Shown: in pieces, positions 1 to 64,000 of the stretch
Position numbering within the stretch: the stretch's first letter is position 1
Layout: each line of letters begins with the position of its first letter
NCBI RefSeq assembly: GCF_000147075.1
Contig: NC_014484.1
Location: 637,501-701,500, forward strand
Length of the DNA: 64,000 bases
Source: Spirochaeta thermophila DSM 6192
GTDB lineage: Bacteria > Spirochaetota > Spirochaetia > Winmispirales > Winmispiraceae
Direction of reading: 5' to 3'
Translations under genes and position numbers: made by a program
The notes under the pieces: generated by a model
Seen by the model: only the letters and a program-made list of their open reading frames with translations
What the model was told of the DNA's origin: nothing
Databases searched by the model: none

Positions 1-19
1 TTTTTTGCTGGAGGCCGCT

Positions 20-139
20 ATGGGAAAAGGTGACAAGAAGAGCAGGAAGGGCAAGATCTGGAGAGGCACCTACGGGAATACGAGACCGAAGCCCAAGAAC
101 CTGCGCAGGCGGAAGCGACAGCAGGGATCCTCCTCGTAG
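20..139 (+). CDS. 30S ribosomal protein bTHX
   Basis: A complete 39-residue, very basic peptide that starts [12 protein letters not shown], continues with [11 protein letters not shown] and ends in an Arg/Lys-rich tail. This is the characteristic sequence of bTHX, the small peptide found near the head of the 30S subunit in Thermus and several other phyla, where it is thought to neutralise rRNA contacts. A Shine-Dalgarno GGAGG lies at 11-15, five bases before the ATG. The gene is followed at once by a strong intrinsic terminator. It is too short for most gene callers and easily missed. Confidence 0.9.
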
Positions 140-166
140 GTGGGCGTCTCGCGATCTGTTCCGGCC

Positions 167-201
167 GATCCTCCCACTCCAAAAAATGGGAGGATCCTTT
201 T
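167..201 (+). terminator. Rho-independent terminator of the bTHX gene
   Basis: A perfect 10-bp stem (GATCCTCCCA at 167-176 with TGGGAGGATC at 187-196) closes a 10-base loop containing A6 and is followed by CTTTTAT. It lies 28 bp after the bTHX stop and abuts the convergent era stop codon. On the minus strand there is no T tract after the stem, so it probably ends plus-strand transcription only. Confidence 0.75.
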
Positions 202-1072
202 ATGTGAGGAGCCGACGGAGAAGACCCTCGTTACGCCGCCACTTGGGTACCACCTTGACCCTGAGGTCGAGCCTCACCGGTCGTTCGAAGATCCCGGAGA
301 GTTCCTTCTCGGACTGGAGCCTGATGGTTTTTATCTTTTCCCCCCCTCTCCCTATGATGATTCCCTTCTGGGACTCCCGTTCCACACAGATGAGGGCTCG
401 GGCCCAAAGCGTTTCGTCCGGTCGTTCTTCCACGTCCAGGACTTCCACATAGAGGGCGTGGGGGAGTTCTTCCCTCGTCTGGTGGATCGCTTTTTCCCTT
501 ATGATCTCAGCGATCCGGAAACGAGGTTCCTGATCGGTGTAGAACTCCTCGGGATAGAGTTGTGGTCCCTCTTCGGCCGCCTCGAAGAGCCTGGCTTTGA
601 GGTCCTCCAGGCCCTCACCGGTGTAAGCGGAGATCTTCACGATGGGGGCGGAAGGGAAGTGGGCCTTGAGCAAGGGAACCATCCCCTCTGCATGGTGTTC
701 GGGGATATCGATCTTGTTGAGGGCGATCACGACAGGTTTTCCCGCCTGCTTGACCAACTCGATAAGCTCGTGCTCTTCTTCACCAATCGACCGGGTGCTG
801 TCGACGAGGTAGAGAATCTCGTCGACCTCTTTGAGTGCCTCGATCACCTGCTCTTTGAGGAAGAGGTTGAACTTCTTTTCTGACTGGTGGTAGCCCGGGG
901 TGTCGATGAAGACGATCTGCCCTCGCTCCTCGGTGACGATCCCCCGTATCCTGTTCCTGGTGGTCTGGGGTACGGGGGAGGTGATGGCCACCTTCCTCCC
1001 GCACAGGGTGTTGAGGAGGGTCGACTTGCCGCTCGACGGTCTCCCTACGATGGCGCACACTGCGACTTTCAT
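200..1072 (-). CDS. era: GTPase Era, 30S ribosome assembly factor
   Basis: 290 residues, the usual Era length. The N-terminal GTPase domain shows G1 GRPSSGKST (about residues 10-18), G3 DTPGYH, and G4 NKID. The C-terminal KH domain carries GIIIGRGGEKIK. Era binds the 3' end of 16S rRNA and checks 30S maturation, coupling it to cell-cycle progress. The gene is convergent with the bTHX gene and divergent from the clpP-like gene. No Shine-Dalgarno is visible before the ATG, and a -10-like TACTGT ends 7 bases before it, so the mRNA may be leaderless. Confidence 0.95.
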   Translation of the reverse strand: MKVAVCAIVGRPSSGKSTLLNTLCGRKVAITSPVPQTTRNRIRGIVTEERGQIVFIDTPGYHQSEKKFNLFLKEQVIEALKEVDEILYLVDSTRSIGEEEHELIELVKQAGKPVVIALNKIDIPEHHAEGMVPLLKAHFPSAPIVKISAYTGEGLEDLKARLFEAAEEGPQLYPEEFYTDQEPRFRIAEIIREKAIHQTREELPHALYVEVLDVEERPDETLWARALICVERESQKGIIIGRGGEKIKTIRLQSEKELSGIFERPVRLDLRVKVVPKWRRNEGLLRRLLT

Positions 1073-1079
1073 ATCTATA

Positions 1080-1108
1080 ACAGTAGCGAATATCGACCTT
1101 GCCGTCCA
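1080..1108 (-). promoter_or_regulatory. Candidate era promoter at leaderless distance
   Basis: On the minus strand, TGGACG (1108-1103), a 17-bp spacer and TACTGT (1085-1080). The -10 element ends 7 bases before the era ATG, so transcription would begin at or next to the start codon. The -10 matches only three of six consensus positions, hence low confidence. Confidence 0.35.
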
Positions 1109-1165
1109 TAAGTGGTATATTTACGGCAGAGCATATCTTGCAGGAACAACGGAGGAAACGAACGC

Positions 1166-1750
1166 ATGAGATTCCAGGAGAAGGACGAACGGAAGGAACA
1201 GGGCGATCAACAGGCTCTCATGGAGAAGTTTCTTAGGACGAGGTCGATCATCCTCTCAGGTGAGGTGAACAAGGAACTGGTGGAGAAGGTGGTGAAGCAG
1301 CTCCTTCTCCTCGAACAGATGGGTGACGAACCGGTGAAGGTCTTCATCGACTCTCCGGGAGGCGATGTGGATGCGGGGTTCGCGATCTTCGACATGATAC
1401 GGTTCGTGGGAGTGCCCGTGTATACCATAGGGATGGGGCTCGTGGCGAGTGCGGCGGCCCTCATCCTCCTGGCGGCGCCGAAGGAGTACCGCCTCGGTCT
1501 CCCGAATTCCCACTATCTCATCCACCAGCCGTGGAGCGGGATGCGCGGCGTGGCCACCGAGATAGAGATCCACGCCAAGGAGATCGAGAGGACGCGACAC
1601 AAGATCAACCAGATCATAAGTGAGGAGACGGGCCGGCCGCTGGAGCAAGTGGAGAAGGATACCGACAGGGATTACTGGTTGAACGCAGGCGAGGCCCTCT
1701 CCTATGGTCTCATAAGCCGTATCATCTCTTCGGGGAAGGAGCTCGTCTGA
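1166..1750 (+). CDS. ClpP-family serine peptidase (second ClpP paralogue)
   Basis: 194 residues from ATG 1166, chosen because GGAGG lies at 1151-1155, 10 bases upstream. The ClpP fold is clear: IDSPGGDVDAG, the nucleophile Ser in GLVASAAA (about S95), His in YLIHQPW (about H120) and Asp in DTDRDYW (about D169), so the triad is complete. The canonical GQAASMGA around the nucleophile is replaced by GMGLVASAAA, which marks a divergent paralogue of the ClpP encoded next to clpX at 29353-29973. It is not beside a Clp ATPase but between era and a secreted nuclease-like gene. It may form its own or mixed rings with the main ClpP. Confidence 0.88.
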   Translation: MRFQEKDERKEQGDQQALMEKFLRTRSIILSGEVNKELVEKVVKQLLLLEQMGDEPVKVFIDSPGGDVDAGFAIFDMIRFVGVPVYTIGMGLVASAAALILLAAPKEYRLGLPNSHYLIHQPWSGMRGVATEIEIHAKEIERTRHKINQIISEETGRPLEQVEKDTDRDYWLNAGEALSYGLISRIISSGKELV

Positions 1751-1753
1751 TCG

Positions 1754-2689
1754 ATGGGAAGGCCCCACCTCGTCTTCTTCCTGCTCCTCTTCCGGTTGGT
1801 CGGGGTCCGAGGGGAGGAGTACGTCGTAGCTACCTATAACGTGGAGAACCTCTTCGACGCGGTGGAGGATGGGGCGGAGTACGACGAGTTCCGGCCGTCC
1901 TCGTTCTGGACCGAGGAGAAGGTTCTTGTACGCTTGGAGGCAGTGAGCCGGGTGGTGCGGTCCCTCGATGCGGATGTGCTCATTCTCCAGGAAGTGGAGA
2001 ACGAGCGGGTGCTCGGCCGGCTCGTCTCCGGGTATCTTGCCGATGCGGGGTACCGGTGGCACTTCCTCCCGGAGGAGGAGGGAGCGGTTCACGTGGCGGT
2101 GCTCTCCCGTATACCGGTCGAGGGCGTGAGGGTGCACGCCCTCAAGGATCCCAGGGTGGCCGCCCTCCGGAGTGTGGTAGAGGTGGAGTACCGCCTTGGG
2201 GGAGAACAGGTGTTTCTTTTCGGTGTCCATCTCATCTCCCGGGCAGGTCCTGCGTGGCGGGATGAGATTCGGCGGAACCAGTTGTTCCTCATCGCGAGAC
2301 GGTTGGAGGAGATCCGCAGGACCGCGCCTGGAGTCCACGTCCTCGTGGGAGGGGATTTCAACATGGAGGCCGACGCGGTGGAGACATTCTTTGACCGCGC
2401 GCTCTTCCCGCAGGATGTCCATTCGGTGTGGAGCATGATGGTGCCCGGGACCATGCCTCCTGGATCGTATTGGTATGAGGGCCGATGGGAGCGGATCGAC
2501 GGGTTTTTCTTCACCGAGGGGCTTCGAGACGGGGTGGGGCTCGATGTGACAGGAGGGGAGGTGGTGGCCTTCCCCTGGCTTCTCGATGAGAGGGGCCGTC
2601 CGTGGTCATGGGACATGGGTACGGGAAGCGGATACTCTGACCACCTCCCGGTGAAGGTCATCCTCACGGACTTGACCCGTATGAAGTAA
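1754..2689 (+). CDS. Secreted endonuclease/exonuclease/phosphatase (EEP) family protein
   Basis: 311 residues starting 3 bp after the clpP-like stop, so probably cotranscribed. An N-terminal hydrophobic stretch of about 20 residues (LVFFLLLFRLVG) looks like a signal peptide. EEP metal-dependent phosphoesterase motifs follow in order: ATYNVENLFD, ILQEVEN (metal-binding Glu), GGDFNMEAD, and the C-terminal YSDHLPV (catalytic Asp-His). Such proteins hydrolyse phosphodiester or phosphomonoester bonds in nucleic acids, lipids or inositol phosphates; the substrate cannot be told here. Export suggests scavenging of extracellular DNA or phosphate esters. Confidence 0.85.
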   Translation: MGRPHLVFFLLLFRLVGVRGEEYVVATYNVENLFDAVEDGAEYDEFRPSSFWTEEKVLVRLEAVSRVVRSLDADVLILQEVENERVLGRLVSGYLADAGYRWHFLPEEEGAVHVAVLSRIPVEGVRVHALKDPRVAALRSVVEVEYRLGGEQVFLFGVHLISRAGPAWRDEIRRNQLFLIARRLEEIRRTAPGVHVLVGGDFNMEADAVETFFDRALFPQDVHSVWSMMVPGTMPPGSYWYEGRWERIDGFFFTEGLRDGVGLDVTGGEVVAFPWLLDERGRPWSWDMGTGSGYSDHLPVKVILTDLTRMK

Positions 2690-2732
2690 TCGGGATACTA
2701 TTGCGTACCATATTGTAAGAGGAGTATGGGAG

Positions 2733-2933
2733 ATGTCCAAAGCTCACAGGGGTAAGGGGCTTAAGGATCAGCCGAAGAAAGGGAGAGGGAAGTGTCCTCT
2801 CTGTGGAAGAACAGGGGTGAAGCTCCTCTACGAGGTCTCTGCCCACGAAAAGAAACTTTCAGTGTGCAAGCCCTGTTCAAAGGCGGTGGCCCATGGAAAG
2901 AGGGAGGAGGCCCTCGCCGCGCTTGCGGAATGA
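2733..2933 (+). CDS. Small zinc-ribbon protein, function unknown
   Basis: 66 residues with two CXXC pairs (CPLCGRTG and CKPC), about 30 residues apart, in a lysine-rich background. This is a typical zinc-ribbon layout of small RNA- or ribosome-associated proteins. I do not recognise a named family. The start at ATG 2733 is supported by AAGAGGAG at 2717-2724. An intrinsic terminator follows immediately, so it seems to end its transcription unit. Confidence 0.7.
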   Translation: MSKAHRGKGLKDQPKKGRGKCPLCGRTGVKLLYEVSAHEKKLSVCKPCSKAVAHGKREEALAALAE

Positions 2934-2952
2934 GGCCTCTCGCCGATCTGAG

Positions 2953-2984
2953 AAGCTCTGCCTGGGGGGCAGGGCTTTGTTTTT
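2953..2984 (+). terminator. Intrinsic terminator after the zinc-ribbon gene
   Basis: A 10-bp stem (AAGCTCTGCC at 2953-2962 with GGCAGGGCTT at 2968-2977, one G-T pair) with a 5-base loop and the tail TGTTTTTG. It lies only about 20 bp before the next start codon, so the downstream isomerase-like gene depends on read-through or on a promoter inside this region. Confidence 0.75.
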
Positions 2985-3002
2985 GCCCAGGAAGGAGATC
3001 GT

Positions 3003-3833
3003 ATGAGATTGGGAGGGCCTCTCTTCGCCGAAGTCCGGTCGCCGGAAGAATGGGTGACGCTCCTGAGGCGGTGGGGATACCGCGCGGCCTACGCTCCGGT
3101 CTCCCCGGAAGCCTCATCCGAGGAGATCGCGGCCTACCGGGAAGCCGCCGAACGTGCGGATATCGTGATCGCCGAGGTGGGCGTGTGGAACAATCCCCTC
3201 TCGCGACACCCCGGGGAGCGAAAGGCCGCCCTGGATGCGTGTGTGAGGGCTCTCTCCCTCGCAGACGAGCTGGGGGCCAGGTGTTGTGTGAACATCGGCG
3301 GATCTCTGGGGGAGAAGTGGGACGGCCCCTGTGCCGACGATCTCGGCGAGGAGGCCTTCGACCTCATCGTGGAGACGGTACGATCGATCATAGACGAGGT
3401 GAAGCCTCTCCGCACCTTCTACACCCTCGAGACCATGCCGTGGATGTATCCGCACACCGCTGAAAGCTACGAACGGCTCATCAAGGCGGTGGACAGAAAG
3501 GCCTTTGCGGTGCACTTCGATCCGGTGAACATGATCTGGAGCCCCGAGCGCTTCTTTCACAACGCAGAGGTGATACGCGACTTCGTGCGGAGACTCGGAC
3601 CCTGGATACGATCGTGCCACCTCAAGGACGTGCGTCTCCAGGACCGGTTTCTGGTCCATCTTGAAGAAGTGATTCCCGGGAGGGGGAACCTCGACTACAG
3701 GACCCTGCTCTCCGAGCTCGATCGACTGGATGACGTCCCGGGGATGCTGGAGCACCTCTCCACCCCTGAGGAATATGTCCAGGCCCGTGACTACGTAACG
3801 CAGGTGGCCCGGGAGATAGGGGTGGGGCTGTAG
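3003..3833 (+). CDS. Sugar-phosphate isomerase/epimerase (xylose-isomerase-like TIM barrel)
   Basis: 276 residues. Metal-ligand segments expected of this superfamily are visible: LETMPWM (Glu), VHFDPVNMIW (Asp), SCHLKDV (His) and GMLEHLS (Glu), in a TIM-barrel layout. Members isomerise or epimerise keto-sugars, or dehydrate inosose. Nearby uxuA and a hydroxyacid dehydrogenase suggest a role in sugar or sugar-acid metabolism, but the substrate is unknown. GAAGGAG lies 6 bases before ATG 3003. Confidence 0.8.
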   Translation: MRLGGPLFAEVRSPEEWVTLLRRWGYRAAYAPVSPEASSEEIAAYREAAERADIVIAEVGVWNNPLSRHPGERKAALDACVRALSLADELGARCCVNIGGSLGEKWDGPCADDLGEEAFDLIVETVRSIIDEVKPLRTFYTLETMPWMYPHTAESYERLIKAVDRKAFAVHFDPVNMIWSPERFFHNAEVIRDFVRRLGPWIRSCHLKDVRLQDRFLVHLEEVIPGRGNLDYRTLLSELDRLDDVPGMLEHLSTPEEYVQARDYVTQVAREIGVGL

Positions 3834-3856
3834 GGACGTTTCGAGGAGGCCGGCCC

Positions 3857-4138
3857 ATGAGTCCGTTCGAAGCCCTCATGCTCCTCTGTTTCGGCGCTGC
3901 GTGGCCCTTCTCGATCCATACCTCGTATGTCTCCCGGTCGACGAGGGGGAAGAGCCTCCTCTTCCTGCTCGTGTTGCTGATAGGGTACACCTCGGGGATC
4001 ATCCACAAACTCTTCTATGCGCGGGATCCCGTACTCATCCTCTACATCCTCAACTGGACGATGGTGGGGATCGACACCCTCCTCTATCTCCGGAACCGGA
4101 GGATGGAACGGGAGGCCCTCCGAAGGGCCTCCCGGTGA
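3857..4138 (+). CDS. Small three-helix membrane protein (PQ-loop-like half repeat)
   Basis: 93 residues with three hydrophobic segments (about residues 5-20, 34-52 and 58-78). A WPFSIHTSY...KGKSLLFL pattern between helices 1 and 2 recalls the half-repeat of PQ-loop/SWEET-like transporters, and the basic tail RNRRMEREALRR is probably cytoplasmic. It follows the isomerase-like gene by 23 bp with GAGGAGG upstream, so it may be cotranscribed. Function is unknown; SemiSWEET-like oligomeric transport would be one possibility. Confidence 0.65.
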   Translation: MSPFEALMLLCFGAAWPFSIHTSYVSRSTRGKSLLFLLVLLIGYTSGIIHKLFYARDPVLILYILNWTMVGIDTLLYLRNRRMEREALRRASR

Positions 4139-4145
4139 CGTCCCG

Positions 4146-5201
4146 CTAGAAGCAGCGTCCGGTCTCCTTCTTCCGGCACGATGCCTTGTCACACTGATAG
4201 CAGATTTCGTTCTCGAGAGATCGACCGCTGAAGAAGTCGTCGATGTTCTTGAGGGTGGTCTCCGCGATGTTGGTGAGGGCCTCACGGGTGAAGAAGGCCT
4301 GATGGCTCGTGACCAGGACGTTGGGAAAGGTGAGGAGCCTGGCGAGCACGTCGTCCTGGATGTGGGTGTCGGAGTGGTCCTCGAAGAAGTATTCGGTCTC
4401 CTCTTCGTACACGTCGAGTCCCGCCGCACCGATGTGCCCTCGTTTGAGGGCCTGGATGAGGGCCTTTGTGTCGATGAGTTTGCCCCGGCCGGTGTTGACG
4501 ATGAAAACTCCCTTTTTCATGAGAGAGAGGCTCTCGTCGTTGATCAGGTGGATAGTCTGGGGGGTGAGGGGACAGTGGAGCGAGATCACGTCGGATTCGC
4601 GGTAGAGCGTCTCGAGAGGCACGTAGGAAAACCCGTGTGAGGCGGCCCATTCCCCGGCCGGATAGGGGTCGTGGAGGAGGATGCGCATGCCGAATCCGTC
4701 TCCGAGTATCTGAGCCACGAGGCGTCCTATCTGGCCCGTCCCGATGATGCCGGCCGTCTTGCCGTGGAGGTCGAACCCCATCAGCCCGGTGAGGCTGAAG
4801 TTGAACTCCCTGGTCCTCCAGTAGGCCCGGTGGACCTTCCGGTTGAGGGCGAGGAGGAGCGCCACGGTGTGCTCCGCCACCGCGTGAGGGGAGTAGGCAG
4901 GAACGCGGACCACGTGGATCTTCCCGTAGACCGAAGGGAGATCGATGTTGTTGTACCCTGCACATCTAAGGGCGATGAGCTTCACTCCCGCCGAGGCGAA
5001 GACCTCGGCGACCTTTGGGGTCACATAGTCGTTCACGAAGAGACAGACCGCGTCATAGCCCTTGGCGAGGATCGCGTTGTCCTCCGTGAGGCGATCGGAG
5101 AGATACTTTATGGTGAATCCATAGCGTTGGTTCACGCTCTCGAAAAACTCACGGTCGTAGGGTTTCGTGTCGTACATGAGGATCGATGGCAGGTGCTTCA
5201 T
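4146..5201 (-). CDS. D-lactate dehydrogenase-like 2-hydroxyacid dehydrogenase with Cys-rich tail
   Basis: 351 residues from ATG 5201, chosen because GGAGG precedes it by a few bases; an in-frame TTG at 5213 overlaps that Shine-Dalgarno and is less likely. Motifs are RCAGYNNID, the Rossmann GTGQIGRL, VNTGRGKLID with the catalytic Arg region, the Asp/Glu-rich YEEETEYFFED typical of LdhA-like enzymes, and the catalytic His in TSHQAFFT. It should reduce pyruvate or another 2-oxoacid with NADH. The last 20 residues contain four Cys (CYQC...SC...CF), an unusual tail. It is divergent from uxuA. Confidence 0.88.
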   Translation of the reverse strand: MKHLPSILMYDTKPYDREFFESVNQRYGFTIKYLSDRLTEDNAILAKGYDAVCLFVNDYVTPKVAEVFASAGVKLIALRCAGYNNIDLPSVYGKIHVVRVPAYSPHAVAEHTVALLLALNRKVHRAYWRTREFNFSLTGLMGFDLHGKTAGIIGTGQIGRLVAQILGDGFGMRILLHDPYPAGEWAASHGFSYVPLETLYRESDVISLHCPLTPQTIHLINDESLSLMKKGVFIVNTGRGKLIDTKALIQALKRGHIGAAGLDVYEEETEYFFEDHSDTHIQDDVLARLLTFPNVLVTSHQAFFTREALTNIAETTLKNIDDFFSGRSLENEICYQCDKASCRKKETGRCF

Positions 5202-5281
5202 GGAGTCCTCCAATCGATAAAAAAGTATTCTTACTTGAATAGTAATAAAAAATCCGGAAAAAGGGAAGAGGGAGTTTACGA

Positions 5282-5313
5282 TTGTGATGAAATGGAATTT
5301 TTGGTATCATACC
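5282..5313 (+). promoter_or_regulatory. uxuA promoter with GGTAT-C-ATACC palindromic operator
   Basis: TTGTGA (5282-5287), a 17-bp spacer and TATCAT (5305-5310). The -10 sits inside the perfect inverted repeat GGTAT-C-ATACC (5303-5313). The core resembles UxuR/ExuR-type GntR operators (TTGGTATACCAA in enterobacteria). A bound repressor would directly block RNA polymerase. Confidence 0.6.
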
Positions 5314-5349
5314 TGCCATATACGTCGAGTATGTCATGAGGAGTGTGTG

Positions 5350-6432
5350 ATGGCACCTACAATTGTGGTTCGGTGGTTCGGTCCGAAAGACGATCATGTC
5401 CCCCTCCAGTGGATCCGTCAGGTCCCGGGCGTGGAGGGGGTGGTGAGCGCCCTCTTCGATATCCCGGTGGGAGAGGTGTGGCCAAAGGGCCGCATCGAGG
5501 AATTGAAGTCCCTCATCTGCTCGCATGGGCTCTCCTTCGAGGTGGTGGAGAGCGTCAACGTGCACGAGGATATCAAACTCGGCCTCCCTTCGAGGGACAG
5601 GTACATCGAGAACTATATCCTCACGCTCAGGAACCTCGCCTCCGTAGGCGTGAAGGTCGTCTGCTACAACTTCATGCCGGTCTTCGACTGGATTCGTACG
5701 GATCTCGCCTATACCCTCGATGATGGTTCCTCCACCATGGCCTACGACCGGAGACTCCTCGAGGGCAAGGGCGTCGAAGATCTCGTGTCGGCCATGTTCG
5801 GCCAGTCCAAGGGATTTTCCCTGCCCGGCTGGGAGCCGGAGCGGCTGGCCGCCGTCAGGAGCACCATAGAGCAGTACAGGGCCATGGGTGAGGACGAGCT
5901 CTTCGACAACCTCCGCTATTTCCTTTCCGCCGTGGTGCCGGAGTGCGAGCGTCTCGGAATCCGGATGGCCATCCATCCGGATGATCCCCCCTGGGGGGTG
6001 TTCGGGTTGCCGCGTATCGTGACCACCGAGGAGAACATCCTGCGCATCCTCGCCCTGGTCGACAGTCCCGCCAACAGCTGTGCGCTTTGTACGGGGTCGC
6101 TCGCCGCGCGCTCCGACAACGATGTGGCCCGCATCATTCGGAGGGTGGGGGAGCGGGGGAGACTCGCCTTCGTCCACTTGAGGAACCTCAAGAAACAGGG
6201 TGAGGGTATCTTCTACGAATCGGCGCATCCGAGTTTCTGCGGGAGCCTGGACATGTACGAGCTCGTGGCGGCGCTCCACGGGATCGGATTCGACGGCTAC
6301 CTGAGACCCGATCACGGACGCCACATCTGGGGAGAGGAGGGGCGGCCGGGGTATGGTTTCTATGACCGGGCCCTGGGCATCGCTTATATCCTCGGTCTCT
6401 GGGAGGGGATAGAGAAATCAGCGTCGCGGTAG
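5350..6432 (+). CDS. uxuA: Mannonate dehydratase
   Basis: 360 residues from ATG 5350, with GAGGAG at 5338-5343. Signature segments of the family are present: YNFMPVFDW near residue 100, MAIHPDDPPW, the CTGS loop in CALCTGSLAARSDND, and FVHLRN. The enzyme converts D-mannonate to 2-keto-3-deoxygluconate, the step that feeds glucuronate carbon into the KDG pathway. No uxuB, kdgK or kdgA is in the window. The promoter contains a GntR-type palindrome, and the divergent neighbour is a hydroxyacid dehydrogenase. Confidence 0.92.
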   Translation: MAPTIVVRWFGPKDDHVPLQWIRQVPGVEGVVSALFDIPVGEVWPKGRIEELKSLICSHGLSFEVVESVNVHEDIKLGLPSRDRYIENYILTLRNLASVGVKVVCYNFMPVFDWIRTDLAYTLDDGSSTMAYDRRLLEGKGVEDLVSAMFGQSKGFSLPGWEPERLAAVRSTIEQYRAMGEDELFDNLRYFLSAVVPECERLGIRMAIHPDDPPWGVFGLPRIVTTEENILRILALVDSPANSCALCTGSLAARSDNDVARIIRRVGERGRLAFVHLRNLKKQGEGIFYESAHPSFCGSLDMYELVAALHGIGFDGYLRPDHGRHIWGEEGRPGYGFYDRALGIAYILGLWEGIEKSASR

Positions 6433-6455
6433 CAAAGTCGGCGGAAATCATATAT

Positions 6456-6477
6456 GCTATAAGTGCAGATACTGCAC
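6456..6477 (+). promoter_or_regulatory. Extended -10 and inverted repeat before the GGDEF gene
   Basis: An extended -10-like TGCTATAAG (6455-6463) runs into the inverted repeat GTGCAG-ATA-CTGCAC (6463-6477), directly upstream of AGGAGG. Transcription would start inside the repeat. It could be an operator or a 5' hairpin; no clear -35 is visible. Confidence 0.4.
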
Positions 6478-6495
6478 AGGAGGATCGACCGAGGC

Positions 6496-7659
6496 ATGCC
6501 GATGGAAGGGACGAACAGAGAGGCTCCTGGTGGGAACGAGGACTATCTCAAGTATTATGATCTCCTGAAGCGGATCGGTGTCCTCGATGAGCTCCAGCAC
6601 TACAGGAACGAGATCAGTAATCTTGAGGAGATCATCTCCCAGGCGGTGGAACTCCTCAGCAAGTCCTCGATAGAGGAGGTGCTCGAGGTGGTGGTCCAGG
6701 GGCTCATGGACAAGTTCATCCCTTCGTATCTCACCCTCATCCTCCAGGAGGCGGGGGTGGAGGGCAAGATCCTGGTGAAGTGCTATGAGCGGCTCAGGGA
6801 GATCCCACCCCCCTTCGAGATCACGAGCCTGGATGGGTACCGGGAGTTCTTCGAGCGGCATCCCTCTTCCATCAGCTTTTCGCTCTTCGAATACAAGGTG
6901 CCTTCGCCGGGGCTGGTGGAGCCGTTGCGGGCCGTGGAAGCGGAGATCCTCGTCCCGGTGATAGGGATGGGGGGGGTCTACGGGCTCATCGTCTTCGGGA
7001 AGAAGGTGCTCGGCGAGGACTATACCCCCCAGGAGCTCGCCTATATCGGACGTCTGGTGGAGTTCGTCTCGATAAGCCTCCAGAACAACATCCACTACCG
7101 CTCGTCCATCATGGACTTCAAGACGGGGATCTACAACGCCTCGTTCTTCATGAGGAGGCTCGAAGAAGAACTCTACCGGGTGAAGCGGTACGGAGGCCAC
7201 CTGGGGCTCATCATCCTGGATGTGGACCACTTCAAGCTCTTTAACGACCGCTACGGCCACCTTGCCGGCGACGAGGTCCTCATCTCCATCGCGAGGAATA
7301 TCAAGCAGAACCTGCGGAAGGGTGATGTGGCAGCCCGGTACGGTGGGGAGGAGTTCGTCGTGCTCCTCCCCGGGGCCAACAGGAACGCGGCCTACATCGT
7401 GGCGGAGCGGGTCCGCCACAGCATAGAGCTCATGAAGGTCTATTTCGAAGACAAGATCCTCCACGTGACGGTGAGCGTGGGCGTCACTTCTTGCACTCGA
7501 TACCGTCTCCTGGATCCCCGGAAGCTCATCGAGGAGGCGGATCAGGCCCTCTATCTTTCGAAGGAGCGGGGACGGAACAGGACCACGGTCTACAGGAAAG
7601 GGCTCCTCTCCCTCGCCGAGGAGTACAGGGAGGCGCTCCTGGAGCAGGTGCGCACGTAG
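6496..7659 (+). CDS. Diguanylate cyclase (GAF-like sensor plus GGDEF)
   Basis: 387 residues from ATG 6496; the Shine-Dalgarno AGGAGG is at 6478-6483. An N-terminal coiled-coil/GAF-like region (about 15-200) precedes a GGDEF domain with the active-site signature RYGGEEF (GGEEF at residues 283-287). The inhibitory I-site RKGD lies at 274-277, exactly five residues before it. The enzyme should therefore make c-di-GMP from two GTP and be feedback-inhibited. There is no transmembrane segment, so the sensor is cytoplasmic. It converges on a small membrane-protein gene 3 bp away. Confidence 0.9.
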   Translation: MPMEGTNREAPGGNEDYLKYYDLLKRIGVLDELQHYRNEISNLEEIISQAVELLSKSSIEEVLEVVVQGLMDKFIPSYLTLILQEAGVEGKILVKCYERLREIPPPFEITSLDGYREFFERHPSSISFSLFEYKVPSPGLVEPLRAVEAEILVPVIGMGGVYGLIVFGKKVLGEDYTPQELAYIGRLVEFVSISLQNNIHYRSSIMDFKTGIYNASFFMRRLEEELYRVKRYGGHLGLIILDVDHFKLFNDRYGHLAGDEVLISIARNIKQNLRKGDVAARYGGEEFVVLLPGANRNAAYIVAERVRHSIELMKVYFEDKILHVTVSVGVTSCTRYRLLDPRKLIEEADQALYLSKERGRNRTTVYRKGLLSLAEEYREALLEQVRT

Positions 7660-7662
7660 CGG

Positions 7663-8028
7663 TCAGGAGAGATACTGGAGGCGTTCGCCCGTCCGGGCGC
7701 CGATCAGGGCGAAGAAGAAGGCCGCCAGGCTGGAGATCATGAGGCCGAGGAGCTTCCCTATGCCGAAGACCGGGGTGTAGAGCACGGTGCTGAGGACATT
7801 GATGAGCACCGCTCCCAGGGCGGGTTCCATGAGGGTGATCCCGGGAGAGATGTAGCCCGAGAGGAGTCCCCCCAGGAAATAGACCGCGGGTTTGATGAAC
7901 AGGAAGAGGATGAAGCCTATCCCCAGGGTGAGGATCCCGAAGAGGGTGAGACCTACGCGTAGTACCACCTCGGTGACGAGGAATATTCCCATGCTGACGA
8001 AGACCCACTTCCACTCGATCCGATTCAT
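7663..8028 (-). CDS. Small integral membrane protein, unknown
   Basis: 121 residues from ATG 8028, chosen for GGAGG 7 bases upstream. The sequence is mainly hydrophobic, with about four membrane segments (WVFVSMGIFLV, LFGILTLGIGFILF, YFLGGLLSGYI, IGKLLGLMISSLAAFFFAL). It lies 29 bp downstream of the response regulator gene on the same strand, so it may be the last gene of the kinase operon. I do not recognise the family. Confidence 0.6.
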   Translation of the reverse strand: MNRIEWKWVFVSMGIFLVTEVVLRVGLTLFGILTLGIGFILFLFIKPAVYFLGGLLSGYISPGITLMEPALGAVLINVLSTVLYTPVFGIGKLLGLMISSLAAFFFALIGARTGERLQYLS

Positions 8029-8057
8029 CCACGAGCCTCCTCTGCACACGGATGGAG

Positions 8058-9353
8058 TCATTGTACCATGCGAAGCGGGATGTGAACAGAGGTCTTGGTC
8101 CCTGCCTCGGTTTCCTCGATGCGGAACGTCCCCTTGTATTGAGTCTCCACGAGTTCCTTCACTGTGGCGAGACCAAGGGCGAGGATCCCGACTCCCAGAT
8201 CCTCCTCCTCGAAAGCCCTCAGGAGTCGCCTCCGTTCTTGCACCTTGAGCCCCGTGCCGGTATCGCTGATCTCGAGGTAGAGTATACCCCCGTGGGCGTA
8301 AGCCGAGAAGGACACGTCTCCTTCCCCCTCTCCGCTCAGGATGCTCTCGGCGGCGGTGAGGAGACCGTGAGCCAGGATGAGGAAGAGGTGGTCACGGCTC
8401 AGGGGGGAGGGATCCTGCACGGGAGGGGTGGCGGTCGTCACGGTCACGGTCTCGGGAAGGAGGGGGAGGACCTCCTCGAGGACGGAGGCGACCATGTCGC
8501 TCACCGGTCGGTCTGTCCCGTCTTCCGTGTGGCTCACGTGATCCTTCAGTGTCTCGAAGTAGGTCTTCACGAAGAAGAGCCCGTTGCTTATGACGTTGTG
8601 CTGCTTGAGGGCCTCTCGTATGATGACGAGGTGTTTCTGGAGTTCTGCCTTCGAGAATGCCGTCATGAGCTCTCTCGCTTCTTCCATACCTGCCTTGAGG
8701 AGCCCGTCCTTGTTCTTGGAGAGGTGATTTCGGGTGAGGAGGAGGATCTTTTCGATCTCGGCGAGGGAGAGGGCGGGATCGTTCTCGGTGAGGAGGGGGG
8801 TGTCGCGCACGAGGTTCAGCCGGGAGGAGAGGTTCTCGTGGATGGTGAGGAACATGAGTTTCTCGTAGAACTGTTTTCGGGTGAGGAACTCGAGTCCGGT
8901 GAGCTTGGTGAGGGGGATGGCGGCCGGTCGGGCCTTCTGCGAGAGCTCTTCGATCTTCTTCTGCTGTTCCCTCAGGGAAAGCTGGGTCTGGACCCTCTTG
9001 AGGAGTTCCCGGGGGTCGTAGGGTTTGACAACATAGTCCTGACCGCCGAGTTCGAGTCCTTTCATCACGCTCTCCCTGTCGGCCTTTGCCGAGAGGAAGA
9101 TGATGGGTATATCTTTCGTCTTTGGATTGCTCCTCACCCGGCGGCACACCTCAAATCCATCCATTTCAGGCATCATGATGTCGAGGAGGATGAGATCGAA
9201 GGGGGTCTTCTCCAGCCGGGAGAGGGCCTCCGGGCCGCTCTCCGCGAAGGAGACGATGTAGTGTTCCTGGAGGATACTGCCCAGCAGCTGTATGTTGGGA
9301 GGTGTGTCGTCCACGATGAGGATCCGGTGTTTTTTCTCTGTCCCCTGTGTCAT
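8058..9353 (-). CDS. Response regulator with C-terminal kinase-like ATPase domain
   Basis: 431 residues. The receiver domain (about 1-130) has the acidic pocket in ILIVDDTPPN, the phospho-acceptor Asp in LILLDIMMPEMDG (about D59) and Lys in VVKPYDP. A helical linker is followed by a C-terminal domain with HATPase G-box-like motifs (SDTGTGLK and LGVGILALGL). The N box is poor (LILAHGLLTAAESI lacks the usual Asn) and no H-box is seen. The C-terminal part may thus be a degenerate kinase acting as a regulatory or binding module. Its ATG overlaps the stop of the upstream hybrid kinase (ATGA), indicating translational coupling. Confidence 0.85.
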   Translation of the reverse strand: MTQGTEKKHRILIVDDTPPNIQLLGSILQEHYIVSFAESGPEALSRLEKTPFDLILLDIMMPEMDGFEVCRRVRSNPKTKDIPIIFLSAKADRESVMKGLELGGQDYVVKPYDPRELLKRVQTQLSLREQQKKIEELSQKARPAAIPLTKLTGLEFLTRKQFYEKLMFLTIHENLSSRLNLVRDTPLLTENDPALSLAEIEKILLLTRNHLSKNKDGLLKAGMEEARELMTAFSKAELQKHLVIIREALKQHNVISNGLFFVKTYFETLKDHVSHTEDGTDRPVSDMVASVLEEVLPLLPETVTVTTATPPVQDPSPLSRDHLFLILAHGLLTAAESILSGEGEGDVSFSAYAHGGILYLEISDTGTGLKVQERRRLLRAFEEEDLGVGILALGLATVKELVETQYKGTFRIEETEAGTKTSVHIPLRMVQ

Positions 9354-12300
9354 AGGGATTCCTCCTTCAATCGTCCGATCTTCTCTTCAAACTCCTTTAT
9401 AAGGGTGCGTATCCGATGTATGTTGAAGCTCTGTACCGCTTCCTCCAGGGATGCACCCCACCCCGAGAGAAAAGGTGAGCCGATTCGCGTTCCCGCCTCT
9501 TTTGCCCTGGAGCCGAGTTCCTCCAGGGTGGTGTTGAGCCATGTCTCTTTCGCCTCTTCGAGAAGGGGAGCGATCTCCCGATCGTAGAGGGAGAGGATCT
9601 GCGCCCTTCGTGCGAGGTCTTCGGCCGTGAACTCGAGATGCTCCTCCCGCGGGGGAGGGGGAGCCGCGGTGCGACTCGTTTCCGTCGGGAGGAAGGATCT
9701 CAAGGTCGAGAAGAGGGCGTCCTTCTGGATCGGCTTGGTGAGGACTTCGACGAACCCGTTCCTCAGGAATTCCTCGTGCCGCTCTTTGAGGACCGAGGCG
9801 GTGAGGGCGATCACCGGTATGTTCCGATGGGAAGGATCTCTGTAGTATTCCTTGATGAAACTGAGGCCGTCCATCACAGGCATCCTGATGTCCATGAGGA
9901 TGAGGTCGGGAGGGTGGGCCTCGGCTCGGGAGAGGGCCTCTTGCCCATTCGAGGCTTCGATGACGGTTGCCCCTGTGGGCGCGAGGTATTCCTTGAGAAG
10001 GGTGCGGTTGAGATCCTTGTCATCGACCACCAGGATGACCTTCCCTTCGTACATCGGGACGTCTCCCCCGGTTTCCTCGGTGGCGGACACCATCCGCTCG
10101 GTGGAGCAGGTGAGATCGGGAATATTCACGGTGAAGGTGGTTCCCTTCCCGTACTCGCTTTCCACGGAGATGGTCCCGCCCATCATCTCCACGAGGCGCT
10201 TCGAGATCGTGAGTCCGAGTCCCGTGCCCCCGTATTTGCGGGTATCCTGGCCCGAGCTCTGGTGGAAGGACTGGAAGATGGCCTCTCTCTCCTCCGGTCG
10301 TATGCCTATGCCGGTGTCTTCCACGGAGATGGTGAGGTCCACCTTCGATTCTTCGGTATGAAGGCTCCCTCTCACCTGGACCTTCACATGGCCCTGTTCG
10401 GTGAACTTGATGGCGTTGCCTATGAGGTTGAAGAGGACCTGCCTGAGTCTGAGTTCGTCGATCTCCACGGTGGGAGGGAGGGCAGGGGCGTAGTCGAGGA
10501 TGAAGGAGAGGCCCTTGTGCTCCACTTGGGTCCGGAAGATGTTGGCTATTTCCTCGATGAAGGAACGCAGGTCGACAGGGCTGTAGGAGAGGGTCATCTT
10601 GCCGGCTTCTATCTTGGAGAGGTCGAGGATGTCGTTGATGAGCATGAGGAGGTTCTTGCCGCTGGATCTTATGGCGTCGAGGTAGGAGGCTTCCTTCCCC
10701 GAGGGGAAGGAGGAGGCGAGGAGGTCGGTGAAGCCGATGATGGCGTTGAGCGGGGTTCGGATCTCGTGGCTCATGTTGGCGAGGAACTCACTCTTGGCCC
10801 GCATCGCCCGCTCCGCTTCCTCCTTGGCTTCCTTGAGCTTCTGTTCGGCCTCTTTCTGGAGGCTCATGTCGAGGGACACGATTCCTATGTAGGTGACGTG
10901 CCCCTCTTCGTCCTTGATGAATGTGGCGGTCGTGAGCATGGGGAAAGGAAGCTGTCCCTGATAGACGTGCCATATCTCCTGGGAGGGCATCACTCCCACG
11001 TCCTCCGCCCTGGTGAGTTCCTCGATGAGCTTCTCGTACTGCTCCTCGGTGTGGAAGATGGAGAGGTGTTGACCCATCACTTCTTCCAGCCTGTAGCCGT
11101 GGATCCGGGCCATGTAGGGATTGGCGTAGACGATGGTGTGGTTGGCGTCGATGATCACGGTCCCGTAGGGTGCGGTGTCGGCTATGGCCTTGAAGAGCCG
11201 CATCTGGCGTTCCACGGTGGCCCGCTGGGTGATGTCCATGGCGATCACCGTGGCACCGAGGATCTCTCCCCCCTCGTTCCGTTTGGGAGAGATGACCACC
11301 TCCAGGTGGAGGGGGAGGAGGTTCCTCCTGGAGACGGAAAAGCGGGTGGTGAATGTCTGACCCGAGAGAACCCGGGAGACGGCCGTCTCCACCTGCCTCT
11401 GCATGGTCCTCGTGGGGAACAGATCGGTAAAGCGCATCTCCCTCCGAGGAGGTCTCTTGAAGTACATGCGAGACAGTCGGGCGAGGGTGGGGTTGAAGAT
11501 CTGGATGCGCAGATCCCTGTCCATGGAACAGATGGCCACCGACTCGGTGCTCCGGAGGATGGCGTCCATCTCCATGGCGGCCCGCGCGAGCTCCGCGCTC
11601 TTCCGCGCGACCTCCTCCTCCAGGTGGTTGCGGTATCGTTCGAGTTCCTCCTCCGTCCGTCGCTGTTCGGTGATGTCTTCCAGGAGGACCAGAATGTGGT
11701 CGAGCTCACCTTCGGGGGTGAGGACACCTCGCTTCTGCACCTTCACGATGCGGGACTCCTCCTGGTGGGGGAACTCGACTTCCATCGAGGGGACGAGGAC
11801 CCGGGTGAGGGGATCCTCGAGTATCTTCCGGTTGAGGACTTCGAGCTCCTCGGAGAGAGGGGGAGGGAAGAGTCGGGTCTCGGGGACTCCCAGGGCCTTC
11901 TGCCGGGGGACTCCTGTGATCCGTTCCATGTAGGGATTCCACAGGGAGACGGTGTAGTCGCTGAGCGGATCGAGGGTATAGACCCCTATGGGGAGGGCCT
12001 CCAGCATCTGGCGATAGAACTGCTTCTGCTGGCTGAGGAGACGTTCGGTGCGTTTCCGGTGGGTGATGTTGTGAAGTATGATGAGCCACCGTGCGGTCTC
12101 GTAGTCCTTGTGGAGGGGGAATATGGTGACCTCGGTCGTGATCTCTTCCGCCCTGTGCTGCCAGGAGATCTCCCTGAGGATCACCGTGTCGCTCTTCTCC
12201 GCCTCCTCCAAAAGGGGGCGGAGGTGGGCATCGATGGCCCTCGAGACGAGGGAGATGGGCTTGCCGACCAGGCTGGGGAGAGGGCGTCCTTCCAGGAGGT

Positions 12301-13168
12301 AGGCCCAGGTCTCGAAGGCCGTGTTGGCGTAGAGGATACGCCTGTCGCTGTCCGTCACCAGAATGTAGTCGGTGAAGGAATCCAATACCGAGGTGAAGAG
12401 CCTCCGCTGTTCCTGCAGTGACTCGAAGTAGAGGGTCTCGGCGTGTACGTCGAGGAGGAGGAAGGGGAGGATCCGGCCCTGCACCGGGAGGGGTATGACG
12501 AGGAAAGAGGTGCGGCCCCTTCCCGGGAAGGAGAAGCGTCCGTGGAAGGTGTCGTGGGGAGCGGCGAGGAACTCCTCGAGGGACTTCCGGGCATCGGGTT
12601 CCACGGTGGCGAGGAATTCCGGTTCGGAGAGGGTGAGGGACGTGGAAGGGCTCGTCGAGGATCCCGGGAGGTGGAGATCGATCGAACGGGTCCGGACGTC
12701 CAGATAGAGGAGCCCTGTCCGGAGTGAGGGGAGGAGGTTTTTCGCGATATCGAGACGGAACCCGGGGGTGAATATCCGTTCCCAGGGAAGGGCGGAGAAC
12801 CAGGCCTGTTCGTACCTCGATTTATGGGAGAGGAAGGCCTCGGGATGCGAGGGGCTGTCGACCGCGAGGATGCCGTAGAGGAATCCTCCCACCTTGAGGG
12901 GGTAGAGGTGTATGCGCCCGTCCAGGATGGACAGATGGGTGAAGTTCCTGAGTTCGAAGCCCTCTATCCAGAACCTGCCTTCGTCGGTGGAGAGGAGGAG
13001 CGCGTCCAGAAGGGTGACCGCATCGGGGGCCTCCCACCGGGCGATCTCCTGGAGTTCATAGGTGATAGTGAGACAGAGGCTTGCCCCCGGTGCCCCCATG
13101 TCCAGGGAGACTTCTTCGAGGCTCTCCTCGAGTGAGGATATCTCTCCCCCCCCGCGGGAGGAGGTCAT
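9350..13168 (-). CDS. Multi-PAS hybrid sensor histidine kinase
   Basis: 1272 residues from ATG 13168. A longer frame opening at TTG 13222 is rejected because that TTG is the first base triplet of a -35 box. Order: an N-terminal unknown region (1-250), four PAS-like domains (starting about 258, 386, 533 and 660), coiled coils, HisKA with [13 protein letters not shown] (about residue 800), HATPase with VEDTGIGI and GGTGLGL, a receiver with VVDDKDLNR and [13 protein letters not shown] (Asp about 1091), and a helical C-terminal domain resembling a worn Hpt that lacks the phospho-His motif. No transmembrane helix is evident, so it senses cytoplasmic signals. It probably phosphorylates its own receiver and the coupled downstream regulator. 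Confidence 0.92.
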
Positions 13169-13192
13169 GGCATACTCTTCTCCCATACTCAA

Positions 13193-13222
13193 AGTATAGG
13201 AGAAGGGCGACCGTATTTTCAA
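13193..13222 (-). promoter_or_regulatory. Promoter of the hybrid kinase operon
   Basis: On the minus strand, TTGAAA (13222-13217), an 18-bp spacer and TATACT (13198-13193). The predicted start of transcription is near 13186. The purine-rich GGGAGAAGAG (13183-13174) then serves as Shine-Dalgarno for ATG 13168. The kinase therefore has its own promoter between speA and its coding region. Confidence 0.7.
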
Positions 13223-13237
13223 ATGGAGGGGGTCTCG

Positions 13238-15151
13238 TCACTCGAAATAGGTGTATCCGCGCATGCCTTCCTCGAAGGCCTCCATGATGGCCTTTTTCTC
13301 CGGGAGGCCGATCTTCTTCTCCTTGAGGGCCTGTTCCACCTTGCGTTTGAGGCGGTGGAGGATGGCCTTGGGGATGTACTCCACGTAGCTGAGGATGTCC
13401 TCCACGGTGTCGCCCTCCACCTCGTTCACGAAGACGATCTCGCCGTCCTCGTCCAGGGCAACGTTCACTATGTGGGTGTCACCGAAGAGGTTGTGGAGGT
13501 CTCCCAATGTCTCCTGGTAGGCTCCCACGAGGAAGATACCGATGATGTAGTCCTCGTCTTTCAGGGGATGGAGGAGGAGGTAGGGGCGGGTGTCGTAGAT
13601 GTCGATGAAGGTGTCTATCTTTCCGTCCGAGTCACAGGTGGTATCGGCGATGATGGCAGGGATCTCCGGCTGCTCGTTGAGCCTGTGGATGGGGACGATG
13701 GGGAAGAGCTGATCGATGGCCCACGCATCGGGGAGCGACTGGAAGACGCTGAAGTTGCCGTAGTAGATGTGAGCGAGGCTCGCCTCGGCCTCTTCTATCT
13801 CTTCCGGTACATACTTGAGCTGCTTCGCCACTTTCACCAGCTTTTCTATGCCGTTCCAGAAATAGAGCTCGGCCAGACCTCGTTCCCAGAGAGGGATGTC
13901 GCCCATGATGAACTGGGAGCGGATGAGATCGCGGTAGTAGATGATGTCGTGGAAGGCCTCCTGTACGTTCTTCACCGATATGGAATTGTAGATATCGATG
14001 AGTTCCTTGAGCGTGGGCGAGCACTCCTCGGGGACGGAGAGCTGGTCCGGAGCAACGGTGAGACTCGAGGAGTCCAGGACGTTGAACAGGAGGACGCTCG
14101 AATACGCCACCACGAATCGTCCGGATTCGCTCACCAGGGTGGGGTGAGGGATTCCCTCGGGGTCGAGTATTTCCATCACCTCTTCCACCACGTCGGTGGC
14201 GTACTCCTTGAGGGTGTAGTTCCGGCTCGAGTGGAAGTTGGTCTGCGAGCCGTCGTAGTCCACCGCGAGGCCCCCTCCGATATCCAGGTGTCCCATCGTC
14301 GCCCCCTCCTTGTAGAGGGCTGCGTAGTACCTGGCCGCTTCCTTCACCGCGGAGCGGATGTGCCTGATGTCGGGGATCTGCGAGCCGAGGTGGTAGTGGA
14401 GGAGGACGAGGCGGTCGAGCATCCCCTCTTCCTTGAGGATCTTTACCGCGGAGACGACCTGGTGCGAGGTGAGGCCGAAGATGGATTGGTCTCCTGAACT
14501 CTCCGACCACTTGCCCGGGGTGGTCGAGGAGAGTTTCACCCTGATGCCCAGGAACGGAAGGATACCCAGCGCGCGGGAGCGCTCGATGATTGTCCGGATC
14601 TCGGAGAGGCGCTCGATCACCAGCACCACCTTGTGGCCGAGCTTGGTGCCGTAGAGGGCAAGGTCGATGAACTCCCTGTCCTTGTAGCCGTTGCACACGA
14701 GCAGACTCTCCTTGTCGCGGAGGTGGGACAGGGCGATGAAGAGTTCCGCCTTGCTGCCGGCTTCGAGTCCGTAGTGGAAGGGACGACCTATCTCCACTAT
14801 GTCCTCTATGACCTGTTGCTGCTGATTCACCTTTATGGGGAAGACGCCCCGATAAGTTCCCCGATAGCCGCTCTCCTTGATGGCGGAGAGGAAGGCGTTG
14901 TTGAGTTCGTGGATCTTCGCCCTGAGGATGTCCCTGAATCTGAGGAGGACCGGGAACGAGAGCCCGCCCTGTACCACCTTCTGGGCGATCTCGTAGAGGC
15001 TCACCTCCTCTGTCTTCCGCTCGGGGGTGGAGAGCTTCACCGTGACCTCGCCGGATTCGGAGATGCCGAAGAAGTCGCCTCCCCATCTGCTTATCCCGTA
15101 GTATTCGTCAGAGTCCTTTATGGTCCAGGCCTTTATCTCCTTGCGTGCCAT
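13238..15151 (-). CDS. speA: Biosynthetic arginine decarboxylase
   Basis: 637 residues, the size of SpeA. It opens with WTIKDSDEYYGISRWGGDFF, a family hallmark. The PLP-binding Lys region is FPIKVNQQ, and GHLDIGGGLAVDYDG and VVDYDG-like glycine-rich phosphate-binding segments fit fold-type III decarboxylases. It converts arginine to agmatine plus CO2 for polyamine synthesis, relevant to thermophiles. It is divergent from the chromate transporter pair. AAAGGG lies just before ATG 15151. Confidence 0.95.
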   Translation of the reverse strand: MARKEIKAWTIKDSDEYYGISRWGGDFFGISESGEVTVKLSTPERKTEEVSLYEIAQKVVQGGLSFPVLLRFRDILRAKIHELNNAFLSAIKESGYRGTYRGVFPIKVNQQQQVIEDIVEIGRPFHYGLEAGSKAELFIALSHLRDKESLLVCNGYKDREFIDLALYGTKLGHKVVLVIERLSEIRTIIERSRALGILPFLGIRVKLSSTTPGKWSESSGDQSIFGLTSHQVVSAVKILKEEGMLDRLVLLHYHLGSQIPDIRHIRSAVKEAARYYAALYKEGATMGHLDIGGGLAVDYDGSQTNFHSSRNYTLKEYATDVVEEVMEILDPEGIPHPTLVSESGRFVVAYSSVLLFNVLDSSSLTVAPDQLSVPEECSPTLKELIDIYNSISVKNVQEAFHDIIYYRDLIRSQFIMGDIPLWERGLAELYFWNGIEKLVKVAKQLKYVPEEIEEAEASLAHIYYGNFSVFQSLPDAWAIDQLFPIVPIHRLNEQPEIPAIIADTTCDSDGKIDTFIDIYDTRPYLLLHPLKDEDYIIGIFLVGAYQETLGDLHNLFGDTHIVNVALDEDGEIVFVNEVEGDTVEDILSYVEYIPKAILHRLKRKVEQALKEKKIGLPEKKAIMEAFEEGMRGYTYFE

Positions 15152-15170
15152 CCCTTTCTCTTTACCTCTC

Positions 15171-15198
15171 TTGTGGATTCGTAGTCTTTCACTATACT
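15171..15198 (+). promoter_or_regulatory. Candidate promoter of the chromate transporter pair
   Basis: TTGTGG (15171-15176), a 16-bp spacer and TATACT (15193-15198) lie 39 bp before the GTG start. The same stretch read on the minus strand offers TATAGT as a -10 for speA, so the promoters may overlap back to back. Confidence 0.5.
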
Positions 15199-15236
15199 AT
15201 GATTCCGACCATATGTGGAAGAGAGGAGGGCTCAGC

Positions 15237-15800
15237 GTGAATGGTGCCGTGACGGGAAAGGCCCGGCTCTTTCTCACCTTCTTCTCCATAGGGGCGGTCA
15301 CGTTCGGGGGAGGGTACGCGATGATCCCCCTCATCCAGCGAGACCTGTGTGAGCGTAAGCGGTGGCTCGAGGAGAAGGAAATGCTCGATATCCTTGCCGC
15401 AGCCCAGTCGGTCCCGGGGGCGGTGGCGATCAATACCGCCTCGTTGGTGGGGATGCGCCTGGCCGGGGTCGGGGGTGCGCTCGCCGCGATGCTCGGTATG
15501 GTGCTCCCCTCGTTCCTCGTGATCCTGCTGGTGGCGGGCGTGCTCTATCGGTTCGTACATGTGGAGCTGGTGGGACATGCGTTCGCCGGGATGCGGGCGG
15601 TGGTGCTCGGGCTCCTCGCATCCGTGGTGCTCTCGGTGGGAAGGAGCACGGTGAAGGATGCGTGGAGCGGGGTGATCGCGGTGGGCGCGGTGGTGTGTGT
15701 GGTGGTGCTGGGGGTGCACCCGGTACTCGTGCTCCTGGGCGCAGGCGTCCTGGGGCTTCTCGCTTCGTTGTGGCGGACGGGGAGGCGCTCGGATGAGTGA
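15237..15800 (+). CDS. Chromate transporter, N-terminal half subunit
   Basis: 187 residues from GTG 15237, placed by AGAGGAGGG at 15222-15230. A single CHR domain with the hallmark TFGGGYAMIPLI and about five or six hydrophobic segments. In long-chain ChrA two such domains are fused; here they are separate genes overlapping by 8 bp (short-chain type), expected to form a heterodimer. The family exports chromate by chemiosmosis; other anions are possible. Confidence 0.85.
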   Translation: MNGAVTGKARLFLTFFSIGAVTFGGGYAMIPLIQRDLCERKRWLEEKEMLDILAAAQSVPGAVAINTASLVGMRLAGVGGALAAMLGMVLPSFLVILLVAGVLYRFVHVELVGHAFAGMRAVVLGLLASVVLSVGRSTVKDAWSGVIAVGAVVCVVVLGVHPVLVLLGAGVLGLLASLWRTGRRSDE

Positions 15801-16380
15801 GGTGTGGGGGCTTTTCGTCTCGTTTTTCAAGATAGGGGCGTTCGCCTTCGGGGGGGGATACGCCATGATCCCCCTCATCGCCTCCGAGGTGGAGGGGCAC
15901 GGGTGGCTTTCCGCGCGTGTCTTCGCCGACGTGGTGGCGATCGCGGAGATGACGCCGGGGCCGGTGGCGATCAACATGGCGACGTTCGTGGGGTTCAGGG
16001 TGGCGGGGGTGCCGGGTGCCCTGGTGGCCACCGTGGGGGTGGTGCTGCCCTCGTTCCTCCTCGTGCTGGTGGTGGGAAGGTGGCTCGCGCGATGGGAGAA
16101 GGCCCCGCTCAAGGAGGCGGTCTTCTCGGGTCTCAGACCCGCGGTGGTGGGGCTCATCGGGTCGGCTGTGTGGGTGGTAGGCAGGGGGGCTCTCCTCGAC
16201 CATCCGCCCGAGGCGCTGCGGATTCCCCTCGGTCCGGGTGTCGACGGGATCTCGCTGCTCATCGCGGCGGCGGCGTTCCTGGTCTTCAGGACCCTGCGCC
16301 TCCACCCCGTCTGGGTGATCCTCGGGGGAGCGGCGGCGGGTATGTTGGTGGGCTTGATGGTGCCGGGGTGGGGCGGGTGA
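15793..16380 (+). CDS. Chromate transporter, C-terminal half subunit
   Basis: 195 residues, second CHR domain with AFGGGYAMIPLI and the conserved MTPGPVAINMATFVG segment. It starts inside the end of the preceding gene (ATG 15793, previous stop 15798-15800), with GGAGGCG upstream, so the two subunits are translationally coupled, which suits an obligate pair. The C-terminus ends in a hydrophobic glycine-rich helix. No regulator is adjacent. Confidence 0.85.
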   Translation: MSEVWGLFVSFFKIGAFAFGGGYAMIPLIASEVEGHGWLSARVFADVVAIAEMTPGPVAINMATFVGFRVAGVPGALVATVGVVLPSFLLVLVVGRWLARWEKAPLKEAVFSGLRPAVVGLIGSAVWVVGRGALLDHPPEALRIPLGPGVDGISLLIAAAAFLVFRTLRLHPVWVILGGAAAGMLVGLMVPGWGG

Positions 16381-16429
16381 GGGAAGCCGCCTGCGGTGTA
16401 CGACATCGTGTCGGAGTTCGTGGATAATC

Positions 16430-16458
16430 TTGACGGAAACAGTAAAAAAAAGTATGTT
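16430..16458 (+). promoter_or_regulatory. suf operon promoter
   Basis: TTGACG (16430-16435), a 17-bp spacer ending in an A-rich tract and TATGTT (16453-16458). Transcription would begin about 16465, inside the left arm of the adjacent inverted repeat. Confidence 0.7.
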
Positions 16459-16460
16459 AT

Positions 16461-16495
16461 CCTTCAAATAGGATGGAAAAGGTCCTATTTGAAGG
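16461..16495 (+). promoter_or_regulatory. 13-bp-arm inverted repeat covering the rrf2 ribosome-binding site
   Basis: CCTTCAAATAGGA (16461-16473) and TCCTATTTGAAGG (16483-16495) are perfect reverse complements around a 9-base loop. The right arm overlaps the Shine-Dalgarno GAAGGAG (16491-16497) that serves GTG 16503. As DNA it could be a dimeric Rrf2 operator just downstream of the -10. As RNA it would hide the ribosome-binding site, if transcription starts early enough to include the left arm. Confidence 0.75.
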
Positions 16496-16502
16496 AGAGG
16501 CG

Positions 16503-16910
16503 GTGATACGGATTCACAGGGACCTCGAGTATGCATTGATCGCGCTCGCCCATCTCTCCAGGGTCAGAGGGCTCGTCTCGTCTCGAGAGCTCGCCTCTTC
16601 CACCGGGCTCCCCGAGGCGAGGTTGCGGAAGATCCTGCAGCGTCTCGGGAGGGCGGGGGTCCTCAGGGCTGTACAGGGGGTGCACGGCGGCTATGTGCTC
16701 GAGCGTTCCCTCTCTGAGCTCACCATAGGTGAGGTAGCCCGGGCGCTCGACGAGCGGGTGATCCTCCCCTGCGGCAGGGACGGGTGTGAGGTGCCCGAGT
16801 TCTGCGTGATGAGGCCCGGGGTGATCGACCTGGTGTCCCTCCTAGAGCAGCATGTCTACAGCCTGCCCCTCTCCCGTTTCATCGGAGGTGCGTATGAGTT
16901 CGCACGATGA
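16503..16910 (+). CDS. Rrf2-family regulator, probable Fe-S-sensing repressor of the suf operon
   Basis: 135 residues from GTG 16503, chosen for GAAGGAG upstream; an ATG at 16473 lies inside the hairpin. The winged helix spans about 1-75 (IHRDLEYALIALAHLS, HGGYVLERS). Three Cys in the C-terminal half (PCGRDGCEVPEFC, spacing CX4CX5C) match the cluster-binding site of IscR/SufR-type members. Its position as first gene of a suf operon implies autoregulation by Fe-S status. It overlaps sufT by 17 bp. Confidence 0.88.
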   Translation: MIRIHRDLEYALIALAHLSRVRGLVSSRELASSTGLPEARLRKILQRLGRAGVLRAVQGVHGGYVLERSLSELTIGEVARALDERVILPCGRDGCEVPEFCVMRPGVIDLVSLLEQHVYSLPLSRFIGGAYEFAR

Positions 16911-17232
16911 CGCTCGGGGGAAGAAGCCTCCGGTCTCCAGGGAGGTGGTCTACGAGGCCCTCAGCAATGTCTACGATCCTGAGCTGGGGCTCCCCATCAC
17001 CGACCTGGGGATGGTCTACCGGGTGGACGTCTTCCCCGACAGGATCGAACTGGATTTCACGCTCACCTATCCGGGGTGTCCCCTCGGGGAGGTGATAGAG
17101 AAGGCGATCCGTGCAGAGGTGGGAAAGGTGGCCCACACCGACAACCTGGTGGTGAGGCTGGTGTGGGATCCCCCCTGGACGCCCGATTTCATGAGCGAGG
17201 CTGCGCGTTTCAGCCTCGGATATCCGATATAA
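16894..17232 (+). CDS. sufT: SufT-like MIP18/DUF59 Fe-S assembly factor
   Basis: 112 residues from ATG 16894 with GGAGGTG at 16884-16890. DUF59 signatures are EALSNVYDPELGLPITDLGMVY and LTYPGCPLGE, the latter containing the conserved Cys. MIP18/SufT proteins help mature or deliver Fe-S clusters to targets. The gene starts within rrf2 and ends 10 bp before sufC, so it is a fixed member of this operon. Confidence 0.85.
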   Translation: MSSHDDARGKKPPVSREVVYEALSNVYDPELGLPITDLGMVYRVDVFPDRIELDFTLTYPGCPLGEVIEKAIRAEVGKVAHTDNLVVRLVWDPPWTPDFMSEAARFSLGYPI

Positions 17233-17242
17233 GGAGTACTAC

Positions 17243-18019
17243 ATGGCGGAACTTCGCATAGAGGGGCTGCGTGCCGAGATCGAAGGAAAGCCCATCCTCC
17301 AGGGGGTGGATCTGGTCCTGCGCACCGGTGAGGTGCATGCCCTCATGGGGCCCAATGGGTCGGGGAAGAGTACCCTTGCCCACGTGATCATGGGACATCC
17401 GTCCTACACCGTGACCGGGGGGAGGATCCTCCTGGACGGTGAGGACGTCCTGGAACTGCCGCCCGAGGAGCGGGCGGTGCGGGGGTTGTTCCTCGGTTTC
17501 CAGTACCCGGCCGAGGTCTCGGGGCTCACCACGGGCAAGTTCGTGAAGCGGGTGCTCGAGAAGCATCCGGCCCGGAACATGCCGGTGACGCAGATGATCA
17601 AGGAGCTCAAGGAGGCGTTGACGCGGATGGGGCTTTCCCAGGAGTTTATCAACCGCTCCCTCAATGAGGGGTTTTCGGGTGGTGAGAAAAAGCGTATGGA
17701 GATTGTGCAGATGCTCATGCTCCGTCCCCGGTTCGCGATCCTCGACGAGATCGACTCGGGGCTCGACATCGATGCATTGAAGGACGTGGCCGAGGGGATC
17801 AACTCGCTCAGAGGACCTGAGTTCTGCGCCTTCGTGATCACACACTACCAGCGGATACTGGAACACGTGCATCCCGATTTCGTGCACATCATGTATCGCG
17901 GCAGGATCCTCACCTCCGGAGGGAGGGATCTGGTCGAGACGCTCGAGGCGAAGGGGTACGAGTGGTTGCGAAAGGAGTTCGGCATAGAGGAGGACGAACA
18001 TGAGTACGTCCACAATTGA
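17243..18019 (+). CDS. sufC: Fe-S assembly ATPase SufC
   Basis: 258 residues. It is an ABC-type ATPase with Walker [10 protein letters not shown], the SufC-specific [11 protein letters not shown] signature and Walker [18 protein letters not shown]. SufC forms the SufBC2D scaffold and drives its conformational change during cluster assembly. It overlaps sufB by 20 bp. Confidence 0.96.
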
Positions 18020-19397
18020 TTTCGGTGAGTACAAGTACGGCTTCTCCGACGTGGTGAAGCCGGTGGTCCAGGAGGAGAAGGGGCTCTCCGAGGAGGTGGT
18101 GAAGAGGATCTCCTACTACAAGGAGGAGCCCGACTGGATGCGGGAGTTCAGGCTCAGGGCCTACCGGATATTCAAGTCGAAGCCCATGCCGACGTGGGGC
18201 GTGGATCTCTCAGCCCTTAATTTTGACGATATCTACTATTATGTTAGACCCACCGATAGGGCAGGCCGGTCGTGGGATGAGGTGCCCGAGACCATCAAGC
18301 GGACGTTCGACCGTTTGGGGATCCCCGAGGCGGAGAGGAAGTACCTGGCCGGGGTAGGGGCGCAGTACGATTCCGAGATGGTGTATCACAGTATCAAGGA
18401 GGAGCTCGCCTCCAAGGGGGTGATCTTCTGTGATCCCGAGACGGCGGTGAGGGAGTATCCGGATCTGATGCGGAAGTACTTCGGGACCGTGGTCCCGCCG
18501 GGCGACAATACGTTCGCGGCCCTCAATTCGGCGGTGTGGTCGGGCGGGAGTTTCGTCTACGTGCCGAAGGGGGTGCATGTGGATATCCCGCTCCAGGCGT
18601 ACTTCAGGATCAACACCCAGAACATGGGGCAGTTCGAGCGTACGCTCATCATCGCCGACGAGGGGAGTTTCGTGCACTACATAGAGGGGTGTACGGCCCC
18701 GGTCTACACCACGGCCTCGCTCCACGCCGCGGTGGTGGAGATCATCGCGCTTCCGGGTGCACGGGTGCGCTACTCCACGATCCAGAACTGGTCGGGGGAT
18801 GTGTACAACCTGGTGACCAAGCGGGCGGTGGCCTACGAGCACGCCACGGTGGAGTGGGTCGACGGGAATATCGGGAGTCGGAAGACCATGAAGTATCCTT
18901 CGGTGTACCTCATGGGGCCGTACGCCCACGGCGAGGTGCTCTCGATCGCGTTCGCCGGCAAGGGGCAGGAGCAGGACACGGGGGCGAAGATGATCCACGC
19001 GGCCTCGCACACGTCCTCGGTGATCACCTCCAAGTCCATAAGCAAGGACGGCGGGATCGCTACGTACCGCGGTCTGGTGAGGGTGGAGGAGGGGGTGAGG
19101 GGTGCCCGCTCACACGTGGTGTGCGATGCCCTCATCATGGACCCGCAGTCGGTTTCCAGGACGTTCCCGTACATGGAGATCAAGTCGCCCCATGTGCACA
19201 TGGAACACGAGGCGAAGGTGAGCAGGGTGAGCGAGCAGCAGCTCTTCTACCTCATGTCGAGGGGATTCTCGGAGGATGAGGCGGCGGCTATGATTGTGAA
19301 CGGGTTCATCGATCCGCTCGTGAAGCAGCTCCCCATGGAGTACGCGGTGGAGCTGAACAGGCTCATCGAGCTCGAAATGGAGGGTTCCGTTGGTTAA
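18000..19397 (+). CDS. sufB: Fe-S assembly scaffold SufB
   Basis: 465 residues, standard SufB length. Family segments include [29 protein letters not shown] with the Cys near the persulfide path, and [15 protein letters not shown] plus [17 protein letters not shown]. SufB is the cluster-bearing scaffold subunit and receives sulfur from SufS/SufU. GGAGG precedes ATG 18000 within the sufC coding region. The stop overlaps the TTG start of sufD. Confidence 0.96.
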
Positions 19398-20511
19398 GGA
19401 GTATACGTCGTTGCAGGATATTGCCCGAGTGGCGAGGGAAAAGGCTTCGGGGATGGGGCTTCCGGCCCGGAGCGAGGAGGAGTGGCGGAGGACCGATGTG
19501 ACGGTGCTCGACTGGGAGCGCAGGTCCAATGCCGGGGTGAGGGTGCTGGTGGAAGGCGACGAGGCCGGTGCGGGAGAGTCCCCGGCGGTGCTCGCGATGC
19601 TGGAGCGGCTTTCCGGGAGGCTGGACAACGTGTTCCTCGCACGGGCGCTCGGGAGTGAGGAGGTGGTGTGGGTGAGGACGGGTGGGGGGGAGCGGGTAGT
19701 GCGGATACGGCAGGGGGAGCGTGTGCGATCGGATGTGCACGTGCTGGTGGAGGCGCGGCCGGGTGATCAGGGGGTGGTCCGGCTGGTGCATGAGGGGGGG
19801 CGTGGAAGTGTGCTGAACGTGCTGGTGAGTGTATGGGTGGGTGAAGGGGCGAGGGTGGTGCTGGTGGACGAGGGGGCGCGGCGCGCGGATGCGGCGCGCG
19901 TGGTGCACGTGTGGGGTGAGGTGGAGCGGGGCGCCGTGCTGGAACACGCGAGCCTGGTGACGGGGTCGTGGTTCACCAAGCAGCGGGTCCACGTGCGACT
20001 CGCGGGGGAGGGGGCGGAGGCCTTCCTGCGGGGGGTGATGGTGGCCGGAAGGGGCGACCACTACGATGCACGCACGGTCCAGGAGCACGTGGGTCCGCAG
20101 ACGAGGAGCCTCGCCCAGTACCACGCGGTGGCGGGAGAGGACGGCCGCACGGTGTACCAGGGCCTCATCGAGGTGGCAGGCTCGGCCCGCGGCACCGATG
20201 CCTATCTCTCGAACAAGAACCTCCTCCTCTCCGAGGAGGCCGCCTCCTACTCCATCCCCACGCTGAGTATCGGGACCGATGATGTGCGGTGCAGCCACGG
20301 CTCCACCACGGGCCATGTGCGGGAGGAAGAGCTCTTCTACCTGAGGTCGCGGGGAATCCCCGAGGAGGAGGCGGTGGGCCTCCTGGCTGCGGCTCACATC
20401 AGGGCGGTGACCGATCATCTCCCCTCCTCCCTCGCCGAGAGAGTGGCACGTCGTGCCGAACGGAAGGTGAAGCGGATGAAAGGGGTTGCGCTCCGTGGCG
20501 AAGTGGCATAG
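19390..20511 (+). CDS. sufD: Fe-S assembly protein SufD
   Basis: 373 residues from TTG 19390 (GGAGGG six bases upstream, inside sufB). The C-terminal beta-helix is well conserved ([52 protein letters not shown]). The middle (about residues 90-190) is Gly/Val/Arg-rich and much less conserved. SufD completes the SufBC2D complex and is linked to iron entry. It overlaps the next gene by 17 bp. Confidence 0.9.
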
Positions 20512-20797
20512 GACCGTACCCGTGGACTCGTTCCAGCGCGCTGCGAGCGTCCAGTGCGGGAAGAGGCGGATCGCCCTCTTCAAACTGGAGGACGGTGTCT
20601 ACGCCATAGACGATGTGTGTTCCCACGAGTTCAGCCTCCTCTCCGAGGGGGAGGTGTGGGAGGGTGAGGTCTACTGTGTCAAACACGGCTCGCGGTTCGA
20701 TATCAGGACAGGGAAGGTGCTGAGCCTCCCCGCGACCAAGGATGTACGTACCTACGAAGTGAAGGTGGAGGATGGATACGTCTATGTCCGTTGCTAG
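20495..20797 (+). CDS. Rieske-type [2Fe-2S] ferredoxin within the suf operon
   Basis: 100 residues from GTG 20495. Both Rieske ligand boxes are intact: CSH (C-X-H) in DDVCSHEFSLL and CVKH (C-X2-H) in YCVKHGSRFD, about 20 residues apart. It is a soluble ferredoxin of the biphenyl-dioxygenase type. It sits between sufD and sufS, overlapping both, so its expression is locked to Fe-S assembly. It may supply electrons for cluster formation or persulfide reduction; this role is inferred from position only. Confidence 0.85.
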   Translation: MAKWHRTVPVDSFQRAASVQCGKRRIALFKLEDGVYAIDDVCSHEFSLLSEGEVWEGEVYCVKHGSRFDIRTGKVLSLPATKDVRTYEVKVEDGYVYVRC

Positions 20798-22025
20798 AGG
20801 GTACCACGTGGAAGCGCTCAGGGCCGAGTTTCCCATACTCTCCCGGCGGATGGGAGGGCGGCCCCTCGTGTATCTGGACAACGCCGCCACCACGCAGCGA
20901 CCTTCCAGGGTGATCGAGGCGATGCGCTCCTATGCCAGGGAGCACCACGCGAACGTACATCGGGGGCTCCACACCCTCTCGGTGGAGGCTACGTCGCTCT
21001 ATGAAGAGGCGCGCCGGGAGGTGGCCCGGTTCATCGGAGCGGGGAGCGAACGGGAGATCGTCTTCACCCGGAACGCCACCGAGGCCATCAACCTGGTGGC
21101 CCACACGTGGGCCGAGGCCTTTCTCGAGCCGGGGGACGTGGTAGTGCTCTCCGAGATGGAGCACCACAGCAACCTCATCCCCTGGCAGCTCCTCGCCCGC
21201 CGGAAGGGTGTACAGCTCGCCTTCCTTCCCTTTGACGAGAACGGTATGCTCGACCTCGCCTCCCTCGACGAACTCTGGACAGAACGGGTGAAACTCGTCT
21301 CGCTCGTGCATGTCTCCAACGTCTTCGGCACCGTGAACCCGGTGGAAGAGATCGTCGAGTACGCCCATCGACGGGGTGCCCTGGTCCTCCTCGACGGGGC
21401 CCAGGCCGTCCCCCACCTTCCGATCTCCATAGAAGCCCTCGGCTGCGACTTCCTCGCCTTCTCCGGGCACAAGATGTACGGCCCCATGGGGATAGGGGTG
21501 CTCTATGCGCGAGAGGAACTCCTCGAGGCGATGCCCCCCTTCCTCGGGGGGGGTGAGATGATACGCTCGGTGACCCTGGAGACAGCCACATGGAACGAGG
21601 TGCCTCACAAGTTCGAGGCGGGTACACCCAACGTGGAAGGGGCCGTGGGCCTCGCTGAGGCGGTGCGATTCCTCCGGGAGGTGGGGATGGAGGCGGTGGC
21701 GGCGCACGAGCGGGAACTCACCGCCTATGCCCTGGAGGCCTTGAAGCAGGTACCTGACATCACCCTCTACGGCCCTGGGATCCCCCACCAGGCCGGGATC
21801 GTCTCGTTCACGCTCAAGGATGTGCACCCGCACGACATCGCACAGCTCCTCGACAGGGAAGGGGTGGCGGTCCGGGCGGGACACCACTGCGCCCAGCCCG
21901 CGATGCGCAAGCTCGGCGTACCGGCCACAGCGAGGGCGAGTTTCGGCCTCTACACCACGAAGGAGGAGATCGATATACTGGTCTCGTCCCTCATCAAGGT
22001 GCAGGAGTTCTTTCGCCATGCATGA
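20772..22025 (+). CDS. sufS: Cysteine desulfurase SufS
   Basis: 417 residues from ATG 20772. GGAGG directly abuts this ATG, so ATG 20784 or GTG 20808 (with GAGGG upstream, giving 405 residues) may be the true start. The PLP Lys is in SGHKMYGPMG (about K233) and the active-site Cys in RAGHHCAQPAM (about C373), the class II arrangement that works with SufU. It mobilises sulfur from cysteine as a persulfide. It overlaps sufU by 8 bp. Confidence 0.95.
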   Translation: MDTSMSVARGYHVEALRAEFPILSRRMGGRPLVYLDNAATTQRPSRVIEAMRSYAREHHANVHRGLHTLSVEATSLYEEARREVARFIGAGSEREIVFTRNATEAINLVAHTWAEAFLEPGDVVVLSEMEHHSNLIPWQLLARRKGVQLAFLPFDENGMLDLASLDELWTERVKLVSLVHVSNVFGTVNPVEEIVEYAHRRGALVLLDGAQAVPHLPISIEALGCDFLAFSGHKMYGPMGIGVLYAREELLEAMPPFLGGGEMIRSVTLETATWNEVPHKFEAGTPNVEGAVGLAEAVRFLREVGMEAVAAHERELTAYALEALKQVPDITLYGPGIPHQAGIVSFTLKDVHPHDIAQLLDREGVAVRAGHHCAQPAMRKLGVPATARASFGLYTTKEEIDILVSSLIKVQEFFRHA

Positions 22026-22458
22026 TGAGCTCTACCAGGAGATCCTGCTTGACCACTATCGGCATCCCCGGAACAAGAGGCCGCTTCCCCACATACCTGA
22101 GTCCCGCGCCCACGAGAATCCCACGTGCGGGGATTCGGTGAAGCTGGAGGTGAAGCTCCATGACGGAGTGATCGAAGAGGTGGCCTTCGACGGGAAGGGA
22201 TGCGCCATCGACACGGCATCGGCTTCCATCATGACCGAGCTGTTGAAGGGAAAGACTGTGGAGGAGGCCCTCGCCCTGGCGGAGAAGGTGATCCGCATGA
22301 TCCGGGGGGAGGATCCCACCCCCTTCGAGGAGTTCGGTGACCTGGTGGTATTCTCGGGGCTTTCCGCCTATCCCGTGAGAGTCAAGTGCGCCACGCTCCC
22401 CTGGCACGCCCTCCTCGACGAAATCTCTAAACTCCGGAGCGATATCCCCTCCCGCTGA
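22018..22458 (+). CDS. sufU: Zinc-dependent sulfurtransferase SufU
   Basis: 146 residues. The Zn/persulfide ligands of SufU are visible: Cys and Asp in NPTCGDSV, Cys in GKGCAIDTAS and Cys in VKCATLPWHAL. SufU takes persulfide from SufS and passes it to SufB. The ATG at 22018 overlaps the sufS stop. Its 3' end overlaps the convergent sigma-like gene by about 90 bp. Confidence 0.95.
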   Translation: MHDELYQEILLDHYRHPRNKRPLPHIPESRAHENPTCGDSVKLEVKLHDGVIEEVAFDGKGCAIDTASASIMTELLKGKTVEEALALAEKVIRMIRGEDPTPFEEFGDLVVFSGLSAYPVRVKCATLPWHALLDEISKLRSDIPSR

Positions 22459-23288
22459 GGCGGTCTCCTCGAGGAGAGCTCCTTGAGGAGGTAGTGGATC
22501 CCCGAATCCACGGTACCCTTGGGAATCCCCAGGACCTCGGCGATATCGCTGTGCCGCGGCTTGAGGGGGATACCGTTGCGCCTCCTCTCGAGCCGGGCGA
22601 GCTGGCGTCGCCTCCTCTCCAGGCCTTTCCTGAACGCATCCCGATCGCATCCTTTCCCCTCCCGGGAGAGTCTGTCCTCGAGGAGGCGTATCTCCATGCG
22701 GAGTTCGTTGATCTTCCGGGAGAGACGAAGATACCTCGCCTTCCTCTCGGTGACCCTCTCCTGGAGCATGAGGAAACAGCCAGCGAGTCGTTCTTCCTCC
22801 ATGTCCAGGGCAGCGGCCAGAGGCCTTTCCCATCGGGGAGGCAGGGATGGGAGTTCCCTCAGGAGGAGGCAGAGGAATCTCTGTTTCCGGTGAGGGGCTG
22901 AGCCCCTTATCCACTCGACGATCTCTTCCATCACCGCATCGGCTTCCCCTTCCTCGAGTTTCATGGAGGGATCGAAGAGGAGCACCGCCTCCTCGTGCTC
23001 CCTTCGTACGAGGGATCGCTCCAGGGAGGCCCGTTCCTGCTGTACCCTCTTGAACGTACGGTACTGCCACCTCATGGAGGAACGCAGGTAGTGGAGGAAG
23101 GGAACGCCGGTATAGACGAACCTGCGGGCGAGTGCCTTGAGACGCGGGTAGAAGAACAGGAGGAAGTCGGAGCGTTCTTCCTCCCGTGAGGGATAGGTGT
23201 ACACGAACCATGCGAGATAGTGGAAGAGCGCCTCGAAGGGCACCCCGCCACGTTGGTACGCGAGCACGAGAGCGGTGAGGTGATCCAT
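22368..23288 (-). CDS. Sigma-factor-like regulator (unrecognised family)
   Basis: 306 residues from ATG 23288, supported by AAAGGGGG upstream. The N-terminal part (about 15-110) with DFLLFFYPRLKALARRF and SSMRWQYRTFKR resembles sigma region 2. The C-terminal HTH DIAEVLGIPKGTVDSGIHYLL resembles sigma region 4. Between them lies a long, highly charged coiled coil. It could be a divergent sigma factor or a DNA-binding regulator; I cannot assign a name. It overlaps sufU antisense and has an 8-bp-arm inverted repeat in its leader. Confidence 0.65.
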   Translation of the reverse strand: MDHLTALVLAYQRGGVPFEALFHYLAWFVYTYPSREEERSDFLLFFYPRLKALARRFVYTGVPFLHYLRSSMRWQYRTFKRVQQERASLERSLVRREHEEAVLLFDPSMKLEEGEADAVMEEIVEWIRGSAPHRKQRFLCLLLRELPSLPPRWERPLAAALDMEEERLAGCFLMLQERVTERKARYLRLSRKINELRMEIRLLEDRLSREGKGCDRDAFRKGLERRRRQLARLERRRNGIPLKPRHSDIAEVLGIPKGTVDSGIHYLLKELSSRRPPQREGISLRSLEISSRRACQGSVAHLTLTG

Positions 23289-23301
23289 CCGTACCCCCTT
23301 T

Positions 23302-23322
23302 CGAGAGACCGTGCGTCTCTCG
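23302..23322 (-). promoter_or_regulatory. Inverted repeat in the leader of the sigma-like gene
   Basis: CGAGAGAC (23302-23309) and GTCTCTCG (23315-23322) form a perfect 8-bp stem around a 5-base loop, 13 bp upstream of the start codon and just before the Shine-Dalgarno. It may be an operator for the protein itself or an mRNA hairpin. Confidence 0.5.
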
Positions 23323-23378
23323 AGGGGTAGCAAAGGGCATGCCAGGATGGGAGAGCGTATGTCGAGAAAATTTTACAT

Positions 23379-24350
23379 CTATTTACAAAATTGAAGAAAC
23401 CGCTCGATGATGAGGGCTTTCGCCTCGGAGAGTGGTAAATCCGTTTCGAACCCCGCGGCGTGCACGTGCCCTCCCCCTCCGAACTCCCGCGCGAGCGCCC
23501 CTACATCGAGGAACACCTTCGATCGGAGGCTCACTTTGCACCTGCCGTTCGGTTCCTCGCGGAGGGCGGCGAGGGCCTCGCAGCCCTCTATGTCGAGGAC
23601 GAGGTGGTAGAGGAGATCCGACTCGCGATGCTCGTCGGAGAACCGTTCCCTGTCGGCCCTGGTCTCGCAGAGGATCACGAACTTCCCATCGCAGAGGGGC
23701 TCCATGCGCTCCAGCATCATCCCTATCCACCGCCGCGAGAGGAAGCTCTGCCCTCCGTTGATCGCAAGGGAGAGTGTGCGTGGGCTTATCCCGGCATCCA
23801 CCAGACGGGATGCGGCCCTGAACGCCTCACCTGATCCCTGCTCGAGGAATCTGAAAAACCCCGTATCGGTGGCGAGTCCGTAGAATAGGTAGAAGGCTTC
23901 CTCCTGGGAGATGTTCCCCGCCATCGCCTCTATGAGGAGTTGGACGAGGAACGTGGTGGAGGGAGCCGAGGGTTCCACCCACCGCAGGTCTCCGAAGGGT
24001 GTTCCGGCGCTGTGATGATCGATCACCAGCGTGGGGTGTCTGGATATGAGATCCCGGAAGGGACCCGTGCGTTCCGGGCTCGAGGTGTCCACCACCACGA
24101 TCCCCACCTTCTCGAGAAATGCCAGCTCTTCTTCGTCGAATCGAGTCTTGAAGAAGGGGGCGAACTGCCGCACCTCGGCTGAGGTGAAGGGCCCGGGCGA
24201 AAGGGGGAGGGGTTTCTTCCCCACCCTCCCGAGAAAGAGGGAGAGGGCCATCTGAGAGCCCACACAATCGCCGTCCGGATCCTTGTGACCTATGACGAGG
24301 ATGTGCTCTCGTTCCTGTATCCAGTCTATCACGTCCTGCGGTACCTGCAT
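23379..24350 (-). CDS. DHH/DHHA1 phosphoesterase, NrnA-like
   Basis: 323 residues. DHH motifs are GHKDPDGDCVGSQ near residue 22, VVVDTS and VIDHHSAG; the DHHA1 part ends with FGGGGHVHAAGF. NrnA-type enzymes degrade short oligoribonucleotides and hydrolyse pAp; some members cleave cyclic dinucleotide products such as pApA or pGpG, which would fit the GGDEF enzyme in this window. The start has AAGGA eight bases upstream. Confidence 0.88.
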   Translation of the reverse strand: MQVPQDVIDWIQEREHILVIGHKDPDGDCVGSQMALSLFLGRVGKKPLPLSPGPFTSAEVRQFAPFFKTRFDEEELAFLEKVGIVVVDTSSPERTGPFRDLISRHPTLVIDHHSAGTPFGDLRWVEPSAPSTTFLVQLLIEAMAGNISQEEAFYLFYGLATDTGFFRFLEQGSGEAFRAASRLVDAGISPRTLSLAINGGQSFLSRRWIGMMLERMEPLCDGKFVILCETRADRERFSDEHRESDLLYHLVLDIEGCEALAALREEPNGRCKVSLRSKVFLDVGALAREFGGGGHVHAAGFETDLPLSEAKALIIERFLQFCK

Positions 24351-24398
24351 GCGATCCTTCCGGCCCCATCATACACGGGTTTCCACAAAATGAGAACA

Positions 24399-24415
24399 GC
24401 CGGGATGGTCCCGGC
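24399..24415 (-). terminator. Possible terminator downstream of the 24504-24902 gene
   Basis: GCCGGGA-TGG-TCCCGGC is a perfect 7-bp GC-rich stem. Read on the minus strand it is followed by TGTTCTCATTTTG, a weak U-rich tail. It lies between the exported protein gene and nrnA. Confidence 0.4.
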
Positions 24416-24503
24416 GCTTTACGAGGTGTCCGCTCGTGATGAAAGACTCCTCATCCCCTCTCCCGGGAAGGAAGGGGGCTCGAGGAAGGGGCGTGTTCCT
24501 GGT

Positions 24504-24902
24504 TCAGAACTCCATCTGGAGGGTATCGACCTCGAAGAGGGCCGACACATCCTCGGTTCGGGGCAGGATCCCCCAGCCGGGGTGATCGGGTTTTTCGGGG
24601 ACGTAGAGGATCACCTTGAAGAACTCGCCCTTCTTCCAGTAGATGCTCATGTACGGAAAGGCGGGATCGTTCCCCGGGACGATGACGGCCTTTTTCTCGG
24701 CGACCCAGGAGAGGGGGATGTAGACTTCACCGATATCGAGGTTGCTCTTCACGTAGAGCACCTTGTACCCTTTTTCGTGGGCATACACCTTGGTCACGTA
24801 CACCGTCTTCACGTAGAGGTCCGAGGGCAGCACTTCGGCGATGAGCAGATGGCCTGCAACCAGGAACAGCAGGAATCCTGCAAGACGACGCATGGTCTTC
24901 AT
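24504..24902 (-). CDS. Exported protein of unknown function
   Basis: 132 residues with an N-terminal signal peptide (MRRLAGFLLFLVAGHLLIA, cleavage likely after about residue 22). The mature part is beta-rich with many Tyr and Val, without recognisable motifs or Cys. The ATG at 24902 has AGGAGG eight bases upstream. It stands alone between nrnA and a divergent SDR gene. Probably periplasmic. Confidence 0.65.
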   Translation of the reverse strand: MKTMRRLAGFLLFLVAGHLLIAEVLPSDLYVKTVYVTKVYAHEKGYKVLYVKSNLDIGEVYIPLSWVAEKKAVIVPGNDPAFPYMSIYWKKGEFFKVILYVPEKPDHPGWGILPRTEDVSALFEVDTLQMEF

Positions 24903-25068
24903 ATCCGGAGCCTCCTTGAGGAATGGTAAGGACTTCCTCCTCTTATGATTATAAAAGATACCATACGATAATCAAGCGGAATTCGAAAAAAGGGGGCGAT
25001 TCCGGGCTGGAATACCATGGCCGTGTCGATCTATAGTGTTGAGAAAACCATCGGCAGAGGAGGGAGAG

Positions 25069-25758
25069 ATGCAGATCCTTGTCACCGGCGCACGGAGAGG
25101 CCTGGGGCGGGCCCTCGTGGAAACGTTCCTTGAACGGGGACATAGCGTGCATGCCTTGGGGAGGAGTCTCTCGAAGGAACTGGAGGCGCTCGTCGAGGCC
25201 CATCCCGATCGGTGCTTCTTCTATGCGGTCGACGTCACCGAGGAGTCGCAGCTCGAGGCGGTCCGTCGGGAGGTCGGCGAACGCGTGGATGCGATCGACA
25301 TCCTGGTGAACAATGCGGGTGTCCACCTCGAGCAGGACAGGCCCGACCTCTCCCGGGTGGATTTTTCCGTGTATCTTCCCACGTTCCTGACCAACAGCGT
25401 GGCCCCTCTCATGGTGATCCGCGCGTTCCTCGATCTCATACTCAGGAGTCCCAGGAAGTGGATCGCCAACATCTCTTCGGAGGCGGGATCCATAGGGAAT
25501 TGCTGGAGGGAGAGCGAGTACTCCTACTGCATGTCGAAGGCCGCTCTCAACATGGCCACCCGGATCCTCCAGAACCGCCTCGGCAAGGAGGGGGCGGTGG
25601 TCCGCTCGATCCACCCGGGGTGGTTCAGTTCCGACATGGGAGGTGCCGCCGCCCCCATCACCCCCGAGCAGGCGGCGGCGAAGGTGGCGGATGTCATCCT
25701 CACCCTCCCCGAGCATCCCCTCTACGTGGACCTCGAGGGCAAGGCGCTTCCCTGGTGA
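25069..25758 (+). CDS. Short-chain dehydrogenase/reductase
   Basis: 229 residues from ATG 25069 with GGAGGGAG upstream. Classical SDR motifs: TGARRGLG (NAD(P) binding), DILVNNAG, Ser in NISSEAGS and the catalytic YCMSK (YX3K). The closest described groups are short 'C-factor'-like SDRs of about 230 residues. The substrate is unknown. It converges on lon, and the two coding regions abut. Confidence 0.88.
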   Translation: MQILVTGARRGLGRALVETFLERGHSVHALGRSLSKELEALVEAHPDRCFFYAVDVTEESQLEAVRREVGERVDAIDILVNNAGVHLEQDRPDLSRVDFSVYLPTFLTNSVAPLMVIRAFLDLILRSPRKWIANISSEAGSIGNCWRESEYSYCMSKAALNMATRILQNRLGKEGAVVRSIHPGWFSSDMGGAAAPITPEQAAAKVADVILTLPEHPLYVDLEGKALPW

Positions 25759-28140
25759 TCAGGTCCTGAGTGTGAACGGTGTCTCGGGGAAGAGTACGGC
25801 GAGGGCCTCGGCGAGGGATTCCACGAAGACGAACGAGAGCCTCTGACGAACCTCCCGGGGAACGTCGGTGAGGTCCTTCTCGTTCTCTTTCGGGAGGAGC
25901 ACCGAGGGGATATCGTGTCTGTGGGCGGCGAGGACCTTTTCCTTGATCCCTCCCACCGGGAGTATCCGGCCGGTGAGGGTGATCTCACCGGTGATGGCCA
26001 CATCGTGGCGAGGGGGAATCCCTGTGAGCACCGAGAGCATGGCGGCCGTGAGGGTGATGCCGGCCGAGGGACCGTCCTTTGGGATTGCCCCTTCGGGGAC
26101 GTGTATGTGTATGTCCCGGCGGGAGAAGATCTCGTCGTTGAGATTGAAGCTTCTCGCGTGGGCCTTGAGGAACGAGAGACCGGCGAAGGCGCTCTCCTTC
26201 ATCACGTCACCCAGGCTCCCGGTGAGGATGAGATCCCCCCTTCCCTCGAAGGAGACCGCTTCCACGGGCAGGAGCCTGCCCCCGAGTTCGGTCCAGGCAA
26301 GGCCGTAGGCGAGCCCTACTCGAGGCTCGAGGGGCCTGGTGTTCCGGGGGATCCGGGGCGGGCCCAGGTAGCGTTCCACGGCCTTCGCCGTGATCACCTT
26401 GGAGAAGGGGCGCCCCTCCTTCTCCGGGTGCACCTTCTTCTCCACCACTTCGGTGGCGATCTTCCGCATGATCCTCCCGATCGTTCGGTCGAGTTCCCTC
26501 ACTCCCGACTCGAGCGTGTAGTGGTGGATCACATGGTATACGGCCTCCCTCCTGAAGGTGATCGCGGCCCAATCGAGGCCGTTCTCCTTCTGCTGCCGGG
26601 GGATGAGATGGTTCACGGCTATATGGAACTTCTCCACGTCCGAATAGCCCGAGACCTCTATGATCTCCATCCTGTCCCTGAGGGGGTAGGGTATGGTGTG
26701 GAGTGAATTGGCCGTGGTGACGAACATCACGTGGGAGAGGTCGTAGGGGACTTCGAGGTAGTGATCCACGAATGCGTGGTTCTGTTCGGGGTCGAGCACC
26801 TCGAGCAGGGCGGAGGCCGGATCTCCTCGAAAGTCGCTGCTCATCTTGTCGATCTCGTCGAGGAGGAAGACCGGATTGATGGAACCGGCCTTCTTCATAG
26901 TCTGGATGATCTTGCCAGGGAGGGCTGCCACGTAGGTCTTCCTGTGGCCCCGTATCTCCGCCTCGTCGCGGACTCCGCCCAAGGACATACGGACGAAGTT
27001 CCGTCCCAGGGCCCTTGCGAGCGATCTGCCGAGCGAGGTCTTGCCGGTTCCCGGAGGTCCCACGAAACAAAGGATGGGGCCCCGACTCTCCTCGGAGAGC
27101 TGTCTCACCGCGATGAACTCGAGGATCCTCTCCTTGACCTTCACGAGGTCGTAGTGATCCTCGTCCAGGATCTCCTGGGCCCTCCGGATGTCCTTGCTGT
27201 CCGTGGTGCGTTCTGTCCAGGGAAGGTCCACTATCCACTCGAGGTATGTCCGCAGTACGCCGGCCTCTGGTGAGAGCGGTTGGAGCTTCTTGAGGCGGTC
27301 GAGCTCGCGTTCTGCCTTTGTCTGCACCTCATCCGGGAGGACTTTCGCCTTGAGGCGTTCCTCCAGATCTTTGAGTCCTGCAGGGTCGTCCACGTCCTTG
27401 CCGAGCTGCCGCTGTATCTCCTTGAGTTGTTCCTGGAGTACGTATTCCTTCTGACTCTGCTCCATCCGCCGCTTCACCCTGGCGGTGATCTCCTGTCTGA
27501 GGGAGAGCACCTCCTGCTCTGCCTTGAGTTCCTCGCCGAGGCGGGAGAGGTACTCCCTGGGATCTTCGAGGGCGAGGAGTGCGGCCTTGGTCGCGGTAGG
27601 AAGCGGAAGGTGGTGGAGTATCGAGGAAAAGAGGACGAGGGGAGAGTCGGTCTGCTCGACGGTCTCCTTCACCTTGGGGGGGATACCCCCTGCGTTCCGG
27701 GCGTATTCGAGGAATTCCTCCCGCAGGAGGCGCATGAGAGCCGCCACCTCATCGGTGAGCTCGAGGTTCTCCTCGAGAGGTTTGATCTGGGCCCTGAGGG
27801 GGATGGTGAGGCTGGTGAACTGCTGGATACGGGCGCGCTCCAACCCCTGCACGATGATACGGACGTGCCCTTCCCTGTTCTGCTGGAGGTGGATGATCTG
27901 TCCGATGGTCCCCACCTCGTACACTGCCTCGGGCTTGAAGTCCGGGGGGGCCTCCGGTTTCGCATGACAGAAGAAGAGTCGGTTCTGGGCATGGTCGCGG
28001 GCCTCCAGCACGGCCTGAATCCCGATGGGTTTCTCGCTCGCCATCTGGATGCCCATCCCCGGGAGCAGTACCGTATCCCTCACCGGGATCACCGGGAGGA
28101 TGAGCGATCCGCGGGTGCGGTTCCTCTCGAACAGCTTCAT
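25759..28140 (-). CDS. lon: ATP-dependent protease Lon
   Basis: 793 residues, full length. An N-terminal LON substrate domain and coiled coil precede the AAA+ module (Walker [12 protein letters not shown], Walker [11 protein letters not shown]). The protease domain has the catalytic Ser in [10 protein letters not shown] and Lys in [10 protein letters not shown]. Lon degrades misfolded and selected regulatory proteins. It is the last gene of the tig-clpP-clpX-lon operon, overlapping clpX by ATGA. Confidence 0.97.
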
Positions 28141-29375
28141 GCGCTCTTCTTGAGGAGCTGGATTTCCGGTTTCTGTTCTCCCAGTACCACGTCCCTGGTG
28201 ATGACCACCCGTTTGGGACCGGGGATCGAGGGGATCTCGTACATCACGTCCATCATGATGTGCTCGAAGATGGCCCTGATGCCGCGCGCCCCCGTCTTCC
28301 TGTGTATGGCGAGATCCGCGATGGCCTCGACTGCCTCGTCCTCCACCACGAGATCCACGTCGTCGAGTTTGAGCGTGGCTTTGTACTGCTTGAGGACCGA
28401 GTTGCGGGGTTCCTTGATGATCCTCACCAGGTCCTCTTTCTTGAGCTCCCTGAGGCCCACGTGGATGGGGAAGCGTCCCACGAACTCCGGAATCATGCCG
28501 AACTTGATGAGGTCGTCGGGGTGCATCTGTGCGTAGAGCTCGGCCAGGTTCTTCTCCCGCCTGGACTTCACCTCGGCGCCGAAGCCCATGGGGTGTTCGC
28601 TCACCCGGCTCTCTATGATCTTGTCGAGCCCCACGAAGGCGCCGCCCGCGATAAAGAGGATGTTGGTGGTGTCGATGCGGATCATCTCCTGGTTGGGGTG
28701 CTTCCTCCCCCCCTGAGGGGGAACGGCGGCCACGGTACCTTCCACGATCTTGAGGAGGGCCTGCTGCACCCCCTCTCCCGAGACGTCGCGGGTGATGGAG
28801 ATGTTCTCGCCCTTCTTGGCGATCTTGTCGATCTCGTCGATGTAGACGATACCCCGCTCGGCGGCGGCGATGTTGTTGCCCGCCGCCTGGATGAGCTTGA
28901 GGAGGATGTTCTCCACGTCCTCACCCACGTACCCCGCCTCGGTGAGGGTGGTGGCGTCCGCGATGGCGAACGGTACCTTGAGCTTCTTCGCGAGGGTCCG
29001 GGCGAGGAGGGTCTTTCCGCTCCCTGTGGGACCGAGGAGGAGGATGTTCGATTTTTCGAGTTCCACGTCTTCGGAGAGTTTGTGGCCGTGGAGGATGCGC
29101 TTGTAGTGGTTGTAGACGGCCACCGAGAGGACCTTCTTCGCGTGGTCCTGGCCGATCACGTACTGATCGAGGTAGGAGTGTATCTCCTGGGGTGTGGGGA
29201 GTTCCTCGGTGAGTTCCCAGGTGAGGTTCTCCTCCTCTTCGTCGATGATGCGCTTGCACACATTGACGCACTCGTCGCAGATGTACACACCCGGCCCTGC
29301 GATCAGCTTACGGGCGTACTGGACGCTCTTGCCGCAGAACGAGCAGGCTCTGTCATTTTTCATGACGCGACTCAT
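28137..29375 (-). CDS. clpX: ClpX, ATPase and unfoldase of ClpXP
   Basis: 412 residues. An N-terminal zinc-binding domain (CSFCGKS and CDECV) is followed by AAA+ with Walker [12 protein letters not shown] and Walker [12 protein letters not shown], and pore and sensor segments ([23 protein letters not shown]). It unfolds tagged proteins and feeds ClpP. It overlaps the 3' end of clpP by 23 bp. Confidence 0.97.
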
Positions 29376-29973
29376 GTTTACTCCGTATGAGGATGTCGTC
29401 GATGAGGCCGTAGGCCTTCGCCTCCTCGGGCGTCATGTAGTAGTCACGCTCGAGGTCTTGTGCCACTTCCTCTTCGGGGCGGCCGGTATGGCGGGCGAAG
29501 TAGTGGATGAGGAGCTTTTTGATCCTCACCATCTCCCGCGCCTGTATGGAGATGTCGGTGGCCTGCCCCTGCACGCCTCCCCAGGGCTGGTGGATGAGGA
29601 TGCGGGATGAGGGGAGGGCGAGTCGCTTCCCGGGGGTGCCTGCGGTGAGGAGGAGCGCCCCCATGGAGGCCGCCTGACCGAGGCAGATGGTCTGCACATC
29701 GGGTTTCACGTACTGCATGGTATCGTAGATCGCGAGACCCGCGGTGACCGATCCACCAGGGGTGTTGATGTACACGCTGATGTCCTTCTCCGGATCCTGG
29801 GATTCCAGAAACAGGAGCTGGGCCACCACGAGATCCGCGGTCAGGTCGTTGATCTCCCCGTCGATGAAGACGATACGGTCTTTGAGGAGACGGGAGTAGA
29901 TGTCGTACGAGCGTTCCCCCATCCCGGTTTGCTCTATGACGATGGGAACCAGATGGCTCATCCTTTCGTTCAT
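29353..29973 (-). CDS. clpP: ClpP, proteolytic subunit of ClpXP
   Basis: 206 residues. The catalytic triad is Ser in GQAASMGA (about S103), His in ILIHQPW (about H128) and Asp in LERDYYM (about D177). The canonical nucleophile context and the operon position next to clpX identify it as the housekeeping ClpP, unlike the paralogue at 1166-1750. AAGGAAGGAAG precedes ATG 29973. Confidence 0.97.
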
Positions 29974-30007
29974 CTTCCTTCCTTAGGTGGTGTATTCTCG
30001 TATTAAA

Positions 30008-31360
30008 TTACTCATTTGCCCCTACCAAGTCCACAAACGGGACCTTGGGACCCTTCTTTACCTTGATCTCTTCCAGGAGCTGGTCGAAGAGCTTTCGCTC
30101 CTTGAGGTCATAGCGGATCTGTTCCAGTTGTCCCATCTGGGCGTAGTAGGCCTTCACCTGGTCGGCCGACGCCCCCGCGCCCTCGGCTACTTCCTTGAAG
30201 AAGGTCTCGAGTTCATCATCGGAGACCTCTATCTTCCTTTCCTCGATGAGCCGGGTGATGATGAGCCGCTTCTTGAGGGCCTCTGTGGCCGAGGGTTTCC
30301 ACTCCTCGTAGATCTGTTCCCTGGTCTTCCCATCCTGTTCCAGCACCTTGTCGAGCGCCTCCACCGTGGTGCGGTACTGCTGGGCGAGCTGCTGGTAGGA
30401 TGCGTCCATCTCGGCCTTCAGCATGGAGGCGGGGATGGGTATCTCGGTACGCTTCGCGAGCTCGGTGAGGAACTGGTCGATCTTCTTCTGTCGGATGACC
30501 GCCTTGGCCTGTTCCATGAGCCGCTCCTCGATCGCCTTCTTGAGGTCGTCGAGGGTCTGGTAGGCCTCGTCTATATCCTGGGCGAACTCGTCGTCGAGAT
30601 CCGGCAGGCGCTGTTCCTTGATGGCCTTGATCTCCACCTGTACGGTGATCGTCTTGCCCCTGAACTCCTCGAACCGGTAGTCCTCGGGGAACTCCTTGGT
30701 GATGGTACGAACCTCCCCTTTCTTCGCACCGATGAGATCGTCGTCGAACTCGTAGAGATTGTACCTGGTCCCCACGGTGAAGACGTAGTCCTCTCTCCGG
30801 GACTCTTCCACGGGGTTGCCTTCCCCGTCGAGCTCCCAGTAGTCCACCGTGACGATGTCACCCTCCTTGACCTCGCCGTCCTGCTTCTCCACCACATAGG
30901 AGTTCTGTTTCCTGAGCTTCTCGAGCTCCCGCGCGATGTCCTCTTTCGAGATGGTGACCTTGGGCTCTTCCACCGTGATGTCGCTGTAGTCGGGGAGGGT
31001 GAACTCGGGGTACACGTCGTACTCCACGGTGAAGGTGACGTCCTTGGAGAAGTCGGTGGGGAAGTCGGAGGTGAGGGAGGGAACGGAATAGGAGAGCGGT
31101 TTCTCCTCTATCTGGTCGAAGGCCTCTCTGAGCCCTTCCTGTATGAGGCGTTCGGCGGTTTCGTAGCGGAGCCCTTCGCCGAACTTCTTCTCCAGGATAT
31201 ACGTAGGCACCTTGCCCTTCCGGAAGCCGGGTATCTGCGCATCCTTCTGGAGTCGGGCGAGCAGCTCGTCATACATCTTCTGGGCATCGTGCTGATCGAT
31301 GGTGATGGTGAGGCGTACGGCCGAATTGTCGAGTTTCTGAATCTCCTTGTCCTTGATCAC
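30008..31360 (-). CDS. tig: Trigger factor chaperone
   Basis: 450 residues from GTG 31360 with AAAGGA upstream. The N-terminal ribosome-binding domain has the signature-like GFRKGKVP, a central PPIase-like domain contains EGDIVTVDYWELDGEG, and the C-terminal helical domain is typical. It binds nascent chains at the ribosome exit. It is the first gene of the operon with clpP, clpX and lon, 34 bp before clpP. Confidence 0.95.
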   Translation of the reverse strand: MIKDKEIQKLDNSAVRLTITIDQHDAQKMYDELLARLQKDAQIPGFRKGKVPTYILEKKFGEGLRYETAERLIQEGLREAFDQIEEKPLSYSVPSLTSDFPTDFSKDVTFTVEYDVYPEFTLPDYSDITVEEPKVTISKEDIARELEKLRKQNSYVVEKQDGEVKEGDIVTVDYWELDGEGNPVEESRREDYVFTVGTRYNLYEFDDDLIGAKKGEVRTITKEFPEDYRFEEFRGKTITVQVEIKAIKEQRLPDLDDEFAQDIDEAYQTLDDLKKAIEERLMEQAKAVIRQKKIDQFLTELAKRTEIPIPASMLKAEMDASYQQLAQQYRTTVEALDKVLEQDGKTREQIYEEWKPSATEALKKRLIITRLIEERKIEVSDDELETFFKEVAEGAGASADQVKAYYAQMGQLEQIRYDLKERKLFDQLLEEIKVKKGPKVPFVDLVGANE

Positions 31361-31398
31361 AGTGGTCCATCCTTTCGATACGCTTTGTTATGGAAGGG

Positions 31399-31427
31399 AA
31401 TATAGCAAAAAAAAGGCGATCTGGAAA
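31399..31427 (-). promoter_or_regulatory. tig operon promoter nested in the upstream terminator
   Basis: Minus strand TTTCCA (31427-31422), a 17-bp spacer and TATATT (31404-31399). The -35 and spacer are the loop, right stem arm and T tract of the tRNA-Gly terminator, so the two elements share the same DNA. The -35 is weak. Confidence 0.45.
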
Positions 31428-31440
31428 GGACCAGATCGCC
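31407..31440 (-). terminator. Terminator of the tRNA-Leu/tRNA-Gly unit
   Basis: A perfect 10-bp stem (GGCGATCTGG at 31415-31424, CCAGATCGCC at 31431-31440) with a 6-base loop, followed on the minus strand by T8. It begins two bases after the tRNA-Gly 3' end. Confidence 0.9.
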
Positions 31441-31441
31441 A

Positions 31442-31513
31442 AGCGGGAGACGGGACTTGAACCCGCGACATCCACCTTGGCAAGGTGGAGCTCTACCACT
31501 GAGCTACTCCCGC
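31442..31513 (-). tRNA. tRNA-Gly (GCC)
   Basis: 72-nt cloverleaf. The acceptor GCGGGAG pairs with CTCCCGC, the D arm is TAGCTCAGTGG, the anticodon loop TTGCCAA carries GCC, and the T arm has GGTTCAAGTCC. CCA is not encoded. It is the last gene of the Leu-Gly unit, directly before a terminator. Confidence 0.95.
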
Positions 31514-31530
31514 ACTTGGAGTGGTGAACC

Positions 31531-31612
31531 TGCGAGAGAAGGGATTCGAACCCTTACACCCGAAGGCACTAGATCCTAAGTCTAGCGTGTCTACCAGTTC
31601 CACCACTCTCGC
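31531..31612 (-). tRNA. tRNA-Leu (TAG)
   Basis: 82 nt with the long variable arm of a class II tRNA (TGCCTTCGGGTG). The acceptor GCGAGAG pairs with CTCTCGC, followed by A73. The anticodon loop CTTAGGA reads TAG. The promoter lies about 16 bp upstream. Confidence 0.95.
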
Positions 31613-31627
31613 ACGTGTGCGAGGAGT

Positions 31628-31656
31628 ATAGTAGCGAAAAGCCCGGTATGTGTCAA
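31628..31656 (-). promoter_or_regulatory. Promoter of the tRNA-Leu/tRNA-Gly unit
   Basis: Minus strand consensus TTGACA (31656-31651), a 17-bp spacer and TACTAT (31633-31628), placing the start of transcription about 9 nt before the tRNA-Leu 5' end. Confidence 0.85.
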
Positions 31657-31688
31657 GAGCTGCTGCCGAGAAGATGCGGGCAGGAGAC

Positions 31689-31716
31689 AAAAAACAGGCC
31701 CCCTTTCGGGGGCCCT
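31689..31716 (-). terminator. Terminator of the tRNA His-Arg-Lys unit
   Basis: A 7-bp GC stem (GGCCCCC at 31697-31703, GGGGGCC at 31708-31714) with a GAAA loop on the minus strand, followed by TGTTTTTT. It lies just after tRNA-Lys. Confidence 0.85.
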
Positions 31717-31718
31717 CG

Positions 31719-31791
31719 TGAGCCGTGAAGGGATCGAACCTTCGACCCGCAGATTAAGAGTCTGCTGCTCTACCAGCTGAGCTAACGGCCC
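31719..31791 (-). tRNA. tRNA-Lys (CTT)
   Basis: 73 nt. The acceptor GGGCCGT pairs with ACGGCTC (one G-T pair), the anticodon stem GCAGA/TCTGC closes the loop CTCTTAA with anticodon CTT, and the T loop is GGTTCGATCC. CCA is not encoded. Confidence 0.93.
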
Positions 31792-31802
31792 ACAGTACTT
31801 CA

Positions 31803-31876
31803 CGCGCCTGGTAGGATTCGAACCTACGACCCACGGATTCGAAGTCCGGCACTCTATCCAGCTGAGCTACAGGCGC
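31803..31876 (-). tRNA. tRNA-Arg (TCG)
   Basis: 74 nt. The acceptor GCGCCTG pairs with CAGGCGC, the anticodon loop CTTCGAA reads TCG, and the T arm has AGGTTCGAATCCT. It lies 11 bp upstream of tRNA-Lys in the same unit. Confidence 0.93.
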
Positions 31877-31886
31877 ATGCTGGATG

Positions 31887-31959
31887 GGTGGATGACGGGA
31901 CTTGAACCCGCGACACCCAGATCCACAGTCTGGTGTTCTACCACTGAACTACACCCACC
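31887..31959 (-). tRNA. tRNA-His (GTG)
   Basis: 73 nt including the extra G at position -1, which faces C73 as expected for tRNA-His. The acceptor GTGGGTG pairs with CATCCAC (one G-T pair), and the anticodon loop CTGTGGA reads GTG. It is the first gene of the His-Arg-Lys unit. Confidence 0.94.
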
Positions 31960-31973
31960 CTCTTTGCGGGTGT

Positions 31974-32003
31974 AAATGTGCAAAAATTCGGGTCGTTTGT
32001 CAA
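31974..32003 (-). promoter_or_regulatory. Candidate promoter of the tRNA His-Arg-Lys unit
   Basis: Minus strand perfect TTGACA (32003-31998), an 18-bp spacer and ACATTT (31979-31974). The -10 is poor, but the position, about 15 bp before tRNA-His, is right. Confidence 0.55.
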
Positions 32004-32073
32004 GTCCTATCGGCTGTCTCTACGATACTATGGGAAGGCCGGCTCTGTCAACCGGAGAGGCCTGCAAGCACTG

Positions 32074-32640
32074 TCAAGGAGGAGTGTTGAAATTGAGCTG
32101 GAGCTGATAAGGGGTGCGTCTCCCAGCCTGCGAGTGTATCTGCATGCCCACCACGTAGAGGCCTACCGCCTCATCCGCATGGGCTCGGCTCATATACCCA
32201 GGATACCTCCGCAGAAAGCTTCTCATGTGCCGAAACATGTTCTCCGCAAGGTTGCTCGTCCTCACCTTCTCCTTCCACTCATAGGGCAACTCCAGATAGG
32301 AGAAGAGCCGGTCCTTCCGCCACAGGAGCGCGGCGGTCATCCGCGGCGCACGGGCTCCCCACTCTTTCCAGAACCCCTCAAGGGCCTTCTCCGCCTCCTC
32401 CTTCTCTCGTGTCTCTAAGAGCTTCCGGTAGGCATCCCGAAATGCCCGCCGCCTCTCCTGTACGTGCCTCTTCTCCCTTTCGCTCAATATCCTCCAAGAC
32501 CGTCTGATCAAAGGTCTTCTGTATAGCAACCAATGCATGTACGTTGACATACTTCATGGGGTATCGCCTTCTCTCTTTGGTGTGGTGGAAGGAGATGCCC
32601 TTTATCTTTTTTCCATACTTCTTTCAATCCACAATGGCAC
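32074..32640 (-). pseudogene. Broken IS256/mutator-like transposase remnant
   Basis: The open part (32074-32550) gives about 158 residues that resemble the C-terminal half of mutator-type transposases: a helical segment with KLLETREKEEAEKALEGFW, then LSYLELP-like and KVRTSNLAENMFRHMRSF, corresponding to the conserved TTN-x-E region. The N-terminal half and most of the DDE core are missing, and upstream of about 32520 the reading continues only in other frames (for example KYVNVHALVAIQKTFDQ), suggesting frameshifts. No terminal inverted repeats or target duplication could be found. The rest of the 750-bp gap between tRNA-His and aroK shows only promoters. Confidence 0.6.
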
Positions 32641-32687
32641 AACCCCTGGGAGGCCCAAGAGGAGGGTGTATATCCCCCCTCACCTCG

Positions 32688-32716
32688 TTGCACAGGGACG
32701 GGGAGGCGGGTATACT
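32688..32716 (+). promoter_or_regulatory. aroK promoter at leaderless distance
   Basis: TTGCAC (32688-32693), a 17-bp spacer and TATACT (32711-32716). ATG 32723 begins 6 bases after the -10, where transcription itself would start, and there is no Shine-Dalgarno between them. Confidence 0.65.
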
Positions 32717-32722
32717 CGCCCC

Positions 32723-33271
32723 ATGCAGAGCATCGTCCTGGTGGGGCTCAAACACGTGGGCAAGACCTCGGCCGGCACGTCGCTCGCCCGACTCCTCGGT
32801 CTTCCCTTCTTCGATGTGGATGAGGAGCTCGTGCGCATCCACGAGGCCGAGACAGGGACCAGGAGGTCGGTGCGGGAGATCTACCGGCTCCTCGGCAAGG
32901 AGGGGTTCAAGGAGCTCGAGCGAAAGGCGGCGCGCTTCCTCGCCACCTGGGCCCCACACCCGTGCGTGATCGCCACCGGCGGGGGGATCTGCGACAACCC
33001 CGAGGCCCTCGCGGCCCTCAAGGAGCGGGGGGTGGTGGTCTACCTCCAGGAGGAGCCCCGCATCCTCTACGAGCGCATCCTTGAGGGGGGACTGCCGCCC
33101 TTCCTCGAGGGGCCAGACCCCTGGGCCGCCTTTCTCTCGCTCTACGAGCGCCGGCACACGGCCTACCTCGCCCAGGCCGACCTGGTGGTCCACGCACGGG
33201 GCATCTGGGAGGACGAGCTCGCACGCTCGATACTTGCTGCACTGGAGGAACACGGCTATGCCAGGAAATAG
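32723..33271 (+). CDS. aroK: Shikimate kinase
   Basis: 182 residues. The P-loop is VGLKHVGKTSAG, Asp in FDVDEEL, the shikimate-binding Arg region follows and GGGICDNPEA is the conserved GGG box. It phosphorylates shikimate at the 3-OH with ATP. The start ATG is only 6 bp after a -10 element, suggesting leaderless translation. The 3' end overlaps aroC by 14 bp, so both aromatic-pathway genes share a transcript. Confidence 0.9.
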   Translation: MQSIVLVGLKHVGKTSAGTSLARLLGLPFFDVDEELVRIHEAETGTRRSVREIYRLLGKEGFKELERKAARFLATWAPHPCVIATGGGICDNPEALAALKERGVVVYLQEEPRILYERILEGGLPPFLEGPDPWAAFLSLYERRHTAYLAQADLVVHARGIWEDELARSILAALEEHGYARK

Positions 33272-34313
33272 CTTCGGCACGCTCTTCAGGATCACCACCT
33301 TCGGCGAGTCGCACGGCCATGCGGTGGGCGTGATCGTCGACGGGGTGCCTCCCCTCCTCGACCTCTCGGAAGAGGACATCCAGAAGGAGCTCGACCGCCG
33401 CAAGCCGGGTCAGTCGGAGGTGGGCACCCCGCGCAAGGAGTCGGACATCGTCCACATCTACTCCGGGGTCTTTCAGGGCAAGACCACGGGCACCCCGCTC
33501 ATGATGATCCTCTACAACCAGGACACGCGGCCCGGAGACTACGAGGCCATCGCCCGCCTCTTCAGGCCAGGTCACGCCGACTACACCTACCACAAGAAGT
33601 ACCGAATACGCGACTACAGGGGGAGCGGTCGCGCCTCGGGGAGGGAGACCGCAGCCCGGGTGGCCGCCGGGGCCGTGGCCAAGAAGATCCTCGCCCAGCG
33701 GGGGATCTCCATCATCGCCTACACCCTGCGGGCTGCAGGCATCCAGTGCCGCACCTTCGACCCCGTCGTGATAGAGAAGAACCCCATGCGGGCCTGCGAT
33801 CCGGAGGCGGCCGAGAAGATGGTGGAGCGCATCCGCACGATAAAGGAAGAAACCGACAGCGTGGGGGGGATCGTGGAGTGCCGGATCAGGGGGGTACCGC
33901 CGGGGCTCGGGGAGCCGGTCTTCGACAAGCTCGACGCCGACCTCGCCAAGGCCATGCTCTCCATCGGTGCGGTGAAGGGGATCGAGTTCGGGGCAGGGTT
34001 CAGGGCGGCCGACATGAGGGGAAGCGAACACAACGACCAGATGAACGCACAGGGCTTCCTCACCAACAACGCGGGAGGGATCCTCGGCGGCATCTCCACC
34101 GGGGAGGAGATCGTCTTCCGCGTGGTGGTCAAGCCCACCTCCTCCATCGCACGACCGCAGCGCACCATCGACATCGACGGCAACGAGACCGAGATCATCA
34201 CCGAGGGCCGACACGATGCGTGCATCTGTCCCAGGATCGTGCCCGTGGTGGAGGCCATGGCCGCCATCGTGATCGAAGACCACTACAAGCGCCAGGAGGC
34301 CATGTGGAAGTAG
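33258..34313 (+). CDS. aroC: Chorismate synthase
   Basis: 351 residues from ATG 33258, with GGAGG at 33244-33248. Signatures are GNSFGTLFRITTFGESHG at the N-terminus, RPGHADYTYHKKY, RASGRETAARVAAGAVA and KPTSSIARPQ. It converts EPSP to chorismate using reduced FMN. It is translationally coupled to aroK. Confidence 0.97.
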   Translation: MPGNSFGTLFRITTFGESHGHAVGVIVDGVPPLLDLSEEDIQKELDRRKPGQSEVGTPRKESDIVHIYSGVFQGKTTGTPLMMILYNQDTRPGDYEAIARLFRPGHADYTYHKKYRIRDYRGSGRASGRETAARVAAGAVAKKILAQRGISIIAYTLRAAGIQCRTFDPVVIEKNPMRACDPEAAEKMVERIRTIKEETDSVGGIVECRIRGVPPGLGEPVFDKLDADLAKAMLSIGAVKGIEFGAGFRAADMRGSEHNDQMNAQGFLTNNAGGILGGISTGEEIVFRVVVKPTSSIARPQRTIDIDGNETEIITEGRHDACICPRIVPVVEAMAAIVIEDHYKRQEAMWK

Positions 34314-34319
34314 GGTGCA

Positions 34320-34348
34320 TTGAAGCCCGGCCGGCGATGTAGTATCCT
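34320..34348 (+). promoter_or_regulatory. Promoter of the 34358 gntR gene
   Basis: TTGAAG (34320-34325), a 17-bp spacer and TATCCT (34343-34348). ATG 34358 is 9 bp after the -10 and no Shine-Dalgarno is present, leaving room for a leader of only about 3 nt. Confidence 0.5.
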
Positions 34349-34357
34349 CGATGCAAG

Positions 34358-35035
34358 ATGAGCACACGACGGCGCCCGCCTCGTGAACGGGCCTCTGACA
34401 GGGCCTACCGCACCATCAAACAGGCCATCATGGAGGGGAAGCTCCCGTGCGGCACCCGCCTGAGCAAGCGGGGCATGGCCGAGTTCTGCGGTGTGAGCGT
34501 CATCCCCGTGGTGGAGGCGCTCAACCGCCTCGAGAGCGAGGGGCTCGTGGAATCCCACCCCTACTACGGCTCACGGGTCATCGTCCCGAACGAGGAACAG
34601 CTCGCCGACATGTACATCCTCCGTGAGGCGGTGGAAGCCCAGGCCGTGAGGATCCTGTGCTACACCATAGGAATCGACGAGATAGAGGCCCTCAGAAAGA
34701 CCGCCGCCTACGTGGACTCGCTCGCAGGCAAGGCACACGAGGATACGGATTTCGACGAGGCGCACTACTCCTTCCACTTCGAGCTCGTGAAACTCACCCG
34801 GAGCACGCTCCTCCTGGAGAGCCTGGAACGGATCCACCTCTTCACCCTGCTCGTGAAATCGGAAGAGAAGTACCAGGAAGTGCCGCTCATAAAGGAGTAC
34901 TCACACCTCGACGTGGTGAACGCCATCGCCCGCCGCGACCCCGACGAGGCTGCCCGTACCATGCGGCGCCATATCTACCGCTCGTATCTCGTGAGTCCAC
35001 CCCTGTGGGCAGAGCTCGACCCTCCGGAGAGGTAG
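34358..35035 (+). CDS. GntR-family (FadR/FCD) transcriptional regulator
   Basis: 225 residues. The N-terminal winged helix covers about 12-75 (AYRTIKQAIMEGKLPCGTRLSKRGMAEFCGVS, VEALNRLESEGLV). The FCD ligand domain is all-helical and contains the acidic/His pattern DEAHYSFHFELV and HLDVVNAIARRD. Ligands of this class are often organic or sugar acids bound through a metal. The target is unknown. Its 3' end overlaps the convergent alr gene by about 60 bp. Confidence 0.88.
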   Translation: MSTRRRPPRERASDRAYRTIKQAIMEGKLPCGTRLSKRGMAEFCGVSVIPVVEALNRLESEGLVESHPYYGSRVIVPNEEQLADMYILREAVEAQAVRILCYTIGIDEIEALRKTAAYVDSLAGKAHEDTDFDEAHYSFHFELVKLTRSTLLLESLERIHLFTLLVKSEEKYQEVPLIKEYSHLDVVNAIARRDPDEAARTMRRHIYRSYLVSPPLWAELDPPER

Positions 35036-36144
35036 GGGCTCTCCTCCACATAGAGACGCGGGACCCGACGGGAGACCGCACAGGTGATCTCGTAGGGAAT
35101 GGTGCCCACAAGACGGGCAAGCTCCTCTGCCGAAGGCCCCGAAGGATCGGGACCGAAGAGGACCACGCGATCGTATCGGCGCACCCGGGGGTGGGGACCC
35201 ACATCCACCATGAACTGGTCCATGCACACCCGCCCCACCACAGGGTAACGCCTCCCCCGTATGAGCACCTCGGCCCGTGAAGAGAGGAGCCTGCTGTAAC
35301 CGTCGGCATAGCCTGCGGCCACGGTGGCGATCCAGGTATCACGCGGTGCGCGCCACGTGCGGCCGTAGGAGACAGGGGTGCCCTTCCGCACCTTCTTGAG
35401 AAAGACCACCTGCGAGACGAACTCCATCACCGGGAGGAGGGAAAGGGTTCGCTCCTGCTCCTCGGAAGGATAGTAGCCGTAGAGGGAGATCCCTGGTCTC
35501 ACCATGTCGAGCCAGGAAGGAGGATGCCCGATAATCCCTCCTGAGTTGGCCGCGTGGAGCAGCCCCGGCGAGATCCCCCGCGCCCTCACCCGCCCCACCA
35601 CCTGGAGAAATCGCTCCACCTGGGCCTCGGTGAACCCGTCATCCGCCTCGTCCGACGAAGGGAAGTGCGTCCACATCCCCGCAAGCTCCAGCACCCCCGC
35701 CCCCTCCACCTCCTCCACCACCCCCACCGCCTCCTCAGGCGCACACCCCGTCCGCCCCATCCCTGTATCCACCTCCACGTGCACCCGCACCCTCCTCCCC
35801 TTCGCCCTCGCCACCCTCGCCACCTCGCGCACATACTCCCTATCCCCCACCGCGAGCTCCAACCCCGCCTCCACCGCGAGCTCCAGCCCCGCACCATCCG
35901 TGAGCCCCAGAAGCAGCACCCTCGCCCCCACCCCTGCCAGCTCCGCCCCCTCCTCCGGCGTGGCCACCCCAAGCATCTCCACCCCCTCCTCCACCAACAC
36001 CTTCCCCACCTCCACTGCCCCATGGCCGTACGCATCCGCCTTCACCGCCGCACACACCATCCGCCCCTCCCCCACCCGCCGCCTGATCTCCCGCAGGTTG
36101 TGCCTGAGGTGTGAGAGATAGATCACCGCATGCGTCCCACGCAC
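34975..36144 (-). CDS. alr: Alanine racemase
   Basis: 389 residues from GTG 36144 (GGAGG five bases upstream; GTG 36150 is also possible). The PLP Lys is in AVKADAYGHG (about K38), the second catalytic Tyr in GTPVSYGRTW, and the conserved VCMDQFMVDVG is present. It makes D-alanine for peptidoglycan. The stretch 35580-36120 is extremely G-rich on the coding strand (Val/Glu/Gly codons). A C-terminal extension of about 25 residues beyond the usual end (PYLSGGSSSAHRGG) overlaps gntR. Confidence 0.93.
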   Translation of the reverse strand: MRGTHAVIYLSHLRHNLREIRRRVGEGRMVCAAVKADAYGHGAVEVGKVLVEEGVEMLGVATPEEGAELAGVGARVLLLGLTDGAGLELAVEAGLELAVGDREYVREVARVARAKGRRVRVHVEVDTGMGRTGCAPEEAVGVVEEVEGAGVLELAGMWTHFPSSDEADDGFTEAQVERFLQVVGRVRARGISPGLLHAANSGGIIGHPPSWLDMVRPGISLYGYYPSEEQERTLSLLPVMEFVSQVVFLKKVRKGTPVSYGRTWRAPRDTWIATVAAGYADGYSRLLSSRAEVLIRGRRYPVVGRVCMDQFMVDVGPHPRVRRYDRVVLFGPDPSGPSAEELARLVGTIPYEITCAVSRRVPRLYVEESPYLSGGSSSAHRGGLTRYER

Positions 36145-36153
36145 CCCCACCTC

Positions 36154-37146
36154 CTACACCGCCCCCAGGGTGGCGAGCATCACCGCCTTGATGGTGTGGA
36201 GCCGATTCTCCGCCTCCTCGAACACCACCGAGTGCCGGCTCCTGAAGACCTCGTCGGAGACCTCCATCTCCTTTATGCCGAAACGCTCGTACACCAGCCG
36301 CCCCATCTCGGTATTCGTATCGTGGAACGAAGGGAGGCAATGGAGGAAGAGCACCTCGGGATTCCCCGTCCGCTCTACGAGGGCCATATCGACCCTGTAC
36401 GGCTCGAGGAGCCGGATCCGCTCCTCCAACCTGTCCTCCTCGCCCATGGAGACCCACACATCCGTGTAGAGGGCATCCGCCCCCTCAACCCCATCGAGGT
36501 CATCGGTGATCTCGATACGGGCCCCGGTCCCCCGCGCCACCTCCTCTGCCCGTGCGAGAAACTCCTCATCCGGAGAGAGGGCAGGAGGACAGACCGCCAC
36601 GAAGTGCATCCCGAGCTTGGCCGAGATCACCAGCAGGGAGCGGGCCACGTTGTTCCGGGCATCCCCTACGAAGACCAGCCTCACCTGCGAGAGTGGCTTG
36701 CGGACGTATTCCTCTATGGTCATCACATCGGCGAGGGCCTGCGTGGGGTGGCACTCATCGGTGAGCCCGTTCCACACTGGAACCCCGGAGTAGCGGGCGA
36801 GCGCCTCCACCGTCTCCTGGGCATACCCCCTGAAGCCGATCCCATCGTAGAACCTGCCGAGCACCCGCGCCGTATCCTCGAGCGACTCCTTCTTGCCGAG
36901 CTGGCTGTTGGTGAGGAACGTCACATGCGCCCCCTCGTCCGCAGCCGCCACCTCGAAGGCGCAGCGCGTCCTCGTGGAGGTCTTCTCGAAGATGAGGACC
37001 ACGTGTCGCCCCTCCAGGAGTCGTCTCCTCACCCCCGCCCTGCGCAACCCTTTGAGCTCGTGCGAGAGCCGGAGGAGATACCGGATCTCCTCGGGCGTAA
37101 AGTCGAAGAGCGAGAGGAACGAACGTCCTGCAAGGTTGACCCCCAT
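36154..37146 (-). CDS. argF: Ornithine carbamoyltransferase
   Basis: 330 residues from ATG 37146, with AGGAGG upstream. The carbamoyl-phosphate site is [13 protein letters not shown] and the ornithine loop [21 protein letters not shown] is also typical. It forms citrulline from ornithine and carbamoyl phosphate, in arginine synthesis or the reverse arginine deiminase route. Nine bases separate it from alr, so the two are probably cotranscribed. Confidence 0.94.
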
Positions 37147-37231
37147 GGGTTCCCTCCTCCTGCCGGAAAAAGATACCCACAAGAGTAGCCCGGTTTTCCC
37201 TAAGAAGGCAAGGAGGGGGTGGACCCCCATC

Positions 37232-37260
37232 TTGCCAAAGACCTCCGATTCGCGTACTAT
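37232..37260 (+). promoter_or_regulatory. tRNA-Ala promoter
   Basis: TTGCCA (37232-37237), a 17-bp spacer and TACTAT (37255-37260), about 13 bp upstream of the tRNA. The same TACTAT -10 is used by tRNA-Leu and padR in this window. Confidence 0.8.
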
Positions 37261-37273
37261 ATACCTGTATCGT

Positions 37274-37347
37274 GGGGCTGTAGCTCAGTTGGCTAGAGCG
37301 CATGGTTCGCATCCATGAGGTCGTGGGTTCGACTCCCATCAGCTCCA
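37274..37347 (+). tRNA. tRNA-Ala (CGC)
   Basis: 74 nt. The acceptor GGGGCTG pairs with CAGCTCC and contains the G3-T70 wobble that identifies tRNA-Ala. The anticodon loop TTCGCAT reads CGC, and the T arm has GGGTTCGACTCCC. A73 is the discriminator and CCA is not encoded. It is a single-gene unit with its own promoter and terminator. Confidence 0.95.
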
Positions 37348-37350
37348 CGA

Positions 37351-37378
37351 AAAGGCCTGCCCGTGTGGGCAGGCCTTT
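37351..37378 (+). terminator. Terminator after tRNA-Ala (bidirectional)
   Basis: AAAGGCCTGCCC (37351-37362), a 4-base loop and GGGCAGGCCTTT (37367-37378) form a perfect 12-bp stem. A/T ends on both sides let it also stop the convergent Na/Pi symporter transcript. Confidence 0.9.
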
Positions 37379-37398
37379 CTCGTCTCCCTCCTCAGGTC

Positions 37399-39057
37399 TC
37401 AGCCGGCCATCTCCTTGATCGCCTGAGAGACGTCGAGCGAGTAGTCGCCCACGTGCTCCAGATGTCGCACCACGTCCATGAAGAGGAGCTCGCCCCTCAC
37501 GTCGGCCCCTTTGGTGAGCTTCTTCCTCGCCCGTTTCCTCAGGGAGTCCCGCATACCGTCGATCCGCTGCTCGAGCCTGTAGGCGTGCTCCACATCGTAG
37601 GCCGCCAGCTCTCCCGAGAGATAGCTCACGTTGTACCGCAGGAAGTCGAGGATGATCTGGAGGTAGTCCTGCAGCTCCTCCATCCCCCTTTTGTGGAAGG
37701 GGATATCAAGGTCACCCCGCTGCTTGAGGAGCCGCGCCACCCGGTAGAGGCTGTCGCTCATGCTCTCGAGGGCCCGGCTTATGAGCTGATACGCCATGAG
37801 TCGCTTCGCCTGCTCCTCAGCCATCGATTCGGTCGCGCACCTGGTGAGGGTCACGTGGATGGCTTCCTCCATCTCATCGAAACGCAGCTCCATCTCGCGG
37901 GCCTGTTCCGCCATCCGGTCGAGGTCGGCGTCGTCCCCTCCCAGGGAGTGGAGGATCACCAAGGCCATGTCGAAGACACGCTCGGCCATCCTGGAGAGGG
38001 CCTTCTCTATCAAGACCAGGTTGGACTCGAGGCTCTCGGGGAAGGGCGAGGCCACGAGCACCAGCTCTTCTTTCGCCGCCTCCTCCGGGAGGATACGCCT
38101 CAAGAGCGCGGCATAGGGCTTCACGAACCAGATGAACAAAAAGGTGTTGATGATGTTGAACATGGTGTGGAAGGCCGAAAGATGGTAGGTGACGAGCCCG
38201 GCGTCACTCACCGGCCCTGGCACCACGATGTCCACGAGCTTCACGAACCACGGGAAGACGGCCAGCATCCAGAGCACCCCGGTGACATTGAAGAGGGTGT
38301 GGGCGTAGGCGATCCGTTTGGCCTGGCGGTTCATAGGGATGGAGGCGAGGAGCGCGGTCACCGTGGTGCCGATGTTCTCACCGAGCACCGCGGCGCACGC
38401 GAGGGGAAACGAGATCCACCCCTTGTAGAGCAGGGTGAGGGTGATGGCCACCGTGGTGCTCGAGGACTGGAGGATCATGGTGGCAAGTGTCCCCAGGAGG
38501 ACGAAGGCGAGCACCGAGAGGAAGCTCTCATGGTGGAAGAACCTGAAGAACGTCGCGCTCTGTTCGGTCACCTGCACATCGGGCACCTGGTCCTTGATGA
38601 TCGAAAGCCCCAGGAACACCAGGGAGAACCCGAAGAGGGCCTCCGCCACTTCCCTCACCTTCTCGCTCCTGTTGAACATGAGGGGGAGGGCGAGGGCGAA
38701 CACCGGGAGCACGAGGGATGAGAGGGAGAATTTGAAGCCGAAGAACGAGACGATCCAGGCGGTGAACGTCGTCCCGATATTGGCGCCGAAGACGATTCCG
38801 ATTGCCTCCTCCAGGGCGAGGAGGCCCGCGTTCACCAGGCTCACCACGAGCACCGTGGTGGCCGAAGAGCTCTGGACCACCGAGGTCACAAACGTACCGG
38901 AGAAGACTCCTTTAAGGGGCGTGTCGCTGAACGACTTGAGCACCTTCCGGAGTCGCCCGCCTGCGCGTTTACGCAGCCCCAGGCTCATGAGGCGCATGCC
39001 ATAGAAGAAGACCGAGAGGCCTCCTATGAAGTTGATGATCTTCCACACTGCCGCCAT
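37399..39057 (-). CDS. Na+/phosphate symporter (NptA/SLC34 type) with PhoU-like domain
   Basis: 552 residues. The membrane domain (about 1-320) carries the paired QSSS motifs of this family, VVQSSSATTVL and ILQSSSTTVAI, plus GANIGTT and GENIGTT repeats. The C-terminal 210 residues are a helical PhoU-like cytoplasmic domain. It should import phosphate driven by sodium. GGAG lies upstream of ATG 39057. It is 12 bp downstream of the Fic-like gene on the same strand. Confidence 0.92.
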   Translation of the reverse strand: MAAVWKIINFIGGLSVFFYGMRLMSLGLRKRAGGRLRKVLKSFSDTPLKGVFSGTFVTSVVQSSSATTVLVVSLVNAGLLALEEAIGIVFGANIGTTFTAWIVSFFGFKFSLSSLVLPVFALALPLMFNRSEKVREVAEALFGFSLVFLGLSIIKDQVPDVQVTEQSATFFRFFHHESFLSVLAFVLLGTLATMILQSSSTTVAITLTLLYKGWISFPLACAAVLGENIGTTVTALLASIPMNRQAKRIAYAHTLFNVTGVLWMLAVFPWFVKLVDIVVPGPVSDAGLVTYHLSAFHTMFNIINTFLFIWFVKPYAALLRRILPEEAAKEELVLVASPFPESLESNLVLIEKALSRMAERVFDMALVILHSLGGDDADLDRMAEQAREMELRFDEMEEAIHVTLTRCATESMAEEQAKRLMAYQLISRALESMSDSLYRVARLLKQRGDLDIPFHKRGMEELQDYLQIILDFLRYNVSYLSGELAAYDVEHAYRLEQRIDGMRDSLRKRARKKLTKGADVRGELLFMDVVRHLEHVGDYSLDVSQAIKEMAG

Positions 39058-39069
39058 TGACTCGCTCCT

Positions 39070-39720
39070 TCACGCAAGATAACGGGCATCACCGTGCTCC
39101 CGGAACAGACCCATGAGCCGCTTCTTTGCCTTCTTGAGCGGGAGTACGGTATCCAGCACCTTCTCCTTCGAGGAGAACTTCACCGCCCCCGAGAGCTCGA
39201 GGTACTCGTACCCGGTCTCCGGGGTCACGATGAAAGGGGGAAACCCCTCGCTCACGAGGAGGTAGTTCACCAGGATGTTGCCGGTCCTGTGATTCCCCTC
39301 TACGAAGAGCTGGGGGTGACTCAGGCACTTTATATAGAACTCCGTGATGAAGGCAAAGGGGGGGAGCTTTCCCCTCGCCTTGCGCACCCAAGGGAGGATG
39401 AGGTCGATGTTCTCCTGGTAGCGCCTGCGGGTCTCCTCGATGTGGAGATGGAACGAGAGACGCGTGGCGGGGTCGTTCCCGCACATCACCAGGTGGTTCA
39501 CCTCGAGGAGGGCGTAGAGGCCTGCAGGGGAGAAGATGTCGATACCCCGGGAGAGGAGACGGTTGAGGAACTGGTAGGCGAGGAGGATGTGCTCGAGCAG
39601 GGTGTCCGTGAAGTCCTCACGCTGCACGGAGAGACGCCTGTTGATCGAGGGGAAGGCCTTCTTGAAGGCGTGCAGACTCTCCCTGATGCGGGGGATGCAG
39701 AAGGTTCCTGCAATGGGCAT
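39070..39720 (-). CDS. Fic-fold protein with degenerate active-site motif
   Basis: 216 residues. The helical Fic core is recognisable from HPQLFVEGNHRTGNIL. The canonical motif is HPFx(D/E)GNxRxxR. Here the anion-binding EGNHR part is kept, but the catalytic His is displaced by two residues (HPQLF) and the final Arg is Asn. AMP transfer may be lost or altered. No inhibitory (S/T)xxxE(G/N) helix or antitoxin gene is evident. The gene is probably cotranscribed with the phosphate symporter. Confidence 0.7.
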   Translation of the reverse strand: MPIAGTFCIPRIRESLHAFKKAFPSINRRLSVQREDFTDTLLEHILLAYQFLNRLLSRGIDIFSPAGLYALLEVNHLVMCGNDPATRLSFHLHIEETRRRYQENIDLILPWVRKARGKLPPFAFITEFYIKCLSHPQLFVEGNHRTGNILVNYLLVSEGFPPFIVTPETGYEYLELSGAVKFSSKEKVLDTVLPLKKAKKRLMGLFREHGDARYLA

Positions 39721-39774
39721 TGTTCCCTACTGTAAGGAGAAAGAGGTGCCGATGTCAAGGAAACGAACCGCCTC

Positions 39775-39803
39775 TTCTGCAACACGGCTCCTCGTGATAT
39801 CAT
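39775..39803 (+). promoter_or_regulatory. rarA promoter at leaderless distance
   Basis: A weak -35 TTCTGC (39775-39780), a 17-bp spacer and TATCAT (39798-39803). GTG 39810 lies 6 bases after the -10 and no Shine-Dalgarno is seen. Confidence 0.4.
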
Positions 39804-39809
39804 AGCCGT

Positions 39810-42047
39810 GTGAACAGGGCCGACAATCTATTCGACGCAGCGAAATCCCTGCACGACGAGCCGCTGGCCGCCCGCATGCGTCCCCGTACCCTGGACGAGT
39901 TCGTGGGACAGGAGCACATTCTCGGTCCGGGGAGGCTCCTCCGTCGGGCCATCCAGGCCGACAGGCTCTCCTCGGTCATCTTCTACGGCCCGCCCGGATG
40001 CGGCAAGACCACCCTCGCCCGGGTCATCGCCAACCACACCAAGAGCGCCTTCCTCTCGCTCAATGCGGTCTTGAGCGGTGTACAGGAAGTACGGGCGGCC
40101 ATAGAGAAGGCCAGACAGGAAATGGCCTACCACGGTCGGCGCACCATCCTCTTCGTGGACGAAGTCCACAGGTGGAACAAGGCCCAACAGGACGCCCTCC
40201 TCCCCTGGGTGGAGAACGGTACGGTCATCCTCATAGGAGCGACCACCCAGAACCCCTACTTCGAAGTCAACTCGGCCCTCATCTCGCGGAGCAGGATCTT
40301 CCAGCTCACACCCCTCACACGCGAGCACCTCAGGACCATCGCCGAACGAGCCCTCAAAGACCCGGAACGGGGCTATGGCAAGTACCGGATCATCATGGAC
40401 GACGATGCACTGGAACACCTCATCACCGTAGCAGACGGCGACGCGCGGACCCTGCTCTCGGCCATCGAACTGGCGGTGGAGACTACCCCGGACACCTTCC
40501 CCCCGCCTGAAGGAGAGGTGATCCACATCACCCGCGAGGTGGCGGAAGACAGCATCCAGCGCAAAGCCGTGCTCTACGACAAGGAAGGAGACTTCCACTA
40601 CGACATCATCAGCGCCTTCATCAAGTCGCTCCGCGGCTCCGACCCCGACGCGGCATTCTACTGGCTCGCCCGCATGGTGGACGCAGGGGAGGATCCCCAC
40701 TACATCTTCCGGCGCATGCTCATCCTCGCATGCGAAGACGTGGGCATGGCCGATCCACACGCCATCACCGTGGTTCTCTCCTGCGCCCAGGCCTTCGACC
40801 GGGTGGGGCTGCCGGAGGGGCAGTACCACCTGGCCCACGCCGCACTCTACCTCGCCACGTGCCCCAAGAGCAACTCGGTGCTCGGTTACTTCGACGCACT
40901 CAAGGCGGTACGTGAGGAAAAGACCCATGAAGTGCCGCGTCACCTCAAGGATGCCTCCAGAGACGCGAAAGGCTTCGGCCACGGAGACGGGTATCTCTAC
41001 CCCCACTCCTACCGCGAGCACTGGGTGGCCCAGAACTACCTCCCCAGGGAGCTGAAAGGCCGCGTCTTCTACCAACCCAGCCAGCAGGGATACGAGGCCA
41101 GGATCAGGGAAGAGGTGCTACGACGACGGGAACTCCAACTCACAGCGGCCGCCCAGGTGGAAGAGGAGGTCCTCACCTTCACCCCGGAAAAGGGGATGGA
41201 GGAATGGTGGCGGAGGACCGAGACCGATCTCCGACCTCATCTCGAGGAGCTGAGGGACCACATCTTCCAACGCGCACAGATCGTCCGGCACCATCGGGTC
41301 CTCGTGGCGGAACGACCGGCCGGCTTCCTCGTGTGGGAGGCGATCCGGAGGGCCCCGGAGGGACAGGTGGTGTGCGCCGTCTCGTCGGAGGAGGAGGCCC
41401 AACGGATCAGGCACCAGGCAGCCGGCATCGACGACCTGCTCGCCCCCGTCCTCCTCGTGGACACAGGCCCCCTCCCCACGTGTGTGCAAGAGGCGAGACT
41501 CGGGTATCAGACCTTCGAGCGCATCCTGGTACGCAACATCCTCGGGCCCTCACCCGACAAGGAACGCCTCCTCGCCGACCTCGCCTCGCTCCTGGAACCC
41601 GGGGGGATCGCCGTGTGTGCCGAAGCCTTCTTTCGCGCATCCCAGCGCCTCTCCCCCCTCGTTCCCTGGCGAGGCGACGAGACCCCACTCCGCGAGGCCC
41701 TCACCTCGGTGGAGGAGCACCTCTTCACCAATCCTGAGGACCCCAGAGTCAACTGGGACCAAGGGACCCTCACCGAACTCGCCAGGCGTGCTGGACTCGC
41801 ACTCACTCAGGTGGCACGCTACGAGTACACCACCAAGCGTACCCTCACCAGAGAGGATGTCCTCAGATGGGTGGGTGATCCCAACAGAGGCTACGGGCTC
41901 CACCTCGCCACCCTCGAGCCTGCCCTCGCGACCGCCATCAGGCAGAAACTCCTCGAGACGCTCCCTGGCAGGGAAGTACCCTGGCGGCGCCCGATACTGG
42001 TCTTCAGGCTCTCTCCTGCCTTGTCGATGTCCCGATTGACACGATGA
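39810..42047 (+). CDS. rarA: RarA/MgsA AAA+ ATPase with C-terminal methyltransferase-like extension
   Basis: 745 residues. The first 430 are a complete Rar[17 protein letters not shown], Walker [13 protein letters not shown], Walker [21 protein letters not shown], and the tetramerisation part [11 protein letters not shown]-like with [11 protein letters not shown]. RarA acts on stalled replication forks and recombination intermediates. The remaining 300 residues look like a Rossmann methyltransferase-type domain ([33 protein letters not shown]) without a clear SAM-binding GxGxG. The first codon is GTG, with no Shine-Dalgarno. Confidence 0.9.
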
Positions 42048-42102
42048 AGGGGGTGGGCATACGCTCCTCTCCAAATCGGTATGAGGAGGTAGGCATTCTG
42101 TT

Positions 42103-44043
42103 ATGGAAGAGAAGGTACGAGACACAGACAAGCCTCCGGAACGGAGGCGAAGACGGATCCCTGCCGCACGGGCCCGCTGTCTTGGGCCGCTCTCGGATCT
42201 GGAATCCCACGTAGCTCCTGACTGGTGGTCCAGGATCTTCAACTCCTACTACATGAAAACCGACGGCGATGTGGTGGATGATCTTGCCATCACCAGAAGA
42301 GAAGTGGACCTCTTCACCTCGGTGCTCGACCTCAGAGAGGATGAGGCGGTGCTCGATCTGTGTTGCGGGCAGGGGCGTCACTCGCTCGAGCTCGCTCGGA
42401 GGGGTTTCACCAAGGTGGAAGGACTCGACAGGTCCCACTACCTCATCCAGAGGGCGAAGGCCCAGGCGGCAAAGGAGGGGATTCCGGTGAGGTTCCGAGA
42501 AGGGGATGCGAGGAAGCTCCCCCATCCCCCGGACCAGTTCGATGTGGTGATGATCCTGGGCAACAGCTTCGGGTACTTCGAGACCAGCAAGGACGATCTT
42601 CTTGTCCTGAAGGAGGTGGCGCGTGTCCTCAAACCGTGGGGGCGGGTGCTCCTCGATCTGGCCGATGGGGACTTCCTCAGAGCGCACTATGTGCCCCGTT
42701 CCTGGGAGTGGATCGATCCGAAGCACTTCGTGTGCAGGGAGCGGGCCCTCTCGGCTGATCGGCAGAGGCTCATCTCACGGGAGGTGATCGTCCATACCGA
42801 GAAGGGGGTGGAGGTGGATCAGTTCTATGCCGAGAGGCTCTACACGCCCGAGCTCATACGATCTCTCCTCGAGGAGGCGGGGTTCCAGGAGGTGTCCTTC
42901 CACGGGACTCTCACCCCCGACTCGGCACGGGGGCAGGACCTCGGGATGATGGAGCGGCGCATCCTGGTGAGTGCGAGGATACGGAAGGAGTGGACACCTG
43001 TAAAACCGAAAAAGAAGAACGTGTCCACTCAGGTGGCGGTGGTGATGGGCGACCCCTCGAAGCCCGATCCCCTCAAACCCTTCATGGTCTTCGATGACGA
43101 CGACTTCTACACCATCGACCGTCTCAAGGCTGCGCTCAAAGAGTGTACGGGCTACTCCTTCACCTATCTTTCTCGCCACGAGACCCTCATACAGGATCTC
43201 ATGAGGCTCAAGGGCAAGATCGATTACGTGTTCAATCTGTGTGACGAGGGGTTCTTCAACGATCCGAGGAAGGAGCTGCACGTGCCGGCGCTCCTCGAGA
43301 TGCTCGGTATCCCCTATACCGGCGCCACACCTCAGGGGCTCGCCTTCTGTTACGACAAGTCGCTCGTACGGGGGGTGGCGAAGGAGATGGGTGTGCCCGT
43401 GCCTCGTGCCTTCTTCATAGATCCCACGTCGATCGTCTTCGAGGTGCCGTTCGGTTTTCCCATGATCGTGAAGCCTAACCTCGGAGATTCCAGTTTCGGG
43501 ATCACGCAGAAGAGCGTGGTGTGGTCGCTCGATGAGCTTTCCGCCTGCATCTCCGAGATCAGGGATACGTTCGGCTACGAGAAGCCGGTACTTGTGGAGG
43601 AGTTCCTCACGGGGAAGGATCTGACGGTGGGGATCATCGGCAATCCGCCGGACGATTACATGGTGCTCCCCATAGTGGAGGAGGACTACTCCGCACTCCC
43701 GCCGGAGCTTCCTCGGATCTGCGGGTACGAGGCGAAATGGCTCCCCGACTCTCCCTACTGGAAGGCCCTCCAGTCGATTCCCGCAGGGCTTCCCGAGGCG
43801 ACGGAGAAGTCCATCGTGGAGTGGTGTGTCCGTCTTTTCGAGCGACTGGAGTGTCGGGACTACGCCCGGTTCGACTGGAGATGCGACGCGGATGGGAATC
43901 CGTATCTTCTGGAGGTGAACCCCAACCCCGGCTGGTGTTGGGACGGGCACCTCGCAAAGATGGCGCGTCTCGCCGGTATGGAGTATCCCCAGATGCTGCA
44001 GGCCATCCTGAAGGCGGCCGAGAGGCGTTTGGGGATACGGTAG
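42103..44043 (+). CDS. SAM methyltransferase fused to D-Ala-D-Ala-ligase-like ATP-grasp
   Basis: 646 residues. The N-terminal half (about 50-295) is a class I SAM methyltransferase: motif I VLDLCCGQGRHSLELA, then MILGNSFGYFE and LKPWGRVLLDLADGDF. After a KPKKKN linker, the C-terminal half (about 305-640) is an ATP-grasp ligase: MIVKPNLGDSSFGI (ATP Lys), VEEFLTGKDLTVGI, and the Mg ligands in YARFDWR and LLEVNPNPGWC. All key ATP-grasp residues are present, so ligation of an amino acid or peptide is likely, with methylation of substrate or product. GGAGG lies 12 bases before ATG 42103. The natural substrate is unknown. Confidence 0.85.
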   Translation: MEEKVRDTDKPPERRRRRIPAARARCLGPLSDLESHVAPDWWSRIFNSYYMKTDGDVVDDLAITRREVDLFTSVLDLREDEAVLDLCCGQGRHSLELARRGFTKVEGLDRSHYLIQRAKAQAAKEGIPVRFREGDARKLPHPPDQFDVVMILGNSFGYFETSKDDLLVLKEVARVLKPWGRVLLDLADGDFLRAHYVPRSWEWIDPKHFVCRERALSADRQRLISREVIVHTEKGVEVDQFYAERLYTPELIRSLLEEAGFQEVSFHGTLTPDSARGQDLGMMERRILVSARIRKEWTPVKPKKKNVSTQVAVVMGDPSKPDPLKPFMVFDDDDFYTIDRLKAALKECTGYSFTYLSRHETLIQDLMRLKGKIDYVFNLCDEGFFNDPRKELHVPALLEMLGIPYTGATPQGLAFCYDKSLVRGVAKEMGVPVPRAFFIDPTSIVFEVPFGFPMIVKPNLGDSSFGITQKSVVWSLDELSACISEIRDTFGYEKPVLVEEFLTGKDLTVGIIGNPPDDYMVLPIVEEDYSALPPELPRICGYEAKWLPDSPYWKALQSIPAGLPEATEKSIVEWCVRLFERLECRDYARFDWRCDADGNPYLLEVNPNPGWCWDGHLAKMARLAGMEYPQMLQAILKAAERRLGIR

Positions 44044-44065
44044 CGCAAGGGCTGGTCCCCGTTCG

Positions 44066-44094
44066 TTGACAGATTTCCCATGCCGTACTAGGGT
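44066..44094 (+). promoter_or_regulatory. Promoter of the phosphatidyltransferase gene at leaderless distance
   Basis: Perfect TTGACA (44066-44071), a 17-bp spacer and TAGGGT (44089-44094). ATG 44101 starts 6 bases after the -10. Confidence 0.5.
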
Positions 44095-44100
44095 GAGGGT

Positions 44101-44688
44101 ATGAGACAGCATGCGGCGAATCTGCTCACTGTGGTGAGGATTGGCCTCGCACCGGTGTTCTTTGTGCTCTTTCTTCTCGTGCCCGAATGGGTACCCACCT
44201 CTCCGTGGCTCGCCCTGGGGCTCGTGTGGGTCTTGTATCTGGTGATGGAGTTCTCCGATCTCTTCGATGGTATGGTGGCCCGTTCTACCGGCACGGTCTC
44301 CGACCTCGGGAAGGTTCTCGACCCGTTCGCCGATGTGGTGGCGCGCCTCACCTATTTCCTGTGCTTCGTGGAGGCGGGGATCATGCCGGCGTGGGTGTTC
44401 CTGCTCGTGCTCTACAGGGAGCTCGCGATGACCTTCCTTCGGATGATGCTCGCGCGGAAGGGGATCGCCCTCGGGGCGAAGACGGGGGGGAAGGTGAAGA
44501 CGGTGCTCTACGCGGTGGCCACGTTTTTGGGGCTCGTGCGTTACTCAGTCGGAGGGGTGATCCCTGAGAGCCCCCTCGTTCCTGTGTTGGGGCTCGTCTT
44601 CTTTGTCGTGCTTGGGGCGGGAGTGGTGGCGGCGTATATTTCCTTTCTGGAGTATGTGAGGGCTGGCTGGGAGCAGCTCCGTTCCTGA
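44101..44688 (+). CDS. CDP-alcohol phosphatidyltransferase (PgsA-like)
   Basis: 195 residues, about six membrane segments. The catalytic CDP-alcohol motif is intact in DLFDGMVARS...DLGKVLDPFAD (DXXDGXXAR-X8-G-X3-D-X3-D, about residues 54-80). The likely reaction is CDP-diacylglycerol plus glycerol-3-phosphate to phosphatidylglycerol-phosphate; inositol or choline as acceptor cannot be excluded. No Shine-Dalgarno precedes the ATG. It converges on the dehydrogenase gene. Confidence 0.88.
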   Translation: MRQHAANLLTVVRIGLAPVFFVLFLLVPEWVPTSPWLALGLVWVLYLVMEFSDLFDGMVARSTGTVSDLGKVLDPFADVVARLTYFLCFVEAGIMPAWVFLLVLYRELAMTFLRMMLARKGIALGAKTGGKVKTVLYAVATFLGLVRYSVGGVIPESPLVPVLGLVFFVVLGAGVVAAYISFLEYVRAGWEQLRS

Positions 44689-44711
44689 GGGAGCCCTTCC
44701 GACGCCATGCC

Positions 44712-45749
44712 TCACTCTTCTTGAAGCCGAAGGATGAGTTTTCCCGGTAGCGCTCTCTCCTTGCTGATTCGATCAAGCAGTGAAGGGGCCTCCTTGAGGG
44801 AGTACTCTCCGACGAAGAGTGGGGTGGGATCGATCTTTCCTTCAGCGAACCATGAGACGACTTCGGGGAATCTCCGGTTGTTGAGTCTGCTTCCCAGGAT
44901 GGAGAGCTCCTTGCGGATGATCTCAGACTGGCGGACGGGGGTGGGGACAGAAGAAAAGCCCAGGAGAACGATACGGGCTCCCGGTGCACAGCTCCTGACG
45001 ATGGACTCGAAGAGCGAGGGCGCTCCCACGGCGTCCACCACGGCCGTGGGTCCCTCTCCTCCGGTGTATGCGAGGACTGCATCTGCGAGGTCTCTTCCTT
45101 CGGTGTTGATGGTCTCTTCGGCGCCCATGCGTCTCGCTCTCTCGAGCGCAGGTTCCGAGATGTCGCAGATGATGGTTCGCGCCCCAGTGAGCCGTATCGC
45201 CTGGAGCGTGAGGGTTCCTATGATTCCCGCTCCTATGATGAGCACGGTATCGTCTGGGGTCACTTGGAGTCTGTGTCTCACGTTCGCGGCGATGGAGTAG
45301 GGTTCGATGAAGACTGCTTCATTCCATGTGAGATGTTCGGGGATAGGATACACGTTCGCGGCCGGCACCACGAGGTAGGGGGCGAAGCTTCCGTCTCGGT
45401 GCACGCCTACCACCTGAAGGTCGCAGCAGACATTGGGGTGGCCCATCCTGCAGGCGATACACTTCCCACAGCTTATCACCGGATCCACGACCACCTTTGT
45501 GCCCGGCGGAGGGGCGTCCCTCACTTCGCTTCCCCAAGAGACGATTTCCCCTGCGAGTTCGTGCCCTGGTATACGGGGGTAGGAGACGAAGGGATTCGAG
45601 CCCTCGTAGATATGAAGGTCGGAGCCGCAGATCCCTGCCCGATGTACCCGGATGAGGACTTCGTGCCGTGCAGGATGGGGGATCGGACGTTCTTCCAGAA
45701 CCGCCCGATGGGGGGCGTTGATGATCAGGACCCGCATAAGGTGGTTCAT
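44712..45749 (-). CDS. Zinc-dependent MDR dehydrogenase (threonine/polyol/uronate-type)
   Basis: 345 residues from ATG 45749 with AGGAAA upstream. Catalytic zinc ligands are in GICGSDLHIYEG and GHELAGEI, and the structural zinc is bound by CGKCIACRMGHPNVC. The Rossmann motif is IGAGIIGTL. The pattern is closest to sorbitol, threonine or L-gulonate/galactonate 5-dehydrogenases. Given uxuA in the window, a sugar-acid substrate is plausible but unproven. Confidence 0.85.
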   Translation of the reverse strand: MNHLMRVLIINAPHRAVLEERPIPHPARHEVLIRVHRAGICGSDLHIYEGSNPFVSYPRIPGHELAGEIVSWGSEVRDAPPPGTKVVVDPVISCGKCIACRMGHPNVCCDLQVVGVHRDGSFAPYLVVPAANVYPIPEHLTWNEAVFIEPYSIAANVRHRLQVTPDDTVLIIGAGIIGTLTLQAIRLTGARTIICDISEPALERARRMGAEETINTEGRDLADAVLAYTGGEGPTAVVDAVGAPSLFESIVRSCAPGARIVLLGFSSVPTPVRQSEIIRKELSILGSRLNNRRFPEVVSWFAEGKIDPTPLFVGEYSLKEAPSLLDRISKERALPGKLILRLQEE

Positions 45750-45874
45750 GGCTTTTCCTTTCATGTGCTTATATCCTTTCCATTTCCTTTTGGTTCCTCA
45801 GGTGAAGACCAAGTATGGCCTCTTGAAGGGATCTGGTGCTGTGTTCTGTTGTCATCGTGTGGTGGGCTCGTGCT

Positions 45875-46381
45875 CTACCTTGCATTCCCCCTCATCTGCT
45901 TGACGTACTCTGCGGCTTGGCGTCCGAGCATGCGGGCGGCTTTCTTCTGGGCCTCGCCTGGCGCCTCTACGGCCACGGCGCCGTAGTGTGCCGTGACGCC
46001 GGGTGCCGAGTAGTCGGGAAGCCCGAAGACGAGGAATCCGTAGTTCATGAGGGCGCTGAGGATGGAGAAGAGGGTGGCCTCGTTGCCGCCGCCGAGCCCG
46101 CCCGAGGTGGTGAAGGCGGCCCCTATCTTGCCCTTGGCCTTGCCCCAGGCCGCATCCACGTGCTGGTCGAAGAATCGTTTGAGCTTCCACGACATCCCGC
46201 CGCAGTAGGTGGGCGAGCCCACGATGAGGCCGTCCGAGGAGAGGATGGCGGCCGCGTCGGCCTGGTCCACGTGGGTGAGGACGGCTTCCACCCCTCCTTC
46301 CCGCACGCCTTCTGCGACTTCTTCTGCGAGTGCCCTGGTGTTGCCGGTCTCCGAGTCGTAGATGATGGTGATCTTCGGCAT
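45875..46381 (-). CDS. Flavodoxin-family (WrbA/NQO-like) FMN protein
   Basis: 168 residues. The FMN phosphate loop is YDSETGNTRALAE, and GSPTYCGGMSWKLKRF and TTSGGLGGGNEATL are the WrbA-type isoalloxazine loops. It is likely a NAD(P)H:quinone oxidoreductase or electron-transfer flavodoxin. AGGAGGGAG precedes ATG 46381. It stands alone between the dehydrogenase and the exported barrel-like protein, both on the same strand. Confidence 0.85.
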   Translation of the reverse strand: MPKITIIYDSETGNTRALAEEVAEGVREGGVEAVLTHVDQADAAAILSSDGLIVGSPTYCGGMSWKLKRFFDQHVDAAWGKAKGKIGAAFTTSGGLGGGNEATLFSILSALMNYGFLVFGLPDYSAPGVTAHYGAVAVEAPGEAQKKAARMLGRQAAEYVKQMRGNAR

Positions 46382-46450
46382 AGCTCCCTCCTCGTGTCTC
46401 TTCGAGTGCGCAGAGGCTCTTCTCTTGAATGAAGATACCAGGTGGGGAGG

Positions 46451-47332
46451 CTACCGTCCACCGGGGGAGGAGACGATGAAGGTGAAGCCGAATCCCGCGG
46501 TGGTCATGGGGAAGGGGCCTTCCTCCACCTCCTGGGTGTCGGAGAAGGTGTTGGTCACGAGGTGGAGTCGGAGCCCGCCTGCTGGTGAGGGGAGGAGGAT
46601 GCCCGTCTCGAAGCGGGCGGCGTAGCCGGTGGTGTCGGGGAAGAGGAGGAGGTCGTTCCATGTCTCGAGGTAGGGGTGGATGAGGGGGTGGAGGGGAAGG
46701 GTGAGGAGGAGGCCGGCCCTTAAGTAGGCGTCTTCCCTGAACTCGGGGAGGCCGTGGGCCTGCCAGTAGTCGAAGAGGTCGACGTAGGCGGCCCTGAGGG
46801 AGGGGATGATGGTGAGCCAGGGGAGGGGGGAGAGGGGTGGGGTGGTGATGAGGAGGCCGAGCCTGTCGGTGGCGGGGTCGGTGAGGTGCAGGTCGTCGCG
46901 GATGCGCCAGCGGAGGGGGTGGAAGCTCATGCGGGAGTACTCGGCGGCGAGGACGAGGGGGGAGAGGCGTACGCCCAGGAGGGCGCCGTACTGGTACTGG
47001 ACGGCGTTCATCCACCACTCCATGACCGAGGCGGGCTCGTCGCCGGGGGCAAGGGGGCCGACGACGAGGATGGAGTCGAAGTAGATGCGGAGGGCGATGA
47101 GGTTCCGCCAGGCGAGGGGGGTGGCGGCGCCCGAGATGCCGATGTGGAAGCTGTCGGTGGGGCTCTCCTTGAGGGTGTAGGTCTCGTACCAGAGGCGGAG
47201 GGTGCCGTGCGGGAGGAGGGGGGAGGTGTAGGTGTCGGGGAAGGGGTGGATGGTGAGGATGGATTGGGGGAAGTCGCGGGCGGTGAGGGGTATGGTGAGG
47301 AGGAAGAGGAGGAGGATGCGTCTGAGGGTCAT
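46451..47332 (-). CDS. Exported, probably outer-membrane beta-barrel-like protein
   Basis: 293 residues. A signal peptide (MTLRRILLLFLLTIPLTA) is followed by alternating hydrophobic/aromatic strands typical of small outer-membrane barrels (TLRLWYETYTL, LIALRIYFDSILV, LRLHLVTNTF, TAGFGFTFIV). No domain is recognised. It is extremely C-rich on the coding strand. AGGAGG lies upstream of ATG 47332. The 125 bp up to the ABC gene show nothing clear. Confidence 0.65.
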   Translation of the reverse strand: MTLRRILLLFLLTIPLTARDFPQSILTIHPFPDTYTSPLLPHGTLRLWYETYTLKESPTDSFHIGISGAATPLAWRNLIALRIYFDSILVVGPLAPGDEPASVMEWWMNAVQYQYGALLGVRLSPLVLAAEYSRMSFHPLRWRIRDDLHLTDPATDRLGLLITTPPLSPLPWLTIIPSLRAAYVDLFDYWQAHGLPEFREDAYLRAGLLLTLPLHPLIHPYLETWNDLLLFPDTTGYAARFETGILLPSPAGGLRLHLVTNTFSDTQEVEEGPFPMTTAGFGFTFIVSSPGGR

Positions 47333-47457
47333 GGGAGGATCCTCCTAAGGAAGGGTAGCGCAGGGTGGGGGAGGTGGGGAAGGGGGCTACGGGAGGGGTG
47401 CCTACGGGGAAGAGGGTAGGGGGGCGGTGAGGGGCGAGGCCTGTGGGTATGCGCAGC

Positions 47458-49293
47458 CTATGAGGAGGAGCCTCCGCCTGCTCCGGGGGTGGGGAGCTCC
47501 GCCTCGTCCTGGTGGTGCTGGTGGAACTGCCAGTAGAGGCCTTTTCGGCGCATGAGTTCCTCGTGGGTGCCCTGTTCCACGATGCGTCCTTCCCTGATGA
47601 CGAGGATGAGGTCGGCCTCGCGCACGGTGCTGAGCCGGTGGGCGATGACGAAGCTGGTGCGGCCCTTCATGAGGGTGCGGAGGGCCTTCTGGAGGTGTCG
47701 TTCGGTGCGGGTGTCCACGCTGCTGGTGGCCTCGTCGAGTATGAGGACGGCGGGGTCGGTGAGCACGGCGCGGGCGATGGTGAGGAGCTGCCGCTGGCCT
47801 TCGCTCAGGCTGCTTCCCCTGTCGGTGAGGAGGGTGTCGTAACCCTGGGGCAGGTGTTGGATGAAGTGGTGTGCCTCGGCGATGCGGGCGGCTTCCTCCA
47901 CTTCCTCGTCGGTGGCATCGGGTCGTCCGTACCGGATGTTCTCCCGTATGGTGTCGGTGAAGAGGTGGGTGTCCTGGAGGACCATGCCCATGTGGCTCCT
48001 GAGGGAGGCCCTGGTGATAGTGCGGGTGTCCTTTCCGTCGAGCAGGATGCGGCCTTCCTGGGGGTCGTAGAAGCGCATGAGGAGGTTCACGAGGGTGGTC
48101 TTGCCTGCGCCGGTGGGGCCGACGATGGCGATGAGGCTTCCGGATGGTGCGTCGAGGGTGATGTCGCGGAGCACGGGGCGGGCGGGGTCATAGCCGAAGG
48201 TGAGGTGCTCGATGGTGAGGTGGCCGGAGGTGGTGGTGAGGGGTCGGGCTTCAGGGATGTCGCGCTCTTCCTCTACGTCGAGGAGCTGGAAGATGCGTTC
48301 GGCGCCTGCGAGGGCGCTCTGGATGAGGGTGAACTGGTTGGAGATCTCGTTGATGGGGCGCGAGAACTGGCGGGCATAGGTGAGGAAGGCGGCGACCACG
48401 CCCACCGAGAGGTGTCCTTCGAGGGCGAGGTATCCGCCTGCGAGGGCAATTATGGGGAAGGAGAGGCCGTTGAGGGCGTTCATGATGGGGGGGAGGATGC
48501 TCGAGACCACCATGGCCCGGTAGGCGGTGGCGGTGAATCGTTCGTTGGTGGTGGTGAAGTCCTCGAGGAAGCGCCGCTCCCTGCCGAAGGCCTTGAGTTC
48601 GCGGAGGCCGCCTGCGGTCTCTTCGACCATCGCGTTGAGGGTGCCGAGGAGGTGCTGCTGGTTCCGGAAGGCCTCGCGGCTCATCCGGGCGAGGGTGCGG
48701 GTGGTGAGGACGGCGAGGGGGATGATGAGGGCGGTGAGGAGGGTGAGGAGGGGGGAGAGGGCGAGCATCATGGCGAGGGAGCCGACGAGGAGGAGGATGT
48801 TGGAGGCGAGCTGGGTGAGGGTCTGGCTGAGGGTGGTCTCCAGGGTGGCCACGTCGTTGGTGAGGCGGCTCATGAGGTCGCCGTGGGGGGTGCGGTCGAG
48901 GTAGGGGATGGGAAGGCGCTGGAGGTGGGAGAAGAGGTCGGTGCGGAGGCGGTGGAGGGTGCCCTGGGTGACGGTGATGAGGGCGCGCACCTGGATCCAG
49001 GTGAGGCCGGTGGAGGCGAGGTAGAGGGCGGCCATGGTGAGGACGGCGGAAAGGAGGGCGGACAGGTTGACCGCGCCGGGACCGGATGCCATGGCGTTGA
49101 CCGCGGTCTTGAGGTAGAGGGGGGCGGCGAGGCTCGCGACGGTGGTGGCGAGTACGGCGAGGAGGGCCACGAGGAGGGGGGTGCGGTAGGGGCGGAGGTA
49201 GCGCCACAGGCGGGTGAGGATGGGGAGGATGCGGGTGGGGCGGGGGGCGTCGAGGGGGGCCTGGTGGCGGAAGGGTCCGGTGGGGCTACGCAT
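47458..49293 (-). CDS. Heterodimeric ABC exporter subunit with canonical ATPase site
   Basis: 611 residues: a six-helix membrane domain (about 40-320) and a nucleotide-binding domain with Walker A GPTGAGKTT and Walker B VLILDEATSSVD, which keeps the catalytic Glu. Its signature is degenerate (SLSEGQRQ instead of LSGGQ). This mirrors TM288-type partners of heterodimeric exporters. It overlaps the second subunit by 8 bp. Likely substrates are drugs or lipids. Confidence 0.92.
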   Translation of the reverse strand: MRSPTGPFRHQAPLDAPRPTRILPILTRLWRYLRPYRTPLLVALLAVLATTVASLAAPLYLKTAVNAMASGPGAVNLSALLSAVLTMAALYLASTGLTWIQVRALITVTQGTLHRLRTDLFSHLQRLPIPYLDRTPHGDLMSRLTNDVATLETTLSQTLTQLASNILLLVGSLAMMLALSPLLTLLTALIIPLAVLTTRTLARMSREAFRNQQHLLGTLNAMVEETAGGLRELKAFGRERRFLEDFTTTNERFTATAYRAMVVSSILPPIMNALNGLSFPIIALAGGYLALEGHLSVGVVAAFLTYARQFSRPINEISNQFTLIQSALAGAERIFQLLDVEEERDIPEARPLTTTSGHLTIEHLTFGYDPARPVLRDITLDAPSGSLIAIVGPTGAGKTTLVNLLMRFYDPQEGRILLDGKDTRTITRASLRSHMGMVLQDTHLFTDTIRENIRYGRPDATDEEVEEAARIAEAHHFIQHLPQGYDTLLTDRGSSLSEGQRQLLTIARAVLTDPAVLILDEATSSVDTRTERHLQKALRTLMKGRTSFVIAHRLSTVREADLILVIREGRIVEQGTHEELMRRKGLYWQFHQHHQDEAELPTPGAGGGSSS

Positions 49294-51004
49294 GGAGGGC
49301 TCCTTCTATCTGGGTCTCGTAGAGTTCCCGGTAGAGGGGACACTGTTCGAGGAGGAGGGGATGGGGGCCGGCGCCTGCGAGGCGGCCGTCGTCCAGCACG
49401 AGGATGAGGTCGCAGGTGGTGATGGCGCTCATGCGCTGCGAGATGAGGAGGGTGGTGACGGGGAGGGTGCGGAGGGAGGAGAGGAGGCGGGACTCGGTGG
49501 CGGCGTCGAGGGCACTCGTGGCGTCGTCGAGGATGAGGAGGGAGGCGGGGCGCACGAGAGCACGGGCGATGGCGAGTCGCTGGCGTTGGCCGCCTGAGAG
49601 GTTGGTACCCCCCTGCTCGATGCGGGCCTCGAGCACGCCAGGGAGCCGGGAGACGAACTCCCACGCCTGCGCCTTCTTGAGGGCTTCGATCATCTGCTCC
49701 TCTGTTGCTCCGGGGAAGCCCCACCTCAGGTTGTCCGCCACCGTGCCGCGGAAGAGCACCGGCTTCTGGAAGACCACGGCGATCCGGGCCCGCAATTCCT
49801 CGAGGGAGAGGGCCTGAATGTCCTCACCGTCGAGGAGCACGCGTCCTCCCGAGGGCTCAGTCATCCGGAGGAGGGCCATCACCAGGGTGGTCTTGCCTGC
49901 ACCTGTGGGGCCTATGACCCCTATGCGGGTGCCCGCCGGGGCCTCGAAGGAGATATCCGAGAGGGCTGGTGTGCCGTCGTAGGCCACCGAGAGGTCTTCC
50001 ACCACGAGGGATGCGGGGGACCTGGAAGGAAGGATCTGCACAGACTCCAGGCTGAGGGACTCCTCGGGTGCCTCGATGAGCTCGGAGAGTCTGAGGAGCG
50101 AGGCCTGGGCACGGGAGAGTCCCATGAAGAAGAAACCTATCATCATGAGGGCGAAGAGGATCTGGAGGAGGTAGTTGGTGAGGGCGATGATGGTCCCCAC
50201 CTGTACGGTACCCTCCTGCACGAGGAAGCCCCCGGCCCACAGCACTGCCACGATGGAGAGGTTCATGATGAGGAAGACGAGGGGAAAGGCGAGCCCCATG
50301 AGACTGGAGGCCTTTGTCATCACCTCCTTCAGCCTGTCGTTCACCTTCCCGAACCGTCCCTCTTCGTAGTCTGTCCTCACGAAGGCCCGCACCACCCGCA
50401 CGCCTTCGAGGTTTTCTCGCACCACGGTGTTGAGCCTGTCCATCTCCCCCTGGGCTTCCACGAAGAGCGGGATACCCTTCCGTATGAGGAAGATGAGGAT
50501 GCCGGCAAGGAGGGGGAGGGAGGCGAGCATGATGAGGGTGAGCCGTGGGCTCAGCAGGAACGACATGACGAGTCCGCCAAGGGCGAGGAGCGGGGCCCTG
50601 ATCATCATCCGGAGGAGCATGTGCACGATGGTCTGTACCTGGACGATGTCCCCGGTGAGGCGGGTGATGAGGGTGCCGGCACCGAACCGGGACTCCTCCT
50701 TGAGGGAGAGCCGCAAGACCTTGTGGTAGAGGAGATCCCGAAGGTCGCGGGCGGTGCGGGTGGCAGCCGCGCTCGCGGTGATGGTGCAGCCGATCCCGCC
50801 AGCCACACCTATGAGCACGATCCCGAAGAGGATGAGCCCGAGGCGCACGATGGCCCCCATGTCACTGGGGATGATGCCCTCATCGACGACCCGGCCCATG
50901 AGGGCCGGCTGGGCGAGGTTCACGGCCACCTCGGTCCCCATGAAGAGGAGGGAGCCGAGGGCGAAGTACCAGTACCTGGCGATGTAGCGGGCGAGCAACT
51001 TCAT
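49286..51004 (-). CDS. Heterodimeric ABC exporter subunit with degenerate ATPase site
   Basis: 572 residues: membrane domain (about 1-310) and nucleotide-binding domain with Walker A GPTGAGKTT, a canonical NLSGGQRQR signature, but Walker B LLILDDATSALD, where Asp replaces the catalytic Glu. That is the TM287-type pattern and complements the partner's weak signature, giving one active and one regulatory ATP site. It lies 6 bp after marR and is translationally coupled to the next subunit. Confidence 0.92.
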   Translation of the reverse strand: MKLLARYIARYWYFALGSLLFMGTEVAVNLAQPALMGRVVDEGIIPSDMGAIVRLGLILFGIVLIGVAGGIGCTITASAAATRTARDLRDLLYHKVLRLSLKEESRFGAGTLITRLTGDIVQVQTIVHMLLRMMIRAPLLALGGLVMSFLLSPRLTLIMLASLPLLAGILIFLIRKGIPLFVEAQGEMDRLNTVVRENLEGVRVVRAFVRTDYEEGRFGKVNDRLKEVMTKASSLMGLAFPLVFLIMNLSIVAVLWAGGFLVQEGTVQVGTIIALTNYLLQILFALMMIGFFFMGLSRAQASLLRLSELIEAPEESLSLESVQILPSRSPASLVVEDLSVAYDGTPALSDISFEAPAGTRIGVIGPTGAGKTTLVMALLRMTEPSGGRVLLDGEDIQALSLEELRARIAVVFQKPVLFRGTVADNLRWGFPGATEEQMIEALKKAQAWEFVSRLPGVLEARIEQGGTNLSGGQRQRLAIARALVRPASLLILDDATSALDAATESRLLSSLRTLPVTTLLISQRMSAITTCDLILVLDDGRLAGAGPHPLLLEQCPLYRELYETQIEGALHA

Positions 51005-51010
51005 GAAGGG

Positions 51011-51451
51011 CTACTCCTTGTGGTGGATCCCGAAGGTGCGGGAGAGGTGGTCGGCGATCCTCCGGAAGATGGCCGTACAGGCCTCCTGCTCCTCGGGGGT
51101 GAGCACCGAGAACATGGTGCGGTGGAAGGACCCGATCTTTTCCTTGAGCCGCTCCACCTTTATCCGGCCGTCCGGGGTGAGAGAGACGAGGATGCGACGT
51201 CTGTCGTGGGGGTCTCTCGCGCGTGTGATGAGGCCGGCCTGCTCCATGCGGCGGAGCATCACCGTGGCGCTCGCCGGGGTGATGCCCAGGGCCTCGGCGA
51301 TCCCCTTCTGATCGGTGTGGGGGTGATGGAAGAGGTGGAAGAGGATGCCCGGCTGTCCGGGATAGACTCCCTCTTCTGCGAGGAGACTCCGGAACACCTT
51401 CCGTTTGAGGAACATGAGGTCTTCGAAGGCCGAGGACAGTTCTTCGATCAT
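51011..51451 (-). CDS. MarR-family repressor of the ABC exporter operon
   Basis: 146 residues. The winged HTH spans about 40-105 (GIAEALGITPASATVMLRRMEQAGLI, DPHDRRRILVSLT). It is the first gene of the operon with the two ABC subunits. Its promoter contains a perfect TTAGATATCTAA palindrome at the predicted start of transcription, so autorepression relieved by an exporter substrate is likely. Confidence 0.92.
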   Translation of the reverse strand: MIEELSSAFEDLMFLKRKVFRSLLAEEGVYPGQPGILFHLFHHPHTDQKGIAEALGITPASATVMLRRMEQAGLITRARDPHDRRRILVSLTPDGRIKVERLKEKIGSFHRTMFSVLTPEEQEACTAIFRRIADHLSRTFGIHHKE

Positions 51452-51472
51452 GGGTTACCCTGGAGCCGATAG

Positions 51473-51513
51473 TTAGATATCTAAACAATAGTGAAACCAT
51501 GCGATCCTGTCAA
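51473..51513 (-). promoter_or_regulatory. marR promoter and palindromic operator
   Basis: Minus strand TTGACA (51513-51508), a 17-bp spacer and TATTGT (51490-51485). The perfect 12-bp palindrome TTAGATATCTAA (51473-51484) follows directly and covers +1. The half-site TTAG-N4-CTAA equals the SlyA/MarR consensus geometry. Confidence 0.8.
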
Positions 51514-51523
51514 CTACGCCCTG

Positions 51524-51569
51524 TTGACAGGGGCCGGGTGTGCCGCTACTATAGTATCGAAATCCGATA
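51524..51569 (+). promoter_or_regulatory. padR promoter and inverted repeat
   Basis: TTGACA (51524-51529), a 17-bp spacer and TACTAT (51547-51552), then TATCG-AAATC-CGATA (51555-51569), an inverted repeat at +1. The -35 boxes of marR and padR form a symmetrical pair (TGTCAAC...GTTGACA, 51508-51529). Confidence 0.75.
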
Positions 51570-51587
51570 ACGGAACACGATACCAAC

Positions 51588-51905
51588 ATGGACACCGAGC
51601 GGATCGTGCGGTCGTTTTTCGCAGGGTTCATCAAGCTCCACATCCTCCACCACGCCTCACAGGGGCCCATCTACGGGCTCGCGATGATACGCGAGCTGAA
51701 AAGGCACGGCTACGAGCTGAGTCCCGGTTCCCTCTATCCTGCCCTCCACGGCCTCGAGGCCGAGGGGTTCCTCTCCTCAGAGGAGCGGCTGGTGGACGGG
51801 AGGAGGCGGAGGTACTACGTCATCACCGAGGAGGGGAGGAGGGTGCTCGAGATGGCCCGTCACCGCATCGGAGAGCTCGTCCGTGAGGTGCTCCATGGAG
51901 AATGA
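51588..51905 (+). CDS. PadR-family transcriptional regulator
   Basis: 105 residues, a short PadR subtype. The winged helix has HILHHASQGPIYGLAMI, ELSPGSLYPALHGLEAEGFL and RRRYYVITEEGRRVL. PadR proteins repress transporters or detoxification genes until a small aromatic or peptide ligand binds. It overlaps or abuts the MFS gene it probably controls and is divergent from the MarR/ABC operon. No clear Shine-Dalgarno precedes ATG 51588. Confidence 0.9.
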   Translation: MDTERIVRSFFAGFIKLHILHHASQGPIYGLAMIRELKRHGYELSPGSLYPALHGLEAEGFLSSEERLVDGRRRRYYVITEEGRRVLEMARHRIGELVREVLHGE

Positions 51906-51919
51906 CCGGAGGTGCGTCT

Positions 51920-53149
51920 ATGAACGGGATCTCGAGACCTGAGGATGACGCCGTGCGGAAAAAGGCCTTTGCCTTCATCGTGCTCTTTGGGGTGGTGAGC
52001 CTCCTCGCCGACATGACCTACGAAGGGGCCCGCAGCCTCGTGGGCCAGTTCATGCAGGTGCTCGGTGCCTCGGCCGCGGCCGTGGGGCTTGCGGTGGGGG
52101 CGGGCGAGTTCCTGGGGTACGCGATCCGCCTCTTTTCCGGGAAGCTCGCCGACAGGACCCGGCGCTACTGGACCGTGGCCATCGCTGGCTATGCCGTCCA
52201 GCTGGGGGCCATCCCCCTCCTCGCCCTTGTGGGCCGCTGGGAACTCGCGGTCCTGCTCATCTTCGCCGAGCGTCTGGGCAAGGGCCTGCGCAACCCCTCC
52301 CGCGACGCCCTCCTCTCCTACGCCGCCTCGCGCACCGGCCGCGGCCTCGGCTTCGGCCTGCACGAGGCCATGGATCAGATCGGCGCCTTCCTCGGGCCCG
52401 CCCTCCTCTCCCTCCTCTTCCTCCTCACCGGTACGCGCGGTGCCGGCTCCGAGGCGACCTACCGACTCGGTTTCGCCCTCCTGGGTATCCCCGCCGTGCT
52501 CGCCGTGCTCGCCGTGCTTGCCGCACGCTTCCTCTTCCCCCGGCCCTCGGACCTGGAGGCATCCTCCCACGCACCGCACCTGGGACGGACCACCTTCTCT
52601 CCCGCCTATGGGTGGTACCTCGCCTCCGCCGCCCTCCTCGCCGCCGGCGTGGCGGACTTTCCGCTCGTGGCCTTCCACCTTGGGAGGGCCGGCGCCCTCC
52701 CCGAGCCCCTCATCCCCGCGCTCTACGCGGGCGCCATGGCCGTGGATGCCGGCGCCGCCCTCCTGGTGGGCGTGCTCTACGACAGGATCGGCTTCGCCGT
52801 CCTCCCTGTGATGTGGACCCTGGAAGTCTTCACCGCCCCGCTCCTCTTCCTGGGCGGCCCCGCCGCCGTGGTGGCCGGCATGGCCCTCTGGGGCATCAGC
52901 ATGGGCACCCAGGAGTCGGTCATGCGCGCGGTCATCGCCGACCTCGTGCCGCACGACCGCAGGGCCACGGCCTACGGCCTGTTCCACACCGTCTTCGGCG
53001 GGGCGTGGTTTGCCGGAAGCGCCCTCATGGGCCTGCTCTACGACAGGGCGCCGGCCTACCTGGTGGTCTTTTCCGTCACCGTGCAGGTCCTCTCCGTGAT
53101 GGCCCTCCTCATCGCCTGGCGCGTGCACCGAAGGGAGCATGCCTCGTAG
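51920..53149 (+). CDS. MFS transporter
   Basis: 409 residues from ATG 51920 with GGAGG upstream; 12 hydrophobic segments with the cytoplasmic loop-2 basic motif GKLADRTRRYW between helices 2 and 3. It resembles drug/solute exporters. It follows padR, so it is likely the PadR-controlled efflux pump. Coding is strongly GCC/CTC biased compared with its neighbours, reflecting its Ala/Leu content. Confidence 0.88.
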   Translation: MNGISRPEDDAVRKKAFAFIVLFGVVSLLADMTYEGARSLVGQFMQVLGASAAAVGLAVGAGEFLGYAIRLFSGKLADRTRRYWTVAIAGYAVQLGAIPLLALVGRWELAVLLIFAERLGKGLRNPSRDALLSYAASRTGRGLGFGLHEAMDQIGAFLGPALLSLLFLLTGTRGAGSEATYRLGFALLGIPAVLAVLAVLAARFLFPRPSDLEASSHAPHLGRTTFSPAYGWYLASAALLAAGVADFPLVAFHLGRAGALPEPLIPALYAGAMAVDAGAALLVGVLYDRIGFAVLPVMWTLEVFTAPLLFLGGPAAVVAGMALWGISMGTQESVMRAVIADLVPHDRRATAYGLFHTVFGGAWFAGSALMGLLYDRAPAYLVVFSVTVQVLSVMALLIAWRVHRREHAS

Positions 53150-53201
53150 CGGGCCGCGACATCGCCTCCCACGGCCCATGGGGGACCGTGCCCAGAGGAG
53201 A

Positions 53202-53219
53202 GTGTAACATGTGTTACAC
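53202..53219. promoter_or_regulatory. CRP/FNR-type palindrome upstream of the cupin operon
   Basis: GTGTAACA-TG-TGTTACAC is a perfect 8-bp-arm palindrome of the 16-18-bp CRP/FNR size. A -10 TATCAT lies at 53271-53276; with start of transcription near 53283 the centre is about 72 bp upstream, a class I activator position. Confidence 0.65.
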
Positions 53220-53307
53220 CTAAATCCGACTTTTTTTGTCGTAATTGTGGACTCCTCCCCCGCCCCGAGGTATCATAGAGGTAGCCTTAAGATGAGGAGG
53301 ACCAGAG

Positions 53308-53610
53308 ATGGCGGAGCCGGTGAACCTCGACCTTTCCGTGCAGGAGGGGGCCATCGTGAGCAAGACCCTCCTGGAGCGCCCGTCCGGGAGCCTCACGCTC
53401 TTCGCCTTTTCCAGGGGGCAGCGCCTCTCCCCCCACAGCGCCCCCTACGACGCCTACATCGTGCTCCTCGAGGGGAGCCTCGAGGTGACCATAGGCGAGG
53501 AGCGTGCCGCACTCACCGCCGGAAGCGGCATCCTCATGCCCGCGGGGGTGCTCCATGCCCTCGAGGCCGTCGAGGATGCCCGGTTCCTCCTCGTGATGCT
53601 CAGGGCCTGA
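53308..53610 (+). CDS. Small cupin-domain protein
   Basis: 100 residues with a single cupin barrel: SPHSAPYDAYIVLLEGSLEV and AGSGILMPAGVLHALEAV, with His/Asp/His positions available for a metal. A function is not evident; such cupins are common beside DUF438/hemerythrin genes. GAGGAGG lies ahead of ATG 53308, and the next gene follows after 57 bp. Confidence 0.8.
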   Translation: MAEPVNLDLSVQEGAIVSKTLLERPSGSLTLFAFSRGQRLSPHSAPYDAYIVLLEGSLEVTIGEERAALTAGSGILMPAGVLHALEAVEDARFLLVMLRA

Positions 53611-53667
53611 ACGGCCCGAGATGAGGCACACGATGAACCTCTCATCAGCACGAAACGGAGGAACACC

Positions 53668-55137
53668 ATGACACTCACGCCCCACACGAAGATCTCCGAG
53701 ATCCTCGCCGCGCATCCCGATATGGCCGACTCGCTCGCAGGCGTGGCCCCCGAGTTCTCCCTCCTCAAGAACCCCATCGCCCGGGCCACCCTCGCCAAGG
53801 TCGCCACCGTGGAGAAGGCCGCCGCCATGGCAAAGATCCCCGTGGAGGACCTCCTCTCCCGCATCGCCTCGCTTCTCAGGGAGCGGGGGGTGGAGGTGGA
53901 GCTCGTAGCGAAGCCCACACGAGAGGAGCGCGTGCACATCCTCAAGGAGCTCATCATGGACCTGCACAGAGGAGCCCCCTTCGACGAGGTGAAGCGCAGG
54001 TTCTCCGAGCTCGTGAAGGACGTGGATGCCCCCGAGATCGCCGAGATGGAGCAACAGCTCATCGCAGAAGGTCTACCCGTGGAAGAGGTGCAGCGGCTCT
54101 GCGACGTGCACGTACAGGTCTTCAGGGAGGCACTGGAGGAGCGCGAGCGGCCCACGGTCCCGCCCGGCCACCCCGTGCACACCTTCATGGAAGAGGACTC
54201 CCACGCCGCTTCCCTCCTCGAACAGGTCGAAAAGGCCATGGAGGAAGGACCTGCGTGGGAGAGGATCGTCCCCCTCCTGGAAGAACTCTCCCGCATCGAC
54301 CTCCACTACCTGCGCAAGGAGCACCAGCTCTTCCCGAGGCTCGAGGAACATGGGGTGACCGGTCCCTCACAGGTGATGTGGGCCATCCACGACCAGATCA
54401 GGGCCGGCATCAAGGAACTTGTCAGGCTCGCCTCATCACGCGACGCCGAGCGGTTCGCATCCCTCTTCAGGGAGGTGGCCACCGCCGTCCGGGAGATGAT
54501 CTACAAGGAGGAGCGGATCCTCTTCCCCCTCGCCCTTGAGACGCTCTCCGAGGAGGAGTGGCGGAAGGTGAGGGAAGGGGAAGAGGAGATCGGCTACGCC
54601 TGGGTGAGCCCGCCTCCTCCTCTCCCCGAGACCGCCTCTCCCGGTGAGGCCGCACGACCCGCGGCGGTCCCCGCTCCCGAGGGGATGCGCCCCGCCTCCG
54701 AGCTTCCCGCCCTCCTCGGCACCTCGGTGCTCTTCCCCTTCAGCACCGGGCAGCTCACCGTGGAGCAGGCCGATCTCATCCTCAGGCACCTCCCCGTGGA
54801 CATCTCGTTCGTCGACGAGCACGACAAGGTCCGCTACTACACCGACACACCGCACAGGATCTTCCCCCGAAGCCCCGGGGTGATAGGCCGGGACGTGCGC
54901 AACTGCCACCCCCCCAAGAGCGTCCACATCGTGGAGAAGATCCTCACCGCGTTCAAAGAGGGCAAGAAGGACGTGGCGGAGTTCTGGATCCAGATGAAGG
55001 GCAGGTTCATCCACATCAGGTACTTCGCCCTCCGCGACGGGCAGGGACGGTACCGGGGCTGCCTCGAGGTCTCGCAGGACGTCACCGAGATACGACGGCT
55101 CGAGGGGGAGAAGCGCCTCCTCGACTGGGAGGACTAG
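53668..55137 (+). CDS. DUF1858-DUF438-hemerythrin-PAS protein
   Basis: 489 residues. Order: DUF1858 (about 5-65, KISEILAAHPDMADSL), DUF438 (about 88-155), a hemerythrin-like helical bundle (about 165-310, with HTFMEEDSHA, LHYLRKEHQLFP, WAIHDQIR and YKEERILFP supplying di-iron ligands) and a C-terminal PAS domain (about 375-485). Related proteins are linked to nitric-oxide or oxygen response and Fe-S repair. It is cotranscribed with the cupin behind a CRP/FNR-like site. Its TAG stop shares the palindrome CTAG with the convergent gene. Confidence 0.88.
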   Translation: MTLTPHTKISEILAAHPDMADSLAGVAPEFSLLKNPIARATLAKVATVEKAAAMAKIPVEDLLSRIASLLRERGVEVELVAKPTREERVHILKELIMDLHRGAPFDEVKRRFSELVKDVDAPEIAEMEQQLIAEGLPVEEVQRLCDVHVQVFREALEERERPTVPPGHPVHTFMEEDSHAASLLEQVEKAMEEGPAWERIVPLLEELSRIDLHYLRKEHQLFPRLEEHGVTGPSQVMWAIHDQIRAGIKELVRLASSRDAERFASLFREVATAVREMIYKEERILFPLALETLSEEEWRKVREGEEEIGYAWVSPPPPLPETASPGEAARPAAVPAPEGMRPASELPALLGTSVLFPFSTGQLTVEQADLILRHLPVDISFVDEHDKVRYYTDTPHRIFPRSPGVIGRDVRNCHPPKSVHIVEKILTAFKEGKKDVAEFWIQMKGRFIHIRYFALRDGQGRYRGCLEVSQDVTEIRRLEGEKRLLDWED

Positions 55138-55688
55138 GGGAGCCCATGGGGTAAGGGAGCGCCTCTCCTCCTGGTCCGCCCGCTCCCCCCTCGGTGGTGG
55201 TGGCCGTGCAGGGCGTGGGTGAGGGAGGGGCGGGGCTCGGGATGGAGGACCGGCACCCCCAGGAGGGGGTCCCTCCTCCGCACGAGGTGCACCCCCGCCG
55301 GCACGAGGAGTCCGCACTCCACCGTGGCGAGCACCGGGTTGCCGTGGGGAAGCACGTGCCCGCCGGCGAGCTCTCCCGAGGCGAGGCAGACCACCAGGTG
55401 GAGGTGCACCTCCGGCTCTCCCTCCTCGTTCCGGCAGAGGAAGCCTCCCCCTCCCACGATCTCGACCGGTCCCTCATGTTCGATCGGATCGCTGAAGAGA
55501 ATGCGCCCCTCCTCCCTCCCCACGGGGAGCACCAGCCGCAGCCGCTCGAGACTCCCCAGGACAGGGCTTATGAGGGCCTCCCGGATGTGGGCCGCCGAGG
55601 CGGCTTCCATGAGGGCAGGCACCAGGTCCTCCCCCGGCGCTGCCCGCACCACCAGTGCCTTACGGATGACCGCCTCCGCATGTTCCAT
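55134..55688 (-). CDS. PPC (DUF296)-domain protein with His-rich tail
   Basis: 184 residues from ATG 55688 (AGGGGGG upstream). The PPC fold is shown by VLGSLERLRL, EGPVEIVGGGG, EVHLHLVVCL, GGHVLPHGNPV and GVHLVRRRDP. PPC proteins form trimers; some bind DNA, and the bacterial ones bind metal through conserved His. The last 30 residues are His/Gly/Arg-rich (HALHGHHHRGG), suggesting metal binding. It is convergent with the DUF438 gene and overlaps it by 4 bp. Confidence 0.8.
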   Translation of the reverse strand: MEHAEAVIRKALVVRAAPGEDLVPALMEAASAAHIREALISPVLGSLERLRLVLPVGREEGRILFSDPIEHEGPVEIVGGGGFLCRNEEGEPEVHLHLVVCLASGELAGGHVLPHGNPVLATVECGLLVPAGVHLVRRRDPLLGVPVLHPEPRPSLTHALHGHHHRGGSGRTRRRGAPLPHGLP

Positions 55689-55902
55689 ACGTCCCCCCTT
55701 ACTGTGAAGTATAGTAGATATCTTGCGGTCCTGCACATCTTCGTGGGACAGAGCCAGCCCCTTCCCCCAAGGGATGGTGAGTCCCTCTGAGGGAGGCGGG
55801 GGAACGGGCCGTGAAACCGTCGCACACCCTCTCCCAGGGTTCCCCGGAAGATGACCGCTGGCCCTTGTGAACTCCGGGACATACATGTGGCATACTTTTT
55901 CC

Positions 55903-55944
55903 TTGACAACTGTTGTCTGACGTCATATAATGGGGGTATACCAC
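55903..55944 (+). promoter_or_regulatory. Consensus promoter of the DctP/Tct locus with three nested palindromes
   Basis: TTGACA (55903-55908), a 17-bp spacer and TATAAT (55926-55931): a perfect sigma-70 consensus. Three perfect palindromes overlap it: GACAAC-T-GTTGTC (55905-55917), TGACGTCA (55918-55925) and GGTATACC (55935-55942, around +1). Such a strong core promoter must be held by repression; GGTATACC matches GntR/UxuR-type cores. Confidence 0.85.
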
Positions 55945-55959
55945 ACATGGGAGGGGATC

Positions 55960-56952
55960 ATGAAACGATACGCCGTCCTCGTTCCTGTGCTGGTGCTTCT
56001 CATGAGCTGTGCGACCACTTCTCAGTCAGGGGAGGAACCTGCCCCTGCTTCCCATACGATCACCATCAAGGTGGTCAATGCCTTCGCGCCGCAGAACATC
56101 ATGAGCCTCACGGCCGACAGGTTCAAAGAGGTCCTCGAACGAAAGGGTGGGGGGAGGTTCATCGTCCAGATCCTCGATGTGGAACGGACCGAAGAGAAGG
56201 CCAACGAGCTGTGCAGCTCCGGAGCTGCCCATCTCCAGTTCACAGGTGGGTATCCGCTCCAGGTCTTCGCTCCCGAGTACTCCTTTTTCAACGCCCCCTA
56301 TGTGATGAAGGATTTCGCCCACTTCACACGGGTCTGGAATGGTCCACTTGGCGAGGCAGCTAGAAAAATGGTTGCAGAGAAAGGGAATATGCTCTGGATA
56401 GGGAACGTCTACCGTGGGTTCCGTCAGACCACCGCCAACAAGCCCATCTACTCGGTTGACGAGGTGCAGGGGCTCAGGTTGAGGCTTCCTGGAGTGCAGA
56501 CGTGGGTCACGGTGTGGAAGGCCATGGGAGCCGATCCTGTGACCGTCCCGCTCAGCGGGCTCTACGATTCCCTCAAGACGGGGAAGGCCGAGGCATCCGA
56601 AGGCGACATCCCGCAGATCCACAGCTACAAGCTCTACGAGGTCCAGAAGTACCTCATCATCACCAACCACCTGGTCCAGACGGGCGGCGTGCTCGTCAAC
56701 AAGCCCTTCTACGAGTCGCTCTCCGAGGCCGACAGAAAGGCTGTGTGGGATGCGGCCGTCGAGGCCATTGAGTGGGCCACCAACAAGGTGATGAGCGAGG
56801 AGGGGATGCTCCTCATGGATCTCCAGAAGAAGGGGATGCAGGTGATCATTCCCGATGCGGCCTCCTTCAGGGAGAAGGGCAAGACAGCGGTGGAGGAACT
56901 CTTCCGTACGCTCTGGTCGGTGACCACCTGGGAGGAGGTGCTCTCCCAGTGA
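55960..56952 (+). CDS. DctP-type TRAP solute-binding lipoprotein (orphan)
   Basis: 330 residues. It has a lipoprotein signal (VLVLLMSC, Cys about residue 20). DctP-family features include GLRLRLPGVQTWVTVWKAMGA with the ligand-binding Arg, and DSLKTGKAEASEGD. TRAP receptors usually bind carboxylates, often sugar acids, through this Arg. No TRAP membrane subunits (DctQ/DctM) follow; instead an M24-like gene and a complete TctCBA set lie downstream. GAGGGG precedes ATG 55960. Confidence 0.88.
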   Translation: MKRYAVLVPVLVLLMSCATTSQSGEEPAPASHTITIKVVNAFAPQNIMSLTADRFKEVLERKGGGRFIVQILDVERTEEKANELCSSGAAHLQFTGGYPLQVFAPEYSFFNAPYVMKDFAHFTRVWNGPLGEAARKMVAEKGNMLWIGNVYRGFRQTTANKPIYSVDEVQGLRLRLPGVQTWVTVWKAMGADPVTVPLSGLYDSLKTGKAEASEGDIPQIHSYKLYEVQKYLIITNHLVQTGGVLVNKPFYESLSEADRKAVWDAAVEAIEWATNKVMSEEGMLLMDLQKKGMQVIIPDAASFREKGKTAVEELFRTLWSVTTWEEVLSQ

Positions 56953-56977
56953 ATGTTCATACCAAGGAGTAGAAGAG

Positions 56978-58093
56978 ATGACGAAGTGGCATCCTGAGGA
57001 GATCGCGGAAAAGCTGGGACGGGTGAGAGCCCTCATGGAGGAAAAGGGGCTTGACGCCGTCTACCTCAAACGGCAGACGAACTTCTCCTGGATCACAGGG
57101 GGAGGTCGGAATGTGGTGGGGATCACCCTCGAACTCGGCGTGGCGGGAATCCTCGTGACTCCTACCCGGTGTCATGCGGTGTGCAACAACATCGAGTCCC
57201 CCCGGATGAGAGAGGAGGAGCGACTCGAGGAAAAGGGATTCGAGGTCCACGACTTCCTCTGGTACGAAGACAGGGAGGTCGAGATCGTGCGGAAACTCGC
57301 TGGAGGGGGAAGACTGGGTGCCGATCATCCCTTCCCCGGTGCACAGGACATCTCGGCCGAGGTGAAGCGGCTCAGATATGCCCTCACCCCCTGGGAAGTG
57401 GAGCGCTACAGGGAGGTGGGCTACCTCACCTCCCTCGCGATCGAGGAGACCGCGAGGGAGGTGCGTCCGGGCGACAAGGAGTGCGCCATCGTGGGTAGGC
57501 TCGCCCACAAGCTGTGGGCACACGGGCTCGACTATGTGACCATCTTCGTGGCCGCCGACGAGAGGATCAGCGCCTACCGACACCCCATCTCCACCGAGAA
57601 AGAGGTGAAGAGGCGGGCCATGCTCTGTGTGAATGCGAGGAAGTACGGGCTCGTGGTCTCGCTCACCAGGTTCGTGAACTTCGGACCCATTCCTGAGGAC
57701 TGGTACCGCCAGTACTTGGACAACGTGAGGATTGACTGCACGTTCATGGCCGCCACCCGTCCGGGGGTCCCGGTGGTCGAGGCCTTCACAAAGGGGATCG
57801 AGGCCTACAAGGCCCTTGGGTATCCGGAGGAGTACAAGCTCCACCACCAGGGAGGAGCCATCGGCTATGAGGGAAGGGACTACAAGGTCACCTTCACCAC
57901 CCAGGAAGTGGTGCAGACGAATCAGGCCTTCACCTGGAACCCTTCCATCACTGGGACCAAGAGCGAGGATACCATGTTGGCCACCCCCGATGGGCCGCAG
58001 CTTCTCAGCAAACCGATACTGTTTCCCTCCATCTCTCTGGAGGTGGATGGGATACGATTTGAGCGGCCGGGTGTACTGGAGATGCCCGGCTGA
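56978..58093 (+). CDS. M24 (pita-bread fold) protein with missing metal ligands
   Basis: 371 residues: an N-terminal creatinase-like domain (about 1-135) and a C-terminal pita-bread domain. In metallopeptidases five ligands D, D, H, E, E bind two metals. Here the Asp positions read LCVNARKYG and VSLTRF, so both Asp are lost. The His is kept in HHQGGAIGYEG, the first Glu site reads TWNPSI, and the last Glu is kept in SEDTML. The metal centre is thus probably absent, as in creatinase-like members. Likely a hydrolase or lyase acting on the imported solute rather than a peptidase. Confidence 0.78.
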   Translation: MTKWHPEEIAEKLGRVRALMEEKGLDAVYLKRQTNFSWITGGGRNVVGITLELGVAGILVTPTRCHAVCNNIESPRMREEERLEEKGFEVHDFLWYEDREVEIVRKLAGGGRLGADHPFPGAQDISAEVKRLRYALTPWEVERYREVGYLTSLAIEETAREVRPGDKECAIVGRLAHKLWAHGLDYVTIFVAADERISAYRHPISTEKEVKRRAMLCVNARKYGLVVSLTRFVNFGPIPEDWYRQYLDNVRIDCTFMAATRPGVPVVEAFTKGIEAYKALGYPEEYKLHHQGGAIGYEGRDYKVTFTTQEVVQTNQAFTWNPSITGTKSEDTMLATPDGPQLLSKPILFPSISLEVDGIRFERPGVLEMPG

Positions 58094-58107
58094 GCGCCTC
58101 GAGGCGC
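58094..58107 (+). other. Hairpin before tctC
   Basis: GCGCCTCGAGGCGC is a perfect palindrome that can fold as a 5-bp stem with a TCGA loop. It begins right after the M24-like stop codon and lies 14 bp before the tctC Shine-Dalgarno. It may protect the 5' end of a processed tctC mRNA. Confidence 0.5.
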
Positions 58108-58132
58108 ACACTACATAACCAGGAGGCATGGT

Positions 58133-59110
58133 ATGAGATGGCGAGGTCTGACATTCATTCTGTTGTGCATGCTCGTCGGCGGCGTGCTCTGGGCTGAGGG
58201 ACAGAAGGAAGAGGAGTCGTACCCCTCTCGCCCCATTGAGATCATGGTGCCGTGGAGCGTGGGAGGAGCCACCGACGTGGTGTTCAGGACGTTCCAGATG
58301 GTACTCCCCAAGTACCTCCCGGTACCGGTCATCATCGTGAACAGACCGGGTGGGGGTGCCGTGCCCGGATACACCGAGGCACTCGGCAAGAAGCCCGACG
58401 GCTACTACTTCGTGGCGTGGGCCACTCCTTCCATCACCAAGATCCACATGAGTAAGACCCCCTACGATGTGGATTCCTTCGAACCGGTGATCAACCTGGT
58501 GAATGCCCCGTGCTGGCTCCTCGTCCCCGCGGATTCCCCCTATCAGAACCTCAAGGACTTCGTGGAGGATGCCAAGAAGCGGCCCGGTCAGATCAACGTG
58601 GCGAACGCAGGAGCGGGAGGCGGCACGCACCTCATCATGCTCGCGTTCGAGCGGACGGCGGGCGTCAAGGTGAATCACGTGCCCCATGCGGGAGGTGGCC
58701 CGGCTGTCACCGCGGCGGTGGGTGGCCACGTCGATGCGGTGATCTGCAGCCCACCCGAGGGGGTTCCCCAGCTCCAGGGCGGGCAGCTCAGGTGCCTGGC
58801 GGTCTTCTCGGCCGAGAGGCTTCCCCAGTTCCCCGACTATCCGACCGCCCGTGAGCAGGGGATAGACTTCACCCTCGGACAGTGGCGGGGCCTGGCCGCC
58901 ATAAAGGGTACCGATCCAGAGAAGATCAAGATCATACACGATGCCTTCAAGGCCGCCATGGAGGATCCCGACTTCAAGGTGCTCGCGGAGAAGGCCGGAA
59001 TCATCACCGACTACAAGGGAACCGAGGAGTTCAAGAAGTTCGTGCAGGAACAGAGCGAGCTCTACAAGCAGATCATCATCGAGAACAAGCTGGGTGACAG
59101 GTATCAATGA
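58133..59110 (+). CDS. tctC: TctC-type periplasmic solute-binding protein
   Basis: 325 residues with a signal peptide ([14 protein letters not shown]). The tripartite tricarboxylate transporter receptor fold is shown by [41 protein letters not shown] and [18 protein letters not shown]. Receptors of this family bind carboxylates such as citrate, and some bind other organic acids. AGGAGG precedes ATG 58133. Hairpins flank the gene on both sides. Confidence 0.92.
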
Positions 59111-59116
59111 GAGAGG

Positions 59117-59143
59117 AGTGCCGCCTCCGTGTGAGGCGGCACT
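59117..59143 (+). other. Intergenic hairpin between tctC and tctB
   Basis: AGTGCCGCCTC (59117-59127), a 5-base loop and GAGGCGGCACT (59133-59143) form a perfect 11-bp stem without a T tract. It is not a classical terminator and may stabilise the tctC message or attenuate transcription, so that more receptor than membrane protein is made. Confidence 0.75.
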
Positions 59144-59180
59144 GCCGTTCATGTTTATTCTATAGAAAGGAACGTGGTCT

Positions 59181-59630
59181 ATGGTCGACCTTGTGTGGGG
59201 TATGGCGGTCTTCCTGTTCGCAGTGATCCTCGTAGCGGCGACGTTCGGATTTCCCGAGACCCAGATAGCCCTTTCGCCCGCGGTCTTTCCCAGGGTGATC
59301 GGGGGGGTCCTCATGGTCCTCTCCATCCTCCTCGCGGTGAGGGGAGGGCTGCAGCTCAGAAACGGAAAACCGGGGAAAGGTGCCTCGGATGAGCGGGCAG
59401 TATGGATGAGGCTCGTCCTCCTGGTGGTGGCTTCGATCGGGTATGTCTTCTCCCTCGGCTTCGTCGGCTTCGTCGGCGCGGGGATCCCCTACATGGCGGT
59501 GGTCTTCCTCATCTTCGGTGAACGACGGCCGTTGCTGGTGGGGCTCCTCTCCTTCGGCATACCCCTGGTGATCTACTCGGTCTTCAGGCTCGGATTCCAG
59601 GTCCCCCTCCCACGGGGAGTGCTCTGGTGA
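59181..59630 (+). CDS. tctB: TctB-type small membrane subunit
   Basis: 149 residues with four hydrophobic segments, the expected TctB topology (FLFAVILVAATF, VIGGVLMVLSILLAV, LVLLVVASIGYVFSL, FVGAGIPYMAVVFLIF). The sequence is poorly conserved across the family, so assignment relies on size, topology and place between tctC and tctA. Confidence 0.85.
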   Translation: MVDLVWGMAVFLFAVILVAATFGFPETQIALSPAVFPRVIGGVLMVLSILLAVRGGLQLRNGKPGKGASDERAVWMRLVLLVVASIGYVFSLGFVGFVGAGIPYMAVVFLIFGERRPLLVGLLSFGIPLVIYSVFRLGFQVPLPRGVLW

Positions 59631-59649
59631 ACGACGAGGAGTAAAGGAC

Positions 59650-61134
59650 ATGGACTTTGTACAAGGAATGCTCTACGTATTCACGCCGCTTCACTTCGTC
59701 TATCTCTTCATTGGAGTCGCCGGCGGTATCGTGGTGGGTGCCCTCCCGGGTATCACCGGATCGGTGGGGATCATCCTCCTGCTTCCCTTCCTCTTCTACC
59801 TCGAACCTGCGAGCGCCCTTCTCATGCTCAGCGGGATGTTCTGTGGTGCCATCTATGGGGGGTCCATCCCCGCGATCCTCATCTCCACGCCGGGTACTCC
59901 TTCCTCCGCGGCCACGGTGCTCGATGGATACCCCATGGCGCAGCGCGGGGAGGCCGGGAGGGCCCTGGGGATCGCCACCATCGCCTCGGCCACCGGGGGA
60001 ATCGTCTCCACCCTCTGCATGATACTCATCGCTCCTCAACTGGCGAGGGTGGCGCTCGCCTTCGGACCCGAGGAGTACTTCGCCCTCATGATATTCGCCC
60101 TCACCATCATCGCCTCGGTCTCCACCGGCATGATCCTGAAGGGCCTCATCTCCGGGTTCCTGGGGCTCCTGATCGCCTGCGTGGGGATCGATGAGCTCAC
60201 AGGGTATGCCCGGTTTTCTTTCGGGATACCACAACTCATGGCGGGCTTCCCGATGCTCGCGGTGCTCATAGGGCTCTTCGCCATATCGCAGGTCTTCGTC
60301 GAGCTCAAGAACATAGGCAAGGAGCTCCCCCGGTACCACCAGAGGATAGAGCGGGTCATCCCTCCTCTCCGTGAACTGGGACGGCTCATGAAGGTGATCG
60401 TCCCCTTCTCGTTCCTCGGCACGTTCATCGGGATCATACCCGGTACGGGGGGGACGATCGCCTCCTTCCTCGCCTACAACGAGGCCAGACGATTCTCGAA
60501 GAACCCGGATGGCTTCGGGAAAGGGGTGCCCGAAGGGATCGCGGCGCCGGAGGCGGCCAACAACGGCACCACGGGAGGGGCCATGGTGCCGCTCCTCACG
60601 CTGGGTGTTCCCGGCGACGTGATCACTGGGGTGATGCTCGGCGCCCTCATCCTCATAGGGGTGAGGCCGGGGCCGCTCCTCTTCAAAGAAGATCCGCAGC
60701 TCATCTCCTCGCTCTTCGTGGGGTTCTTCGCGGCCCAGCTACTCATACTGGTGCTCGGTCTGGTGGGCGCCCGTCTCTTCCCCCTCATCCTCAGAATACG
60801 GGTGTCCCACCTTTTTCCCGTCATCCTCATGCTGTGCCTCGTGGGGGCCTTCTCCCTCAACAACAGCCTCTATGACGTGGGGGTGGCCCTGGCGTTCGGG
60901 GTGGTGGGCTACTTCATGAGGAAGGCGTCCTTTCCCGTGGCGCCCATGGTCCTTGGTGTGATCCTGGGCCCTCTCGCGGAGCGGGAGTTGGGCAAGGCCC
61001 TCATCATCTCCCACGGCGACTGGAGTACCCTCGTGAGGTCTCCCATCGCGGTGGCCTTCTATGGGCTGGCGGTTCTCTCCATAGGGTATGCCCTGTGGAG
61101 GTCGAGAGGCCATGTTCACACCTCTCGTCTTTGA
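59650..61134 (+). CDS. tctA: TctA-type large membrane subunit
   Basis: 494 residues, about 12 membrane segments. TctA motifs: GALPGITGSVGIILLLPF, STPGTPSSAATVLDGYP, and the internal repeat GIIPGTGGTIASF. It forms the transport pathway with TctB, driven by an ion gradient. It ends 48 bp before the oxidoreductase gene, with no terminator seen between them. Confidence 0.95.
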   Translation: MDFVQGMLYVFTPLHFVYLFIGVAGGIVVGALPGITGSVGIILLLPFLFYLEPASALLMLSGMFCGAIYGGSIPAILISTPGTPSSAATVLDGYPMAQRGEAGRALGIATIASATGGIVSTLCMILIAPQLARVALAFGPEEYFALMIFALTIIASVSTGMILKGLISGFLGLLIACVGIDELTGYARFSFGIPQLMAGFPMLAVLIGLFAISQVFVELKNIGKELPRYHQRIERVIPPLRELGRLMKVIVPFSFLGTFIGIIPGTGGTIASFLAYNEARRFSKNPDGFGKGVPEGIAAPEAANNGTTGGAMVPLLTLGVPGDVITGVMLGALILIGVRPGPLLFKEDPQLISSLFVGFFAAQLLILVLGLVGARLFPLILRIRVSHLFPVILMLCLVGAFSLNNSLYDVGVALAFGVVGYFMRKASFPVAPMVLGVILGPLAERELGKALIISHGDWSTLVRSPIAVAFYGLAVLSIGYALWRSRGHVHTSRL

Positions 61135-61151
61135 GGTACATTGAGTCTACC

Positions 61152-61171
61152 ATGAGATCACTATGAGATCA
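61152..61171 (+). repeat. Direct repeat ATGAGATCA x2 upstream of the oxidoreductase gene
   Basis: ATGAGATCA occurs at 61152-61160 and 61163-61171, a period of 11 bp (about one helical turn), directly before the Shine-Dalgarno GGGAGG. Same-face spacing suggests a regulator site, but it could be chance. Confidence 0.35.
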
Positions 61172-61182
61172 GGGAGGATGGT

Positions 61183-62229
61183 ATGAGCTATGGGATAGGG
61201 ATCGTGGGTACAGGTGGTATTGCGGACAAGCACGCACTCGCCGTAGGGCAGGTCGAGGGTGCGAAGCTCGTGGCGGTGATGAGCCGCTCGGAAGAGCGCG
61301 CGAAGGCGTTTGCCGAACGGCACGGGTGCAGGGCGTATACCAGTATGTCGGAGTTCCTCGACGATCCTGAACTGGATATCGTCTCCATCTGTACCCCCTC
61401 GGGGTACCACATGGAGCCGGCGCTCGAGGCCATAGCGGCGGGGAAACACCTGGTGGTGGAGAAGCCCCTCGAGATCACCCTGGAACGATGCGACGCCATC
61501 ATCGAAGCTGCGGCCCAAAAGGGTGTGAAGGTGATGGGGATCTTCCAGTCGCGGTTTTACGACGCCTCGAGGGTGCTCAAGGATGCGGTGGAGAAGGGCA
61601 GGTTCGGAAGACTGGTGCTGGGGGATGCGTACGTGAAGTGGTACAGGTCCCAGGAGTACTACGACAGGGGTGAGTGGAAGGGGACGTGGCGTTTCGACGG
61701 GGGAGGGGCCCTCATGGTGCAGGCGATCCACGCGATCGACCTCCTGCAGTGGTACATGGGCAGAGTAAAGACGGTGCAGGCCTACGCCGCGATACTCGGG
61801 CATGAGCGGATAGAGGTGGAAGACACGGCGGTCGCCGCCCTCGAATTCGAGAACGGAGCCCTCGGGGTGATCGAGGGGTCCACCGCGGTGTATCCGGGTT
61901 TCCTCAAGCGGATCGAGATCTCCGGCACCGCGGGCTCCGCCGTCATGGAGGAAGAGGATTTCAAGGCCTGGACGTTTGCGAAGGAGATCCCGGAGGACGA
62001 GGAGATCCGCCGGCGCTTCTCAGGTGCCACACGGACACAGGGTGGTGCCGCTGATCCGGGGGCGATCAGCCTCGAGGGGCATGTGCGGCAGTTCCAGGCC
62101 TTCGTGGATGCCATGAAAGAGGGAAGAGAACCCCCCGTGGATGGCTACGAGGCGCGCAAGGCGGTGGCGATCATCCTCGCGATCTACGAGAGCGCGAAGA
62201 CCGGCCGGAAGGTGAAGGTGGACTACTGA
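61183..62229 (+). CDS. Gfo/Idh/MocA-family oxidoreductase
   Basis: 348 residues. An N-terminal Rossmann domain (GIVGTGGIADKHA, then MSRSEERAKAFAERHG) and the family signature VEKPLEITLE with the catalytic Lys; HAIDLLQWYMGRVKTVQA contains the conserved His/Asp. Substrates are usually sugars, sugar acids or inositols with NAD(P). It follows tctA by 48 bp and overlaps the convergent gntR by 7 bp. It may process the imported solute. Confidence 0.9.
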   Translation: MSYGIGIVGTGGIADKHALAVGQVEGAKLVAVMSRSEERAKAFAERHGCRAYTSMSEFLDDPELDIVSICTPSGYHMEPALEAIAAGKHLVVEKPLEITLERCDAIIEAAAQKGVKVMGIFQSRFYDASRVLKDAVEKGRFGRLVLGDAYVKWYRSQEYYDRGEWKGTWRFDGGGALMVQAIHAIDLLQWYMGRVKTVQAYAAILGHERIEVEDTAVAALEFENGALGVIEGSTAVYPGFLKRIEISGTAGSAVMEEEDFKAWTFAKEIPEDEEIRRRFSGATRTQGGAADPGAISLEGHVRQFQAFVDAMKEGREPPVDGYEARKAVAIILAIYESAKTGRKVKVDY

Positions 62230-62960
62230 GTCTCCTCCCGGCTGGGGAAGGAGTGGGGAATGGTCTTCGCCCACTGTTTTCTCTGGGTTCTTCTGTAGCT
62301 CTTTTCGAGGTGGTGTTTCATGGCCTGGCCGGCCTTTTCCCCGTGGCCCTCGCGGATGTGGGAGAGGATGTCCCTGTGTTCCTCGAGGGCCTCTCTGTGT
62401 TCCTCGAGGGTGCGGGGTGCCTCTCCGTAGATCTTCCTAATCGCGTCGGTGATGAGGGGCACCAGGCGCATGATCACGGGGTTCCGGGTGGCCTCGGCGA
62501 GGCTCCGGTGGAACTCCATCTCGGGCACGAGACCGATCTGGCCGTCACGGATCTCCTGCTCCATCCGGGCGAGGATCTCCTCAATGCGTGCAATATCTTC
62601 AGGCGTGCGCCGCTCCGCGGCGAGCTTCGCTACCGGCGGCTCCACGATGAGCCTCACCTCGATGAGGGCGAGCTGGAGGTTCTCGTCCATGAGGAACTCG
62701 AGCCCCAGTGGGTCTTCCTGGAGTCCGGGGGTCCGGGAGACGTAGGTGCCCTTCCCCCGGACGATCTCTATGATGTTCTGTGAGACGAGGGTCTTTATCG
62801 CCTCCCTGATGGTGGGGCGGCTCACGCCGAAGAGCTGCGCGAGCTCGATCTCGTTGGGAAGTTTTTCTCCGGGGTTGAGCTTTTTCCGGCGGATGAGGTC
62901 CTTGATATGATCCGCTATCTCCCGTGAGAGGTGGGTCTTCGCGTTCACCCGTCTGTACAT
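62223..62960 (-). CDS. GntR-family (FadR/FCD) regulator, probable controller of the Tct locus
   Basis: 245 residues from ATG 62960 with GGAGG upstream. The winged helix covers about 10-78 (LSREIADHIKDLIRRKKL, GVSRPTIREAIKTLVSQNII, GKGTYVSR). The FCD domain shows the metal/ligand pattern of EVRLIVEPP, EFHRSLAEATRN and EHRDILSHI. This subclass senses organic or sugar acids. Location next to the transporter and oxidoreductase genes makes it the best candidate to bind GGTAT/ATACC sites at 5303 and 55935. Confidence 0.9.
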   Translation of the reverse strand: MYRRVNAKTHLSREIADHIKDLIRRKKLNPGEKLPNEIELAQLFGVSRPTIREAIKTLVSQNIIEIVRGKGTYVSRTPGLQEDPLGLEFLMDENLQLALIEVRLIVEPPVAKLAAERRTPEDIARIEEILARMEQEIRDGQIGLVPEMEFHRSLAEATRNPVIMRLVPLITDAIRKIYGEAPRTLEEHREALEEHRDILSHIREGHGEKAGQAMKHHLEKSYRRTQRKQWAKTIPHSFPSREETQ

Positions 62961-62975
62961 GCATCCTCCACTGGT

Positions 62976-63004
62976 ATGGTAGAACCTCTCGAAGGCATGA
63001 TCAA
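62976..63004 (-). promoter_or_regulatory. Promoter of the 62223-62960 gntR gene
   Basis: Minus strand TTGATC (63004-62999), a 17-bp spacer and TACCAT (62981-62976). The -10 area reads GGTATGGTA on the plus strand, a GGTA direct repeat similar to a half operator. Confidence 0.55.
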
Positions 63005-63061
63005 GGAGGGGGAGCGTCCGGGCTGAGGAGGGCGCTTGCCCGAGGTGACTGTTTTTACTAT

Positions 63062-63081
63062 TTTTAGCATACGCTAAAAAC
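63062..63081. promoter_or_regulatory. Perfect 20-bp palindrome ahead of the metal-binding lipoprotein gene
   Basis: TTTTTAGC-ATAC-GCTAAAAA: 8-bp arms and a 4-bp centre, ending 9 bp before AAGGAGG. Size and AT-rich outer arms fit a metalloregulator operator of the DtxR/MntR or Fur/Zur kind, which would repress metal uptake when metal is plentiful. Confidence 0.7.
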
Positions 63082-63102
63082 CTTCGTGTAAGGAGGAGAT
63101 GA

Positions 63103-64000
63103 TGAGCCGCCGCCTGGCCGGGCTTCTTCTCATCGGCATGCTTGCGCTCGCAGGATGCGGGCGAGGACAGGACGAGAGGGCCGATGCGTCCTCCTCTGTG
63201 AGGGTGGCGGTCTCGCTCTTTCCCTACTACGACCTCGCACGCCGCGTAGGAGGCGATGCGGTGAAGGTCCACCTCCTCCTCCCGTGGGGCGCGAGCCCTC
63301 ATGGATACGAGCCCACGCCTCGTGACATACAGGTGGTGCAGTCTGCGCAGTATGTGATCTACACCAGCGAGGAGCTCGAGCCGTGGATGGAGAGGCTCAC
63401 CCGCGCCCTCCCCGAGAAGGTGGAGGTGCTCACCCTGGAGGATGTCGCAGGCGGAGGGCTCCATCCTGTCGAGGAGGAACATGGGGGGGAGCATGATCAC
63501 GAGGCCTCGGAGGTCCACCACCATGCCCCCCACCTCTGGCTCGATCCCCTGGCGCTCGAGGGGCTTGCCCGCGCCTATGCCGAGGAGCTCCTACGGGCCA
63601 TGCCCGATCGCGAGGAGGAGATAAGGTCCCGGCTCTCGGCCTACCTCGAGGGCCTGGAGGTCCTCGATCGGAGGATGAGAGAGCTGGTGGATGCTGCGCC
63701 CCGGCGAACGGTGGTCTTCGCCGGCCACAGGATGCTCGATGCATGGGCCGCACGGTACGGGGTTCAGGTGGTCTATCCCTTCGAGAGCGCCTCCCCTTCG
63801 GCCGAGGTCCTCCCCCGCCAGGTGAGGGAGGTGCTCGGACACGTCCTTGAAGAAGAGGGTGCTCCCGGCGTACTCTACGAAGCGGTCTCAGAGGTGAGGC
63901 TCGGCGGGTTCCTCGAGGCCGAGGGTATCGCGGTGTATCCTTTCTACGGGCTGCACACCCTCCCCAAGGAGATGGCCGAGGAGGGGTATGGGTACGTGGA
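63103..64000 (+). CDS. ZnuA/TroA-type metal-binding lipoprotein (3' end outside the window)
   Basis: 299 residues are visible; the gene runs off the window edge. Start ATG 63103 (or 63100) with AAGGAGG at 63091-63097. Lipoprotein signal LLIGMLALAGC. Metal ligands of cluster A-1 binding proteins: His in SPHGYEPTP, a His/Asp/Glu-rich loop (HDHEASEVHHH), His in PHLWLDP, FAGHRML, and probably the final acidic ligand downstream. The loop favours zinc (ZnuA) over manganese. Expected next genes would encode the ABC ATPase and permease. Confidence 0.88.

Follow-up and report, generated by a model that had tools for sequence, protein, structure and literature searches.

The type 1 operator found at iscR in E. 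coli, where an Fe–S operon is headed by the gene of its own Rrf2 regulator and is autorepressed, has the consensus ATASYYGACTRWWWYAGTCRRSTAT. In M. xanthus, RisR, a member of the IS6 group, has been described as an Fe–S Rrf2 repressor whose activity requires its cluster ligands, and footprints of holo-RisR at both suf and isc have been mapped to GAC-N7-GTC flanked by AT-rich DNA (PMC9973013). The Streptomyces NsrR protein (ScNsrR) recognizes a 23-bp site built around a 7-bp central region (PMC9338935).

A stretch of 64,000 nucleotides from Spirochaeta thermophila DSM 6192 (hereafter the window) contains an rrf2-suf operon preceded by an inverted repeat (Table 1). This operon had been described in an earlier note as consisting of eight genes, and domain and family matches bear out the order rrf2, sufT-like, sufC, sufB, sufD, Rieske, sufS and sufU. 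As the same note had claimed, the repeat is located between the -10 hexamer (TATGTT, 16453-16458) and the GTG of rrf2 (16503-16505), and its right arm includes part of the Shine-Dalgarno sequence, namely AAGGA of AAGGAG (16492-16497). The repeat is indeed perfect, with arms of 14 bp rather than the 13 bp first given and a 9-nt spacer (TCCTTCAAATAGGA at 16460-16473 and TCCTATTTGAAGGA at 16483-16496). The window has five perfect repeats (arms of at least 11 bp, loop of 3-30), of which none is as long as this one, the other four being shorter, while 20 first-order Markov shuffles of the window gave a mean of 0.45 repeats with arms of at least 11 bp and a maximum of 13 bp. The promoter repeat is present as a single copy in the 2,472,645-bp genome, in a promoter stretch with a G+C content of 38% vs 62% for the window. 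A further long perfect inverted repeat, with 13-bp arms and an 11-nt loop, is found at window positions 57427-57463. Upstream of the suf promoter, at 15120-16380, are two same-strand ORFs, the second being a chromate-transporter gene (PF02417); there is no terminator-like site between this ORF and suf, nor elsewhere within 16000-17000.

Table 1. Features of the rrf2-suf promoter and operon (window positions)
Feature	Position	Strand	Basis or remark
Predicted -35 hexamer TTGACG	16430..16435	+	Consensus scan; TTGAC-type -35 and 17-18-bp spacer recur at orthologous loci
Predicted -10 hexamer TATGTT	16453..16458	+	Consensus scan and orthologous loci
Predicted transcription start, about 6-9 nt past the -10	16464..16467	+	Inferred from the -10 position
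Left arm of 14-bp repeat	16460..16473	.	Outer six, TCCTTC, a genus-specific extension
Putative 25-bp palindromic Rrf2 operator core AAATAGGAtggaaaaggTCCTATTT, 9-7-9 frame	16466..16490	.	17/18 consensus positions; orthologous promoters and other phyla
Right arm of 14-bp repeat	16483..16496	.	Outer six, GAAGGA, hold most of the Shine-Dalgarno
Shine-Dalgarno AAGGAG of rrf2	16492..16497	+	Sequence; directly outside the operator core
rrf2, Fe–S-type Rrf2 regulator, GTG start	16503..16910	+	Pfam Rrf2, E 7e-22; C90/C95/C101 and E9
sufT-like (FeS_assembly_P)	16894..17232	+	Domain match
sufC	17243..18019	+	TIGR01978 above cut-off
sufB	18000..19397	+	TIGR01980 above cut-off
sufD	19390..20511	+	PF01458
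Rieske-type ferredoxin	20486..20797	+	PF00355
sufS	20772..22025	+	TIGR01979 above cut-off
sufU	22018..22458	+	TIGR01994 above cut-off

The core of the repeat, at 16466-16490, reads AAATAGGATGGAAAAGGTCCTATTT and shares with the IscR type 1 operator its 25-bp dyad and its register, with GA(C) at positions 7-9 and (G)TC at 17-19. The outer bases differ, being AAATA/TATTT here vs ATA/TAT in the E. coli site, and the protein falls far under the IscR equivalog cut-off (TIGR02010, 37.2 bits vs 207.55). As at suf or isc operators of the RisR/IscR kind, the Rrf2 protein is encoded alongside Fe–S assembly genes and its gene heads the operon, so that autorepression, established for IscR, would be expected here by analogy. 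With RisR, the locus has in common an Rrf2 regulator of Fe–S assembly genes with three Cys, a GAC-N7-GTC palindrome with AT-rich flanks at the promoter and, presumably, the repression of suf known for RisR. Unlike the M. xanthus suf site, which overlaps the -35 and -10, the site in the window is downstream of the -10; it is also longer and more symmetric (AAATA/TATTT arms), and its left half is GAT. This likeness is one of operator, genes and Cys. In the alignment of Rrf2 orthologs, C90, C95, C101 and E9 are near-invariant, the three Cys being putative cluster ligands. NsrR and RsrR (structures 6hsd/6y45 for RsrR) share the Rrf2 fold and rank by sequence with the top-scoring relatives of solved structure, and the NsrR site also has a 7-bp centre; unlike the regulators of Fe–S assembly, they respond to NO or to redox state, and their target genes are different.

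Conservation of the site was assessed across the class by collecting Rrf2 orthologs with a protein search followed by a profile search, and by comparing, for the 30 best of them, the DNA upstream of the gene. At the orthologous rrf2-suf promoters, the consensus AAATASGAC-N7-GTCSTATTT recurs with a constant length of 25 bp, and the copy in the window agrees with it at 17 of 18 positions. It has GAT-N7-GTC where most relatives have GAC-N7-GTC, so that a ~23-25-bp dyad of the GAC-N7-GTC type, in a GAT variant, is present next to the -10. Scores of 14-18 out of 18 consensus positions were obtained for 25 of the 30 best orthologs, whereas all 19 spirochaete Rrf2 paralogs scored lower (10-13). The five remaining orthologs, at 11-13, are within the paralog range: one has a doubtful site (G014), and the others are four genomes of a single family (f26), in three of which a variant of the dyad is clear (TAATACTAC..GTAGTATTA or near it), the fourth (G137) being the weakest. 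The sister species, about 97-98% identical in neighbouring genes, is too alike to inform on conservation.

The position of the site relative to the promoter also varies little. In 24 of the 30 loci, by automatic choice, the last base of the -10 falls somewhere from 3 bp ahead of the operator to 1 bp inside it, while operator and start codon are separated by anything from -2 to 56 nt. On sequence grounds, this fixed operator length combined with a steady distance to the -10 is what would be expected of a DNA operator placed relative to its promoter. In the genus of the window the operator follows the -10 at 7 bp, which is 7 bp further downstream than the class norm, and for the sister genus (G002) the figure is 6 bp, given TTGACT-17-TAATTT as promoter, a by-eye reading where the automatic choice gave another; the corresponding promoter in the window is TTGACG-17-TATGTT, with a 17-bp spacer. 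At the other extreme, in six spirochaete loci (G151, G187, G286, G271, G235 and G147), the operator is 0-2 nt from the start codon or overlaps it, without room for a Shine-Dalgarno. In five spirochaete stretches (L050, L059, L060, L061 and L063), the leader is wholly occupied by the operator up to the ATG, which suggests from sequence that their rrf2 mRNAs are leaderless or nearly so.

The symmetry of the dyad is itself maintained. Its nine pairs are formed in 88.1% of cells vs 33-52% after sliding one arm, and changes on both sides were counted in 25 cells vs 9.7 in shuffles, a difference whose significance the shuffles overstate, the 29 sequences used being related to one another. Such compensatory changes had been put forward in the earlier note as a check on the repeat. 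Double changes do occur, at pairs 1/25, 2/24, 6/20 and 7/19, but an RNA stem as their cause was rejected since in most loci transcription is predicted to start downstream of positions 1-6; because these 5' members would be untranscribed there, the double changes are read as symmetry of a DNA dyad.

The association also extends beyond spirochaetes. An exact-consensus scan of public genomes returned at least 115 stretches. Among the matches listed, 20 directly precede an Rrf2 gene, by no more than about 360 bp, and 18 of these 20 have suf genes beside it; for the other two (L128 and L176), no suf genes were seen in the DNA examined around Rrf2. Three of the 20 (L117, L149 and L171) match spirochaete loci of the ortholog set (G271, G235 and G069, respectively), and 17 are additional. 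Taxa in this set comprise Spirochaetales, the FCB group, Neomarinimicrobiota, Calditrichota, Bdellovibrionales, Ignavibacteriales, Bacteroidetes, an alphaproteobacterium, a sphingomonad, Deltaproteobacteria, Sandaracinaceae, Myxococcales and Acidobacteria. Most of the scan matches, those without a close Rrf2 gene, may be due to chance. In a quick tree of sampled operator-bearing Rrf2s and sampled paralogs, the operator-bearing proteins from several phyla form one group that excludes the paralogs (support 0.80). Two tandem operator-like dyads precede the Rrf2 gene in a Calditrichota stretch (L172, from 6424) and a Myxococcales stretch (L128, from 6043).

The site, its 25-bp length and its promoter position are conserved, and it is associated with rrf2-suf loci in several phyla. 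Since the same dyad is found at suf promoters in many bacteria, the repeat is read as a landing site for Rrf2, and it is very probably the DNA operator through which the operon's own Rrf2 represses suf autogenously. The possibility of a DNA operator for Rrf2, raised in the earlier note, therefore gains strong support from conservation across genomes, at orthologous promoters and in other phyla. By analogy with RisR and IscR, from which we infer protein binding, the holo form as the binder and the direction of control, an Rrf2 dimer, probably Fe–S-loaded, would occupy the 25-bp dyad at 16466-16490. With a start placed from the -10, the bound dyad would begin at about +1/+2 and cover about +2 to +26, and Rrf2 would block RNA polymerase at the -10/start region, repressing rrf2-suf; when Fe–S clusters or iron are short, the apo form would release the dyad and the operon would be expressed. 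The window would then hold a well-conserved case of an already known type of switch rather than a novel RNA lock. The 25-bp consensus, now available for suf-linked Rrf2 regulators in spirochaetes and several other phyla, extends the studied RisR case and enables regulon prediction in these groups.

Translational control had been the other proposal for the repeat, and in its pure form, where an mRNA hairpin sequesters the Shine-Dalgarno of rrf2 to control how the operon is translated, with no DNA operator involved, it is extremely improbable. An RNA folded from 16436 does pair the Shine-Dalgarno within the 14-bp stem, and the outer six pairs are hardly explained by chance, as permuting the non-redundant set 5000 times gave no run of six (with all 30 loci, runs of six appeared in 9%, because two sister species match each other). 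In an RNA starting at the predicted 16465-16466, however, the stem closes short of the Shine-Dalgarno, which the outer pairs TCCTTC/GAAGGA could mask only in transcripts starting at or before about 16460. In relatives, the Shine-Dalgarno-containing stem is not conserved: the outer pairs vary, transcription is mostly predicted to start downstream of the left arm, whose symmetry is nonetheless kept, and the six spirochaete loci with the operator at or over the start codon have no Shine-Dalgarno to mask. This promoter geometry and the loci devoid of a Shine-Dalgarno speak against the hairpin as a conserved function, and a DNA operator is the better explanation for what seemed to mask the Shine-Dalgarno. 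In one of the six loci (G235), a second 6-pair extension spans the -10 and the start codon, which would be impossible in the main RNA. No Rfam family was matched. The earlier note had further proposed that opening this one site would control all eight genes through overlaps; six of seven junctions do overlap, but sufT and sufC are separated by a 10-bp gap. Several internal genes have Shine-Dalgarnos of their own and sufC starts 10 bp past sufT; therefore, translational control of all eight genes from the rrf2 ribosome-binding site is unlikely, while an operator would give control of all eight via the promoter. In the shorter RNAs (start at 16465-16466), the Shine-Dalgarno region 16494-16500 is predicted to pair with CUCUCC at 16554-16559 in the rrf2 coding region.

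A combination, in which an Rrf2 operator is accompanied in this genus only by an RNA stem that adjoins or covers the Shine-Dalgarno and lowers translation, for example that of read-through RNA coming from the chromate-transporter genes, is unlikely. It would be consistent with an operator predicted to start from about +1 in the window's family, and hence to be transcribed, with the outer pairs TCCTTC/GAAGGA, with the lack of a terminator-like site in 16000-17000 and with the full stem folded by an upstream-started RNA; but the sole close genome is about 97-98% identical at the locus, leaving no room for covariation, and in the sister genus the outer pairs amount to two Watson-Crick and two G-T pairs only. 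Quite unlikely is the more specific history in which the operator slid 6-7 bp into the leader in the family and gained six pairs in the genus, making it an Rrf2 operator and also an RNA silencer of rrf2 translation from read-through or upstream-initiated transcripts. In this genus, the six-pair extension may have arisen by chance, serve as a DNA feature or insulate against read-through. Recognition by another regulator, or by Rrf2 of a longer DNA site past 25 bp, would account for 6-bp outer dyad extensions in two lineages and for an extra T/A-type flanking pair just beyond the 25 bp, formed in about 65% of non-redundant loci. It is very unlikely, as the site accompanies the Rrf2 subfamily of the operator-bearing loci across phyla and, past this first flanking pair, loci do not generally share the extension.

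Regarding a wider regulon, the genome contains a single exact site, and with up to three mismatches nine sites were found vs 10 for a reversed-pattern control. A weak Rrf2-like site with three mismatches (L039 1501-1525; G000:C1:2102717-2102741) lies in front of a gene that resembles a thiamine-binding/ABC-transport operon. In the window, a candidate second Rrf2-type site, AAATCCGACTTTTTTTGTCGTAATT (53222-53246), which may be due to chance, has two mismatches to the suf consensus and an intact GAC-N7-GTC. It is immediately preceded by an FNR/HcpR-like palindrome, GTGTAACATGTGTTACAC (53202-53219), and followed by a cupin-like ORF and a long ORF resembling a DUF438/hemerythrin protein; at the matching position in the sister genome, GCGAC-N7-GTCGT is retained.
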